NCBI GenBank assembly: GCA_030267965.1
Contig: BRYA01000230.1
Location: forward strand, 1,666-65,665
DNA: 64,000 bases
Origin: Triparma columacea
Lineage: Eukaryota > Sar > Bolidophyceae > Parmales > Triparmaceae
Reading direction: 5' to 3'
In this document: piece by piece, positions 1 to 64,000 of the stretch
Position numbering within the stretch: the stretch's first letter is position 1
How the letters are laid out: each line of letters opens with the position of its first letter
Made by a program: the position numbers and the translations under genes
Notes under the pieces: generated by a model
The model's input: the letters and a program-made list of their open reading frames with translations, nothing else
What the model was told of the DNA's origin: nothing
The model's database searches: none

Positions 1-2041
1 ATTCTCACCTTGTCTGTTCCACCAGGGCACTTGTATTTTGGCTCGCACGTGGAACACTCCGATGTTGTGCCGTCACTATACTTTCCAGCTGGGCATGGTG
101 AACCAACAACTCCGTCTGTACACTTATAACCCATAGGGCAGGTCGAGCAGGCGGAGGCGCCAGAACCAGAGATGAGACCTGCGGCACAGTCTTGACAAGA
201 AGTCGCCCCATTCTCATCGTTGCTAAATTTGCCAACATCACAGGAGAAGCAATCTCCGACGTCATCGTGAAACATAACAGCAATGCCTTGGTCTGTATTG
301 AACTTTCCAGGAAGGCAAGCTTCACAGGAGACGTGGAGGTCAGGGTCGGTGGCCTGGTCAGGAATGTATTTACCGGCAGAGCAGATGGCGCACGAAGTGG
401 AACCAGTATCAGAGGCAAAGGTCCCTGCAGCACATATGGTGCAGTCATTTTGGTCGTTGTGGTTTGAAGCATCGATGCCGTCATCATTGTTCATACTCCC
501 TACAGGACAATCTACGCATGTAGCATCGCTCGTGGCAGCCGTGGATGTGCTGTATTTACCGGCAGAGCAGATGGAGCAGGTGGAGAGGGAGTCGTGAAGG
601 TTGGGAGAGGTGGCTTCGTCATTGTTGAATCGGCCAGCGGGGCATGAATAACAGGTTTCTGTGCCTTCAATGTCAGTGTAGGAACCTTTGGGGCAGGTTG
701 CACAGGTGGCATCGCTCGTCGCAGCCGTGGCCGTGCTGTACTTGCCAATGGCACAGCCAGAGCATGCGGAGGACTCGTCGCCAGACGCAGCGTTCACTAG
801 ATACTTCCCCGCCGGACAGGGCGTGCAGGAGGATCCTGGAGGAGAGAATTGACCAGCTCCACAGGAAGTACATGCCAAAGACTCGTCACCGGTGAAAGCG
901 TTAATGAGAAACTTTCCTGCGGAACAAGGTGTGCAGGTGGGAGAGGCGGGACCAGAGTAATCCCCGGTGCCGCAGTCTACACATGTAGCGTCGCTTGTGG
1001 CTCCAGTGGACGTGCTGTATTTCCCCTCGCCGCAATCTACACACGTAGCGTCGCTTGTGGCTCCAGTGGACGAGCTGTATTTCCCCTCGCCACAATCTAC
1101 ACACGTAGCTTCGCTTGTGGCTCCAGTGGACGAGCTGTATTTCCCCTCGCCGCAATCTTGGCAAGCTGAAAGAAGTTTTGAAGTAGTAGGATTGTAACTC
1201 CCAGCGTTGCAAGAGTAGGGAGTGCAGCTAGAGTACGAGTATTTATTGCCGTTGACGGTGCCATAAGTGTCCAAAGCGGACCCTAATTAGGAGAGAGGTA
1301 GGAATAGGAATTGGTGCAGCGGTAACGTAAAGTCGGTTGTGGGGTTAGGAATGGTTCTACAGACTACACAATCCTCATTCTCGTCTTACCTTGGATTGGA
1401 GTGTTGGAGGAGTAGGGAGAAGGGCACGTATTGTGGATGGTGATGGTTGGTGAACCATAAGAGTTTCTGTAAATATCATCACCATTTCCTGAGTCTGCGG
1501 TGTTTCCAGAAAAGCTCGTTCCGTAAATATTGACATTAGTTCCACTATCCGTAACAGAAATAGCTCCACCTCCATACGTACTATCTGTAGCTCTATTATT
1601 GGAGAAGATACAGAGCTCCAAGTCTACAATGGCGCCATTCCCAATGAGAACCCCTCCACCCCAACCAGTATACCCATTGTCGAAGGTGAGAGCTCGGAGA
1701 ATAAGTGTACCACTCCCAGTTCCATACACCGGCATCACGATTCTTTCATTCTCTCCATCCAACACACAGCTTGCGTTGTCCTCCACACACTTGACCTCTC
1801 CATTCAAGTCATCTGTGTACAGCATGGCAGACCAATGTGCACAAGTCCCCTCTGAGCATTTATACGACCCATCAGCTAGAACTGCAGTGTCACCATTCGC
1901 CATGATGGAGTTGCCAGTGTTAAAACCGCTATACACTCTATTACTGACCGTGTTGAACAGCCCGTTCATATCGACCACATTCACCCCGCTCACTCCTACT
2001 ATGAGCAAGCAGGTCCAAAAGATTAGGCAAATATGAGACAT
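1..2041 (-). CDS. Secreted Cys-rich repeat protein with beta-helix-like head (3' end off window)
   Basis: Model: complement(join(<1..1282, 1390..2041)). The 107-bp intron has donor GTAAGA and acceptor TTAG, and the phase-1 junction keeps the frame. Seen: a signal peptide at the N-terminus (MSHICLIFWTCLLIVGVSG). Next come about 190 residues with GGG/GGAI and F-x-x-N motifs, like chlamydial-type polymorphic outer-membrane (Pmp) beta-helix repeats. After that, at least a dozen repeats of the form C-x2-C-x-x-G-x-(Y/F), like the GCC2/GCC3 (ephrin-receptor-like/TNFR-like) Cys modules found in many large stramenopile surface proteins. The frame stays open to base 1, so the C-terminus, possibly with a membrane anchor, lies outside the window. 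Inference: an extracellular or cell-surface adhesion or sensing protein, probably disulphide-rich. The start is the first ATG before the signal peptide. No ligand or pathway can be assigned. Confidence 0.75.
967..1157. repeat. 60-bp tandem repeat inside the Cys-rich coding region
   Basis: Just over three copies of a 60-bp unit occur in perfect register and differ at only a few positions. Each encodes one 20-residue Cys module (C-V-D-C-G-E-G-K-Y-S-S-S-T-G-A-T-S-D-A-T). The near-identity at DNA level shows a recent, in-frame expansion of the repeat domain. Similar but older copies occur near 505-565 and 690-745. Confidence 0.9.
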
Positions 2042-2382
2042 GAGGCTTCGTTTGGGTTCCGAGGGTTTGGAAATTTCTCAACAATTAGTCGGGGATATGG
2101 AGAAATATATGGAGGAGGAGGGGTAGTTAAGGGAATGATGAGGTATGTAGGGGAAAGAACGTGCGTAAAAAGAGCAGTGTGTGTGTGTTGTGAGTTGTGG
2201 TTCTCAGAAATTTTGGAAGGATTTTTACCTGTTTTCCTGTTTGAGAAAAAAATGGTTTATTTTATTGTACAAAACACGTCCACAACAACACCTCCCGTCA
2301 CCCCCTCCCTTCCTCGTTCCCTCCTCCTCCACCTCCTCCTTTCCCTTTCCCTCCCTCCCCCTTACCATAAATATATGTATTT

Positions 2383-4888
2383 TTAAACGATGATCCCCCA
2401 CCCCTTCTCCCCCCCGATCCCAATCCACTTCCCGACAAAGTCCACCGCCCAAACCTTCCCGACCCCCTTAACCCCCTCCCCCCTCCCCCCCCTAATAACC
2501 TCCAGGTCCCTCCCCCTCCCCTCCTCCATTTCCCTTCTAACCCTCTCGTACTTTCCTCCGTCCCTCACGTTACCCCCCGTGCTTATCGGTACGTCTATCC
2601 CCTCCTCAACGATCCTCCTCTGAACGTCCTGGTCCCTAACCGGGTTGTAAGGTTTGACCCTAACTAAGACCCTCCCCCCCCCCCCCGACCAGCACCCAAC
2701 CCCAGTGACCGAAGCGTAGTTCTCACCCTTATCCTTACCACCCTCGTCCTCAGCTACGATACTCCCCCACCTCCAGGACCAGGTTGCGGCCTCCCCCTTT
2801 TGTGATCGTGCCTTGGGTGTGGTAGGTGGTAGGAGTATGAACCTTCTAACGGTGCCGTACCGACCCCACCATACGCAGGACTTGAAGTCCACTTTACGAG
2901 CGAGGGTGGAGGAGGGGAAGGTGGACTTGAAGACTACAGAGGGTCTACCGACCTAAGGCAAGGAAGGGGGGGGGAGGGGGGGGGTTGAAAATGGAACACA
3001 CACATAGAGGCGAGAAAACGTGAGAGAGAGAGGAGAGAGAGAGAGAACCGGTTAGCTTGGGGTTGGGTGGTGATCATCGTGAATGACCAATAAAGTTTCA
3101 TCGGTCCCGTATATTCCCCCCCCCCCTGCCCCCCTCTACACTTAATTAAGTTCCCCTTAATCTTACCTTTTCCATAATTTTCTTCTCCATAATCCCCGTG
3201 TCCATAACCCATACATTCCCCCCCCTAGCTGCCGCCACGTACCTACCTTGTAGGCCCTGGAGTCCAACGATAGGACCGCGACCTCCCACCTTCAAGCACC
3301 AGTCTCCACCTGTACCTTTAACCCTCCTGTGTGGGTGGGGGGTAAAAAAGGTGGGAGGGAGTGTTGTTTGTGAAGATGAGTGTGTGTGTCTTCCTTTCGT
3401 TCTTTTAGAAACTGTAAATTACCTTCCCCCTCCCCCCTTACCTGTATTTAATTTCCCCTTTATCGTCCCCCATGATGACCCCATCCTTAAATCCTTTAAC
3501 AACTACAGTACTCGTCGTACCCTCCCCCCCCCCTCCCTTCCTAACATTAACCCCTCTAACAACCTTCCCCCCCCTCCCAACTTCGAGCTTCCCAAAGTCT
3601 ACGATGAACATAGTATCCCCAGAACGAACGTAGGTAACGATGAGGTCGTAGGTAGAGGTCCAGTGGAGGGATGATATTCTACGACCTTGTATTAGGGTGA
3701 AGGAGAAACGGGGGGAACCAAAGGAGGACCACGAATCGAGGGGGGGGGATGAGCCGGAGGTAGGAGAGGAGAGGTGGTTGAGGAAATTCAGGTGGTATGT
3801 CTCGATCCTTTTTTGGGGGGGGAGGGGAGGGGGTGGGGGGTTTGGGGTGGTGTGTATTTCAGTGTCAGGTGTGGTGTTGTTCAAAACGCTGTGTACATTC
3901 TTCGTCTTTCCCCTTTCTCCGCTCCCTTATCTTACCTTTCCCTCGTGTAAACCTTAACGTCACCCTCCCTGTACCCGACCGCTACCAGCTCCCCGTCCCC
4001 GCTAATCTCCACCACTTCCACCCGGCCCCCCTTCCCTTCCCCCCCCCCCGTTGCGGCTGCCGCCCCAGAGGGCCCTGGGGGTAAGTAAAGAACCTGGCCC
4101 CTCGAGTACGCCCTCCTTACCACCGGTTTTGGGGGCGGTAGTAAAGGCCCCTTTCTTGGCCTGCTTCTCAGCGCCAGGATGGCCCGGGCGAGGTTCCTGG
4201 GCTCCCGGGGGGGAGGGGGTCGGGACGTTTGCCAGGATTTTATTATGGCGTCTGAAGTATCCGAGGGGGAGGAATCTGGGAGGATTGGGTCGGCTGATAG
4301 AGGGTCGTCAGATGCTGTCGTTGGCGGGTAAGGATCCTGGGAGGAGGGTCCGGCCATGGTTGGGCGCTCACTGTGTCGGGGAACAGACGCAGGAAGAGCT
4401 TCCCCCTCACCCTCGGACAAGGCCAGAGGCAAGGGCTTGGCTTTCTTGCTTTTCTTGCTCTTGTTCTTGTCCAGACCTGGGACTTTAATGTCGCTGGCCC
4501 TGCTGAAACCGAAGCCCTCAAGGAAACCCTCGACGTCGCCCTTCACCCTCTTCTTCTTGTTGGGTTTGTTGTGTATCTTGTGTCTCTGTCTGTTTAGTTC
4601 TTCTCTCATTTCTTGTGTGCTTTCTTTGTTCTTTTGTTTGTCGTTTTCTGTCTCTGTATCATCGTTGTTAATGTCAATATTTGAGGATGATGATGAAGGA
4701 TGAGATGAAGGAGGACATGATAGGAATGAGAAGAGAGTGTGTTGTTGTTTCTTTTTGTACTTCTTTTTGTCATTCTTTGTGTCATTCTTTTTGTTGTTCT
4801 TTGCGTCATTCGTTACCTCATTCTTTACCTCGTTCTTAACCTCGTTCTTTACCTCGTTCTCGCAGTTTGACTCCTTATTTGAGTTCAT
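2383..4888 (-). CDS. WD40-like beta-propeller protein with low-complexity N-terminus
   Basis: Model: complement(join(2383..2952, 3167..3326, 3442..3807, 3936..4888)), coding for 682 residues. All junctions have GT-AG borders and fit in phase (2, 2, 0). Residues 1-50 contain short tandem repeats of the NEVK/KNDTK type, and residues 50-290 are Lys/Ser/Pro-rich. From about residue 290 there are blade-like stretches such as VEVVEISGDGELVAVGYREG and GRYVAAARGGNVWVMD, as expected for WD40 propellers. The last exon (from 2952) has the same character, with VWWGRYGTVRRF. Introns carry long G/C homopolymers. I do not recognise the orthologous family; a scaffold role is only what a propeller usually implies. 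An alternative is a divergent propeller of another repeat class. Confidence 0.65.
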
Positions 4889-5512
4889 CAGAGGGAGATG
4901 GAGGGAGATGGAGAGAGATCGGAGGGAGGTTTGATGATATGGAGTGTATGTGGTTATTTGTGCAGGTCTATAGAATCGTATGTATATAAAATGAGTATAT
5001 ATACTATGATATTCGTATATTATAGTAAATAGAAGGTTTAAATGAGGCTTTTTAAATGCCTCTACTTCCGAACAAAGGAAGAGAATGGAGGAATATTGAC
5101 CTAATTCTCACTAATATTGACCTAACACCGAGATTATACAACAATAAATCAATAACAATCAACAACAACTTAATAGTGATTGAAATTAGATTGAATTTGA
5201 CGAAATGAGACAATATCAACAGGACGCTCAAATTTGGATTTGCCTTCTTGGGCCGTGGAAACAAAAGTTATCAGTGAAAAAGTCACTTGCAAAATTTAAC
5301 TGATTCGCGCGAGATTTTAAATATAACGGGGCCGGCCCGCGACGTCTCTCATTTCAAACAGCGTTCATGAATTTTCCTAATTTGCGGGCACACTGGCAGA
5401 GTTTCAACATCCCTTTTTCCGTCCCTCACGACCTGTCTTCCCGCGCCCCGGCACCCAAACCCCCTCTCATTCATTAATGTTGGTGGCGAGGTAGTTGGTG
5501 AAGCAGACTGAT

Positions 5513-5548
<36 letters not shown>

Positions 5549-5644
5549 TTGCCCCTGTCCCTGTCCCTGTCCTTGCCCTTGCCCTTGCCCTTGCCCTTGC
5601 CCCCCTTCCTCCTCGCCCGATGTGTCCTCGTCCGATATGTCCGC
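4889..5644. other. Intergenic region with TGTCCC-type hexanucleotide repeat
   Basis: No convincing gene is seen. The stretch separates the start of the WD40-like gene from the stop codon of the DUF285 gene, both on the minus strand. About 4960-5330 is AT-rich. The part next to the DUF285 stop would be its 3' UTR and holds a hexanucleotide tract at 5514-5602. Confidence 0.6.
5514..5602. repeat. Hexanucleotide tandem repeat (TGTCCC, grading into TTGCCC)
   Basis: About fifteen imperfect copies of a 6-bp unit: TGTCCC on the left half, then CTTGCC/TTGCCC. It lies just downstream of the DUF285 stop codon. On the minus strand one frame would read as (RD)n followed by (GK)n, so readthrough or an alternative last splice could add a charged tail. 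There is no evidence for that. Confidence 0.9.
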
Positions 5645-8600
5645 CTACTCTGATGTGCAGTTGTTTTGGCCCTGTACGTACATTCCGGAGCCAGAGGTGG
5701 TACCGGCAGGGCAAGCAATGCATTCTCCGTTTGCGTCGGGTACCAGATCAGTGTCTGGTTGGCCGGAGCTAGTGAACATGGAAGTAAAATAACTAGTGCC
5801 GACTTTGCATATGTTCCAGACTGTGACGTCCTTTTTGAAGTCACTTGCGCTTTTGAACATAGACCTCATGTTATTGACATTAGAGACATCCCAACTCCCA
5901 ATATCCTGGTTGAATTTGTTCGCCTCACTGCGTTGAATTCAATGCCGAGTGGAGATGTGCGAAATGAGATTTGCGTGTGTGTGTGTGAATGTTAGAATGA
6001 GAAGCGAGTGTATTACTTTATATAGAATGCCACAAAGATAACACGCAAATCACAAAGACCTCATCCAAAGCATCACTCAATACTCACTAGAACATATCCT
6101 CCATGCCAGTGACACTTGAGACATCCCAACTCCCAATATCCTGGTTGAAGACAAAAGCGTCACTGCGTTGAAGTTCAATGCCGAGTGGAGATGTGCGAGA
6201 TGAGAATTGCGTGTGCGTGTGTGAGTGTTAGAATGAGAGGCGAGTATATTACTTAAAATACAGAAGTAGAATGCAGCAAAGATAGCACGCAAACAACGAA
6301 GACCTCATCTCAAAAGCATCTCGTAATACTCACCTGAACATTTCAGACATGTCATTGACACTCGAGACATCCCAACTCCCAATATCCTGGTTGAAGACTC
6401 TTGCGCCACTGCGTTCAATAAAATGCCGAGTGGAGATGTGCGAGATGAGATTTGCGTGTGCGTGTGTGAATGTTAGAATGAGAAGCGAGTTACTTAAAAT
6501 AGGATGCAGCAAAGATAACACGCAAACCACAAAGACCTCATCTCCAAAGCATCTCTCAATACTCACTTGAACATTCCATACATGTCAGTGACACTTGAGA
6601 CATCCCAACTCCCAATATTCTGGTTGAAGGAGTCTCCCAAACTGCGTTGAATTAAATGCCGAGTGGAGATGTGCGAGATGAGAATTGCATGTGCGTGTGG
6701 GTGTGCGTGTGTGAATGTTAGAATGAGAAGCGAGTGTAGTGCATTGCTTAAAATAGAATGTAGCAAAGATAGCAAGCAAACCACAAAGATCTCATCTCCA
6801 AAGCATTTCTCAATACTCACAGGAACATAAACTGCATGTTAATGACACTCGAGACATCCCATCCGCTGATATCCTCGTTGAATGTATTCCATTGGTCTGT
6901 ATTTTTGGGTAGGAATGCCCTGTTCATGTCAGTGACATCCCTCGTGCACCTGCTCAGCCGGCGATTTAAGTTGGGTCCGCAGGGGGCAAATTGCCGAGAG
7001 GAGAATATAAGGGTTAGTTGTTACTGGGGGCGGGGGCGGGGCTCGCTTGTTCATCCTCCCGTGATGCTTCGTTGTCCCGTCCTACTTTGTCCGCCTGCCC
7101 ACCACATAGCCCCATCTGCATCCTCTCTATTCGCATGTTCTTCCATCTACTTACCAGTCCGTGATGCTGCCGTATGTGATTGTCGCAAGGGCTTGATTAG
7201 AAAACCAGAGAGCAAGTGCTTTTCTGAAGCTACTATTATCGAGGCTGGGTACTGGGGTGCAAGGGTTTTGGCCCTCTACAAACAATCCTGAGCCAGAAAT
7301 GAAACACACATTAGGGCATTCTATGCATTTTCCGTTAGCGTCGGGTACCAGATCAGTTTCTGGTTGGCCGGAGTCAGTGAACATGGAAGTGAAATCACCC
7401 GTGCCGACTTTGCATATGTTCCAGACTGTGACGTCCTTGTTAAAGAGACTTGTGCCATAGAACATATACCTCATGTCAGTGACATTAGAGACATCCCAAC
7501 TCCCAATATCCTGGTTGAAGGCACTAGCGTAACTGCGTTGAATTCAATGCCGAGTGGAGATGTGGGAGATGAAATTTGCGTGTGCGTGTGTGAGTGTTAG
7601 AATGAGAAGCGAGTATATTACTTTAAATAGAATGCCACAAAGATAACACGCAAACCATGAAGACCTCATCTCCAAAGCATCACTCAATACTCACTAGAAC
7701 ATATATTCCATAGTAGTGACACTCGAGACATCCCAACTCCCAATATCCTGGTTGAAGACTTCTGCCTTACTGCGTTGAATTCAATGCCGAGTGGAGACGT
7801 GCGAGATGAGATTTGTGTGTGCGTGTGTGAGTGTTAGAATGAGAGGCGAGTATATTACTTAAAATAGAATGCCACAAAGATAACACGCAAACCACGAAAA
7901 TCTTCACTCCAAAGCATCTCTCAATACTCACGCGAACATATTAGACATGTCTGTGACACTTGAGACATCCCAACTCCCAATATCCTGGTTAAAGACTTCT
8001 GCCTTACTGCGTTCAATTAAATGCCGAGTGGAGATGTGCGAGATGAGAATTGCGTGTGCGTGTGCGTGTGCGTGTGTGAATGTTAGAATGAGAAGCGAGT
8101 GTAGTGCATTGCTTAAAATAGAATGTAGCAAAGATAGCAAGCAAACCACAAAGATCTCATCTCCAAAGCATTTCTCAATAACTCACTCGAACATAGACTG
8201 CATGTTAATGACACTCGAGACATCCCATCCGCTGATATCCTCGTTGAATGTATTCCATTGGTCTGTATTTTTGGATTCGAATGCCCTGTTCATGTCAGTG
8301 ACATCCCTCGTGCACCTGCTCAGCCGGCGATTTAATTGGGTCCGCAGGGGGCAAATTGCCGAGAGGAGAATATAAGGGTTAGTTGTTACTGGGGGCGGGG
8401 GCGGGGCTCGCTTGTTCATCCTCCCGTGATGCTTCGTTGTCCCGTCCTACTTTGTCCGCCTGCCCACCACATAGCCCCATCTGCATCCTCTCTATTCGCG
8501 TGTTCTTCCATCTACTTACCAGTCCGTGATGCTGCCGTATGTGGTTGTCGCAAGGGCTTGATTAGAAAACCAGAGAGCAAGTGCTTTTCTGAAGCTACTA

Positions 8601-10240
8601 TTATCGAGGCTGGGTACTGGGGTGCAAGGGTTTTGGCCCTCTACGAACAATCCTGAGCCAGAAATGAAACACACATTAGGGCATTCTATGCATTTTCCGT
8701 TAGCGTCGGGTACCAGACTAGCTGATTGTTGGCCGGAGGCAATGAACATGGCATCAAAATATGAGACTTTGCATATATTCCAGCTTGTGACGTCCTTGTT
8801 AAAGGCACTTGCGTGAAAGAACATATACTTCATGTCAGTGACATTAGAGACATCCCAACTCCCAATATCCTGGTTGAAGTCGGTCGCGTAGCTGCGTTGA
8901 ATTCAATGCCGAGTGGAGATGTGCGAGATGAAATTTGCGTGTGCGTGTGTGAATGTTAGAATGAGAAGCGAGTGTATTACTTAATATAGAATGCCACAAA
9001 GATAACACGCAAACCATGAAGACCTCATCTCCAAAGCATCTCTCAATACTCACGCGAACATACCAGACATGTCAGTGACACTCGAGACATCCCAACTCCC
9101 AATATCCTGGTTAAAGACTGCGATACTGCGTTTATTATTTGCATGTGTGAGTGTTAGAATGAGAAGCGAGTGTATTACTTAATATAGAGTGCCACAAAGA
9201 TAACACACAAACCACCAAAACCTTCACTCCAAAGCATCTCTCAATACTCACTCGAACATATCAGACATGTCAGTGACACTCGAGACATTCCAATTCCCAA
9301 TATCCTGATTGAAGACTTCTGCCTTACTGCGTTGAATTCAATGCCGAGTGGAGATGTGCGGGATGAAATTTGCGTGTGCGTGTGTGAATGTTAGAATGAG
9401 AAGCGAGTGTATTACTTAAAATAGAATACAGCAAAGATAGCACGCAAACCACGAAGACCTCATCTCCAAAGCACATCTCAATACTCACGCGAACATAGCC
9501 GTCATGGTAGTTACACTAGAGACATCCCATCCGCTAATGTCCTCGTTGAATGTATATTTGTTTTGGAATGCACTCGACATGTCAGTGACATCCTTCGTGC
9601 ACCTGCTCAGCCGGAGGTTCAATTTAGGTCCGCAGAGGGCGGATTGCCGAGAGGAGAATATGAGGGTTAGTTGTTACTGGGGCTCGCTTGTTCATCCTCC
9701 CGTGATGCTTCGTTGTCCCGTCCTACTTTGTCCGCCTGCCCACCACATAACCCAATCTGCATCTTCTCTACTCGTTCTTCCAACTACTTACCAGTCCTTG
9801 ATGTTGCCGTATTTGCTTGTCGCACTGGTAGAATCAGAAAACCAGGCAGTAAGTGCCGCTCTGAAGGTATCATCGTTGAGGCAGGCTTTCTCAAGAAGAA
9901 GCGCGGGAGTGGGTGCAGGAGTTGGAGCAGGCGTCGGGCTCTCAGCTGGCTGCGGAGTTGTGCTCTTGTTGCCCTTGTTGCCCTTGTTGCCCTTGTTGCC
10001 CTTGTTGCCCTTGTTGCCCTTGTTGCCCTTGCTGGCCTTGTTGCCCTTGTTGCCCTTTTCGCTCTTCTTGCCGTTAGCAAAGATAATGTTGACACTGTCA
10101 CCGATGTCATTACCGCCAAAGGCAAAGTCCTGTAGGCCTCTTGAAGGGGACCTCAGCGATTTGTCAGTGCCATGGCTAGTGATGACGAGGAGTACCAAAA
10201 CTAGCAGCGAAGCAGCGAGCAAAGCGACTAGTGACTTCAT
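5645..10240 (-). CDS. BspA-like (DUF285) repeat surface protein, 14 exons in three cassettes
   Basis: Model: complement(join(5645..5927, 6088..6162, 6334..6408, 6567..6641, 6821..6949, 7155..7532, 7695..7769, 7932..8006, 8187..8315, 8520..8891, 9054..9125, 9252..9326, 9489..9602, 9792..10240)), 791 residues. Exon 1 has a signal peptide, a (GNK)n Gly-every-third-residue tract and a Pro/Thr/Ala linker. Later exons encode the DUF285 unit F-N-x-D-I-x-x-W-D-V-S-x-V-T-x-M-x-x-M-F, known from BspA-like bacterial and protist surface proteins. All 13 introns are phase 2, so every internal exon is symmetric and can be added or lost in frame. Reading into any intron gives a stop at once (G-TGA or G-TAA). 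Two long exons each end one cassette with a Cys-containing segment and begin the next with an 'AL.WFS' helix. Inference: a secreted or surface-attached adhesion or recognition protein; the partner is unknown. Confidence 0.85.
6833..7355. repeat. Segmental duplication, left copy
   Basis: This block of about 520 bp is nearly identical to about 8200-8720, with differences at only a handful of sites. It spans most of a 129-nt exon, the whole following long-type intron and much of a long cassette exon. Similarity at lower identity continues on both sides. Confidence 0.9.
8200..8720. repeat. Segmental duplication, right copy
   Basis: Partner of the block at about 6833-7355. The intron is as conserved as the exons, pointing to recent duplication or gene conversion. 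The two diverge sharply after the shared GTCGGGTACCAGA, where the encoded segment differs between cassettes. Confidence 0.9.
9955..10062 (-). repeat. 9-bp repeat encoding (Gly-Asn-Lys)n
   Basis: About a dozen near-perfect copies of a 9-bp unit (TTGCCCTTG on the plus strand) encode the Gly-Asn-Lys run in exon 1 of the DUF285 gene. Glycine at every third residue recalls collagen-like tracts, but proline is absent from the repeat, so a collagen triple helix is uncertain. Confidence 0.85.
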
Positions 10241-11010
10241 CTTTTGTCAATATGTATACGATCAATGTTCAACGGCAATGGCGAAGGGAAAGGGCAATTT
10301 TGTGTGAGATATCGCACGCTATTAGGGAAGAATAAGTCTGAATTGTGTTTTGAAGATTATGTGTGCCTTATATACGTATATTGACAAACTTCTAAGGACT
10401 CAATCGACCAGAATTTTGAGTAGAAATCACAGATGTCGAGAACGAGGCAGAATCAAACCCCCTATTTTTCTTGTGAAATAGTAGCGGGGGGGGAGAAAGG
10501 CAGTGGTCGATACAAACAAGTGATTCCAAAGCGTTTGCAACTCCTTCAAGGCTTACCTCTGTCTGATGAAATCTTTTGTGAGTTGTGTTTTTTCCTCAGG
10601 TTGATGGTCAATGGTAGGAATTAATCAATTTCAATTATTTCTCAAATTAGTCTCCCCCTATAACATCTCACTAACGCAATATTTTGACAATATTACACCT
10701 GTAAGCCTTTCTCAAGCCTTTATCTCGCACAAAATTCCTTCATTATAGCCCGTAAATTGTAATCATCCTGACATAAGCTGTCTTTCCAAACAACTTTCCG
10801 TGTTGCTTCATTTCCTCTCCTTTTCCTCTCCATTTCCTGCTCTACGCAACTTCTAGACCACTTCTACACCTCTTCTACAACCTTTCTACAACCTTTCTAC
10901 AACTACAACTACATAACTCTCTCTAAATAACACTAAACAGTTCCCAAAATCAAAACCCCTTCGGAGGGAGAGAAGTAACCTAACTGTCCCAACTAACAAG
11001 GAAAGCGGTT
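10241..11010. promoter_or_regulatory. Divergent intergenic region, DUF285 gene and UBZ-like gene
   Basis: No gene is seen in these 770 bp, which lie between two start codons pointing outward. Both promoters and 5' UTRs must lie here. Short repeats of the TTCTACAAC/TTCTACACC type occur at about 10850-10910 before the right-hand start. No specific binding site is assigned. Confidence 0.45.
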
Positions 11011-13554
11011 ATGCAACCGAAGCCGACTAGCCTGCTGAGCTTTCCAAGCCTGTCAAACTCATCAAGTCTCCTGCCAAACGCACAAAAGGGCACTGAGATC
11101 CCAATGCAGCACCCAAAGGCCTCTGAAAGCCCAAAGCCGTCCAGCGAACCCTCCACGGCCGCCCAACCTACTACCCGCTCCCAACCCTTAACCCCTGTCG
11201 ACCCTCCTCCCCCCTTCCAACCGGTGTTACATCAACGTCCCAACTTACCCCCTCAGCCCCCTCCCCTTCCCCCACCCTCCGACCCGACCACCACCTCCTC
11301 TGGATCAACGAGCCTTTCCCCACCCTCGCGTATCCAGGTTGAAAAGCAGGAACCAAATGCCCCCTACGTACCCATTTTCGAAGTCAAGGAAAGAATCACG
11401 AGATCGACGCTCGACTATTCTGTAACATTCGAAGCCCCCGAGTACTGGTGCAGAATCGCAGCCGTCAAGAACGAAGATTCTCCAGCCATGGTCAACGATA
11501 TTCTTTTTGACATTGATAGAATCGTTTTGAAGGATCATGGGATCAAGTCGTTCGCTTTACTCAAGACCTTCTTAGTCGACCACAGGAAAGTCAGTGAAAG
11601 CGGCGCACTGCCCGTCGATGTTTGCCTTTTGAGGTTGGGCGAGGAGGGAGGGAAAAGAATCCCAGACGATTCTCTCAGGCAGTACCTAGGGAAGAGTAGT
11701 GAGCCTCCCCCTTCATTGCCGAGTCCCTCTCCTGTGACCAAGGAGCTCTCCCCCCCCCACCCCATCCCCCAGTGTATCTCCCGGTACTCCCGTCTTCCCT
11801 CTTCATCGTCTCTCCTTCCCGTATCCTCTAGGTTAGGTGAATTCAACTCGGTCGGAGGTGGGGGTTACTCAGATCATGACGGTAGTACGGGGGTCTCGAG
11901 AATATACGATACATCACACAACTACGACTCGGACAGCGTACCCTTTATCCCTTGCCCCGTTTGCGGGCATCGGGTGTACGTTAGGGAAGGGGGGGACGGG
12001 GACGAAGCGATTGCACGACACTTGGAAAGGGAGGAGTGCAGGGAGAACGGGGGGAGGAAAAGGAGGGGGAGGGGGGGGGGAGGGGGAAACGATTATACCA
12101 CAGAGGAAGAGGAAGGAGTAAAGGCAGGTAACGCTCGCCTGCCTTTAGGTAACGAGGTGAACAACAAGGTGAGAGAGAGAGAGAGAGAGAGGGTGGGGGT
12201 TGGTGTTGGGTGGGGTGGGTAAATATATTTTTTCGTTAACCCCCACCACACACACGCACACACACCCTCCAGAAGTTGGACGCTTGGATATCCTACGTCC
12301 CTGGTGGTGATATCTTGGTAGGTCGACGTGTAAGTTCCCTCGGTCTAATCGGTGACGTCGTCGGGGTCGTCGTTGGAGATGGGGGGGAGGAGGGGGGGGG
12401 GGGGATTAGGGTGGCATGGGAGGTCGTAGAGGGGGGGGAGGAGGGAGGAAGGTGAGAAGGGGGAGGGGGGGGGGACGAAAAGGGGAATTTAATACGCGTT
12501 TTCTGACGATTTTGCTAACATTANNNNNNNNNAAGGTGGAGAGGGCGAAGGACTTTCTTGAGGACTTCAACGAGGTGAGGGAAAGAGATAATGGCAACGG
12601 GAATAGCACAAACACTGATTGGTTTTGCCCCCCCCCCCCTCCCGCGCACACATACGCCGCCCAGCTCTGCGGCCAGGTCCCAATCAACCACCACTACACT
12701 TTCACCTCCTCCACCAACTTCTACACCCTCACGCACCTCTACAACCTGCTCTTGATCCGTCATAGCTTCCTCCGCCAGAATGCACGCGTATTCGAAACCC
12801 CTTTGTACCTCCCCCCCAACGGCTGGCCAGCGTTTAAGGGTAGCGACCGCGAAGGGGGTAGGCTGATACGGAGCCTGAAGGAAACGAACGAATACGTGGA
12901 ACAGATCGCCAAGATTTGCGAGATCAAAGTCAAGAGAGCCTCGTGGATGGACAGGAAAGCACCTAGCCCGAAGCAGATGCCGGTGACCCAGAAGAAGAGG
13001 TGAGCGAAGAAGGCCCCGACGACAAATTGAAACCTTGTTGCCGGTCTATATATCTAACTCTCGTGGTCATCACTTCGCTCATTTCTCTCTTGCGTTCTTC
13101 CCTCGACTCCTCGGCTGAAAACCCTAGGAAGATAGTATCGACTTTTACCTCCAAAGAGGATGACTACTGGACACAGAGATGCAGAAGTGGCTCAAGCTCC
13201 GTTTTCACCACCGATCAAGCCCGGGCCTCCGCGGCTTCCTTCGTCTCCACCTACAGGTCCGTCGCGTCCACGGTTCACCAGCAAAAGGTTGGTGGCAAGT
13301 CGTTCGTCGTCTACCTCGGCTCGGTCCTCCCCTTCCAACCCACCATAAAGGACCTCTGCACCCGTCACGGCTTTACTCTGAAGGGGGAAGCCATTTGGAC
13401 GTTCACGGGGTTCCCACCGACGGGGTGGCCGATGTTTACGGCGAGGACGAAGAGCGAAATGCTGAGGTTAAATAAGGGGAAGGTTATGAGCATGATCAGC
13501 CTGCACGAGTACGTAGCGGAAATCGAGGTGATTCTAAGGGAACCCGGGCCGTGA
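11011..13554 (+). CDS. UBZ4-like zinc-finger protein with a possibly duplicated C-terminal domain
   Basis: Model: join(11011..12168, 12273..12329, 12536..12574, 12665..12999, 13128..13554), 671 residues. Phases are 0, 0, 0, 2 and the sum is divisible by three. Residues 1-115 are Pro/Ser-rich. About 120-230 forms an ordered unknown region (EAPEYWCRIAAVKNE...). Around residue 315 is C-P-V-C-G-H-x(n)-I-A-R-H-L-E-R-E-E-C, which fits the RAD18-type UBZ4 pattern C-x2-C-xn-H-x4-C, a ubiquitin-binding finger in DNA-repair proteins. Exons 4 and 5 each carry a PP-x-GWP-x-F motif followed by an EYV-x-x-I helix, suggesting two copies of one unknown domain. Intron 2 contains a 9-base assembly gap, so exon 3 is the least certain. 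A role in ubiquitin-linked DNA repair is only suggested by the finger. Confidence 0.6.
12524..12532. other. Assembly gap (9 N)
   Basis: Nine unresolved bases at the predicted 3' end of an intron, directly before AAG|GTGGAG. The preceding intron is extremely G-rich, which probably caused the gap. Confidence 0.95.
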
Positions 13555-13779
13555 GGAGGGGGAAGGAAGGGGGGAGAGAAAATGGCCCGGCGAGGACACG
13601 GGGGAGTAAGAGGCAGAGAATCGAGGAGGGGAAGGCTCTAATGATGATATGAGTGGGGGGGGGATCAACGAGGAAGCTTTGGGGAGATAATCGTAAAAGG
13701 CGTGAAAAAAACGATGGCATCAAAGATTTATTCGCGCAGTATGTTACACCGTTATCTGTATGGTGCTGTATGTACTCTA

Positions 13780-14784
13780 TCAACCCTCCGCCTTATTGTC
13801 ACCGGTGCTGTTGTGTTGCTGTGCTTTGTATTTTGTATATTGACCGTTCCCGTAAACCTTCCTAGGGTTTAGGAGTCTGTCAGAAAGTGTCTTTGAGCCA
13901 CTGCAAGAGCGAACAGTGAAGGGGTTTTCAGTTAGGTACCGTGGCTCGCGAATCGGGCGTTGTGGTTTTGATCTTGTACTTCTCCCGAATCCTTACCTAT
14001 AATTTTCGCACGATTCGCATTTGCAAACCTCGCTGCACGTCACTCCGGCGCTAAAGCATTCGCAGTACTTCTTGAGGCATCTGCTCTTCCTGCACTTGCA
14101 GAATAAACGATCCAATTTTTCGACGGGGTTTTGGAAGCCGTGTCGATATTTGTCGTTATTAGCCTTGATTTTGTCGATGGCCATCTGGCGGAGGGACTCA
14201 TGCATGGCAATGTTCTTGCAATCCAAGCAGTTGCAGCCGGCGTCGCAGTATTCACTGGCGGCGAAGCACTCGCAGTAAAGCTTGAGGCATTTCGACTTTT
14301 TACAATTACAGGGTTTGCGGTTCTTCTTGATATGGTGTCCACCAACGTTCTCATTTTCGATATCTGTTTCGCTGCCCAGAACGCTTGACTCGCTATCCGA
14401 GTAGTTCGCTTTCCAGTCTATCTGATCCTCGTCGCTTTCAATCATCACCTGACTCCCCAAATCGTCATCTGCGGCAGCGCCAGCGTCAGCGTCAGCGCCA
14501 GCGTCAGCAGCGTCGGCTCTGTACACCGCTCTGTACATCACTCCCGCATATTCAACATTCACCTGAGCCGTGCTACCGCTGGAGAAGTTGATGCGCGTGT
14601 GTGTCTTGAGGCTAATTTGTGTCGTGGATATCATCTTTTCGCCGCCCTCAGCGTCAACGCGGATGTCAATGGGAAGATTGGCACCAACACACCCTTCTCC
14701 TCTCTCTCCGATGGGCATCAAACTGTTGTTCTCTCTGTGATCATTACCCTCTATATTATACACCTCATGGTCTATGTGAGACAT
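13780..14784 (-). CDS. Tesmin/TSO1-like CXC domain DNA-binding protein
   Basis: Model: complement(join(13780..13861, 13997..14784)), 289 residues, phase-2 intron of 135 bp. Two CXC modules are visible: about residues 158-197 ([16 protein letters not shown]...C-x-C-x-x-C) and 231-262 ([16 protein letters not shown]...CKCESCEN). The linker between them is shorter and more degenerate than the usual RNPxAFxPK element. In this family the paired CXC motifs bind zinc and contact the minor groove of TTYRAA-type DNA, in LIN54/MuvB cell-cycle complexes and in plant CPP/TSO1 proteins. The N-terminal half is acidic with an Ala/Asp-rich tract. The last exon adds only a 27-residue basic tail. Inference: a nuclear transcriptional regulator. 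Family confidence is high; target genes are unknown. Confidence 0.85.
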
Positions 14785-15063
14785 TTTTGTGACGATTCGT
14801 TGTATTTAGCCGAGCTTCCTTTGCTTTTCAATTCAAAATTTTGGACTTGTTGAGCGTGAGAAAAATCTTCCTCTCACTACTTTTCAGCAATGGAGCGCCA
14901 CAATAATGTAGATAAAGAAGCAACTTACTTATAGATAAAGTGTTTAGAAATAGAAGAGGTTTAATTTGTGAAATGAGTAGAATGGGTGTTTTTATGAGTT
15001 AGGAAAAGACTATCTGGGTCCTGTATTTTGCTGGAGGGTTAGGGTGCTTGGTCATTATTCACC

Positions 15064-15974
15064 ATGGGGTTGCGTTTCTACGTTTGGTGTGCCTTGATAT
15101 ATTTTGCCGAACCCCTAGAGTGCTTTAACATACTTACTGAGGGGAATTGTGCCTGCAGAGCATCGTCGCATCACAGGCGAAATGCCTTGACTCTCCAAAG
15201 TATGTCAGAGCATCGTCGCAGTCTCACAGGCGCACTGCCGTACCTCCTCTTGGGCCCTCCCTACATCTTTCTCGCCAAGGAGGCAGCGTCAAAGTTGAAT
15301 AGAAATGGCTTGACTTACGCATCTGGCTACACTAACCACGTCAGGGAGCACATTTCTCCCTTTGTAGAGAAGGCGTCCACCATAATGGAGGTTGGCGCTG
15401 GTGAGGCTCTTTGGTCGTTGAGAGAGGCTGGAGTTTACGAGCATGTAGGCTCAAGCGCAGATGTCACGTTCCTTGACCCAGCTCCATTCTCGGCCGTCTC
15501 AAAGGAAGAAGCCATCAAGCACTTCAATCGCACACCTTCCTTCATCACTCGCGCCATTTCCTCCGACCTCTCAACGCCCCCCCCCGATTTGATAATCTCC
15601 GTTTTCACCCTCTGTTCCGTCTCAGACCTTGCATCTTCCGTGAGGTCTATCTACGACCTGCTCCCTCCCGGCTCAACTTACGCTTTCGTCGAACATGTCG
15701 CCGCTCCAAAATCGACTCCATACCGAACTATGCAGAAAGTTTTGACTCCCCTCCAGGCGAAATTGGCGGATAATTGTCATCTTGATCGGGAAACACCTCG
15801 AATGATTGAGGAGGTCTTTGGGAATGTTGAAGGCCATGTTGTGAGGGAGGAAGGTGAGCATGGAGTGGAAAGCTTAAGTGACGGGGCTTCGCGAAAATGA
15901 TGTCTTACCTCCTCGTTTTCGTAGGAATGTGGCCTGTCGCGGAGGTATTTTACGGATCCGCAGTCAAAAGGTAA
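15064..15974 (+). CDS. METTL7/TMT1-like SAM-dependent methyltransferase
   Basis: Model: join(15064..15853, 15925..15974), 279 residues. Reading straight on gives a stop at 15900 and a C-terminus unlike the family. Splicing donor GAAG|GTGAGC to acceptor CGTAG keeps the frame and ends the protein with ...WPVAEVFYGSAVKR, like the GYAVK end of METTL7 proteins. Seen: an N-terminal hydrophobic stretch; motif I around residue 116 (IMEVGAGEAL); a DP pair after the next strand (FLDPAP); a post-motif region with LPPGSTYAFVEHV; and D-N-C-H-L-D-R-E-T, matching the family's D-x-C-x-L-x-R-x-T signature. Human METTL7 proteins are ER or lipid-droplet thiol methyltransferases. Here the acceptor substrate is unknown, and the leader might direct it to the ER or plastid. 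Confidence 0.8.
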
Positions 15975-16010
15975 AAAATCAGTCTTTGTTGTTGTTGTTA
16001 CAATACAAAT

Positions 16011-17760
16011 TTAACCAAACAATTCCTCGAACCCCACCTTGCTCTCCTCCACACCCACCCCAACTCCTTTGAGAATCTCCTTCGTGGCCGGGGTCGCCTC
16101 GTAGGGGATGTAGATGTCCGGGCTCAGGCTGCCGAGGCTTCCCCCCCTCCTGTGTCCTCCCGGGGTGCCCTGCCCTCCGTGCAGGGTTCCCGCCATTCCC
16201 CCATCAACTAGGTCCCAACTACCTTTGAATTTCCCCCATTCATCCCACTCGGCATCGAGCTTTTTCCTTTCCAAGCCCATCATGCCCTTGATCCTCTCGA
16301 TGTCCAATTTGTCCTCCTCCTCGACTCTAGCCTCCCCTTCCCCAGCAGGCTCCTGGAACACGGCAGCCTGAATTATGCCATCCTGCTGCTTAATGATTCC
16401 CTTTAATTCCTGTGGGGGGGAGGATTATATGAGGAGGAAAAAGAAAAAGGGTTAGATAAACTCTGCATTAAGTCCTTAAATAAATGCGCTCCTCCTCGCT
16501 CTCACCTTGACCTTTTTCCTCATCTTCAGCAGCTCATCTCCCTCCGCCTCTCCCCCTGCCTCCCCGACCTCCCCCCCTTCCGCCCTCATGACGCTCATGA
16601 TCCTCTCCTTGACCTCCATAATCTTCTTGTGCAATCCGCTGCTGATCCTGCTCTCAACGTACTCCCCGTTCATGAACCACTCCCCGTCCCCGTGGATTTC
16701 CTTCGCCACCCGACCTCCCCCTTCCCCTTCATCTTCTCCCCTCTCCCTTCTCATCCTAGCGACGTACTCCTGAAGGACATTGTACTGCGGCGGCGGTGGT
16801 GAGATGGTGTGGGGCGTTGGGAGGAGGAGCATAGTGTAGAGGCCGACATGATTCATTCGCACAAGAAACCTCATTCGCCCCTGAACATACCACACACCAC
16901 ACCACGAACGCGCCCTCACTCACCTTCCCGACGACTTCGTTGACCTCTCCCCCCAGAGATTTGAGCTCCGCCCTCAGGCTGTCGTTCTCAAACAGCAATT
17001 CGCTCTGCCTCATTTCCAGCGACGAGTTCAGCTTGGATAGGAATGCCTTGTCATCGGTCCCCCTCTCGCGGCTCGGGAGCTTCCCCTTCGCCTCGAAGGC
17101 CTTGAAAGAGCCGGAGCCCTTCCTCTCCTGCTGCACTCGCTTCTGTAGTTGCTTCCTCAGGCTCTCATAGTCGACCTCCATCTTGCGCATGGAGGCCTTG
17201 TATTGCTCGTCCCTGCCGGCCAGTCGAACACTGAGGGCCTTGTATTCGTCCCGCTCGGCTACCAGCTTTGCGGCCTGTTTCTTGTGCTGCTTGTTTGCGC
17301 TCTCCAATTTTACCCTAGCCCCCGCAGCCTCCTGTTCAGAGGAGAACACGGCAGAGTTGAGCGACTTGTTGTCATTGGCCTGGATGTCAATCGTAAGGCG
17401 GAGTTGGTGCACCTGCTGCTTGAGGTCCGCGACGTCTGCCTCTGCAATCCTCCGGCTTGTTGCGAGGCTAGACATGAAGTTGATGACAGGTGTTGGTAGA
17501 GATGATAGTGATGCGGTGCAATTAGCCTCCATTGCAAGTTTTTCCAGATAAGTCGACACGTCGTCGTCTGCGTTATTATTATCATTTGTAGTGGATTTAT
17601 TTTGGGGCTCCACTTCAAATCCGGATGGCGGAGGGACAGGTTGGGGAGGTTTTAAAGTCGTGTCGCCTGTGTTGTTGATAGGAATGTTAGGATTACGTTT
17701 CTTCAGGCCTCCACCTTTCTTTGTCCTGAGAGGGCGCCGAGGTGGTGGAGAGAAATCCAT
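16011..17760 (-). CDS. ADIP/SSX2IP-like coiled-coil protein
   Basis: Model: complement(join(16011..16409, 16506..16784, 16924..17760)), 504 residues, all introns phase 0. After a basic/Pro-rich head, residues 100-275 are heptad-rich coiled coil. They include RDEQYKASMRKMEVDYESLR, resembling the KKxExEYxKLKERL segment of afadin- and alpha-actinin-binding proteins (ADIP/SSX2IP, Msd1). The last exon begins ELKGIIKQQDGIIQAAVF and ends near YIPYEATPATKEIL, also similar in arrangement to that family. Animal SSX2IP and plant/fungal Msd1 relatives act at centriolar satellites or spindle poles to anchor microtubules. A basal-body or spindle-pole role fits the flagellar dynein in this window. Identification rests on pattern only; a generic coiled coil is the alternative. 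Confidence 0.6.
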
Positions 17761-17819
17761 GATTATGGTTTGTTGTTTGGGGGAAAATCAGCAAAATCCA
17801 AATCATCCACAAATAAAGG

Positions 17820-18016
17820 TGAGGGAGACTTCAGCGTTCGTGATTAACTCCTTGCGATTCAATCTTCTTTTTGTGCCACTAATTGTAAAGCTCATGCGGT
17901 CCAGAATGTTGTGTGACAATTTGTCAATAAACATAGCTCGTCGTACTATATTGGATTCTACTAGGGAAAATACTTTCCAGAGAACGCACTAACCCACACT
18001 TTCATGCCTCCTGCAG
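17820..18016 (+). promoter_or_regulatory. Probable 5'-UTR intron ending at the cathepsin ATG
   Basis: AATAAAG|GTGAGG at about 17819 looks like a donor. CACTAACCC (branch-point-like), a pyrimidine stretch and CTCCTGCAG lie directly before the ATG at 18017. The start codon would thus be the first triplet of exon 2. The upstream UTR exon must be very short, since the divergent gene starts at 17760. Confidence 0.5.
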
Positions 18017-19103
18017 ATGAAATTCCTTTCCCTCCTCCTCGCATCTACTGCCTCAGCGGCCTACGTGTCAGAGTTCAAGGAGATGCCCGATCACACTGTG
18101 AAGGACGACTACACCAAGCCTTTACCCAACACCTACCTTAACTCAGACGACCTCCCCGATGCTTTTACCTGGGCGAACATCGATTGCGTTTCTTACTTGA
18201 CAAAGTCCCTCAACCAGCACATACCTCAGTACTGTGGGTCGTGCTGGGCACACGGTGCTCTCTCCGCCCTCGGTGATCGCATCAAGATCGCTCGTGGAGC
18301 CTCCGCTTCCGTGGACATCAACTTGTCCATTCAGTACATTCTCAACAACGCCGGGTCCATGGCCGGTTCCTGCTACGGTGGATCCGCAACTGGGACTTAT
18401 GAGTTTATTAAGAAAGCCGGCTTCGTCCCTTACGACTCTTGCCAACCATACATCGCGTGCTCCTCCGACTCCTCGATCGGATTCTGCGGTTCGGTCGACA
18501 CCACCCCCTCTGCCATCAACACTTGCCGTACCTGCTCCACCTTCGGCGTCGACTGCGCTGTCATCGACCAATTCCCTAACGCCACTATTGCTGAGTACGG
18601 AACCGTTACCGGGGCTGACAACATGAAGGCTGAGATTTTTGCCCGGGGCCCGATTGCGTGCGGTGTGAACGCAGAGCCGCTCCTTGACTACGCTGGAGGC
18701 GTCTTCAGCGACGACAAAGTTAGGGATAAACTCGTGAACCACATCATCTCCATTGTTGGGTGGGGAACCGACTCCGACACGGGAGATCAGTATTGGATCG
18801 TCAGGAACTCTTGGGGAGAGTACTGGGGGGAAATGGGATACTTCCGCTTGACAATGGGTGGCAACCAGCTCGGAATCGAGAGCGAGTGTAGTTGGGCCGT
18901 CCCTGGGACCTTCACGGAGCAGGTAAGCATCGACAGAAATGAAGGAAGTGTCACGATGATGATATATCCACTAACACAACTGCTCCGCCGCGCAGAACTT
19001 TCCTTGCTTTGAAGATGGCTCTAATTGCGATTCTGCCCAGGGCCGCTTCATCGATCCAAGCGACGACCTCGCCATCATTGACGCGAGGCTCAAGAGTGCC
19101 TAA
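18017..19103 (+). CDS. Cathepsin X/Z-like papain-family cysteine protease
   Basis: Model: join(18017..18922, 18996..19103), 337 residues, phase-0 intron of 73 bp. A signal peptide (MKFLSLLLASTASAA) is followed by a very short propeptide and mature enzyme. Visible catalytic residues: oxyanion Gln71 and Cys76 in HIPQYCGSCWAHG, His242 in VNHIISIVGWG and Asn264 in VRNSWGEYWG. The His-Ile-Pro insertion before the active-site Cys is the hallmark of cathepsin X (Z), a lysosomal carboxypeptidase of family C1A. Several extra Cys suggest disulphides. The last exon (NFPCFEDGSNC...) is an extension past the usual catalytic end. Expected place: lysosome/vacuole or secreted. Confidence in the family is high. 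Confidence 0.9.
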
Positions 19104-19303
19104 ATGGTTCGTGCCCTTCCACAAGCCATAACGTAGCTATCTCACTCTAAGTTAATACCTACGATAACTCCCGACTCTGTCGTAGCTTATCAGACGACGA
19201 TGAATACCTACGAGTAAAAAGATGCAATCTTGATAAGAGAAAGAAACCAATACCGTTTCATATTCGAATACGAAAAAAAGAAGTTAAGGGCTATGTGTTG
19301 TTA

Positions 19304-19630
19304 TTACTTCTTCTTCTCCTTGTTCTCCTTGAGCGTACCAGCTCCCCTCAAAGGTTTCTCCCCTTTGCCAATCTTCAGCTGTTGGTTGCGGAGTACGAAC
19401 GGCTCAGGATCGGGATAGGAAAATGTTGAGAGCAAGCTCTTCTCCTGACTTGCGTCGGTTGTAGAAGGGGGAGAGGGGGCGGCGGAGGACGAGGACGGAA
19501 GGAGAGAAGTCAAAATGGAGGCTGAGGTAGCGGAAGCAAAAGCTCGTCGACTCAAAGAGGGCTTATTAAATCTTAATGACGAGGCTAACGATAGAAGGGT
19601 GACGATGATAGCGAAGAGGAAATACTTCAT
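19304..19630 (-). CDS. Small protein with tripartite plastid/thylakoid-lumen-like leader
   Basis: 108 residues from the ATG at 19630; a further in-frame upstream ATG is possible. The leader starts with a hydrophobic signal (MKYFLFAIIVTLLSLASS), then LRFNKPSLSRR with an aromatic residue just after the probable cleavage site. Next is SRRAFASATSASILTSLLPS...SAA, a twin-arginine plus hydrophobic stretch ending in an AxA-like site. This matches what secondary-plastid algae use to send proteins through the ER, the plastid and the Tat pathway into the thylakoid lumen. The mature part is only about 50 residues (YPDPEPFVLRNQQLKIGKG...), Lys-rich at the end. No family is recognised. Size and lack of a known domain keep confidence moderate. 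Confidence 0.5.
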   Translation of the reverse strand: MKYFLFAIIVTLLSLASSLRFNKPSLSRRAFASATSASILTSLLPSSSSAAPSPPSTTDASQEKSLLSTFSYPDPEPFVLRNQQLKIGKGEKPLRGAGTLKENKEKKK

Positions 19631-19913
19631 GAGTGTTATCTGGGTATCTGGCATGTGCGGTGTTAGTACACGAGTAAAGGCTGTCAGAGTTTCTTCATCA
19701 TGAATTTAATACCAGGTATCATCATTTAATATATCCAATGATCACTCTACAGCCACGAATTTCAACGCAACTACAACAACTGTATGCCAACTATGCGACT
19801 ACTATGCCAACTATGACTCAGTCTCGGAAACACACCTTAAAATTAGGAAATGTGTTTCCAAGGGAAAATGCTCAAAAAAAGATGACTCATCAATCGAATC
19901 AAATTTCTATTTA

Positions 19914-21101
19914 TTAGACCCTCTCCAGCACGACAGCGATTCCCTGTCCTCCTCCGATGCAAGCGGATCCTACGGCAACGTTCATGTCGGCATTCCTTTC
20001 GAACTCGTTAGCGAGGTGGGCGACGATCCTGCTTCCGCTGGCTCCCAGGGGGTGTCCGATGGAGATTGCTCCGCCGTTGATGTTTGTCTTGTCCATGTCG
20101 AGGCTGAGCTCCTTGGCGCAGGAGAGGAACTGGGCGGCAAACGCCTCGTTGATCTCGAACCTGTCGACTTCGTCGAGGGTCTTTCCTGCGATCTTGAGGG
20201 CGTTCTTGATTGCGGGGACGGGTCCAATACCCATCTCTGTTGGTTCGCACCCGACAGAGTTCCAGGCGGTGAGCTTGCAGAGGGGCTTGAGTCCGTGCTC
20301 CTTGACGGCCTCCTCAGAGGCGAGGATGATGGTTCCGGCGCCGTCGCAGATGCCAGATGCTCCAGCGGCGGTGACAACTCCCTCCTTGTCGAAGACGGGC
20401 TTGAGCTTGCTAATCTGATCGACGGTGGTGGAGGGCTTGGGGTGCTCGTCGGCGTCGATAGTGACCATGCCTTTCCTAGTCTTGACCTCGATGGGGGCCA
20501 TCTCGCCTTCGAAGTGGCCGGCCTCCTTGGCCTTGCCCCATTGGACCTGGGAGCGGACGGCAAACTCGTCGCACTGCTCCCTCGTGATCCCGTGCTTCTT
20601 GGCTAGGTTCTCGGCAGTGACTCCCATGGGAGTTCCGGCATGAGAGTCGGTGAGGCCGGACCAGAGGGAATCGTTGGCCTGGAGGCCCTTCCCGAGCGGA
20701 GTTCCCCAGCGAGCAGCATTGCCGTCAATGGTCATTGGGGCAGCACTCATGTTCTCAGCCCCACCGCAGACAGAGACCTTGGAGAGGCCAAGCTGGATGG
20801 CCTGGGCGCCCTGGGCAACGGTCTCGAAGCCACTGCCGCAAAGCCTGTTAATGGTAAGGGCCTGCACGTTGATCGGAACACCAGTCTTGACACCCACATG
20901 ACGGGAGAGGTAGGCAGCATCAGGGGAAGACTGAATCACATTTCCAACGTAAACGGAGTCAACGATCTCGGGATTGATGTTGCCCTGCGCAAAAGCAGCC
21001 TTGGTGGACTCAACACAGAGCTTGGTGGCAGACAATCCCTTGAGAGATCCTCCGAAGGATCCAAAAGGAGTACGCTTAGCAGCAACGATGTAAATGGACA
21101 T
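19914..21101 (-). CDS. 3-ketoacyl-CoA thiolase (ACAA2-like)
   Basis: Single exon of 395 residues, the usual length. It cleaves 3-ketoacyl-CoA with CoA to give acetyl-CoA and a shortened acyl-CoA (or makes acetoacetyl-CoA in reverse), the last step of beta-oxidation. Seen: VAAKRTPFGSFGG at the N-terminus; nucleophilic Cys88 in NRLCGSGFE; His350 in GHPLGASGSR; acid/base Cys381 in GSACIGGGQG; and the NEAFAAQ loop. The overall pattern (TINRLCGSGF, GIGPVPAI) is closest to mitochondrial ACAA2. The start is the ATG before SIYIVAAKR. As in animal ACAA2, no separate presequence is obvious; an upstream non-ATG extension is open but unsupported. It is divergent from ETF-alpha, another beta-oxidation partner. 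An acetyl-CoA acetyltransferase activity is the alternative. Confidence 0.9.
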   Translation of the reverse strand: MSIYIVAAKRTPFGSFGGSLKGLSATKLCVESTKAAFAQGNINPEIVDSVYVGNVIQSSPDAAYLSRHVGVKTGVPINVQALTINRLCGSGFETVAQGAQAIQLGLSKVSVCGGAENMSAAPMTIDGNAARWGTPLGKGLQANDSLWSGLTDSHAGTPMGVTAENLAKKHGITREQCDEFAVRSQVQWGKAKEAGHFEGEMAPIEVKTRKGMVTIDADEHPKPSTTVDQISKLKPVFDKEGVVTAAGASGICDGAGTIILASEEAVKEHGLKPLCKLTAWNSVGCEPTEMGIGPVPAIKNALKIAGKTLDEVDRFEINEAFAAQFLSCAKELSLDMDKTNINGGAISIGHPLGASGSRIVAHLANEFERNADMNVAVGSACIGGGQGIAVVLERV

Positions 21102-21718
21102 TCTGCATCGTGGGACAGAGAGTTGAGTGAGTGAGCTCGGCGATAGATTTTCGAGCCTCAATGACAAGTTCAAGGACCCAATCTACATGATTTTGACGAA
21201 ACTTCAGGTGTCAACAACAATCTTTTTTTTTAGGTCTTCAAGGCTACATTCGTGAACGTTGGTCTTCTATATATCTTCCAATAGTCAAAATCATCTCCGT
21301 TATTGCCTCAAAATTACGATTGCCCACCTGAAGGAGGAAAGAAAAAATGAACGAAAAGAGGCTCGTCGAAAGATGGTGACTAGAGTCCAACTTCATTTTC
21401 GAGCCTGGTGAGCTTTGGTTTCTGCGCAAATTCCCCTGTAGTACCCTCTATCCTTCGTTTCTATCATCAAATGTCCCATTTTGCTGCTGCTCGCCGCCCC
21501 AAGTGCTTAGGGAGGGGATTTTGCCAAAGGCAATTGGCATCGGTGATGTCGATTCTTGATGTTCCATCCCCAAAATATTGCTTGTTTGGGGATCCTAGCC
21601 AAGGTTGTGTGGTCATTCTTGTTTGAGGATAGTCTTATTCTTGAAATGCGATAATTTAAACCCACAGTAAACCTCCCAAACGTCCTCAATTTCCCCTAAC
21701 CCATACCCCCCTTCGCAG
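21102..21718. promoter_or_regulatory. Shared divergent region, thiolase and ETF-alpha
   Basis: 617 bp between two outward-facing start codons of beta-oxidation genes. The right end (CCCTAACCC, pyrimidine tract, CTTCGCAG directly before the ATG at 21719) looks like the 3' end of a 5'-UTR intron; a donor candidate is CCTG|GTGAGC near 21407. No transcription-factor site is assigned. Confidence 0.5.
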
Positions 21719-22699
21719 ATGATGATGAACACCTTAGCCCGAACCGTGTCCCGCCGCGCCTTCACTGCGTCGCGCAATGCCTCGACCCTTGTCGTTGCTG
21801 ATCTCGATGGAGCCGCCATGGGTCCCTCTACCCTTTCTGCAGTGACTGCTGCAGTTGCCATCGGTGGAGATTGCACTTTACTTGCTGTTGGAGATGCTGC
21901 CGCTGCTGCTGAGTGCGGCACCGTCGACGGAGTCTCAAAGGTCCTCCACGCTGCCACCGACTCCTACGTCGGAGGTGAGACTGTAGCCTCTGCCATCGCC
22001 TCTGCCATGGAGTCTGGATCCTACACCCACATTATCGCCGCTTCTTCCAACCTCGGCAAGAATGCTATCCCCCGCGCCGCCGCTAAGGCTGGAGCATCCC
22101 CCGTCACCGACGTCATTGAGGTCCACGGTGAGGACACCTTCGTGCGTCCCATGTACGCCGGAAACGCTCTCGCTAAGGTCAAGAACTCTGATGCTGTCAA
22201 GTTCATGACGGTCCGCCCCACCAACTTCGACAAGGCCGGCACTGGAAACTCAGCCGCCGTCGAGGCCCTCTCCTTTGGCAGCGCCGACGCCAGCCCCGAG
22301 TTTGTTTCCGCTTCCCAGTCCCAATCAGACCGCCCCGACCTCTCTGCCGCTGATGTTGTCGTCGCTGGCGGAAGGGGAATGAAGAACGGCGAGAATTTCG
22401 GCATGCTCGAGACCCTTGCTGACAAGCTCGGTGGCGCTGTCGGTGCCTCCCGCGCCGCCGTGGATGCTGGCTTTGTCCCCAACGAGCTCCAGGTTGGGCA
22501 GACCGGAAAGGTCGTCGCCCCCAACCTCTACGTCGCCGTCGGAATCAGTGGCGCCATCCAGCACCTCTCTGGTATGAAGGATTCCAAGACCATCGTCGCC
22601 ATCAACAAAGACAAGGAGGCTCCCATCTTCTCCGTTTCTGACTACGGCCTTGTTGCCGATCTCTTCGACGCCGTCCCTGAGTTCACCGAGAAGTGCTGA
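21719..22699 (+). CDS. ETFA: Electron transfer flavoprotein alpha subunit
   Basis: Single exon, 326 residues, the normal family length. With ETF-beta it accepts electrons from acyl-CoA and other mitochondrial dehydrogenases and passes them to ETF:ubiquinone oxidoreductase. The N-terminus ([20 protein letters not shown]) is Arg/Ser-rich without acids, a mitochondrial presequence. The C-terminal FAD domain is clear: [64 protein letters not shown] and [16 protein letters not shown]. The ATG directly follows an acceptor-like CAG, so transcription likely starts upstream of a 5'-UTR intron. It is head-to-head with the thiolase gene. Identification is secure. Confidence 0.95.
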
Positions 22700-22842
22700 A
22701 TTGTTCTCGATTTGGTGCCAAGAGGGGAGGGGTAATGGGTGATTGGAGCTTCGCGTGAGAATGGAGCATGCACTCACACCATTAAAACATAATAAAACAA
22801 AATAATAAAAAAATTCAATAGGAAATTCCTCAAAATACAACT

Positions 22843-23485
22843 ATGAGGCCCTCTTCTGGCACATCCATCGGTCCCTCAGTTTACGAAGCAGACCGTGAAG
22901 ATTGGTGTTTCCCAACCGAGCTGGACTTACCTCCCAAGATGCAAAGCTCCTTTCGCAGGTAAAAAAGAGACTCCTCAGTCTTGTCGTCCTTCTGCTCCTA
23001 ATTTATCTGCTATTTTATAGCTTTGTCGAGACCTTCAGTCTTGTCGTCCTTCTGCCCCTAATTTATCTGCTGTTTTATAGCTGTGTCGAGACCTTCTCTC
23101 CCTGTTGAACCTAACAACCCATATTCTAACAATGTTTTCGTCTCAGGCTGAACGATTGTATGCGTGTGCTCTATGAGCTTCGTGGTCCCACTGTCGTAAA
23201 TTGGGGCTTTGGGTTGTGGACGTTAGGAGGATTTTTTTGGTGCTACCCGCTATTTAAGGACGAGCTCAAGGTAAGAGGGGGGTCTTGTCTATTCTAGTGA
23301 GCTCCACTTCTTCGCTCCCTCTCCGTCTTATCCAACCCGCCTCGCAGATATTCAAGAATTGGGTCGAGACTGGTGAGATTGAGGAAAAGGTGAGAATGGA
23401 GGTACCAGGGTGGCGGACGGACTTGGGGGAAGGTGATTGATTGATTGGACGAATTGCACAGCGTCGAATTGTTGAAAGATTATAA
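22843..23485 (+). CDS. Small four-exon protein with one probable membrane segment
   Basis: Model: join(22843..22958, 23147..23270, 23348..23389, 23462..23485), 101 residues. No exon is long enough to stand out as an ORF. The gene is seen because four consecutive GT-AG junctions (phases 2, 0, 0) keep one frame and the total is divisible by three. Exon 1 reads MRPSSGTSIGPSVYEADRED and ends ...QSSFR. Exon 2 encodes LNDCMRVLYELRGPTVVNWG followed by a hydrophobic, Trp-rich stretch (FGLWTLGGFFWCYPLF) likely to cross a membrane. The last two exons add a charged helix ending in ERL. No family is recognised; size and layout would fit a small organelle inner-membrane protein, but that is inference. Exon 4 (8 codons) is the least certain. 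Confidence 0.55.
22975..23094 (+). repeat. Two tandem copies of a 60-bp unit in an intron
   Basis: 22975-23034 and 23035-23094 differ at about four positions. Each contains CTGCTxTTTTATAGCTxTGTC, so the first intron of the small gene carries two TATAG acceptor-like sites before the acceptor used in the model (CGTCTCAG at 23146). Confidence 0.9.
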
Positions 23486-23841
23486 TAGTTCCAGTTCTCT
23501 CCTTCGTTGCTAAACGTCCCCAGTTACCTAACCTTTCGGTCGTCGCTGCGTTCCTCCTCCATAAAAGTACCTGCATCGTCGCATGTGTACTGGGGGGCTC
23601 CGCTTGCTGTCTGAGCAGTTTTCGGTGCCTTTAGTGTTTCCTGGCTACGACGTTCAGCTCGACTTTCCTTGGGCTGCAGGCTGGCCCTGCGGTTGCAAGC
23701 CTCCCACCCTTGTGCTGACTCCCCAGACAGGGTCGTCCTCGATCGACCTTTGAGTAGCCCCCGCCTGACCTTGGAGTGGCCCCCGCCTCTCAAAAACCTA
23801 AGCCACCATGTTCATTCCCAAACTATATCACAATATTACAG
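23486..23841. other. Stretch with no gene recognised
   Basis: 356 bp between the small four-exon gene and the convergent Rab-like gene. It is GC-rich with a direct repeat at about 23757-23790 (CCCCCGCCTGACCTTGGAGTGGCCCCCGCCT contains CCCCCGCCT twice). No splice-consistent coding frame or RNA gene was found. Confidence 0.5.
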
Positions 23842-25881
23842 TTATGATAATACACAGTTGTCGCCGCTTGATTTCTTCTTCCCTCCGCTCCCATCCTTCT
23901 TTTTGGAACTGAGGAAACCGGCTGGCAGACCGAATTTGCTCTTACTACCCCTCTTCTCCTTCTTCACTCCTGCCCCACCAGCTGCCATTCCCCTCCTCTC
24001 TCTGTCGAGCTGCGCAACTACGTCCGTCGCCAGGTGCTTGAATGCGTCCTGCACGTTCGTTCCGTCCTTGGCGCTCGTCTCGATGTATTTGATGCCGCAT
24101 TCCTTTGCCAGTGCCTCCCCCTGGCTCTTCGTCACAGTCCTCTTATGGTGGAGGTCGGTCTTGTTCCCAATGATCATTGTCTGCACCCCTCCCCCGCCAA
24201 TCTCCGTGGTGGCTCCGTCGTTGTCCTTCTGGGTGTGAGTGTGGATGTTGGCCAGCCAGTAGTCAATGTTTTTGAAGCTGTCGCTGTCAGTGACATCAAA
24301 GCAAGTTACAATGGCGTGAGCGCCCCTGTAGTAGGCCCTAGTGATGGTGTGGAACTTCTCCTGACCTGCGGTGTCCCAGATTTGGCACCTGACCCTCAAG
24401 AAGGGCTTGCTGCGAAGGATCCTCAACTCCCTCTCCTCCTCGCTGATGACGACCATGTCCTCTGCGCTGAGAGATGCAGCTGCGCTCTTGTTGTAGGCCG
24501 GGTTGGGAATGTCCATGTTCTTCACCTTGAAGTCGACTCCTGCGGTTGCGATCAAACTGTAGGCGAACTTGTCGTCGCTATAACGCATCATCAAGCTCGT
24601 CTTCCCGACCCCGCTGTCTCCGAGGAGCAAAATTCTAATGGTCAAGTCGGGGAGCTGCTCTGGCGCCCCGTTCAGCGTCTGCCCCATCGGGGGCGTGCCA
24701 ACACACAGCGGAGACTTCGCCTCGTTGTGGTGCCTGTAAACCTTGCTTTCGTTGCCCCTGCTTGAGTTGCGCGAGCGGGGCGGCAACACAACGCTTCCAG
24801 TGATTGGTGCATCGTCGTCGCTGGTTTCGCTGTTCGTTGATGAGTTCCAGCCGCTCACCAATGTGGCACTGTCATTATTGTCCTGGGGGAAGAGCGGGAG
24901 AAGCGAGCAAAGCGACGACCAAAGGGTTGAGTAAGTGTTCAGTATTGTGTGCGCCAAGCCGCGTAACTGTTGAGTGTTGTACCACTCGCTTCGCTCAACG
25001 CGTCATCTCACCTCCCCGCCCTCATATCCGTCGCTCAAGTCGCTCACGTCGCTGCCACTTGAAACGGAAGGAGAGGACTTCTTCGAGTGATGGTGGTGAT
25101 GGTGTTTTTCGCCCCGGTGGTGATGATGATGCTTTTCGTTGTGTTGCTGTTTCTTCAGAGACCTCTCCATGGCTCGTTTGTGACGGATGGCCTTTTCCTC
25201 CAGCGCAAGCCTCCTCTCCTCCTCCGCTTCTGCCTTCTCTTTATTCTTCTGCATAACGTTCATGCTCGGGTTGTGCGCCTGCTGGGCAGCCTCCAGGTTG
25301 CTAACTATGTGCTGGCTCTTCTTCGCCAACGCGATGCTCCGCGCGCTCTCCCTAGCCGCAGAACTCCTCCTCCTCCTCACAGGGATTCCGGGAGGAAGAC
25401 TAGGGCCCTCTCCTCCAGAGCTGCTCGAACTGCTAGACGGGGTGTCGGCATGGCTCCCGAGAGACCTAACGCCCTTCGTAGGAGTCCCTACAGGTGTTCC
25501 AAGGGGAGTCCCCACGGGAGGGGGAGGAGGAGTGTCTGCAGAAATATCAACCTTTAGATCCTTCAAATTTTTCGTCAAGCCCTGGTCCAACTGCTTAGGC
25601 ATCATCAAGTTGACTCTCCTAAAGTCCCCAGGGCCACTCACTGCTCCACCAATTTTAAGTCCCAAGGCTTGCGAAAGCTCCTGAGGTGCAAGACCTTGTC
25701 CCTTCTCATCAATAGAAAACGAACCCCGGGGCGTGTCAAAGCCACTGTCGCCATCCAATCCATTTCCGGAAGAGGGCGGCAAAATAGAGCCAGATAACCC
25801 CTCTTCACTCCCAGAGCCATCATCACCCAAGACTTCTTCGTCAGAGGAAAAGTGTCTCCCTGATTCTGTGCGCCTCCTCAT
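23842..25881 (-). CDS. Rab-like small GTPase with long N-terminal extension and CVLS terminus
   Basis: Model: complement(join(23842..24882, 25012..25881)), 636 residues, phase-0 intron of 129 bp. Exon 1 gives about 290 low-complexity residues: acidic/Ser, a VGTPLGTPVGTP repeat, an Arg/Ser tract and two His runs near residues 256-270. The GTPase domain starts near residue 370: G1 GDSGVGKTS at about 378, G2 Thr in IATAGVDFKVK, G3 WDTAGQEKF at about 459, G4 NKTD and G5 ETSAK. About 38 residues are inserted between switch I and switch II, and another Gly-rich insert comes before G4. The end is basic followed by CVLS, a CAAX box predicted to be farnesylated, rather than the double Cys of most Rabs. 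Role: vesicle or organelle trafficking switch; subfamily not resolved (Rab8/Rab18-like CAAX types come to mind). Confidence 0.8.
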
Positions 25882-26008
25882 CCTCTTCTCCGGAAGTTAA
25901 TATTCTCGGGGGTATATTGAGGTGGTGAGGGGGTTAGAGGGGTGGAGCAGATCGATCTGAGGCTGTTAGTGCGATGATTGGCAACCTGAAATTTGGGCCC
26001 AAAAATAA

Positions 26009-27328
26009 ATGAAGCCTCAAAAAAAAAGGCCCAAAGTTAACAAAATGTCAGAAGACGCGACGATCCAATCAGAATCACAAGTAGGCTCTAATGAGATTGA
26101 ATTCTCACCTGTGGTGCGTGCTGCGACGCCTAAGCGGCTCACTTCAAAGGTATCCAAAAATGGCGATGGAGGGAAGAAGGAGAACGTGGTGTCTCCTCAT
26201 GCCGTCTCCCAATTCACGACACCAAAGACGAAGCAGGCGTCTCCAAGTCAGACTGCTGCTAGTGAGAGCGACCCTGTGGAAGATGCGAAGCGCAGGATGC
26301 GAGAGATGAAGGGAGGGAAACCAGTTGAGGCTGTTGAGGCTAGTGAGAGCGACCCTGTGGAAGATGCGAAGCGCAGGATGCGAGAGATGAAGGGAGGGAA
26401 ACCAGTTGAGGCTGGTGATGCCTGGGTGAATGTATATGAAAAGATCAAGTACACGAACTGGCGGTATTATGCTTCTTCGGGACTTCTTAATGATGTGTTT
26501 GTTCTCCCCGAAGGGCGGGCTCCAACGGACAAGAAGAGCAAGCTTGGAGTGGATTACGTTGTTGGGGAAGACGGTTTGAGGGTTTTTGCCTATCGTCATT
26601 TTGGATGGGAGGGGGACGAAAAGACCATGGAGCTCTGGCGGGAGGAAGAGAGGGGTGGTCATGAAGGGAAATCAAGGAGGAGGAGAACTCCTGCGGTGAA
26701 GCCGCCTGTGGAGACACCGGCGGCTAAAAAGGTGGGGACAGCTAAGACTAAGAAGAGGGGAGGAGGGGGGCTCAAGGGGAGGGGTAGATGCAAGGTTAGG
26801 AGGAAGGTCGAGGAAAGCGATGAGGAGGAGGAGGAAGAGGAGGAGGAGGAGGAAGAGGAGGAGGATGAGGAAGAGGAGGAGGATGGTAATGTTTCTTCGC
26901 AGGACGACGAACCAATCTCTCCTCCTCCCACTGTCTCGACCAATACCAAAGCTATCCTGAAAACGTATTCCACTCCCAAGAATATCACAATCAAGAAATA
27001 TGACTTTGCTCCTTCCGGCAGCGCGGTGGTCGCACAGGGGTTTAAGCTGGACCCCGAGAAAAGCTCGCTGCAAGTCAAGGCAGGCCTCGGCTTGTGGACG
27101 CACAAAATTCAGGTACCTGCCAATGCCAAGTGGAAGAACAAGTGCACAAGCGGCTACGAACTTTTCGTGGTCATCAATTGCAAAGATGTTCTGTCCGTCG
27201 TCTACAATAACGACAGCAAGATCGACGTCGTGGCAGGGGGTGAGTTCGTGGTCCCAGAGGGAAATACCATTGAAGTCATCAACAATTCAAGCGGTGGCGC
27301 CCTCATTCATCTCGTGCAGGTGTGGTAG
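26009..27328 (+). CDS. CENP-C/Mif2-like cupin protein
   Basis: Single exon, 439 residues. The N-terminus is basic and Ser/Thr-rich. Residues 84-137 are two copies of a 27-residue unit (ASESDPVEDAKRRMREMKGG). About 140-215 is an ordered region with NWRYYASSGLLNDVFVLPEG and FGWEGDEKTMELW, which I do not recognise. A Lys/Arg tract and a run of about 25 acidic residues follow. The last 110 residues form a beta-rich domain with GLWTHKIQVP, GYELFVVINC, GGEFVVPEGNTIEVINNSS and ALIHLVQVW, the pattern of the Mif2/CENP-C cupin that dimerises at kinetochores. The gene is 127 bp from the divergent Rab-like gene. A nucleoplasmin-like or other cupin histone-binding protein is the main alternative. Confidence 0.6.
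   Translation: MKPQKKRPKVNKMSEDATIQSESQVGSNEIEFSPVVRAATPKRLTSKVSKNGDGGKKENVVSPHAVSQFTTPKTKQASPSQTAASESDPVEDAKRRMREMKGGKPVEAVEASESDPVEDAKRRMREMKGGKPVEAGDAWVNVYEKIKYTNWRYYASSGLLNDVFVLPEGRAPTDKKSKLGVDYVVGEDGLRVFAYRHFGWEGDEKTMELWREEERGGHEGKSRRRRTPAVKPPVETPAAKKVGTAKTKKRGGGGLKGRGRCKVRRKVEESDEEEEEEEEEEEEEEDEEEEEDGNVSSQDDEPISPPPTVSTNTKAILKTYSTPKNITIKKYDFAPSGSAVVAQGFKLDPEKSSLQVKAGLGLWTHKIQVPANAKWKNKCTSGYELFVVINCKDVLSVVYNNDSKIDVVAGGEFVVPEGNTIEVINNSSGGALIHLVQVW
26258..26419 (+). repeat. 81-bp tandem duplication in the CENP-C-like gene
   Basis: Two copies (26258-26338 and 26339-26419), identical over about 75 bp, encode the same 27-residue basic segment twice. Lack of synonymous change shows very recent duplication. 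Confidence 0.95.
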
Positions 27329-27381
27329 TCGATATAAATAAGTGTATGAGGGCAAATTTTCCTTTAAAATGATGTCCTTTC

Positions 27382-29833
27382 CTATTCCTCCTCGTCGTCC
27401 TCCCCCTCGTCCTCGCCCTCGTCAGTTGCCTCCGCCCCCGAGCTCTCACTGCTCTCGCTCGCATCCCCGTTCGTGCTTCCCTTCTTCTTCTTCTTTCTCT
27501 TCTTCTTCTTCTTCTTCTTCTTCGGTTCGGCGTCGTCGGGCCATGCAATCTCGTCCCCGAAGCCCATTTCCTTAGCGAATTCTGACCCAATCTCTACATT
27601 CATCTGATCTCCTGCATTGTTGCTCTGGACCATGTAGTTTTCTATGCCCATGGCGCCTGAGGGGACGTTGATACCCATGCCCCTGTCAAGGTTCCCCTTC
27701 GTGATGGTCTTCAGCTCGTTTTGGAAGGCTTTCCAGCCGTCGTGGGAGAGTAGGAAGGAGCGCATCAGCGCTGAGGGTGCAAGGGTGGACATCTGGAGGC
27801 GAATGGCATTGCAGCACTTGATGATGGAGCCCTTGTTAAAAACTTTTCCCGCCCCCTTTTTCTCGTCGAAGGCGTGAAGGCACTCCGTGATGAATTTATT
27901 TGTTTTGAGAATCTCCATAAGGCTCTTCTCGTGGTTAATGCGAAGGGCCTTGAAGAGGATTTTGTAGAAATGAACGTGGTACATGTTGTTCTCGTGGTAC
28001 TGCAATGAGTGAAGCGATGAGCGAAGCGATGAGCGAAGCGATGAGCGGAGAAGGCTGTGTTAGTAAATGAGGTATGGTTCCCACTGAAACACTTTTGTCC
28101 CTTCTCACCTCGAAGAACCACCTGGTAAAGACCTCCCATACAGCAGGTTCTATCTTGTCCAGCGCCTCCTCAGCCCTCCAATCCACCATCTCTGCAATCA
28201 AGGCAATCAGCATGAGTCTTGCCACGGTGAAGCCGTTCTTGACCACGATCCTGCCAGGGTGTCGGATATCGCTGAGAGTGTCGGGTGAGGCGTCGGAGGT
28301 GGTCAAGCAAGCGCAAATTTTTGGCATATTTGAAATGATGTTCTCGAATAGCAGCTCCTTGACGCTCATGAGCTTGTTGGCGATATGGATTGGGGTCGGT
28401 TCGGACATCATGAACTGGGACTGGGAGGACTGGACCGTGATCTCCTCATCTCGGCTCCGCTGGGCAACCTCGAGGAGAACGTTCGCACAGTCTACACGCC
28501 TGCTCAAACTATAACGAGCGAAGCGAGGCATGGAAGTGATTGTGTTGGTAGGTTAGAACCGTACGATGTGCGCCCGTAATGTTGTCGTCGTTACGCTGCG
28601 CTCCTCCGATTTGGTTGTGATCCCTTCTTACCTCCAATCCATCCTGCACGCACCCTCGATAAGGCCCGTGCTGAGTTCTAGGCAGTAACCAAGCGGAGAG
28701 AGAAGAAGCTCCCCGTTTTCGCTGGTGCTGAGCGTATTGACAAGCTCAATGATGACCCTCGCGGCCGCATTTGCCTCGTCGTCCGTCTTGTCCTCGTCGT
28801 ACACTACCGAGCCAATTTCCAGGAGCATCCTCCAGTCCGACATGGCGCAGCTAAATTTCCACTGACGATCGCCCGAGCACTCGAGCCCCCTCATGCAGCA
28901 AATCTCAGTAAGAAAACGCTCGACGGCGTCGTTGCCGATCGAGTTCAACATTGACCCAAAGTTGCGCTTCACCGCGCTGGTGTTTCGTCCAATTATGTCG
29001 ATAACCTTGTCTGGCATGGTAGTTAGGAGGGAGGTGAGGAGGTGGATAGTGTGGTTTAGGTTGGCCCTGCTACTCTTGGCGAAGCATTTCATCAAGGATT
29101 TGACAATGACGTCAATATTGTCCATAACGAAAGAGTGTCGAGGCTGCGGGGATCGGCGACGAGAATCAGCGAGGATGATTAGTGGAGTTCGGCAAAACTA
29201 ACCATTTTCCACTCCATTTCTGACTCTCCTCACCTCACGCTTCTCCCCATCGCCACTCAACAACATCGCAACCTTGTAACTCCTCTCCATCTCCTTCCCA
29301 CTTGACTGCTCTGGGCCCAACCTCACAACAGCGGCGTCCCCAAACTTCCAACTCTTGTCCTCGACAACCATGCATTGCAGCAAATACTGCATGGCAGACT
29401 CGGTGCTCAAGAAGCCAACCATCTGGTCGGTGATGGTGGGATGTTCCAGCTCAAGCATCGAGTAGACCAATTTCAAATTTCTCTCCTCTATCCATTCCTT
29501 GCTGTGGAGAGGGTCGCCGCTAACATTCATGGAACTGAAGGCACTCAGCATCTCATTCGCAACGTTCACCTCGTCCAAGGGATCGGGATCGTCATCTGAG
29601 TCCGATTCACCATCGATGCCGCCAATTGCATCGACATCAGAGTCAATGGGCAACTAAGAAGGGGACGGAAGCGGTTAGAAGGGGAGAAAAAATGATAAAG
29701 ACAATGTGAGGGCGAGGCTGTACGAATGATTTTGTGGGCTGGGCTTTGATGATGATGGGAAAAGGGGAGTATATTGTGATGAAACACATACCTCAAAGTC
29801 GTCTCCAGCACTCATTGCTGTTGACACGCTCAT
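27382..29833 (-). CDS. SAPS-domain protein phosphatase 6 regulatory subunit-like
   Basis: Model: complement(join(27382..27999, 28109..28508, 28632..29143, 29234..29653, 29792..29833)), 663 residues; phases 0, 0, 2, 0. The first exon is only 14 codons. Seen: an acidic start, then alpha-helical repeats with STESAMQYLLQCMVV, ANLNHTIHLLTSLLTTMPDK, a segment like the SAPS hallmark (GNDAVERFLTEICC), NGFTVARLMLIALIAEMVDW and HVHFYKILFKALRINHEKSL. SAPS proteins (Sit4-associated; PP6R) use this fold to bind the PP6/Sit4 catalytic subunit. The tail has a run of about 15 Lys/Arg and an acidic end (nuclear-localisation-like). Start codons of this gene and RAD17 lie 151 bp apart in divergent order. The family call is from pattern and could be another HEAT-like scaffold. 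Confidence 0.65.
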
Positions 29834-29984
29834 GCTAGGTAACCCAACCCGGATCTGGCCAATTTACAAATTCTGAGCAGATTTATCATCCTATATTGAC
29901 GCTTTCCGTTTTGAGGTGCTCTTGAAGTCGTCTTCTAACGCTAAGTAGGCCACCTGTGGTCCATTGACGCGCTGTGGTACAACG

Positions 29985-31621
29985 ATGGGGTCAAAAAAAT
30001 ACATCCCCCCAACCTCCGCCCTCTCTTTACCATCCATCGTCCCGAAATTTGAGTCATTTATTGGGAATCCAGGGTCAATCTGTTTGTTGGCTGGTCCTGC
30101 GGGGGTAGGAAAGAGTACGCTTGTGTTTTCAATCTGTAAGGAGTATGGAATTGAGGTTGTTGAGTACATGGGAGATGAGGTGGGTGGAAGGGGGGGGGCG
30201 ACGATGGGGGGGGGGGGGAAAGGGGGGCGGCAGCGAGGGAATGGCGAGGCTAGGGGGGCGTGAGCAAAGCAAAGCGAGGTAGCACGATCCTGCTCTTTCC
30301 ATCCCCTACACCTCATCGTGTTGTCCTGTCACACTAACCCATTTCCCCCCCCCTCTCCCCCTCCCTCCTTCCCTTGCAGATCTCGCACTTCGAGAGTTTC
30401 TGCATGGAGTGCTCCAAAAATATTTGCACACTCGAGATGCAAGATTCCAAGGGCACAAAAAAGATAAAGAAGGGCCAGTCTAAATCCTTCGCCTCGACCT
30501 CCTCAGACTCTAAGAGAATCAGGCGGAAGCAAATTTACCTCGTTCACCAGCTACCACTCGCGTCTCCTTCGGATCCCAACAACCTGAGAACCCACGAGGC
30601 CCTCCAGACGTTCAATAGAGGGAGAGGAAAGATGGTCGTCGTGCACTCGGAGGAGGTGAGGCGGAGCGAGTCCGACGTGCGAAGCGAGCCTCACGGAAAG
30701 GGTTGAGATAATAACCCTAACTTACTAACTCCCTTGCTTCTCCGTCCTTCGCTCCTCCCGCCTGCCACAGGGAGATGGGAGCTTGGGACCAAAGGACATT
30801 GAGCGGCTTATCGGGGGTGTTCCCTGCCAAGTCATTCAGTGTAGCAAGGTGGGGGTCAGGGCCATGAGGAGAATTGTGGGGGGTCGTGTGGCAAAGAAGG
30901 AGGTCAACGCGATAGTGGACGCGGCGGACGGGGACGTGAGGCGGGCGATCATCCTCACCGAAATGGGGGGGGACAAGAGAGACACGAAGCTCTCCCACTT
31001 TCACGCCCTCGGAAAGCTCTTGTACTGCAAGAGGGGAGAAGACGGGAAGTTAAACGACGCCGACCCAGAGATTGTTATTGAGAGGTCGGACATGGGGCAG
31101 CAGGGGCTTCAGGTAGGGAGGGGAGGGGGGAGGGGGGGGGGGGGGGTTGCAGGATTCTATCTCAAGACACTCACACCAAATCCCCTACTCCACACTAGGC
31201 CTTCCTCCAGATGCACTGCGTAGAGTTTTTTACCGAAATTGACGAACTTGCCCGGGCCTTGGATTGCTTCTCAGACAGCGAACTTTTTGAGTCCAAAATT
31301 TACACAACACCAACCGACAACCTGTTCCCAAGGGCGTACTCGGCAACCTTCATGGCGAGAGCTGTCTCGACCAACCTCAAGAACAAGGCAGATTACAAAT
31401 TCAAGGCATTCAATAAGCCCAAGTGTTGGGACGTCGGGAAGAAGGTCAGGGAAGAGAAACAGGCGTGGAGGGGTATAAGAGGGTTCAACCAGTACGTCGT
31501 CGAGGAGAGGGAAATGAAGTTGGGGAGCGAGGAGGCTGGGGGGGGGGTGTTGAAGGGAGGGGGGTTGAAGGAGGAGCTAGAGGATGTGATTGAGTCTGAT
31601 GATGACGATGATGATTGGTGA
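29985..31621 (+). CDS. RAD17: RAD17-like checkpoint clamp loader
   Basis: Model: join(29985..30179, 30380..30655, 30771..31112, 31199..31621), 411 residues, all introns phase 0. RAD17 replaces RFC1 in the complex that loads the 9-1-1 clamp at damaged DNA. Seen: Walker A GPAGVGKST near residue 42, the 'ICKEYGIEVVEY' strand, a hydrophobic strand IYLVHQLPL in the Walker B/VEDLPN position, DAADGDVRRAI (RFC box VIII-like), and HFHALGKLLYCKR, characteristic of RAD17. Later comes the DELARALDCFSDSELF segment. The protein is shorter than animal RAD17 (about 670 residues) and ends in an acidic DDDDDW tail. No usable ATG lies upstream because a stop occurs at about 29946. Intron 1 is a G homopolymer-rich 200 bp. 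Confidence 0.8.
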
Positions 31622-31851
31622 AGGCTCACTTCACGGGGGAGAACCTAGGGGGGGACCACGCTGGGGAAGTTGCTGGCACCCCAACCTGGTTTTATTTGTT
31701 TGCGTCGCCAGAGCGCTCAACATATTTATTAACCGAGAGGGTTTCTTTTGGCAGGGTGTCTCACAAGGACAGCGAGAGGAGCCAACTCTCACGTATTGAA
31801 AGGGGCAAAGAAAGGGGAGCATTTAAATGTGACGTGTTGAATGTATTAGAT

Positions 31852-32580
31852 TCAACCTATTATTTCTAGTGCTTTTGCAACGATGCGGGTGTATAGGACC
31901 CTCCCAATCTCCCCAAAACCCCGATTCATTGGAACTTCGGTCCCAACGACATCAAAGCGTACTATAAGAATGGTCCTATCCTTGTCCGTATTGTTCTCAC
32001 CACCCCTGTGAATTACTCGCGAGTCCATTACGCAAATATCGCCTGGGTTACCAGCAAAAGTATACTTGTCAAATGGGGTGGAGAAGAGGGAGATGGGTCT
32101 GTGCGTTCTGGCAAGCAATTGAGTACCACCATTCCGGACGTTCACAGCACAAAGAGGAAGAATCAAAGTAAGACCGGGCACATTGTACTGGTCGCGATGA
32201 AATATCTGACTGTGGCAATGAGGTGGAGCTGTGATCATTTGCAACTCTGACATTCTATAACGATAGCCCTCAAAGTAGTAGTCCAAGAGAGGCCGGAGTG
32301 GTTCTAGAAGGAGAGTAGTAAGAGCCACAGATGACTTGGAATTAAGATACGACCTATGTGAACGCGCCCGGGCAGCTGCAGGGGGGGCAGCCCCATCGCC
32401 TACAAGTTGGAGTATTGTTTCCTCCACATTAGGGACAATTTGTCGCAGAGTGGTGTAACCTTTGGACCTGATCTGTTCGAAGGAAGACAACACATCGACT
32501 GATGGTACTGATGGTGACTCGCAGCTACCCCTGCGGCTGCAGTTACCCGCTTCCAAAAATGAGTCGATGAAATTGAGCAT
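31852..32580 (-). CDS. Phytanoyl-CoA dioxygenase (PhyH)-like Fe(II)/2-oxoglutarate oxygenase
   Basis: 242 residues from the ATG at 32580; the open frame continues upstream but without an ATG. Iron ligands are visible as His128 and Asp130 (FHRDQYNVPG) and His191 (SRVIHRGGEN), with Arg202 (DRTILIVRFD) placed to bind 2-oxoglutarate. The order and spacing, with the intervening GGTQLLARTH and GNPGDICVMD segments, fit the PhyH family, whose members hydroxylate fatty acyl-CoAs, small metabolites or antibiotics. Substrate is unknown. It is convergent with RAD17. The region upstream is AT-rich and contains its promoter. Confidence 0.8.
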   Translation of the reverse strand: MLNFIDSFLEAGNCSRRGSCESPSVPSVDVLSSFEQIRSKGYTTLRQIVPNVEETILQLVGDGAAPPAAARARSHRSYLNSKSSVALTTLLLEPLRPLLDYYFEGYRYRMSELQMITAPPHCHSQIFHRDQYNVPGLTLILPLCAVNVRNGGTQLLARTHRPISLFSTPFDKYTFAGNPGDICVMDSRVIHRGGENNTDKDRTILIVRFDVVGTEVPMNRGFGEIGRVLYTRIVAKALEIIG

Positions 32581-33192
32581 AAATTGCTTCAAAAAAATAC
32601 GTAAGCGGAAAAATTTCGTGTTCGAAGTTTTAGATATCCTAGTACCAACACTCTGATGGGAGTAAGTGTTTCTCTTATGAGCGTTAAAGCCCAAAATAAG
32701 AAGTTCAAATTTTGGTCCAGATCCTTTTTGATTTAATGTATCTAATATTACTAATAATTATTAATTTTGATACATTATATATGTGATTAAAATTAAAACT
32801 AAAGTATTTAAAATAACTTAAAAAGATTTAGCTATTTTGTGTCAAAAGATTAATGGTATATTGCGAAATGTATTATAGTAAAATCATTGGTGATAATAAT
32901 TTAATTTGAATTTATAAACTAAATGATCAAAAGTAGAAATATTTACACTAGGATTTCCGTCCCTATGTTTATCAAAAAAAATTGCAAGATATTATATTGA
33001 TGAGGTATGATAATTAGAATCTTTATATCAAAATCAGAACTGAATAACCCAAACCAGATTTTGTGTGTGCATTATTTTATTCACACTACGTTTCCGCAGA
33101 AACAAGTATCCCAGGCAAGCAATATCTCAAATCTTAACTCCTTTCTGCTACAAGGTTAATTCTCTTTACTCCCCAGGTGCTTGATTTGGTCA
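32581..33192. other. AT-rich divergent intergenic region
   Basis: No gene is seen. About 32700-33110 is strikingly AT-rich (runs such as TAATATTACTAATAATTATTAATTTTG), unlike the GC-balanced rest of the window. It separates the divergent starts of the PhyH-like and Mog1 genes. TTTACTCCCCAG|GTGC just before the Mog1 ATG could be the acceptor of a 5'-UTR intron. Confidence 0.6.
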
Positions 33193-34382
33193 ATGTCGTC
33201 TTTGTCGTCGAAGAGTGGGTCCAAGAATTCCTCAAGGCCAACATCCCCCACGCCGGCGCAGAAGGAACCGAATCTTCCTTCCCCTAAGACGCAGGCTCGC
33301 CAGCGGTTCAGGGGGCCAGGCAGGGTTCCAGACTCTCGAGTCACCACCAATGGTAACGAGGGTCAACCAGTCTTGGTTGGTGATGGTGGGTCTGACGCGC
33401 TCACTAGGGGTATCCAGAGGGTGAAGCTAGAAATAGACGTGGGTGACGATGGACCTTCCGGAGGAGAGAGTTTGGATGGTTCCAGAGATAATAAGGGAGG
33501 GGGGGGGGGGGAGGAGGTGGATGTAGTGAGGAAGTTGGGTCCTAAGACTATCGAGAGGACGTCGAACTCTAACCAGCTTCTGGGCGAGGGCGGTAGGTCG
33601 ATCCTATCCGCTGTGAGTGACTGGGAGTCCAAGGTGAAGGTTGTGAATCTTTATGGTGGGGCCATGACTTGTATTGTACCTGAGGAATGGAGGGATGTCA
33701 GCGGTGTGAGGCAAGTGCCGGACCACCAGGAGGTCTGGCAAGATGTATCCGAGAGGCTCTCGGGGGAGGACCGCGTCACTGGCGTCACTGGCGACTGGTG
33801 GTTAGAGGAGATGGGCAGGGAGGGCATGATGGTCGTTGAGATCCTTGAGAGGCAACATGATGTCAAGGACAGGGAGTGTGTTAGATTCTTTTGGGACGAT
33901 CTGTGTGAGAGCAACGGGTGCAGCGAGAACGGCGACAACGAGGTTTGCTATGAGAGGTGGGAGGGAGTTGGGGTGGGTGGGTGGGGGATGGTGAGGAGGG
34001 TGAAGGTGAGAATTGACTAGGACCCGAGGCGAGGAGGGGAAAAGCGACGACACTATCGCAACTACCTCAAACTTCTTGTGACTTTCACCACTCTTCACAC
34101 TATTCGATAAACTCACGTAACCCTATCCACGCGACTCACTTCGTTTGCCAGGAGGGGGAGGTCGGGATGGGGAGGGGTAGGATGAAGGTAGCTAAAGGCG
34201 AGAAGGGGAACATTTGGGCCGACGTAGACATTGTGGTCCTCAGGCTTAGGCAGGTCGAGAGCGACGTCATTTTGAGCTACACCAGGGAAATCAGGGAGGG
34301 GGAGGACATGAGCGACATGGGCAACATCATGAAGGTCATATGCGAGAGTTTTAAGATTGAGGACTGGACACTTTTCGCATGA
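33193..34382 (+). CDS. Mog1-like Ran-binding protein (RANGRF family)
   Basis: Model: join(33193..34005, 34152..34382), 347 residues, phase-0 intron. The first 145 residues are Ser/Pro/Gly-rich and low complexity. The Mog1/PsbP-type alpha/beta fold follows: VNLYGGAMTCIVPEEWRDVS, then VRQVPDHQEVWQDV, MMVVEILERQHDVKD and, from exon 2, ADVDIVVLRLRQVESDVILSY. Yeast Mog1 and human RANGRF begin with the same LFGGA...P...DVS..R.VPDNQEVF pattern. They stimulate nucleotide release from Ran and help nuclear import. The extension at the N-terminus is unusual for a protein normally near 200 residues. The start codon may directly follow a 5'-UTR intron. Confidence 0.8.
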
Positions 34383-34473
34383 GGCCTGTTGCGCGTTACA
34401 AGCGCTAAAATAAACCAACTTTTGTATATATAGCAACAACACGGACCAAATTGACGATTCGTGCTTTAACAAA

Positions 34474-35400
34474 CTACCCCTTACTCCTAACCTCCACAGC
34501 AAACAACGGATCGTACTTCCCACCACTCCCATCTGAAAGAACCTTAACCTCTAAACTTTCAATGTTGAAATCCCCGCCCTCCAGAATGGACTTTGCTACA
34601 TAGCCAACTACTGTCATGATATGATCGAAGTCATCCTTCCCCGACCAGATCCCAATCTGCTTTGACATGAAAACCCTGTCACTAAATGTGACTGAGAAGG
34701 TTCCCCCGGGTTTCAAAACAGAGGAGACGGACTTGAATACCGATACTGGTTTTACCAAATAATCGACCGTGAGCTGCATCAGCACAAAATCAAAGGTGTT
34801 CTTCTCAAATGGTAGGGCCGGGTTCTCGTTGAGGTCCTGAACGATGCCAGCGTTGGGCCTTGATAGGAGTGGATTATTCATCATTTCCACAGCGTTCATT
34901 CCGAGCCCCGTCACCCTCACGTCCCCACCCGGCGTTATGTGGGACACATGCGAGGCCCCCACGTCAAGGACTTCCTTGACCCCTCCCCCCCCCGACACCA
35001 GGTCAGTGTTGTATTTGGTGAGAGCTGCCACCGCTCTTTCGTCTATGTGCTCGGTGATGCGAGGTGTGGCGTAAAACTCGCTATCACGGGTTGAGTCCAG
35101 CCTCCGAAAGGGCGAACCGCTAGTATATTCCGAAGGCGATATCATGTCGAACGCGATAGCCTCCACGCCACCGGTATTGTAGAGCCTCGAAATGTACGAT
35201 GCCACAGAGGAAGGCGAGGGGGGAGGGATTTTTGAGGCGTGCGATGGGGAAGGGAGGAAGAAAATCGCCGGGGATGTCCTTGCAACAGTCTCAAGCACCT
35301 CCCGCCGTGAGTTACTGCCGAATTGAAAACGAAGCGACCCAACACCCCCGAGTACTAGCAAGACTTGCACAAAGGAAAGTGGGACGGAGAAGTTCCTCAT
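34474..35400 (-). CDS. Plastid-targeted SAM-dependent methyltransferase-like protein
   Basis: 308 residues from the ATG at 35400. Leader: MRNFSVPLSFVQVLLVLGGV, then GSLRFQFGSNSRREVLETVA and a second apolar run ending in SHAS. This repeats the layout of the small lumen candidate at 19.3 kb (signal, LRF near cleavage, SRR). The mature part has a class-I methyltransferase look: VLDVGASHVSHI (motif I, degenerate), VTGLGMNAVEMMNNP, then ENTLPFEKNTFDFVLMQLTVDY-type motif and VLKPGGTFSVTFSDR (post-motif). Inference: a plastid stroma or thylakoid enzyme acting on an unknown substrate. Other methyltransferase-fold proteins without activity cannot be excluded because the Gly-rich loop is weak. Confidence 0.7.
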   Translation of the reverse strand: MRNFSVPLSFVQVLLVLGGVGSLRFQFGSNSRREVLETVARTSPAIFFLPSPSHASKIPPPSPSSVASYISRLYNTGGVEAIAFDMISPSEYTSGSPFRRLDSTRDSEFYATPRITEHIDERAVAALTKYNTDLVSGGGGVKEVLDVGASHVSHITPGGDVRVTGLGMNAVEMMNNPLLSRPNAGIVQDLNENPALPFEKNTFDFVLMQLTVDYLVKPVSVFKSVSSVLKPGGTFSVTFSDRVFMSKQIGIWSGKDDFDHIMTVVGYVAKSILEGGDFNIESLEVKVLSDGSGGKYDPLFAVEVRSKG

Positions 35401-35776
35401 GGTGACAAGGCCAATATGAAACAACACTGGTTGTCGGCAGTCCTGTTTTCTCTTCTTTTTCGATGATTTTAGAAAATAAAGTAGCGTATGACTAGTAGAT
35501 AAGGATAAAAGCCTAAGGATGATCTTGTAACTTTAATTTGCGCTTGTTCACAGGCTCAATTTAGCTGATTGAATAAAAAGGCTAATGAACAAATCGCTTT
35601 AAATCGCTTTCAAACGTCAATCAAACAAACTTACGTATTCTTACCCCAGTTAAAACAGACCTAATCCCGAGTATTGTCAAAATTTGACGTAGTTTGCACT
35701 TAAAGCTAAAATCTGACGCAGAAAACTTTCGCTCAGTCCGACTACTTGGCAAGAACCCCTAAAGAAACCCGCAATC
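35401..35776. promoter_or_regulatory. Divergent intergenic region
   Basis: 376 bp between the start codons of the plastid methyltransferase and the VTT-domain gene. It is AT-rich relative to the genes and holds a short direct repeat AAATCGCTTT at about 35590-35610. No coding frame is seen. Confidence 0.45.
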
Positions 35777-36870
35777 ATGCCGTCTTTACCAACGACACCT
35801 CTAGTCAATCCTCCTCTAGACCCAACAACCTCCTCTTCCTCTTCCCCTCCTCCACCCCCCTCTTGTAACTCTCGGAAAGTGGTCACCATCCTCCTCTTCA
35901 CGACCATAATCATGTTGGTTGTGATCGATGTGTTTACAACCCATTACACAAGCGACATTGTGGACTCTGCTATCGATTCCCTCCAGTCTGAGCCGACGCA
36001 GGGTTTTATCTACATCACACTCATCTACATAGTCTTCACAGTTTTTCTGATCCCAGGCTCGGTGCTAACCGTCGGCGCCGGCTTCGCGTTCACGCAGGCC
36101 TCCGGAGGCCCCGCCTACGGAGTTCTACTTGGAACCCTCTCCGTCTTGACAGGAGCTTCCATAGGTTCAATTCTCGCGTTCCTCCTCGCGCGCTACATGT
36201 TCAAGTCCGCTGTGGAGAGGTAAGAATGGAGGGTTGGGAAGGGGTGAAATGCGGGTCAAAAATAATGCTCTCCGCAGAGCTCTCAGTCACAGATTTCTCA
36301 TCGTAAAACCCCACTATCCGCTTACCTACATCACAGTTGGATCGCCAACACAGCAAGCGCAAAACCAGGCGAGGTTTCTCCTGCTCGTCGTTACGCTTCT
36401 CTCCTCTCTTCCTCCATGGAGTCGTCAGGTTTCAAAGGTAGGAATAGACAAGAAAGTAGTTGACGCACTATAGATGTAAATCCAAGACACCTTCTCACGC
36501 CCCCCCTTCTTCTCCCCCTCCCCCCCCCGTAGTCATGTTCCTCCTCCGTCTCTCCCCCCTCGTCCCCTTCAATGTCCTCAACTACGTGGCTGGGGCGACC
36601 AGGATATCGCTGTGGGACTACATCAAGGCTCTCACCGGCATTGTACCCGGAACCGTGCTGTTTGTCTACATCGGCTCGACCGCCGGTTCTCTCTCGAGCG
36701 CTGGCGAGGGCGGGGAAACGCTAAAGCTGGTCTTCCTCGTAGTTGGTGGCTTGCTGGGCTTCGTGGGCGTTGGGATTGTGGGAAAGAAGGCAAAAGACGA
36801 GCTAGCGAAAGAGGAGAGAGAGAGGAACGAGAGGGAGGCGGGTGGAGGAATGGCCAGAAGTGAACCGTAA
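35777..36870 (+). CDS. VTT-domain (TVP38/TMEM64-like) membrane protein
   Basis: Model: join(35777..36219, 36337..36437, 36533..36870), 293 residues; phases 2 and 1. The 101-nt middle exon encodes SWIANTASAKPGE...MESSGF and restores the frame exactly. Seen: a Pro/Ser-rich cytosolic head; a TM segment (VVTILLFTTIIMLVVIDVF); a second hydrophobic run into FLIPGSVLTVGAGFAF, the first VTT signature; then GASIGSILAFLLARYMF; and, after the small exon, FKVMFLLRLSPLVPFNVLNY, the second signature. C-terminal TM segments and a charged tail follow. VTT proteins such as TMEM41B and VMP1 move phospholipids between bilayer leaflets; TVP38/TMEM64 relatives sit in Golgi or ER membranes. The exact subfamily is uncertain. 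Its stop is 38 bp from that of the next, convergent gene. Confidence 0.85.
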
Positions 36871-36908
36871 ACATAGAACAATCATTAGAACAACAACGAG
36901 ACGGCATT

Positions 36909-38335
36909 TCAATCTAAGAGCGCCCCCCTTCCATCGATCCCCACGTACCAGATCCTCCACTTCCACCTCACCGGGTCGAAAAAGAAGTCTGCCTTCCCCT
37001 CTTGCATCGGTTCCACCCTTTCCCCGTAAACGCCCCCTCCCTCCATCTCCTCCTCCTCCCACTGCCTCTCCCGCCGCCGGCGGCCCTCCAAGTAGTACCT
37101 CCTGACCCGCTCCAGCGTCCCCGACCCGAATCCAATGATGTCCCCCTTACCAGCGATTCTCATGCCATCTCTGAGCTGTGAAGAGTGGGTGGGGGAGGTG
37201 GTATGTGTGCGCGGGGAGAGGAGGAGCAGAAAAGGGGTCGAGTTGTGTTAATTTATATAATTAGACTCGAAGAACTCCTCGTGAGTTGTAAATTCCCCCC
37301 CTTTTCACTCTCGCTCACCTTCTTCGCATCGTTTGAGTGTCCGACATCCACAAACAGCTTCGTCGCGTCCTTCCCGCTGTGCATTACCAGCGACTCGAAC
37401 CCTCCCGGGTGCTGGTTGAGGAACCTCGTAATGTCAAACGCCTCCCCCCCGATGATGACCAGGCACTCGTCCTCCCCGCACCTGCCCGCCACGATCCAAT
37501 CCAGCCAGCATTCCCTCCACATAAAGTACGCTCCCTTCCATCCCTCCTTCCCAGGCTTGAACCCCCGAGCCCTCGCGTCCACTGCCGCTCTGGATGACGG
37601 GTCGTGAAGGAGGGATCTCCGGTACGCCCTGTTGAGGACCGGGAGGTGCAGGACTTTGGAGAAGTCCCTGGACCAGAGGCCCATCCAGCAGACCGCGCCG
37701 AGCTCACACCAGCCACGGTTCACGCACTCGCAGCTGACCAGGTCCCGGTAGTTCAAGAACATTAGGACATACAGGTGGCAGTCTGGAGGAAGAGGACCTA
37801 GGAGATCGTTGAAGGGGGTGTTGGGGGAGCCGGTAGCACCGGCCTTATGTTGAGGTACCGATGATCTTGCATTAAAGTTCTCCTTCTTTTCTTTCGCCCT
37901 CTCTTTCTCAATTTCTTTCTCCTTCTCCTTCTCTCTCTCTCCCCCCCCCTCCTCGTCATCTTCCTCCACAACCTCAACGACTCCCGCCCCCTCCTCCAAA
38001 ACCCCTTCAATTCCCCTCCCGACCCTCCTCGTGAATTCCATGTACTCCTCCAGAAGATCCCAGTTCTCCTCAATCACCCCCCTCGATATCTTGGTGAAGA
38101 GCAGCGACAAAGGCGGGTCTTGGCCGTCCCCCTTCCGCTGTGGATCGCCCACCAGCCTCCTGTGCGTAGTGTTTGAGCTCAGGGTTTTTCGGTGTACAGT
38201 TATCCAGGTCAACACACAGAATAGAATCGTTAGTAAGATTGACTGGATGTCGACATCGTGAACTTCAATGTCGAATACGTTACGGAGAACAGAAGCGAAT
38301 CCTCTTTCTAGGGAGACAGGAAAAGAAAATGACAT
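36909..38335 (-). CDS. F-box and cytochrome b5-like heme-binding domain protein with membrane anchor
   Basis: Model: complement(join(36909..37175, 37319..38335)), 427 residues, phase-0 intron. A probable TM segment lies near residues 32-48 (SILLTILFCVLTWITVH). Acidic and Lys/Glu low-complexity tracts follow at 105-165. An F-box-like motif is near residue 182 (LLGPLPPDCHLYVLMFLNYR...CVNRGW). The cytochrome b5 domain has heme ligands His309 (HPGG) and His333 (VGHSNDAKK). A 38-bp gap separates its stop from the VTT gene. Domain roles: the F-box would recruit SKP1/cullin ubiquitin ligase and b5 would bind heme or carry electrons or sterol-like ligands. The combination suggests a heme- or redox-sensing ubiquitin ligase adaptor at a membrane, but that is inference. 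Confidence 0.75.
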
Positions 38336-38582
38336 AGATTTCTCCTCGTAGATATTGAATATCCTCCAGTTTTGACGCTTTCCTAGATATTCTCAGCTTA
38401 AATGGTGTAAATACAGGTGTGAATATACAAACTATAGCTCTCAAGAGGGTTCAATACGACGCAAATCTCTTTACGAAGGATTTAAGGAGTATTTCTTTAT
38501 TTGAAGGCCCAATATTCCAATATTCAACAATATACCAACTCACAGCCAACTCATCTCCCATATATATGTTGACAATCATCAG

Positions 38583-39536
38583 ATGGATGTTTCATTCTGG
38601 GTAAATTATCTCTCAGCTACTCTACAATCATCAGAAAGAAAGACAAATATCGTCGAGGACCTTGGTGAGGACTTCGGTCTCCAAAAAATCGCCCACTTCA
38701 TCGACAATAAAAGAGACGGAGGGCCAGACACAGGGCGATGCACACGAGCGTTAGCAGAATTTTCAAATGCTTCTGATTTAGAGCGCTCTGGTGACCTCAA
38801 GTCGGCCATGCTTCTTTATAACACCTCCTACCGCCTCTGGCCTGCCCTAGATAGTGTCGTCGCCGGTGGAATCCCGCGAAGTGTTCGGGAGGAGGCCGTG
38901 CGGGAGGGTTATACGGGGGAGCTCCTGACCGATGTTGACGTGGGTCTCGCCAGGAGCTCAGAGGTTAGCGTCAAGAGGGGGCTCCTCACTGAAGCTGACA
39001 TTGCGGCGCTCTTGCAAATGACAGACGAGATAGAGGCGAGCGAAGGGAGGGAGGGGAACAACCCAGAGAATAGGACGCACGCGAGGAGCATGAAATATTC
39101 GATCCAGCTTGGTCCCCCGCTCTCTCACCTTCAGAACAAGCTTCCGGGTGTGATTGGGAAGATCGTTGAGCTCGCGGAGGAGTCTCTGCTGGGAGGGAAA
39201 TGGACCCACGAGACCGGGCCACTTTTCGGCTTCCTCGGCATGAATACTCTCTCTATTCGGGTCGCCGAGGTCTGGACTTACAGCGTCGAAGGCGGCCTCC
39301 TTGATGATTACCATTTTGACACTGACTCGATAATGACGATAGTTACCCTACTGAGCGACCCCGGGGACTTTGACGGGGGGGAATTTCAAACTTACGAGTG
39401 TGACAACACGCAGCTCAGCTACGGGATGCAAAAGGGGGACGGGGTGTGCTTTGTGAGCCATAAGTACCACAACATTTCGAGGGTGACAAGGGGGAGGCGT
39501 AAGTCTCTTGTTGTGGAATTATGGGAGGGAAACTGA
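38583..39536 (+). CDS. Prolyl 4-hydroxylase-like 2-oxoglutarate/Fe(II) oxygenase
   Basis: Single exon, 317 residues. The C-terminal catalytic core shows His244 and Asp246 (DDYHFDTDSIM), distal His296 (SHKYHNISRVTRGRRKS) and a basic residue about ten positions later to hold 2-oxoglutarate, with GGEF and GDGVCFVS between. This is the P4H/PKHD pattern of double-stranded beta-helix oxygenases. There is no signal peptide, so it probably acts in the cytosol or nucleus. Residues 60-90 could form a helical repeat (SGDLKSAMLLYNTSYRLWPA, TPR-like). Substrate is unknown. The stop codon is 60 bp from that of the next, convergent gene. Confidence 0.8.
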   Translation: MDVSFWVNYLSATLQSSERKTNIVEDLGEDFGLQKIAHFIDNKRDGGPDTGRCTRALAEFSNASDLERSGDLKSAMLLYNTSYRLWPALDSVVAGGIPRSVREEAVREGYTGELLTDVDVGLARSSEVSVKRGLLTEADIAALLQMTDEIEASEGREGNNPENRTHARSMKYSIQLGPPLSHLQNKLPGVIGKIVELAEESLLGGKWTHETGPLFGFLGMNTLSIRVAEVWTYSVEGGLLDDYHFDTDSIMTIVTLLSDPGDFDGGEFQTYECDNTQLSYGMQKGDGVCFVSHKYHNISRVTRGRRKSLVVELWEGN

Positions 39537-39596
39537 CATATATATATTCTACATGTTTTAGTATTGTTGTATTTGTTGCAGCTTAATTACTCTCAC

Positions 39597-42425
39597 TTAT
39601 TCCTCTAGCCCCTCTTCGATGAAAAACTCAACAACGTCCTCCCTCCCCAGCTCTCTCGCAGCCTGCACGACGCTCCTCCCCTTGCCATCCTTCTCCCTGG
39701 CCCTCTCGGGTTCCTTTGCAATGAGGAGCTCCAGGGACGCTAGACTTACCCCCTCCTTCAAGAGCTCAAAGATAGACCCCTTCCCCCCTTTCTCCTTCGG
39801 GGCGTTTCTGCCCTTCGGAACAGAGAAATCCCCCCCCGATGTGGTGTTCTTGAAGTTAAAGTGAGTTTGTGCGAGGATATCGGTCCACTTGAACCCGATT
39901 TGGCCGAAAAATCTCGCCTTGACCAAAAGCGGTTCTCCCGTCCCGTCCACCAGCCTAAACCTCACCCCCGTCACGCCGCTCGGGACGTTGTACAAAATGA
40001 CCTTACCCCTGTCGGTGGAAAGGTTCACGACCTTGTCCCCGCTCACGCCGCCGCAAGAGTTCGGTTTGAGGTCCACCGTGGCATCCCTGGACCGAGCGGG
40101 CTTATTGGACGCCCTGTCCTGCCCGGTGTCCTTATCCTGGGATTTGGAAATCTGAGCCACCGAACCCTCGCACTCGGGGAGGGTCACTACCATTTGCAGC
40201 CCGATGCCCCCCTTGAAGGTGGGGGGCGAAACAGCCAACAACTCCCTCCCCGTGAGGAAGGGGAAATAGTAAAAGACAGGAATTCCCACACCCTTTACAC
40301 CGCCCCCGTGGATTGTAGCCCCGACCTCTGGGCCAATAATCTGCCCAAACTTTGCACCGAATTGGTGCTTCGTATTCTCTCCAAGTCCCTGCTGTATCGC
40401 TACAATCTTTTCCATCCCAGAATCTGACGTGCTCTTGGCCCCGCCTAGCCACTCCTCTCCCAAATTAACGAGCTTCGTTGCGTCGACGTACGCGCTCCCC
40501 CCCCCCCAGCTTCCTGTGGGGAGGATCCACCCGTCCTGCTCGATTCCCACGACAACGGCATCTAACACATCAGCATGGTCATTCTCTTCGCCCCCCCTTC
40601 CCCCCCCCTCGTGTAGCTCCTTCTCGCGCCTCCCTATTTCATTGTACTTTCCACAAATTCCTGCGGTGGAAGGAAGGGAGAAAATAAGGAAAGGAAAAAA
40701 CGATGGGTGAGACTTTGCGCTCATAGCATTGCGGACTTCTCGTCCCTTACTCTTTCTCACCTTGCAATTTTCCGCTACCCTTTTCTCCTTCCTTTGAGCT
40801 CATCCTCTCCACCGTCGTTTCCACACCATTGTACATGGCGTGTGTCGTCATTGACGTGAATCCGCACCTGACCATTGCCTTGCCGATCGAAGTAACTGAC
40901 CCAAAGTAATGGTGTTCGCCTTCTTCCGAACTCCCCAACCTATCTCCAACTACGTTCATCCACGGGCTCACTTTCCTCGTTACAATATCCGAGGGCGACA
41001 CAGTACTCTGATAGTACGAGGGCGACTGGATGGTAATCTTGACCTGATCGGAAATGTAGACTGGCAGCTCAAAATCTGACAGTGCTTCATCACTGTCGAT
41101 GGCCGCCCCGCCCCCGCTCTCAAACACGTAGCACCTGGAGAGGTGAACCCCAGGGCTTGCGTGGACTAGGTTGAAGACCGCCTCCTCGCTCGTGAAGGCC
41201 CACTTGTCCAGCCCAACTTCAAACACAGTGTAGTAGGAGGACGAGGAGGAAGGCGGGAGGGTCACGACGAGGAATTCAGTGGGGTAGGATGAGACCGTCG
41301 GGGGGAGGGGGGTGACGTAACAGGATGGCCCACCCTCATAGTCCGCTCGGAAATACGAACCGGACGACGTGAGCACCCTGCCGCCTGTCGAGTCGTTGCC
41401 GTGGGCCTCCAAACCTTCCACGATTGCATCATCTTCGCTAATCCACTCTCGCCATACGCCCCCGACAGCGCCCTTCTTGCCGCCCTTGCTCCAGCCCCCT
41501 TTCTCTTCATCCCAAACCCGTTCGTCAAACTGCAAATTGTAATTGACATTGAAGAACCTGAGGATGTAACGCTTGGGGTCAGACTTGCTATTTGCCTTCT
41601 TTTGCACCCAAGAGTAGAGAGGAGTCTGTAGGGGGAGGTGAGGAGGTGGGGGTCAAGGACCGAGAGCGGTTAGTTTGGTTTCGTTCTTCGGCATGCACTA
41701 GAGTGCGTGAGCCCCTCCAGCCTTTGTGGCTTCTCACCTTTCCTGACGTTTCATACCAGGTTCTCATCCTCGGCTTGAAGAAAGAAGCAGACGACGCGGC
41801 GTCGTCGTCACTGATTACATTTACCGCAGTTGTGTAACCTCCCCAGAGCTCATCGAAGGTGTCCTTGATTCCGGACAGACGAAGGCTCAGCTCGACGCCA
41901 GTTGTCAGAGGCAAATCAACGGGAAAATTTCTCCCGGGAAGACGTCCGTGGCCATAGGAAGAACGGGGGGAGGGAGGGGAGGGAGAAGAGGAAGAGGTAG
42001 GGGAGGAAGAGGGATGAGAGGGGGAAGGTGCAGTTGGCACATGATCAAGGGACGATGTGCGTGACATAGGATGTCGATAAGGTCCGTCGAGGGAAGAACT
42101 TGGGGCTGCCGAGCCAGAAAAATAGGAAGTTGCAGTCTTCACTTGCCTCCACGCAATGGTCAGGATGTTGGGCACAACAGCCACCGGGCTACCGTACTGG
42201 TTAACGATCCAATGCGACACAAATGTGACTGATATTAAAAGAAAGGCGAACGCAGGCACACTCAAGTCTCCCAACCAGTCCAGGAATTGAAACAGATAGT
42301 CACGGGCCTGGGCGGGGGGGGGTCAGGGAAGGCTGCTAGGGGGGAGATCGAACGAGAGAAACAGGGAACGAGAGACTCACCGACTCAAGCCTGTTGGAAG
42401 GGTAGCTGTTCCGACGTCGAGCCAT
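39597..42425 (-). CDS. Large membrane-associated protein with C-terminal ankyrin-like repeats
   Basis: Model: complement(join(39597..40660, 40761..41625, 41738..42307, 42381..42425)), 847 residues; phases 0, 0, 1. Exon 1 has 15 codons. A hydrophobic segment lies at about residues 31-48 (VPAFAFLLISVTFVSHW), followed by a Ser/Pro-rich linker (70-115). Two large unknown regions follow: about 120-490 (beta-rich, with YFRADYEGGPSCYVTPLPP) and 495-760 (GGGVKGVGIPVFYYFPFLTG...). The last 70 residues look like ankyrin repeats (LASLELLIAKEPER, QAARELGREDVVEFFIEEG). I do not recognise the full-length family. Splicing supports one gene rather than two, but no start codon is seen for a separate 3' gene. 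Function not assigned. Confidence 0.65.
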
Positions 42426-42569
42426 ATTTTGAAGCTGTTATTGAAAAGCCGGAAATGTTACAAACCGGTGCAGTTTTTGGATTTTGTACTGTGCCTGTAT
42501 CGTTGTTTAAAAACCTCGTTTTTCCACTTCCAGCACTGAAGCACTGATCCTTGTGCCCAATCGACCTGA

Positions 42570-44108
42570 ATGTCGAATCAGCCCGGAGGTCCCCGCTTTC
42601 CTCAGAGTGTTACACAACAGAGACTTTCTCAGCATGAGGCTGAGTTCTCTCATGTGGCCGACGAGTTGGCCCGAACGAAGCGAGCGACTGCTACCGCGAA
42701 TAGTGCATTGATGGAAGGGCTAGGGGAGGTGAGTTTGGGGTGCTGGGTGTCAAAGCAAGGGAAATTGAGCTTGAGCTTGGGGGGGGGGGCAGGGGGGGCT
42801 GGGGGGTTCGAGGGGGGAGGGACGGGGGAGGAACTAAGGGTCGTTCCTGAGTAAAGCCGGTACCTCGATAAAATCAAACTTCATTCTAGAGGCGAAGCGA
42901 CGACATAAACAATGCACTCACTTCCCTCTTCACCTCACTTCGCTCTTCACCTCACTTCGCTCATCACTTCCACCTTGTAGGTCCGCTTGGAAGTGGACGC
43001 TCTGGACACCGCAGTCAGGGAGAGCAAGGAGGTTGGAGACACAAACACCGACTCGATCGCCAGTTTGTCCGAGCAGGTTGAGGTGTTGACCAAGGCGAAC
43101 AAGACACTGGGATCTATTTTGAACGACGAGCTGGAGAGGGTCCGCAACGAGCACGGAAGCAAGATCGAGAGCATTGCCAACGCAACTACGGACATTCAGA
43201 GGAGCGGGGCGAGCACTAACGGGAGGATTAATGACGTCTACACTGAAATGAGCGCACTGAGGTCGAGGTGCGAGGATGATCTCGAGCGCATGAAAGGCCA
43301 GATGCGACAGAATCGGATAGAGATCGACGACAGCCGTCGCCAGATTGGCATAATTTCCGACCTTCAGGGGGCAATGGTGGAGCTCAACGGCAACCAGAAG
43401 GAGCTGGCATCTGCGGTTGGAGGGCTCCAGCAGAGCAGTATTTACATATCAGAGTGGGTGCAGACTCTCCGCAGCGAGGCCACCGAGCTGCGCGCGCTCG
43501 TCACGAACTGCCAACAGGAGCAAACCAGGAGTACCCAGGCCTTGGCTTCTGATGTTGCCGTCCTCTCGGAGGACATTGCAGGGCTCAGGACAAAGATCGG
43601 AAACCAGGACGCCGAAATGCTCGAATTGAGGGAAACTCTGGCCGGGAAGATCGACAACGTCGCAGTGAACGTGACCCGTAGCGTCGAGGCCGAGAGGAGA
43701 GAGGTCCAGCAGGTCCTAGACTCAGTCAAGGAAGCCATGAAGAGGCAGAACCAGCAGAACCAGCACGTCATGCAGACCCTTCACTCCGGACAGCAGAGGC
43801 TGGCCTCCCAGGTTTCGGACAACATGCAGGTGCAAGGCGACAAGCACCGGTTCTTGGAGCAAGCCGTGGGAAAGCTGGAGTCGGCCTTCAACCTCAAGAC
43901 CTCTGAGATGGCGCGGGGGCTAGACGACCACGTGAAGACCATCAAGAGGCATCTCGACGCCAACGACCAAGCAGTCAGGATGGTAACCGACATGATGACA
44001 TCCTCCTTAGCGGGAAGAACGATAAACCATAACTTCTCCACCGGCATGGCGGGAGATAATGTTAGCCCAGAAAGGGGCAAGGCAGGGAACTTCGATTTTA
44101 CCACTTGA
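42570..44108 (+). CDS. Coiled-coil protein, FAM81-like
   Basis: Model: join(42570..42728, 42981..44108), 428 residues, phase-0 intron of 252 bp with CTTCGCTC motifs near the acceptor. Nearly the whole protein is predicted heptad coiled coil rich in Glu, Gln, Arg and Ala. It has no Cys-rich or enzymatic motif. The ending ...NHNFSTGMAGDNVSPERGKA is non-coiled. The arrangement (one long parallel coiled coil around 400 residues, SEWVQTLRSEATELR followed by DVAVLSEDIAGLR) is reminiscent of FAM81 proteins, found mainly in flagellated organisms. This is a weak match and any axonemal or cytoskeletal coiled coil would look similar. Its start is 144 bp from that of the divergent neighbour. Confidence 0.6.
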
Positions 44109-44257
44109 TAAAAAAATAGAACTCCAGATGGACTAATGCACATCAAATATTACGTTTACGATGTATTTTATTCATTTATAAGATGACAAAAAGAAGAACC
44201 TAGAATATTATCTCAAGCCCTTCAACGCGTCCCCCCCCCTCCATTCATCCTGCCCCT

Positions 44258-46202
44258 TTACGGCACTCCCCATATTTTCTTCCAGAACGGCAGACACCAT
44301 TTAATAACGAAGTACGAGTACGGCGCCGAGAATATGAAGCTATCCACCCTATCCAGCACTCCCCCATGTTCGGGTATCAAATCCCCAAAGTCCTTCAGTC
44401 CCGCGTCCCTCTTTAGCATGCTAGCCGTAAGGTCCCCCACGAGCCCGAGTAGCGCCAGCATGACACCGTGCCAAGCCCCCGTAAGGTACCACCTAGGCCA
44501 GTTCTGCACCCACGCCCCCAGCATCCCCAGTCCCCCCGACACCACGCAGCCCCCGATTAATCCCTCCACTGTCTTGTTGGGGCTGGTGGCCCCTGCGGCG
44601 GGGGCGAGTGCGCCGAGGGGAGTACGTCCGAGGTTCTTCCCAGTGAAGTACGCCCCGACGTCCGCGAATGCGATGCATATCCAGCACCAGAATATGTATA
44701 TGCTCCCTTGCGTAACAGGTAGGGGTACGGTCTTGGGCATCCAGGCTGGGAGTTTGGCGGCGTTTTGACCGATTAGGGAGAGGAAGGGGGCGACGAGGTG
44801 GGATATCCTGGTGTGCTTGAAGGCTGGGGTGGAGCCGAGGGGACGGATCTTCACCCAGAAGGAGGGCATGTAACCAATGTAGAACATACCGAGGAAGGTG
44901 GTTGCGATATCGGAGATTGTGCTGGAGGGGGGAGTGAGGGAGTGAGGGAGGAGTAGGAGAGAGGAGGGAGGGTTAGCTATAAGGTGGCGTCCAAACTTCC
45001 CCAAACCCTTCACCCTCCTCCTCCCCCTCCTTGTCTCGTCAGGTCCGAATCCGCTCCCTCACCTCGCCTTCCTCTTCATGGTAAGCATCCAAACCATCGC
45101 GACCGTCGCAAAGCACGGCAGCATAACCCCGTGTAGCTCCGGGTAAATCAGCGCCGTCAAAAACATGCAGCAGCTCCCCAGTACGCTGATTTTCCTCGCC
45201 GGGTAAGCGCCTGTGGAGATCACGCCGCGGTAGTACTCGAGCTGACCGAGGAGGACCATGGCGGTGAAGAGGCCGGTGAAGATGTAGTTGCCGGAGAAAA
45301 CCCAGGTTACGACGACGATGCCCATGAGGACGCCAAAGAGGATGGAGCGGCGGGGCTTCTTGGGCTTGGTGGAGGGGGAGGAGGAAGATGAGGACGTGGT
45401 AGACACGACGGCGGTAGAAGGAGGTGAGGTGGGGCTCGAGGGGGGGGGAGGTGAGGTGGGAGGGGAGGTAAGGGGGGGCGTCTGTGAGAGCTTCTCCAAC
45501 GCCTTGCTCAAATTTATACGCAGGTTCATTACAATCTGCGGGGGTGGGGTGAGGTGGGGTGGGGTGGGGTGGGGTGGGGTGGGGTGGGGTTAGAGTCGAG
45601 CTAACGCAAGCATTCCTTCCTGCCGTCCCTTTGATCACTCCCGCACCGCAAGCATTCCTTCCTGCCGTCCCTTTGATCCCTCCCTTACCCCCCCCTCCCC
45701 CCACTCTTACCTCCTCATCCTGAAAAGTAACCCTCTCGTTCCCCAGCGCCCTGTCTAGCACACTGATGGCCTTGACGAGCTTCCTCCTGTTGAGCGTCTC
45801 CCTGGCGTCCTTGCTAGTCTCCCTCCACAGCTTCTTGAGGTAGGTTCTGTACTTCCTGGTGACTGAAGTGTGAGGGCCGTTCAACTGCCACTGTTCATCT
45901 GATGCTGGGCCTATTTCTGAGGTTTCTGCTGAGGTTTCTGAGTGTGTATTTGGGTCATTGTTGTGTTCATTATGTTGTATGTTAGGGTTGCTACTTAATT
46001 GGTTTAAATAATCATTTGATGAAGCTTGAAGATATCGAGGTCGGGGAAATGACTTTTGTAAGGGTTGTATTTTAGTCTGTTTTACTCCATTATTCTTATA
46101 TATTAATGTTGATATGGAGTATTTACGTTGAATTATATGTGTGGATTGAAAACATGTAGAAATAGGTAAAATAAGGAGGATTAAATAGCAGTTGAAAAGC
46201 AT
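44258..46202 (-). CDS. Phosphatidate cytidylyltransferase (CDP-DAG synthase), probably plastid-targeted
   Basis: Model: complement(join(44258..44921, 45063..45535, 45711..46202)), 542 residues; phases 0 and 2. It makes CDP-diacylglycerol from phosphatidic acid and CTP, the precursor for phosphatidylglycerol and phosphatidylinositol. The complete family signature is visible near the C-terminus: S-M-L-K-R-D-A-G-L-K-D-F-G, then IPEHGGVLDRVD. Several membrane segments lie upstream (e.g. SILFGVLMGIVVVTWVFSGN, MFLTALIYPELHGV). The N-terminal 17 residues are a signal peptide followed by CFQS, with Phe near the cleavage site, and about 140 hydrophilic residues. This fits import into a secondary plastid, where PG for thylakoids is made. 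Intron 1 contains the GGGGT tract and a 31-bp direct repeat. Confidence 0.9.
45541..45590 (+). repeat. GGGGT pentanucleotide tract in an intron
   Basis: Ten consecutive 5-bp units (one variant, GAGGT) on the plus strand, i.e. ACCCC repeats in the transcript of the CDP-DAG synthase gene. They form the pyrimidine tract just before its acceptor CCCGCAG. The G-rich strand should be able to form G-quadruplexes. Confidence 0.9.
45606..45678. repeat. 31-bp direct repeat in an intron
   Basis: GCAAGCATTCCTTCCTGCCG and the next eleven bases occur identically at 45606-45636 and 45648-45678, separated by 11 bp, within intron 1 of the CDP-DAG synthase gene. Confidence 0.9.
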
Positions 46203-46376
46203 CTCAATTTTGGCACTTTTTTCGGATTGAATGATTTGGGATATTGTCGTGCGATAACGTGTTTAATTTACCGAAAAAATTCAAGGGGAAGGCACCGAAA
46301 TGTAAGCAGTGTCGGTGAATGCGTGCGAGAGTAAGAAGGAAGTAGAGGTAGTTTTTCGGTTTGTATCCAAAAATTG

Positions 46377-47489
46377 TCATGTATAAAATTTTGAGAGGAG
46401 CGCGGCGGCTAATCTGCTGCCGCTGAGAGCCGCGCCTTCGACGCGGCCGGGGTAGGCAGTGAAGTAGTCGCCTGTCGCGGCGAAAGAATTAACTTCGTCT
46501 ATGTAAAAGTCTTCGACAGAGGGGATGGAGGAAAGCGGGAAAGCAGCGCCCCATCGGTGGCCCTGGACGAGGTGCACACGTCCTCCGGTTCCTCCGAGGT
46601 CGGAGACAAGGGCCTCGAAGCGAGGTGTCAGCTCCGTGATGAGCTGTTTGCGGACTGCGTTCGGGAAACCCTTGACGTCGATGTTGATGTCCGGCGACGC
46701 CTGGGCGACCCAGCACTCTGTGTTATCGTCGCGCGACCGCCCGGGCTTGCTGCTGTCCTTGGCGATCCAGGAGAAGTCAGCGTGACCCTCTAGGAGGAGA
46801 GAATCGAAGGGAAGATTCAACGGGTCGGTCGCCAACAAAAGCACGAGGCTCTTGGCGGATTTGATGCTCGAAGCCTGTTCTTTGAAGTCAATAAGACACG
46901 CGTCGAGATCAGGCCGGCGCGGTAGAGCCGCCGTCTTGTCACTCGTGACGAGGAAATCGTAACTTCCAAGATCTGCCCCAGACTTGGCATTCGAGAGTCT
47001 CCACATCGAACCGACGTGAGAGGCGACTGCCCGAGTTTCATAAACGGTCTTCACCTTTGAGCCGTCTTCGAGCAGACCCTTGCAGATTGCGTTCATACCA
47101 GGAACTCCAACAAAACGATCTGCCACTTTTGGATCTGGAACTATCCCGTTATCAGTCGACCACACGCAGTGCTGACCGTCCCAAACGTCCACCAAACCTG
47201 AATCCTGCCAACGCTGGATCAAGTCAGAGAACTCTTCAGACTTAGGCGAAAAGTATTGGGCGCCGTGGTCCCATTGGAAGGTGTTGGAGCGAGCTTTGGC
47301 CCTCCTTGTACTCATTCTACCTCCAGGCCCCCTTCCGGATTCAAAAACGGCTACGTTGATCCCTGCCTCTGACAAAGTTCGGGCACACACCGAGGCAGCG
47401 AGGCCGCCGCCTTGGATGGCAACTTTTAGCGCCTTACTGGAGTTCATTAAAAAAACTATTACAAGCAACCGAAGAATGAGTCGCCGCAT
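46377..47489 (-). CDS. Renalase-like FAD-dependent oxidoreductase
   Basis: Single exon, 370 residues. A signal-like hydrophobic start (LILRLLVIVFLMNSSKA) leads directly into the dinucleotide fold: VAIQGGGLAASVCARTLSEA then VAVFESGRGPGGRMSTRR, the FAD-binding signature of renalase and bacterial homologues. WDHGAQYFSP and VGVPGMNAICKGL follow, both family features. The C-terminal Rossmann end is AATGDYFTAYPGRVEGAALS with SGSRLAAALL. Related enzymes oxidise aberrant dihydro-NAD(P) isomers. Cyanobacterial and plant relatives suggest a plastid role, consistent with the leader, but localisation is inferred. Start chosen as the only ATG giving the complete leader. Confidence 0.85.
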   Translation of the reverse strand: MRRLILRLLVIVFLMNSSKALKVAIQGGGLAASVCARTLSEAGINVAVFESGRGPGGRMSTRRAKARSNTFQWDHGAQYFSPKSEEFSDLIQRWQDSGLVDVWDGQHCVWSTDNGIVPDPKVADRFVGVPGMNAICKGLLEDGSKVKTVYETRAVASHVGSMWRLSNAKSGADLGSYDFLVTSDKTAALPRRPDLDACLIDFKEQASSIKSAKSLVLLLATDPLNLPFDSLLLEGHADFSWIAKDSSKPGRSRDDNTECWVAQASPDINIDVKGFPNAVRKQLITELTPRFEALVSDLGGTGGRVHLVQGHRWGAAFPLSSIPSVEDFYIDEVNSFAATGDYFTAYPGRVEGAALSGSRLAAALLSKFYT

Positions 47490-47706
47490 TTAGATTGGGA
47501 TTGAAATACGCAGCAACAACGGAGAGCTCTGGTTATGGAGGGGAAGGCTGTTGTTAACGAAGCTATGCTTACGGGAGAGAGTGTGTACCGTAAATTAAGG
47601 AAGGAGCGGTATATGTTTTTTGGTATTTGGCTTTCCACTCTTCTCCTCAGACAAATCTCAATCATCTTAACATCATCACGCAATATAACTCACTTATAAC
47701 CTCATT

Positions 47707-48673
47707 ATGAAGTACCTTAGCATCATAATACTATTATTATCAACAAATAGGGCATATACATTCATCACACAACCACTGACACGCGGAGTGACAATAGAAT
47801 GGACACAAAAAGAGATACAGAAAGTTACAAAAACAACAACAAGAGTAGAAACACTCCTATCAGCGCAAGAATCAACACCACAAGTCCTACCATTCATGAC
47901 AGATAGATACCTTAATGAGGGACCCCTCCCCAATGTCGCTTCAAACAAATTCACCCTCTCCAGATCAGGTCCACCCCTAGACTCAGAGCTGACTAACGAG
48001 CAGTTCATGAAGATCCTCCAGTGGGGCGACTACGACTCCCACACTACCGACCTCGAGGTCAACACCCTCGTCTGGAAGTGCCTGGGCTACCGCTTCGTAG
48101 AAGGGAGGTGGAACAACCAGGAGTGCTTCCCAAACTGGCGAGAGAAGTACCCGGACCCGCCGGACTTTATAGGGATGCAGAGGGTTTACAGCAAGGAGGT
48201 CGATAACCCCAGCCTTAGAGCGAACCAGGTGAGAAAGAGGGGAGAATCCAGTCCAAGAGGAGCAATGAGGAATGAGGAAGGCCAACCTTAAGGCCCATAC
48301 ACACAAGACAATATCATAACCTACTCTTATGAGGAGCATAAACTACTCTCATGACTCGCTTCACCCACCTCATCCTAACCCCCCCCCACCCCAGGCTCTC
48401 TGTAAGACCATCCCCCTCGGCAACAAGCAGTCCCTAAAGTCCCACCTCCGGTCGTACGGTTTCACCGGTTTCAAGCTGGACCAGCTCACCCCCAACAAGA
48501 CCCGGCGCGCCCAGTGCGCGAACTGGCTGCTTTACTACAGGGAGAACCTTTACGGCTTCACGGTGGAGGAGCTAAGGGAGAGGAGGGTGAAGGAACAGGA
48601 GGAAGTGAAGAGGAAGGAGAAGGAGGACGGGACGGAGGGAGAGTGGAAGCCACCGTTCAAGCCGGTCGTATAA
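47707..48673 (+). CDS. DUF1823-like plastid-targeted protein
   Basis: Model: join(47707..48228, 48395..48673), 266 residues, phase-0 intron. Leader: MKYLSIIILLLSTNRAYTF, a signal peptide with aromatic residues at the likely cleavage site, as on secondary-plastid proteins. The mature part has VNTLVWKCLGYRF, CFPNWREKYPDPPDFIGMQR and YSKEVDNPSLRANQ. After the intron come IPLGNKQSLKSHL, LTPNKTRRAQCANWLLYY and a Lys/Glu tail. This order of motifs is what I recall of the DUF1823 family of cyanobacteria and plastid-bearing eukaryotes, whose biochemical role is unknown. A cyanobacterial origin via the plastid would follow. The intron falls exactly between the two conserved halves. Confidence 0.75.
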
Positions 48674-48748
48674 GTAAATTGAAAAATTTTGCGGCAAAAA
48701 ATCAACACACAACAAAATATTCTTAACATGCGGACTGAAACTAGCGCT

Positions 48749-49855
48749 TCAATCTTCCTCCGACTTAAGCAGCATAATCATCTGTGCCTCTCCCTCGTCG
48801 AACAAAGAATAGCGCAGGTCCGTCCCGAACATGAGCGTGTTACGCTGCTCCCTCCCTGGCGGCGGCCCGTAGGCCCTGCACTCGCCCCCTTCAATAGTCT
48901 TGAAGTCTTCTGAGAAAATCATATTGTAGACCCACCTGGAGTCACCCGACATCGTCTTAGGGTCCCAGTTGACGCAACCCGTGAAAGTCCTCGTACTCTG
49001 ATCCCACCTAGGTTCGTCGAAAAACTTCTTCAAAGGAAGCGCAGTCCCGTCGTCCATCCTCCACCCCTCCGGCGCCTCCTCATAGCTAACGTAGGGCCTC
49101 CCCATGTCCTCGAAGTGGTAGCTCGCCAAACCCACAACGCCAGACTGTACGTATACCTGGCCCGTAACCCCAGTCAATGGAAGTACAGACCTCCAGTAAC
49201 AAAGGTCCTTGGGAAACTCGCTCCGATTAGGGCTACCGTCGTACATGGAACCACCCTCGATTATGGAGTAGTCCTCGGAGAATATCATTGTGTACTCCCA
49301 CTTCGTGGCACCGGCGAAAGGGGAATCCTCCCAAAGTATAGTCCCCTTGAAGGTTCGAGTGTCAGGGTCAAAGCTTGTGTCAACAAAGTTCTTCTTAACA
49401 GGGGGGGAAGAACCGTCGTCTAGCTTCCACTCCTCGGGAGCGTTGGCGTAGGAAATGTAAGTGTCAGAGGGGGAGTCAAAGTGGTAGGCAGCGACACCCT
49501 CCCTCCCTAGCTGGAGGTATCGTTGTCCGAAAATAGTCTTAACCGAAGGTACCTTTAGAGGGAGTGAGGTCTCGCAGTCAACGGTGGAGAAGAGGGAAAC
49601 CCTCCTTCGGCAGATTGGGCAGGGGCCCGTGTGCTTGGGTGGCCTGAACCCGAGCGCCGTGGTTAGGCAGGAGGTGCAGAAGCTGTGGGAGCATGGGGTC
49701 AAGCACGGGGCAATGGGGGGACACATGCAAATGCTGCACTCGAAGGATGGGGGAGGAGGGGGGGCAACGGAAGGGGGGGGGGGAGAGGGGGCGAGGGGGA
49801 CGGGACTTGCTGGAGAGAGATCAGGCTCTTCTTCTTTCGTAGGGGCCTGATCCAT
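48749..49855 (-). CDS. RING-finger protein with two copies of an unknown ~95-residue domain
   Basis: Single exon, 368 residues from the ATG at 49855. A Pro-rich head is followed by a C3HC4 RING near residues 40-85: CSICMCPPIAPCLTPCSHSF, then CTSCL and CPICRRR. Two tandem repeats follow, at about 107-205 and 235-345. Each begins G-Q-x-Y-x-Q, continues with Y-H-F, a Y-(I/V)-S-Y-x-x-A-P-E-x-W-(K/R)-(L/M)-D-D-G box, a T-R-T-F-(K/T)-G strand and Y-x-M-I-F-S-E-D, and ends with I-E-G-G. RING proteins of this type usually are E3 ubiquitin ligases; the repeat would be the substrate-binding part. I do not recognise the repeat as a named domain. Confidence 0.75.
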   Translation of the reverse strand: MDQAPTKEEEPDLSPASPVPLAPSPPPPSVAPPPPPSFECSICMCPPIAPCLTPCSHSFCTSCLTTALGFRPPKHTGPCPICRRRVSLFSTVDCETSLPLKVPSVKTIFGQRYLQLGREGVAAYHFDSPSDTYISYANAPEEWKLDDGSSPPVKKNFVDTSFDPDTRTFKGTILWEDSPFAGATKWEYTMIFSEDYSIIEGGSMYDGSPNRSEFPKDLCYWRSVLPLTGVTGQVYVQSGVVGLASYHFEDMGRPYVSYEEAPEGWRMDDGTALPLKKFFDEPRWDQSTRTFTGCVNWDPKTMSGDSRWVYNMIFSEDFKTIEGGECRAYGPPPGREQRNTLMFGTDLRYSLFDEGEAQMIMLLKSEED

Positions 49856-50240
49856 TTTGTGGGACAATCTAATATATTATGTGTGATTGTGCCGTTAGGG
49901 TTATTGAACTGTATTAATCGATGAAATTTATCGACCTGCAGAAGGCGGCGGCCACGTTCGTGAAACCTCACCCAGGAGTGTGTGTGTTTTGTGTCACTCC
50001 TTCCTGACTCTCTCTTTCTTCATGCTGCCCTTTTTTTTCAATCTGTTGAGGCCCTCCTTATCTCATCCATTAAGGCCCAAGGAGACCACCGAATTCGCTC
50101 ATCGTCGCTCTCCCTCGTCCGTCCGCCCCCTCCCCCCCTCCACTTTACCCCTTCCCCCGGCAGCAAACCATAAACAGCGCCCCCATCCCCTCCAACCCTC
50201 CCCCTCCCCCCCCCTTCGTCCCTAACACCATCCTTCAAAA
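49856..50240. promoter_or_regulatory. Divergent region between RING gene and dynein gene
   Basis: 385 bp between divergent start codons. The right half is strongly C/T-rich and would be the dynein 5' UTR. A 29-codon plus-strand frame begins at 49921 but has no support as a gene. Confidence 0.45.
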
Positions 50241-53200
50241 ATGGCCCTCACCGCCCGCCACCGCTTCATAATTAACAAGCTTGAGGACGCTCTCCTCCCC
50301 GGCCGTGTAGACCTCGTCGAGGACCTACTCAGAGACGAGGGCATCCTTGCCAGGGTTAACTCACTTTTCAGCCCAGACGGGTTGGACAGGATCATATTCA
50401 CCTACTTCTCACCCGATGACAAAAATATACGTGAGTACGGGGACGGGAAGGGGTGAGGGGCCGACTTGTGGGCCTCAAGGGAATATCGAGGCGTGGTTCA
50501 AATCATTCTAACCCTCCTTCCCCTCCCCCCCCTCCCCCCCTCTCCCCCCTCACGCAGCCGAAATGCCCTCCGAAGAGAAAGAGGAGAAGTCATCGGACTT
50601 CTTCGCTTCTACTGACATAACCTCCTACGCAATGGCGGGGAACATAGAAGTCGGCTGGCTCCTCGTCACCCAGGGGAGCGACATTGCAGTGCAGGGGAGG
50701 GCTGGTAAGAGGAATGGAGGAAAGACGAAATACGACTGATTTACACACAGACCTAACCCCCCTGCCCCCCCCCCCCACCCCACTCCGCCCCCGCCCCGCC
50801 AGTCTTCTTCATGAAGACCAAGGCCAAGCACGGCATCGACCCAACAAAGTCCACCGACTCCTCTATGACCTACGGCGTAATCGACTCCCCCCTCCGCTCC
50901 CTCGAAGTCGTGATGCGCAACCTCTACCGTCCCCTCTTGCAGAACGCCCCCTCCGGAATCTGGGGCAAGGCTACCTCCGAGCAGCAGAACGAGCTCATGA
51001 TCGGGGTGGACAACTTTGTCCACAACCTGGAGGAGAACCTCAAGTCGCTGAACTCGGGCCTGGAGCTCAGGAAGCCCGACCCTTACTTCGAGGGCATGGG
51101 AAATTCGGCGGCGCTCGACCCTAGCGCCGTGAGCCACTACATGGAGCTGCTGGAGGAGTGGTGCACGAGGATTGACAACTACCTGGACGACTCGGACAGG
51201 TCCAGGTGGGAGACGAACGACTCGGGGCCGGACTCGGAGCTCGAGTACTGGAGGAGAAGAATGCAGAGGCTCACGAGCATCACAGACCAGCTCAAGACCC
51301 GGTCATGCAAGAGCGTCATCGGAGTGTTGACTGCCGTGACTAAGAACCCCGAGGAGGTCGCCATCGACAAGCAGCGCGTCTTCTCTCTAGTAAGGCAGTG
51401 GAAGCAGATAGACCTCAACATCACCGAGGCCGCCAACGAGGCCAAGGACAACGTTAAGTACCTCAACACCCTCGAGCGCTTCATCGAGCCTCTTTACTCA
51501 GGGGACCCCGAGATCATAATAGAGATGCTGCCGGCGCTCCTCAATGCGCTCAAGATGGTGCACACTATCGCGAGGTACTTCAACACAACGGAGAGGATGA
51601 CGAAACTGTTCATGAAAATCACCAACCAGATGGTAAACTCGTGCAAGCTGGCGCTCAATGGGAAGAACCCGTCGGACGCTATTTGGGACAGGGACCCGGA
51701 GGAACTCCTGGAGACCCTGGAGAGCTGCCTGAGGCTGAACGAGATGTACCAGGAAGCGTACAGGATGACTAAGGACAAGCTTCTCACCATGCCGAAGGGC
51801 AAGCAGTTTGACTTTTCCGAGACACAAATCTTCGGAAAGTTCGACCTCTTCTGCCGGCGTGTAATCAAACTCATCGACATGTTCTCCAACATCCAGCAGT
51901 TCAAGGCCCTTGCCGAGCACAAGCTCGACGGCATGGCCCCCTTGATCGCCGCCTTCGGGCAGATCATTGAGTACATCAAGTCCAAGGGCCACGACCTCCT
52001 CGACTTCCACAGCAACAAGCTGGACCGCGACTACGTGGAGTTTAATGTTCGCATAGGGGAGCTAGAGGCGAGCCTGCAGGTCTTCATAAACAGGTCCTTC
52101 GAGTCCATCACTTCGATCGAGCAGTCGCTCACGCTCCTCCGCAAGTACCAGTCCATCTTGCACCGCGAGTCCCTCCGCCAGGACCTCGACTCCAAGTTCA
52201 CCGTGATCTTTAACAACTATGGCCTCGAGCTCACCTCCGTCCAGGAGACGTACGAGCACTTTAAGCACAACCCACCCTGCACCAGGAACATGCCCCCGGT
52301 CGCAGGGAACATCATGTGGGCGAGGCATCTGCTCAGGCGCATCGAGGAGGTGAGAAGAGAATAAGAAATGGAAACAGCACGAACAACCAGGAGGCGAGCA
52401 TACTATACTAATGCACCCCCCCTCTCCCCCTCCCCCACCCCCATCCCGCAGCCCATGGAGAACTTCCATGGCAACTCAACCGTGCTCAAGTCCAAGGAGA
52501 GTAAGAAGATCATCAAGACTTACAACAAGGTCGCCCGTACCCTCGTTGCCTTCGAGTATCTCTGGTACGAGGCATGGGTCAAGTCCGTGGAGGCCGCCAA
52601 AGCCGGCCTTCAGGCAACCCTCATTATCCGCCATCCCGACACGGGCAAGCTTTACGTGAATTTCGACCGCGAGATCCTCCAGCTCATCCGCGAGGCCAAG
52701 TGCCTCGCCAGGATAGGCGTGACGGTCCCTGAGTCAGCCCAGATCGTCCTCCTCCAGGAAGAGAAGTTCAAGACTTACTACAACGAACTCAAATATGCGC
52801 TCGACGAGTACGAACGCGTCACCTCTCTGATTGTTCCCGTCGTGGCCAAGGTGAGAACCCAAAACCCCAACTGACAAAAACAATTCAAAATCCCACCAAC
52901 GTGTTCGCTAATCCCCCTTCCCCCCCTTCCTCCTCGCAGCTCCTCAAGCCTCACTTGCAGACCCTCGAGCTCAAACTTCGCCCGGGTATGATCACCCTCA
53001 CGTGGACCTCGATGAACATCGAGTCATACAAGATGCACATCCACGTCGGGCTCCAGCGCCTCGAGGAACTCATCAACAAGATCAACGACATGGTCGAGAA
53101 CCGTATTGAGAAGAACCTTAAGATCATGTCCCGCCTGAATCTCGTTGACCTGCCCAAAGACCGTTCTGTTACACTCGACGACTTCGTCTCCATGCAGGAG

Positions 53201-56200
53201 GCTAATGTTCACATCCAGTCCGAGTTTCTCAAAGCCAAGAACACCGAGGTCGAGAATGCCGTCGAGGACCTCATCTCAATTGTCACCTCCTTCCCTCTCG
53301 ATCCCTCGGTCGGGTCGGTGTCCCGCGAGGAAGTTAGCATCCTGCGTACTCATTACAACAAACTCACATATCGCGCCCTCCTCAACTGTTCCATGACGTC
53401 CCTCGAGTCGGTTAAAAAGCGTGTCTGCGCTCGTGCAGGCTCCGGCTTTTTGTTCGTAGAAAGGCCTTTCTTCGAGGTCGACGTTCAACTCTCGGTTCCC
53501 TCCGTTCGTCTTTCCCCTTCCCTCGACGACGTCCAGCGTGCAATCAACCGCGCCGCCAAGGCGGTCCTCGGTTGCAACAAAATTGTCTACGACTGGGGCC
53601 AGCTGGGCATCCCCGAGGAGGATAGGAAAAGTTTCTTTGTCCAATTGGGCTGCGACCTCAAGATCATAAAGGTCGTCTTGCTCCTAACTGGGGCGCTCTT
53701 TGGGACCAAGAACCAGGTGCACGACTACCTGCAGACGTTCAAGAAGGTGAGACTCGACACAAATGCGACCAGCGCAGTACACAACCATGCGANNNNNNNN
53801 NNNNNNNNNNNNNNNNNNNNNNNNNNNNNNNNNNNNNNNNNNNNNNNNNNCCCACGCAACGTCGCAGTACGACTGGCTGTGGAAGGACGACAAGGAGATT
53901 GCTTACCAGAAGTTCATGGCCGGCAGTCCCAAAATCGAGGATTTTGAAAGTGAGCTGCAAAAGTTCATGGAGGTCGAGAAGGAGATCGAGTTTATCCCCC
54001 CCATGCACAACATTGGGGCCCTCACCCTAAACACGGCCAACCTCAAGCTCCAGCTAAGGAACGAGTCCCGCCAGTGGAAGGTCCAGTACTCCAACAAGGT
54101 TCACGAGCAGGCTAGGGACTCAATGTACGAACTTTTTGAGTACATTCGCGTCACCAATGCCAAACTGTCAATCGAGATTGATGGCCTTGACTCCCTCCGC
54201 AGGGTCATGAACGTCCTGAAGGAGATTAGAGAGCGCGAGTCTTCCATTGAGATGGAAATCAACCCCATCTTAGACATGTATCAGATGCTGGACAACTACC
54301 TTCCTGACGGCGTTGTTGACAAGGAGGAGATTGATCAGAAGTCAATCATGCACAAGGAGTGGGGAAAGCTTGTGGACTACGCCGAAGAGGTCACCGATAA
54401 GCTCGCCGAGATTCAGTTCAAGTACAAGAAGCAGCTCATCGTTGACGTCAAGGAGTTTCGCGTCGACGCCGCTGCCTTCCGCAAGGACTTTGAGGAGAAT
54501 GGACCTGTCTCCGCGGGAATCACCCCCATGGACGCCGTCGAAAAGCTTGCCATTTTCAAGGAAGCCCTCTCCATGCGCGAGCGCAAGATGGAAATGTACA
54601 ATGCCGGAGAGGAACTCTTTGCGCTTCGCCTGTCCGACTTCCCTGACATCAAAAAGACTAAGAACGAGGTTACTTTACTCGATCTCCTTTACACACTGTA
54701 CCTTGACGTGATCGAAACTCTCGATTCATACCGCGTTGTGAACTGGCTCGACCTTGCGGAGAAACTGGAGTCCATGGTTGAAATCACCAACGGCTTTGAC
54801 ATGCGCTGCCGGAAGCTCCCCAAGAAGCTCAAGGAGTGGGAGGCGTATTTGGTCCTCAGGAAGAAGATTACCGACTTTCAGGACATGCTCCCGCTCGTGT
54901 CGGAGCTATCTAAGTCTTCTGTCAAGACCAGACATTGGAGCGAAGTCATCAGTCTCACGGGAACATCCTTCCCATACGATTCGGAGACTTTTGCCCTGGC
55001 AAGCATTCTCGACTCCAACATCCTTGATTTTAAGGAGGAGGTCGAGGAGATCATGGAGGGCGCAGACAAGCAGCTCGGCATCGAGGTCAAGCTAGCTGAC
55101 ATCAAGGAGACTTGGGGTCGCAGGGCTTTCGAGTTTGGTATGTGGAAGGACCGCGGAGTTCACGTCCTCACGGCCTACGGGGCCGCCATCGAGGACCTTG
55201 AGGATGCTCAGCTCCAGTTGCAGACTCTCTTGTCCATGAGGCACGTCGCCCCTTTCAGGGAGGAAGTGCAGGGAAAGCTCACAGAACTTTCCAATACCAC
55301 GGACGAGCTCGAGCTATGGGTCAAGGTCCAAATGATGTGGACTGCCTTAGAATCCGTCTTTATGGGCGGAGACATTGCGAAGCAGATGCCCCTCGAGGCC
55401 AAGAAGTTTAACAAGGTCGACAAGGACTGGATCAAGATCATGCAGAAGGCTGCAGAGACTGGCAACATTGTGGCTTGTTGCAAGAATGACCTCCTTCGCA
55501 ATACCCTTCCCGTCCTTTACGCCGAGCTGGAGAAGTGCCAGAAGAGTTTAGAAGGATACTTGGAGCAGAAGAGGAACAAGTTCCCGAGGTTCTACTTCGT
55601 CTCAAATCCCGTCCTCCTCCTCATCCTCAGTCAAGGGAGCGACCCCCTGCAAATGCAGCCGTACTACGAGAAAGTTTTCGACTCCATCTCCCAGGTCGTC
55701 CACGACCCTAAAGACAAGACGATCATCACGCAAGTCAAGAGCATTTCCGGCTCTAACGAGGAGGTCATTCCCCTGAACGAAAATGTAAGGGCAGTGAACA
55801 ACATTGAGGACTGGCTTGGATCCTTGGAGGACAGGATGCAGAAGTCCCTCAAGGCTCTCTGCGAGACGGCGGCCGCCACCTGCTCGGGCCCCCTTAGAGA
55901 GTTCGTGGACGCACAGTGCGGCCAATTTGCCCTTCTTGGTATCCAGTTCAACTGGACCCTTCAGTGCCAGACTGCCCTCGAGAAGTGCCGGACGTCCAAG
56001 GGCATCATGTCAGAAAACGCAAAGACACAAACGGCGGTGTTGACGGAGCTCTCCTCCTGGTGCCTCCAGGACCTTGGTTCGAAGATGAACCGCACCAAGA
56101 TCGAAACCCTTGTTACGATTCACGTCCACCAGAAGGACGTATTTGTTGACATGGTGAAGTTGTTCAAGGAGAGGAAGATTCAGGACGCCAATGACTTTGA

Positions 56201-59200
56201 GTGGCTCAAGCAGGCCAGGTTCTATTGGAGGCCTAACGTTGAAGACAGGCATGGCCCAGGGGCCTCCATTATCAGTGTATGTGACACCGAATTTAAGTAC
56301 GCCTGGGAGTACCTTGGCTGCAAGGAGAGGTTGGTCATCACTCCCTTGACGGACAGGTGTTACATTACGCTGACCCAGGCCCTCGGCATGTTCCTGGGTG
56401 GCGCCCCTGCTGGCCCCGCGGGAACAGGGAAGACGGAGACCACGAAAGATTTGGGAAGGACTTTGGGCATCTTTGTCGTTGTCACAAACTGGTAAGAAGA
56501 ATAGACGAAAGACGAAGACGAAAGACGACTGATTTACACACAGACCTAACCCCCCTGCCTCCCCTCCCCCCCCTCAACCCAGTACGGATCAGCAGAGGTA
56601 CACCGACATGGCCAAGATATTCAAGGGTCTCTGTCAGGCAGGTCTCTGGGGTTGCTTCGACGAGTTTAACCGTATCGAGCTTCCCGTTCTGTCCGTCGTC
56701 GCGCAGCAGGTCCTCTCCATCACCAACGCGAAGCGCACGTCCGCGAAGACCTTCACGTTCCCAGGCGACTCTCAGGTCGTAAGCCTTAACCCTGACGTCG
56801 GCTATTTCATAACTATGAACCCTGGCTACGCGGGGAGGCAGGAGTTGCCCGAGAACCTCAAGGCTCTCTTCCGTGGAGTTACCATGATGGTCCCCGACCG
56901 CCAGATAATCATGAAGGTTAAGCTCTGCTCCGTGGGATACAGCACGTTCGTCGAGCTTGCACGCAAGTTCAATGTCCTCTACCGCCTCTGCGAGCAGCAG
57001 CTGTCGAAGCAGAAGCACTACGACTTTGGCCTTAGGAACATCCTTTCGGTCCTCCGTACTGCTGGGGCTACCAAGAGGCAGAACTTGAAGGAGGATGAAG
57101 AAGTCCTTGTTTTGCGCACGTTGCGCGACATGAACCTCTCTAAGCTGGTCTCCCAGGACATTCCACTCTTCCTATCTCTTCTCTCCGATCTCTTCCCGAA
57201 CATCACCATGCCCGCCTCGGGCACCGACGCGGAGATGGAGGAGGCCATCACTGCGGTTGTGAAGAAGAACAAGCTCATTCATCACCCTTCATGGATCCTC
57301 AAGAACATGCAGCTGTACGACACCACCAAGGTCAGGCACGGCATCATGCTCGTGGGTCCTGCCGGTTCCGGAAAGTCCGCCATCATCAATACTCTCTCCG
57401 ATTCCCTTGCAGCCATTACCAAGATCCAGCACAAGAGGGTCGCGATGAACCCCAAGGCCATCAGGGCCGAGGAGATGTTTGGGGAGACGGACAAGCTGAG
57501 CGGAGAGTGGAATACAGGAATCTTTGCCGCCATCTGGCAAAAGTACAACAACAGGAACAACGCCTACAATACGTGGGTAATCGCCGACGGTCCTGTCGAT
57601 GCTATCTGGATCGAGAACCTCAACACCGTCTTGGACGATAACAAGATCCTTACCTTGGCAAATGGTGACCGCATCCCCATGACTGACAATGTCAAGATAA
57701 TGTTCGAGGTCGAGGATTTGCGCAATGCGTCCCCAGCTACGGTATCCCGCGCCGGAATTATTTACGTCTCGGCCAGCGACCTGGATTGGGCTCCCGTTGT
57801 CGAGGCTTGGTGCAACACCTTGGTGGAGGGAGGGTACAAGCAGACTTTCACCGACCTCTTCAAGAAGTTTGTCGGGGTTAGCGAAGGTGACAGGGAGGTC
57901 GGTCATATCTTTAGATTCATCCAGAAGATGTGCAACCAGGTTATGAAGCTTAGCCGGGTCGCTATGGCGACCAAGACCTTCGAGCTCATCACCAGCATGC
58001 TCAAGACTGCGGAGCTCAGTGAGTCCCCCGATGACCGCAGCTCCGAGCTCGAGCGCCTTTTCCTTTTCGCTCTGGTTTGGGGGATCGGCGGAATGTTCGA
58101 GGAGGAGGACAGGATGAAGTTCGACGAATACCTCAGGGAATACAGCGACAACATGCCAAAGAAGGTCGACGCGAGTGATAACGTTTACATGTACAATGTC
58201 AACCTCGAGACTATGGAGTGGGAGCGATGGGAGGCCCCCAGCTGGAGCTACCCCACCCACAGCGAAGAACTTGACTTCAGCACCCTGCTCATTCCGACCG
58301 TGGATAGCACGAGGGCGATCTTCTTGATGGACAACTTTTTCCGCATGAAGAAGCCCGTTCTACTTTGCGGTGGCAGCGGAACAAGTAAGACTAGCACTGC
58401 TGAGATGTTCTTCGATGGTTTGGACAGGGACAGGATGCTTGTGAAGAGGGTGAACTTCTCGTTTGCCACCACTCCTTCAATGTTCCAGAGTAGCATTGAC
58501 GGCGAGCTCGACAAGAGGGGTGGAAAGAACTTTGGGCCACCTAGCGGTAAGACCATGACTGTGTTCCTCGACGACATGAGCATGCCTCAGGTCAACACTT
58601 GGGGTGATCAGACAACCAACGAGCTTGTGAGGCAGCTCATCGAGAACAAAGGGTACTGCTTCCTGGACAAGGACAAGCGTGGGGACTTCAAGATAATTGA
58701 GGATCTGTTCTTCGTGGGCGCCATGAACCACCCCTCCGGCGGCAAGAACGACATCCCCAACAGGCTAAAGCGCCATTTCTTTGCATTCAACATGACCGTA
58801 CCTCCCGTCCAGACCATCCTCAACATTTATGGACAGATGATCGACGGAAGGTTCCCCAAAGCTCAATTTTCCGAGGGGATCCAGCAGTACGCCGGAAAGA
58901 TCCCCACTCTCACGATTGAATTGTGGAAGTTTGTCAGGCAGAAAATGCTTCCCAGCCCCGCCAAGTTTATGTACGTTTGGAACATGAGGGAGTTAGCCAG
59001 GATCTTCCAGGGCATCCTGAGGACCCCCAAGGCTAGCATTGGAAGCGAAGAAGTGCTTGGGTCTCTTTGGAGGCACGAATGCATGAGAGTTTTCTGTGAC
59101 AAGCTTGCGAACAAGGCTGACAAGGACATGTTCATGGCCGAGATTGACAGGGTGACTGGCATCATGGTCTCTGAGGCTCCCTTGGAGAGCTTGCTCGACT

Positions 59201-62200
59201 TGAGTAGCGGGGGAAGCGTCACTACCGACGACGGTAGCACCAAATCTGGCAAAAAGAGCACAAAGAGGAGCGCGAGCAGCAGCAGGTCGATGAGGAAGAG
59301 TTCAAGCAACGCCAAGAGAGATATGGAGGGAAAGAAGAAAGCGGTGGACGACGACGAGGGTTTGAGCGAAGCTGCTAAGGTGGCCAAGGCGAAGCTTTTG
59401 GAGCCCTCTTTCTTTGTCGACTTCCTCAGGGACGACGTATACGACGAGGACGGTGTCATGGTGGCCGAGGCACCCAAAATTTACGAGCAAGGGGAGAGCA
59501 TGGCTTCGCTTACTGACAGGGCGAACATGTTCTTGGAAAAGTTTAACGAGGAAATGCCTGGAAAGAGGATGAGCCTCATCCTTTTCGAGGACGCCATGAA
59601 GCACCTGATGAGGGTCAGCAGGATCATTGGGACGCCCAGGGGCAATCTACTCTTCGTTGGAGTCGGAGGTAGCGGAAAGCAGAGCTTGACAAGGCTCGCC
59701 GCCTTCATGGCCAACCAAACGCTCTTCCAGGTGGTCCTCACCAAGACCTACAACGTCACTTCGTTGCTCGACGACTTCAGGGAGCTATACAAGGTCGCCG
59801 GGCAGACAGGAAAGGGCGTCGTTTTCCTCATGACCGACGCCGAGGTCAAGGACGAGAACTTTCTCGAGGTCATTAACAGCATCCTCATGACTGGAGAGAT
59901 TGCCAACCTTTTCCCCAAGGATGAGCTGCAGGTCATGTCCTCCGAGCTCCGCCCGATTGCCCTGAAGGAGCGCCCCGACTTTATCGACACCCCTGAGAAC
60001 CTGGTCAGCTTCTTCTTCGACAGAGTCCGTGCGAACCTCCACATCGTCCTCGCGTTTTCTCCCGTCAATCCAAAGCTTCCCGAGCGATCAAGGAAATTCC
60101 CTGGGCTCATCAACGGTTGCTCAATCGACGTTTTCTTGGAGTGGCCGAAGGAGGCCCTCGTTGCTGTGTCCCAGGGTTTCATTGGGGCCACAGAAATCGA
60201 CTGCGAGGTTGAGGTAAAGGAGCAACTCATCGAGCACGTCGGTACTGTGCACACGATGGCCGTTAAAGCCTGCAGGGAGTACTTCCTCAAGATGAGGCGC
60301 CATGTTTACCAGACTCCCAAGAGTTACCTGAGCTTCCTCAACAGTTATTCTGGAATGTACGGGAAGAAGCTCGCTGAGATCGAGGTGATGAGCAGTAGGG
60401 TGACGGTTGGCTTGGAGAAGCTTCAGCAGGGAGCCGAGGACGTCGAGACGATGAAGGTCGTCCTGGCCGACGAGGAGGTGAAGCTCAGGAAGGCCGAGGA
60501 GGCAACCAACGCTATGTTAACCAAGCTGGAGCTCAGCAGTATGGCTGCGAAGAAGGAGCAGGACAGCGTTGTGCTCATCAAGCAGGCGTGCGAAGCCGAC
60601 AAGGAGAGGATCGACGGGGAGAAGAAGTTGGCGGAGGAGGACCTGGCGAAGGCCCAGCCTTTCGTCGACGAGGCCGAAAGGGCCGTGAACAGCATCAAGC
60701 CTAATGACCTTAACGAGCTCAAGAGGCTGGCCAAGCCTGGAGACATCATCAAACTTATCTTCGACTGTGTGGCGCTTTTGAAGATGGAGAAGATGCTAAA
60801 GATTGAGCCTAACGAGGTGACGCTCGGAATCGGAAAGGAAAAGAAGACATTTATGTTCTTCAAGGACTCCTTCAAGATCCAGCAGACTGGAATGCTGAGC
60901 GACAGTAAGTTCCTCAACAGCATCTTTTTCTTCAGCAAGTATGAGAAGGACTACATGAACGACGAGACAATCGAGTTTTTGATGCCTTACCTTGAGCTTG
61001 AGGGCTTTGACCCCCTCGTCGCGAGGAACGCAAGCAAGGCCGCCGAGGGCCTCTGTACGTGGGCGAGGGCCATGAAGTACTACCACGAGGCAAGTAAGAT
61101 TGTCAAGCCTAAGCTGGAGGCCCTCAGTCTCGCCGAGGCAAAGCTTGCCGACGCCCAGAGGGAGCTCGACAAGGCGCAGAAGAAGCTCGAGGCTTGCGAG
61201 GAGGTGCTACAGAAGCTCCAGAACGACTTCGAGAACCAGATGGGCCAGAAGAAGGCCATCGAGCAGAACGCTGCCCACACAAGGAAAAAGATGGAGCAGG
61301 CAACTGCTCTTATTGACGGCCTCGCTGGGGAGAGGCAGAGGTGGACGGAGGATAGCCACAAGTTCAACGACACTAGGAAGAGGCTCGTAGGAGACGTTGC
61401 CATGGCTTGCGCCTTTATCAGCTATGCCGGACCTTTCAACCAGCTCTTCAGGGATTATATTGTGAAGGAGAAGTTTATGCTTGACCTCAAGCTGAGGAAC
61501 ATTCCTGTGAGCCAAGGCATTTCTCTTACGGAGTTCTTGGTTGACGCCGGAACGATCGGGGACTGGAATATGGAGGGTTTGCCCGGGGACAGTTTGAGCA
61601 TACAGAACGGCATCCTGGTCACTAGGAGCGACAGGTACCCCCTCCTCATCGACCCACAGGGCCAGGCATTGGCCTGGATCAAGGAACACGAGAAGGACAG
61701 GCTGCCGAACTTTGGAACCACCACCCTTTCGAACAGTAAGCTGAGAGAGCAGCTCGAATACTGCATGTGCGAAGGGAAGGCCTTGATCATTGCGAGCGTA
61801 GAGAACGAGCTCGACTCAATGCTGACTCCTGTTCTGGAGAAGGCCATCATACACAAGGCCAAGAGCAAGTACATCATCGTCGGGGACAGCCCCTGCGAAT
61901 ACGTTGACGAGTTCTTCTTGTACATGACCACGAGGTTGCCCAACCCCCACTTCAGCCCAGAGGATCAGGCCAAGACGACCATGGTCGACTTCACTGTCAC
62001 CCAGAGAGGCTTGGAGGAGCAGCTTCTGGGCAGGGTCATTGGAAAGGAGCAAAAGAGCCTAGAGGAGCAGCTCACTCAGGTGATGAACGAGGTGAACGCC
62101 AACACTAAGGCTCTGCTTAAGTTGGACCAGCTGCTCCTGGAGAGGCTGAGCGCCAACACAGGGAATTTGCTGGACGATGAGGAGCTCATCGAGGTGTTGG

Positions 62201-64000
62201 CCAACACCAAGGCCAAGGCGACCGAGGTGAACCAGAAACTGATAACTGCTGGCGAGACCAAGATCAGCATCAATGAGAAGAGGGAGCAGTACAGGCCAGT
62301 GGCCACGAGGGGCAGCGTCCTTTACTTCTGTATCGTTGATATGAGCATGGTCAACGTTATGTACCAGACGAGCCTGGACCAGTTCCAGGTCTTGTTTGAT
62401 TCGAGCATGGACAACGCCGAGAAGGCTAGCTTGGCCAGCAAGAGGGTGGGGCACATTGTTGAGGAGATGACCTACAGCATCTACAGGTACATTGACAGGG
62501 GGCTGTACACGAAGGACAAACCGAGCTTCAAGTTGATGCTCGTCTTGAAAATTATGCAGACCGCGGGGAGGCTGACTGGGGCCGACGTCACCCTATTTCT
62601 CAAGGCTGGCGCTGCTCTGGACATCAACAACAGCAAGCCTAAGGCGTTCGATTGGATGACAGACAGCAGTTGGCTGAACGTCCTTCAGCTCATGCACGAC
62701 AAGCCTATCTTCAAGACGATGCTGGACAACATGACGAGGGACGAGGAGGAGTGGAAGGGCTGGTACGGGGCCAACGAACCTGAGAGTATCCCCATCCCTG
62801 GATACGAGACCCAGCTCAAGGCCGACAAGGAGGTTGGTCCGTTCTTAAGGCTGCTCATTGTTAGGAGCCTTAGGGAGGACAGGGCCCTGCTGGCCGGGGC
62901 GTACTTCATCATGAACATGGAGGTCATCGATGGCATTCCCGCCATGGGGGAGAGGTTCGTGAAACCCGTCAGCGACACCGTCGAGGCAATCTACAGCAAG
63001 ATGGACAGCAAGACGCCTGTCATTTACTTGTTGAGCGCGGGGGCAGACCCCACGGAGAGTGTGGAGGGGTTGGCGAAGAAGAAGAGGAGGGACGTCGTTT
63101 GCGTCAGTATGGGAGAGGGCCAGGACGTGGTTGCGATGAAGGCAATCAACACCGCGCTGGTTAACGGAAGTTGGGTAATGTTGCAGAATTGTCATCTCGG
63201 GTTGGACTTCATGGACGGCCTGGAGGACCTTCTCAACAAGATCGCAGACACAAGCCACGAAGACTTTAGGCTCTTCATCACGAGCGAGCCCCACGTGGAC
63301 TTCCCAATTGGCCTCTTGCAAATGTGCACGAAGATTACGAACGAGCCCCCGAATGGGCTCAAGGCCGGTTTGGTGAGGAGCTACACTGTTATTGTGGACC
63401 AGGACAAGCTTGAGAGGATCGAGACTCAGCAGTGGAGGACACTGCTCTACGGAATCTGCTTTCTGCACAGCGTGGTGCAAGAGAGGAGAAAATTCGGCCC
63501 CTTGGGCTGGTGCGTGCCTTACGAGTACAATGACGGGGACTTGACGGCCTGCCTGACGTTCCTAGAGAAGCATCTGTACACGGGCAGCTTGAGCTGGCCG
63601 ACTCTGCAGTACATGGTGTGGGAGGCGCAGTACGGAGGAAAGATTACCGATAATATGGACAGGAGACTGTTTGGAAGTTACGTAGAGGCATGGTTGAGCC
63701 CCATGACCCTTGCGCCATCTTTCAGCTTCTCCCCCGCAACGACGGTCAATCGCATCCCCGACGACTTTGACTATAGCATACCAAACTGCAACGAGAGCGA
63801 GGAGTTCCAGAGTTACATCAGGACGTTCCCAAACATCGACAGCCCTGAAATCTTCGGCCTTCACCCCAATGCCGACCTCACCTTCAGAAAGAAGGAGGTT
63901 GACGTGCTGCTGGACACGATCTTGGATACCCAGCCTAAGACCAGTAGTGATAGCGGTGGGGGGGTCAGTAGGGAGGACGTCGTTAGCGCCAAATGCAAGG
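50241..64000 (+). CDS. Axonemal outer-arm dynein heavy chain, DNAH5/DNAH8 (Chlamydomonas gamma) type, 3' end off window
   Basis: Model: join(50241..50430, 50558..50704, 50803..52349, 52452..52850, 52940..53746, 53868..56491, 56583..>64000), about 4380 residues in the window. Phases are 1, 1, 0, 0, 0, 2. This motor drives flagellar beating. Seen in order: the N-terminal tail; the linker near 55.3-55.7 kb (LPVLYAELEKCQKSLEGYLE, FYFVSNPVLLLILSQGSDP); AAA1 P-loop GPAGTGKTETT; AAA2 GPAGSGKSA; AAA3 GGSGTSKTS; AAA4 GVGGSGKQS. A coiled-coil stalk with the microtubule-binding tip lies at 60.4-61.4 kb, then AAA5/AAA6 and most of the C-terminal domain. WGCFDEFNRIELPVLSVVAQ after AAA1 fits the DNAH5/8 class rather than the beta class. 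AAA3 has Ser-Lys in place of Gly-Lys. The last exon is over 7.4 kb without an intron. About 150 C-terminal residues are expected beyond the edge. Confidence 0.95.
50705..50802 (+). other. Dynein intron 2, near-copy of intron 6
   Basis: This 98-bp intron shares a block of about 35 identical bases (ACGACTGATTTACACACAGA and the next fifteen) plus a similar GTAAGA donor region with the intron at 56492-56582. The two introns lie almost 6 kb apart in the same gene. Confidence 0.85.
53793..53850. other. Assembly gap (58 N)
   Basis: A run of unresolved bases inside the predicted fifth dynein intron. The exons on both sides end and begin cleanly (AAGAAG|GTGAGA and CGTCGCAG|TACGAC) in phase 0, so no coding sequence appears lost, though a very small exon in the gap cannot be excluded. 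Confidence 0.95.
56492..56582 (+). other. Dynein intron 6, near-copy of intron 2
   Basis: A 91-bp phase-2 intron inserted in the AAA1 region, matching the intron at 50705-50802 along most of its length, including a GAAAGACGAA motif (present twice here). Intron 2 is in phase 1, so the pair did not arise by duplication of the surrounding exons. Confidence 0.85.

Follow-up and report, generated by a model that had tools for sequence, protein, structure and literature searches.

A dispersed family of DUF285 repeat genes with exon-plus-intron units in the alga Triparma columacea

Triparma columacea, a member of the Parmales, the sister group of diatoms, contains dozens of genes whose repeat proteins look secreted and in which many of the repeats occupy their own exon between near-identical introns. 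A papain-family protein has its best named hit, at 77%, in Triparma strigata. We analyzed one such locus in a 64,000-nucleotide stretch of contig BRYA01000230.1 (the window). It probably belongs to a large family, scattered over the genome, of genes for DUF285 proteins (LRR-like solenoids) that are secreted or exposed at the surface; the family's interchangeable units would be mixed among copies and its products would serve in recognition, a reading to which we assign a probability of about two-thirds.

Gene structure in the window

The gene lies on the minus strand, from position 10240 to 5645, and consists of 14 exons and 13 introns, all in phase 2. Its coding sequence of 2376 nt, free of internal stops, encodes 791 amino acids plus a stop codon. 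The splicing given below is predicted from frame, splice consensus, and conservation.

9792..10240, minus: exon 1, 449 nt; hydrophobic N-terminus, (GNK)n stretch, Pro/Thr-rich linker, cassette head
9603..9791, minus: intron 1, family B, phase 2, 189 nt
9489..9602, minus: exon 2, opener, 114 nt
9327..9488, minus: intron 2, family A, 162 nt
9252..9326, minus: exon 3, one DUF285 repeat, 75 nt
9126..9251, minus: intron 3, family A with internal deletion, 126 nt
9054..9125, minus: exon 4, one DUF285 repeat, 72 nt
8892..9053, minus: intron 4, family A, 162 nt
8520..8891, minus: exon 5, closer and next cassette head, 372 nt
8316..8519, minus: intron 5, family B, 204 nt
8187..8315, minus: exon 6, opener, 129 nt
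8007..8186, minus: intron 6, family A, 180 nt
7932..8006, minus: exon 7, one DUF285 repeat, 75 nt
7770..7931, minus: intron 7, family A, 162 nt; query of the genome search
7695..7769, minus: exon 8, one DUF285 repeat, 75 nt
7533..7694, minus: intron 8, family A, 162 nt
7155..7532, minus: exon 9, closer and next cassette head, 378 nt
6950..7154, minus: intron 9, family B, 205 nt
6821..6949, minus: exon 10, opener, 129 nt; differs from exon 6 at variable codons only
6642..6820, minus: intron 10, family A, 179 nt
6567..6641, minus: exon 11, one DUF285 repeat, 75 nt
6409..6566, minus: intron 11, family A, 158 nt
6334..6408, minus: exon 12, one DUF285 repeat, 75 nt
6163..6333, minus: intron 12, family A, 171 nt
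6088..6162, minus: exon 13, one DUF285 repeat, 75 nt
5928..6087, minus: intron 13, family A, 160 nt
5645..5927, minus: exon 14, last closer and stop codon, 283 nt

An earlier note on this DNA had described thirteen consecutive phase-2 introns, exons of these lengths, and two intron families marking two positions in the cassette. All of this is correct: the 14-exon model stays open, and 10 introns belong to family A (GTGAGT...CGCAG) and 3 to family B (GTAAGT...GAGCAG). Intron lengths differ by non-multiples of three, intron 3 having only 126 nt. The introns are not, as the note had it, as similar to each other as the exons but more alike (mean identity of 0.898 for A and 0.951 for B, compared with 0.822 for the 72/75-nt exons). 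Retention of any intron was also said to give a stop codon at the junction, which holds for 263 of 263 refined introns in the genome but is no sign of special design, because every phase-2 intron whose donor reads GTRAG or GTAGG necessarily produces such a stop; as an argument for design it was dropped.

A signal-like hydrophobic stretch at the N-terminus, judged by eye, suggests that the protein is secreted or displayed on the surface. In a Pfam search with the 791-aa protein, DUF285/BspA-like (PF03382) scored 530.6 bits over six stretches (gathering cut-off of 25), and neither an LRR family nor a ROC-COR domain nor WD40 repeats were among the eight families found at E values up to 1; a Collagen match on the GNK stretch of exon 1 was below threshold. 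Foldseek returned no PDB match at E ≤ 0.001. For the closer/head module (protein residues 284 to 375), 0 of 74 candidates reached E ≤ 0.001, which is no proof of absence elsewhere, since candidates were restricted to 0.55 to 1.75 times 791 aa and to shared 5-mers.

The gene family and its introns across the genome

The window gene is not a single case. The search for both intron families that the note had proposed gave 231 A and 40 B matches on 34 segments of the assembly (37.85 Mb, 789 contigs), and array-type matches were found on 41 contigs, 35 of which were analyzed in detail; we estimate about 350 copies of intron A genome-wide. Border refinement kept 263 of the 271 intron matches, including 223 of family A, and 129 of these 223 are exactly 162 nt long. 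Among 217 inter-intron exons of at most 240 nt, 216 have a length divisible by three and 215 are also open, the two exceptions being a misplaced border at window intron 3 and a stop in C272. Together with the phase-2 symmetry, this bears out the idea that units can be inserted or lost in frame. Exactly 75 nt is the length of 163 of the 217 short exons, with fused and odd-length exons also occurring, and all 162 stop-free 75-nt exons are distinct (161 distinct peptides). Because many arrays are located at the end of a contig and some contain gaps, some units may be chimeric in the assembly.

Intron A is also present in at least four unrelated genes. The copy on C92, in a START-like gene, is in phase 2, with 846 aa open across the junction; that on C403 is in phase 1 (534 aa, Rieske); that on C263 is in phase 1, with 394 aa when one of several acceptors that stay open is used; and that on C39 is in phase 0 by reading alone, with a short downstream frame. 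Near-identical introns thus lie in frame in unrelated genes, and introners too are similar introns in unrelated genes (PMC9860276), although nearly all copies of intron A that were found adjoin DUF285 exons, and those outside the arrays number at least four. Given its presence in four unrelated genes, intron A has moved as an intron; no obvious target-site duplication or terminal inverted repeat was seen by eye in the four solitary flanks. The patterns used for solitary copies catch 173 (donor) or 209 (core) of the 223 array A introns, the core pattern having been followed through the first 100 of 332 places, and a few further solitary copies may have been missed. No intron B was found outside DUF285 arrays with a donor-context pattern whose donor part fits 34 of the 40 known B introns; its two matches are on C78 and C686, both array contigs. 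Two of 40 matches from a genome search (C51 and C440) sit on contigs outside those analyzed.

Mixing between copies and variable codons

The repeats act like a single recombining pool that is under strong diversifying selection, since introns are near linkage equilibrium, two copies from the same locus are barely more similar than two from different loci, and the variable codons are near saturation for amino acid change, with their wobble bases largely fixed per site. Identity within and between segments was 0.805 versus 0.800 for exons and 0.897 versus 0.890 for introns. In the introns, r2 at more than 30 bp was 0.0075, compared with a 1/n of 0.0078 (12 sites, 42 pairs), while none of 150 simulation runs without recombination gave an r2 below 0.02, at a simulated diversity (0.088 to 0.099) somewhat under the observed 0.109. 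Eight of the 12 intermediate-frequency intron sites are two-allele transversions. In the exons, neighboring variable codons share mutual information (z of 4.7 for codons 1-3 and 6.3 for 21-22); between the left (1, 3, 4) and right (21, 22) codon groups there was none (z of -1.0 to 1.2), and three left haplotypes of the openers recur, each with differing right halves. The note's proposal of symmetric, interchangeable cassettes that yield variants by recombination is thereby supported beyond what the window alone shows, and its interpretation as a whole is partly supported.

Mixing is incomplete. Adjacent introns have an identity of 0.907 (60 pairs) versus 0.890 for introns of different loci, the nearest neighbor of an intron lies in its own locus in 15 of 129 cases (3.7 expected), and r2 at 11 to 20 bp in 54 full units is 0.031 versus 0.018 when permuted. 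Of 12 opener pairs whose left halves are nearly the same, 2 also have the right half in common, compared with 13 of all 630 pairs; exons that match in the left codons match on the right as well in 2 of 54 pairs, compared with 1.45%.

Amino acid change is near saturation at codons 1, 3, 4, 21, and 22 of each repeat and at the intron-split codon. Entropy reaches 3.3 to 3.6 bits at codons 1, 3, 21, and 22 and 2.2 bits at codon 4, the introns averaging 0.33 bit per site. The variable codons have a pN of 0.62 and a pS of 0.32 (other codons, 0.05 and 0.20); that this pS lies above the intron divergence of 0.11 is due in part to the mixing of changes along Nei-Gojobori paths in such codons. Wobble bases inside the variable codons are largely fixed per site. 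At codons 1, 3, 21, and 22, Tyr is encoded by TAC/TAT 17/4, 0/34, 1/11, and 1/32 times and Glu by GAG/GAA 11/2, 1/29, 14/1, and 2/5 times; Gly is GGC in 25 of 26 cases at codon 1, GGG in 12 of 12 at codon 21, and GGT in 22 of 30 at codon 22. Exceptions are Lys (AAG 5/AAA 8 at codon 3, AAG 3/AAA 0 at codon 22) and Asp (GAC 2/GAT 3 at codon 3). Variation falls on largely the same positions in DUF285 repeats of this genome that lack these introns (103 repeats from 12 loci; 67 from L070 and L072, one from L071, none from L073) and in database homologues (1279 repeats), so introns are dispensable for variability, part of which is plain tolerance of exposed sites.

In the explanation that we favor, a unit would run from a B intron and opener through n pairs of A intron and 75-nt repeat exon to an A intron and closer, and its phase-2 symmetry lets it come or go with the frame kept. 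Ectopic gene conversion and unequal exchange would be the agents of mixing, and the long near-identical introns would supply homology for exchange and render breakpoints harmless. Selection for new binding faces may drive the variable codons, with the proteins acting in recognition or adhesion toward prey bacteria, viruses, or other cells. At least four unrelated genes have gained intron A as well. Exchange combined with near-limitless variation at few residues is the pattern expected of recognition molecules, and recognition is probably the function of the family. It is tempting, though rather doubtful, to assume further that mobile intron A lodged in a DUF285 repeat, that the unit then multiplied, and that the introns serve as recombination handles for hundreds of interchangeable one-repeat exons whose exposed residues selection diversifies, possibly even in clonal lineages. 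If so, a single-celled alga would possess an intron-based system of receptor diversification.

A recent burst of tandem or segmental duplication of one exon-intron unit, with no ongoing exchange across loci, would also account for the introns being about 89% alike, for the few near-identical blocks (window cassettes 2 and 3; C78/C559), for the excess of intron pairs with identical runs of at least 100 nt (7 versus 0.3), and for the slight local similarity. It is already disfavored, and quite improbable, in view of intermediate-frequency two-allele sites near linkage equilibrium and of within-locus copies nearly as different as those between loci. Very little likelihood attaches to old paralogues with introns kept alike by purifying selection on intron sequence: the flat within/between identity and the 129 A introns of exactly 162 nt agree with such constraint, but two-allele transversion sites with few third alleles, shortened copies that are still intron-like (window intron 3 and the solitary copies of C263 and C403), and the unsaturated wobble bases of variable codons do not. 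In several variable codons the first and second positions come close to the maximal base entropy, and changes are clustered between the otherwise near-identical openers of exons 6 and 10; both could point to targeted hypermutation, e.g., by a diversity-generating system. Silent third-position changes in those codons are, however, rare and site specific, and in the most recent 75-nt exon pair (flanking introns 2.2% apart on average), a single pair, none of the 17 differences falls on a variable site, which leaves hypermutation a slim chance.

Variants might instead arise mainly by alternative splicing, or by somatic recombination in a cell line. Skipping of symmetric units preserves the frame, and brown-algal LRR exons of like design are reported to be alternatively spliced (PMC11378527), but mixing over generations already accounts for the data, and we consider this origin unlikely. 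Similarly unlikely is that the proteins are structural or ice-binding solenoids rather than recognition molecules: a diatom study notes the antifreeze-like solenoid shape of DUF285 and its high-latitude abundance (PMC11992049), yet a binding face that repeats regularly is just the reverse of what is seen, namely extreme variability at a set of positions in each repeat.

Relation to known systems

The exon design itself has been reported before, in Tetrahymena and brown algae (PMC6564038, PMC11378527), and the Triparma arrays are of the same type, with uniform-length exons flanked by phase-2 introns and cross-locus exchange. Of known systems, these two and the HNWD repeats of Podospora come nearest. 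The LRR exons of Tetrahymena likewise have uniform length, phase-2 introns, a scatter among loci by ectopic recombination, and species-specific expansion; they are 90-bp LRRs associated with REP retrotransposons, whereas the Triparma exons are 75-nt DUF285 repeats in which two intron families mark the cassette position (PMC6564038). Linkage equilibrium of introns and site-specific wobble go unmentioned in the available part of the Tetrahymena account, whose authors suggest that their exon design may have evolved only once (PMC6564038). The LRR-ROCO genes of brown algae, also stramenopiles (Zambounis 2012, as cited in PMC11378527), also place a single repeat on each phase-2 exon, of 72 bp in their case, and share exon shuffling and positively selected exposed sites, but they carry ROC-COR GTPase domains and true LRRs, neither of which was among the eight Pfam families found for the Triparma protein; intron homogeneity and mobile intron copies, seen in Triparma, are not mentioned for them in the available text of PMC11378527. 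In the HNWD/NWD genes of Podospora, repeats are exchanged within and between loci, with diversifying selection on four residues per repeat and the rest homogenized, but these are WD40 beta-propellers in NLRs, and for their WD-repeat arrays the text available mentions no inter-repeat intron (PMC1805685). The literature searched, mostly without subscription journals, contained no paper on DUF285 exon shuffling or introners in Parmales.

The family offers a natural case for asking whether exons are exchanged more readily where introns are present, how modular genes can be seeded by mobile introns, and by what means single-celled eukaryotes maintain diverse recognition repertoires. In diatom metatranscriptomes, DUF285 is reported to be the one member of the top 100 Pfam families whose function is unknown, and it has been called enigmatic (PMC11992049); in this diatom relative, near-saturated residues within a homogenized frame point to recognition and name the residues concerned.

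Gene model and the genome-wide family

For the minus strand between 10240 and 5645, acceptors giving phase 2 and an open frame were listed, and the chosen exons were joined. The resulting 14 exons, separated by 13 phase-2 introns, encode an uninterrupted 791-aa product with a DUF285 match of 530.6 bits (Pfam), in which a hydrophobic N-terminal stretch (by eye, it looks like a signal peptide) is followed by a GNK repeat, a Pro/Thr linker, and three cassettes of opener, repeat exons, and closer. The exon lengths proposed in the earlier note were correct, and its 13 phase-2 introns of two families, intron A (GTGAGT...CGCAG) and intron B (GTAAGT...GAGCAG), were recovered in the joined model. The introns had been described as being as similar to one another as the exons; they are in fact closer, with mean identities in the window of 0.898 (A) and 0.951 (B) versus 0.822 for exons. 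A nine-base repeat in exon 1 (9961-10072) encodes the collagen-like (GNK)n stretch, and a hexanucleotide-type repeat (CTGTCC/CTTGCC) at 5513-5602 begins ~40 bases past the stop codon.

Scoring 150 of 571 candidates in the genome (37.85 Mb, 789 contigs) gave at least 195 DUF285 matches. The search for the two intron families that the earlier note had proposed found many copies of each: at least 224 matches for A (40 of 84 candidates scored) and at least 40 for B (40 of 58). An 18-base core of intron A occurs in 332 places with at most one mismatch (reversed control, 0), and since it is found in 209 of 223 known copies, intron A likely has ~350 copies genome-wide. Array-type matches lie on 41 contigs, of which 35 were analyzed, leaving C51, C244, C314, C393, C440, and C485 aside; C51, C440, and C485 have one listed match each. 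Contigs C113, C189, and C370, inspected with the isolated intron matches, are also DUF285 arrays. Without the five loci in the window contig, the 68 loci examined merged into 40 segments, 33 of which, like the window, contain introns of these two families. Every one of the 40 B introns is followed by an opener, which measures 114 nt in 36 cases and 129 nt in 2 and belongs to a fused exon (864 and 879 nt) in the other 2. Of the 217 exons no longer than 240 nt, 163 measure 75 nt and 216 have lengths divisible by three, including one with a stop codon (C272); the sole exception is a misplaced border at window intron 3, where the exon really has 72 nt. The copy number is probably too low, because some arrays (e.g., those of C2, C272, C423, C485, C577, and C703) sit no more than about 1.2 kb from a contig end. 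In a 321-nt exon of the C580 segment, a long Pro/Thr/Ala/Ser-rich coding insert splits a DUF285 repeat.

Variable codons and the repeat fold

The 162 stop-free 75-nt exons are all mutually different. Amino acid entropy is 3.3 to 3.6 bits at codons 1, 3, 21, and 22, 2.2 at codon 4, and 2.0 at codon 19, and at most 1.1 bits at the remaining codons. Variability extends to the codon that the intron splits, as exons end in 13 of the 16 possible dinucleotides; the next exon starts with T in 156 of 162 cases, so that junction codons are mostly NNT, a form that is never a stop. At the variable codons, pN is 0.62 and pS is 0.32 (bootstrap pN/pS, 1.75 to 2.15), while elsewhere they are 0.05 and 0.20.

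Wobble bases depend on the site. Tyr is TAC at codon 1 (17/21) and TAT at codons 3 (34/34), 21 (11/12), and 22 (32/33); Glu is preferentially GAG at codons 1 and 21 and GAA at codon 3; Gly is GGC at codon 1 (25/26), GGG at 21 (12/12), and mostly GGT at 22 (22/30). Exceptions exist, such as Lys at codon 3 (AAG 5, AAA 8). Codon bias as the sole cause is excluded, for the preference flips inside one exon. At codons 1, 3, 21, and 22, pairs sharing an amino acid use different codons 8 to 21% of the time, compared with an intron divergence of 11%. Silent sites retain local ancestry, and amino acid-changing sites of these codons have come close to saturation. The variable-site difference is flat at 0.52 to 0.60 for intron divergences of 0.04 and above. 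Hypermutation targeted to these codons is improbable, given that the closest exon pair (C78/C559, intron divergence 0.022, the only pair below 0.04) has no differences at 17 variable and 55 other sites in a comparison that omits codon 19, although this is a single pair. The near-identical openers in window exons 6 and 10, by contrast, differ only in variable codons, which could reflect selection or short conversion.

In 82 control repeats from closers and from fused and odd-length exons of the same loci, wobble identity is 0.795 versus 0.895 in 75-nt exons, while variable-codon identity is equal (0.433 and 0.441). Positions 1, 2, 4, 21, 22, and 25 are most variable in 103 repeats from loci without these introns, a set partly shifted because many repeats there are 72 nt; the 1279 motif-matching repeats taken from database homologues vary most at positions 1, 3, 4, 21, 22, and 25. 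Since nearly the same positions vary in both, variability belongs to the fold, and the special feature here is the DNA homogeneity surrounding it. DUF285 genes without these introns (loci L069, L070, L072, and L002-L006), some with 72-nt repeats, have almost the same variable positions and partly site-specific wobble bases. The structure model of a homologous protein, P0120, is a confidently predicted solenoid, and VIA-align ranked LRR proteins at the top. In all 12 repeats of the model, DSSP assigned a strand residue to position 19, directly ahead of variable codons 21 and 22; from residue order, the variable residues may make up one face.

Exchange between loci

Two copies from one locus are scarcely closer than two from different loci. 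Locally there is a small excess: the identity of adjacent introns is 0.907, and the nearest neighbor lies in the same locus for 15 of 129 introns versus 3.7 expected (7 of 500 label shuffles were as high). Among introns exactly 162 nt long (129 of 223), r2 at a minor frequency of at least 0.08 falls from 0.18 at a distance of 1 base to 0.025 at 2 to 3 bases and to 0.009 to 0.019 at 4 to 30 bases; at a minor frequency of at least 0.2 it is 0.0075 (1/n) beyond 30 bases. In 150 simulated recombination-free genealogies, from constant size to extreme growth and with diversity slightly below that observed, r2 beyond 30 bases was never below 0.02. At eight of 12 intermediate-frequency intron sites, the variation is a two-allele transversion, a pattern that favors shared descent with recombination over recurrent mutation. 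Across 54 full intron-exon-intron units, r2 comes near the permuted level past ~40 bases and is slightly raised at 11 to 20. Left and right groups of variable codons assort freely, but neighboring codons do not. Openers retain weak left-right sharing (2/12 pairs versus 13/630). Part of the copying appears to be recent, because at least 100 consecutive bases are identical in seven intron pairs, versus 0.3 expected.

The main explanation, to which we assign a probability of about two-thirds, is that of a dispersed DUF285 family whose interchangeable exon-plus-intron units form one recombining pool under diversifying selection. Confidence is slightly tempered by the omission of codon 19 from the C78/C559 comparison and by the residual left-right sharing. 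Assembly chimaeras could be an extra source of mixing; joins requiring long shared words would be expected to leave linkage over 5 to 30 bases intact.

Intron A outside the arrays, possible role, and other features of the window

A genome search with 40 of 58 candidates scored, together with a sequence pattern, found no intron B outside arrays. Intron A is present in at least four unrelated genes, found from isolated core matches among 100 listed places and from donor patterns:

C92 (locus L084): full-length intron A, 165 nt, phase 2; the frame stays open through the junction for 846 aa
C403 (L087): intron A, 118 nt, phase 1; 534 aa open
C263 (L085): intron A, 117 nt, phase 1; 394 aa open, the acceptor being one of several that keep the frame open
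C39 (L083): intron A, 132 nt, phase 0, by reading

The C403 gene encodes a Rieske domain (78 bits), the C92 gene has a sub-threshold START-like match, and a Pfam scan of the C263 gene gave no match. The copies in C39 and C403 terminate at one common internal point of the element (CTCGCAG).

Because Parmaleans are predicted to be phago-mixotrophs (PMC10328945), recognition of prey or partners is a reasonable starting hypothesis for the role of the family; virus or predator escape, mating recognition, or ice binding may also be considered. A large DUF285-rich region is present in the giant virus of another alga, Aureococcus (excerpts of PMC10720644 and PMC5917014), and this repetitive region is described as making up about two thirds of the viral genome (excerpt of PMC10720644).

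Elsewhere in the window, a 60-nt unit is repeated in tandem at 969-1158 (3.2 copies, 95% matches). Dynein heavy chain pieces at 50811-56495, one having an axonemal coiled-coil match below threshold, suggest a flagellum at some life stage.
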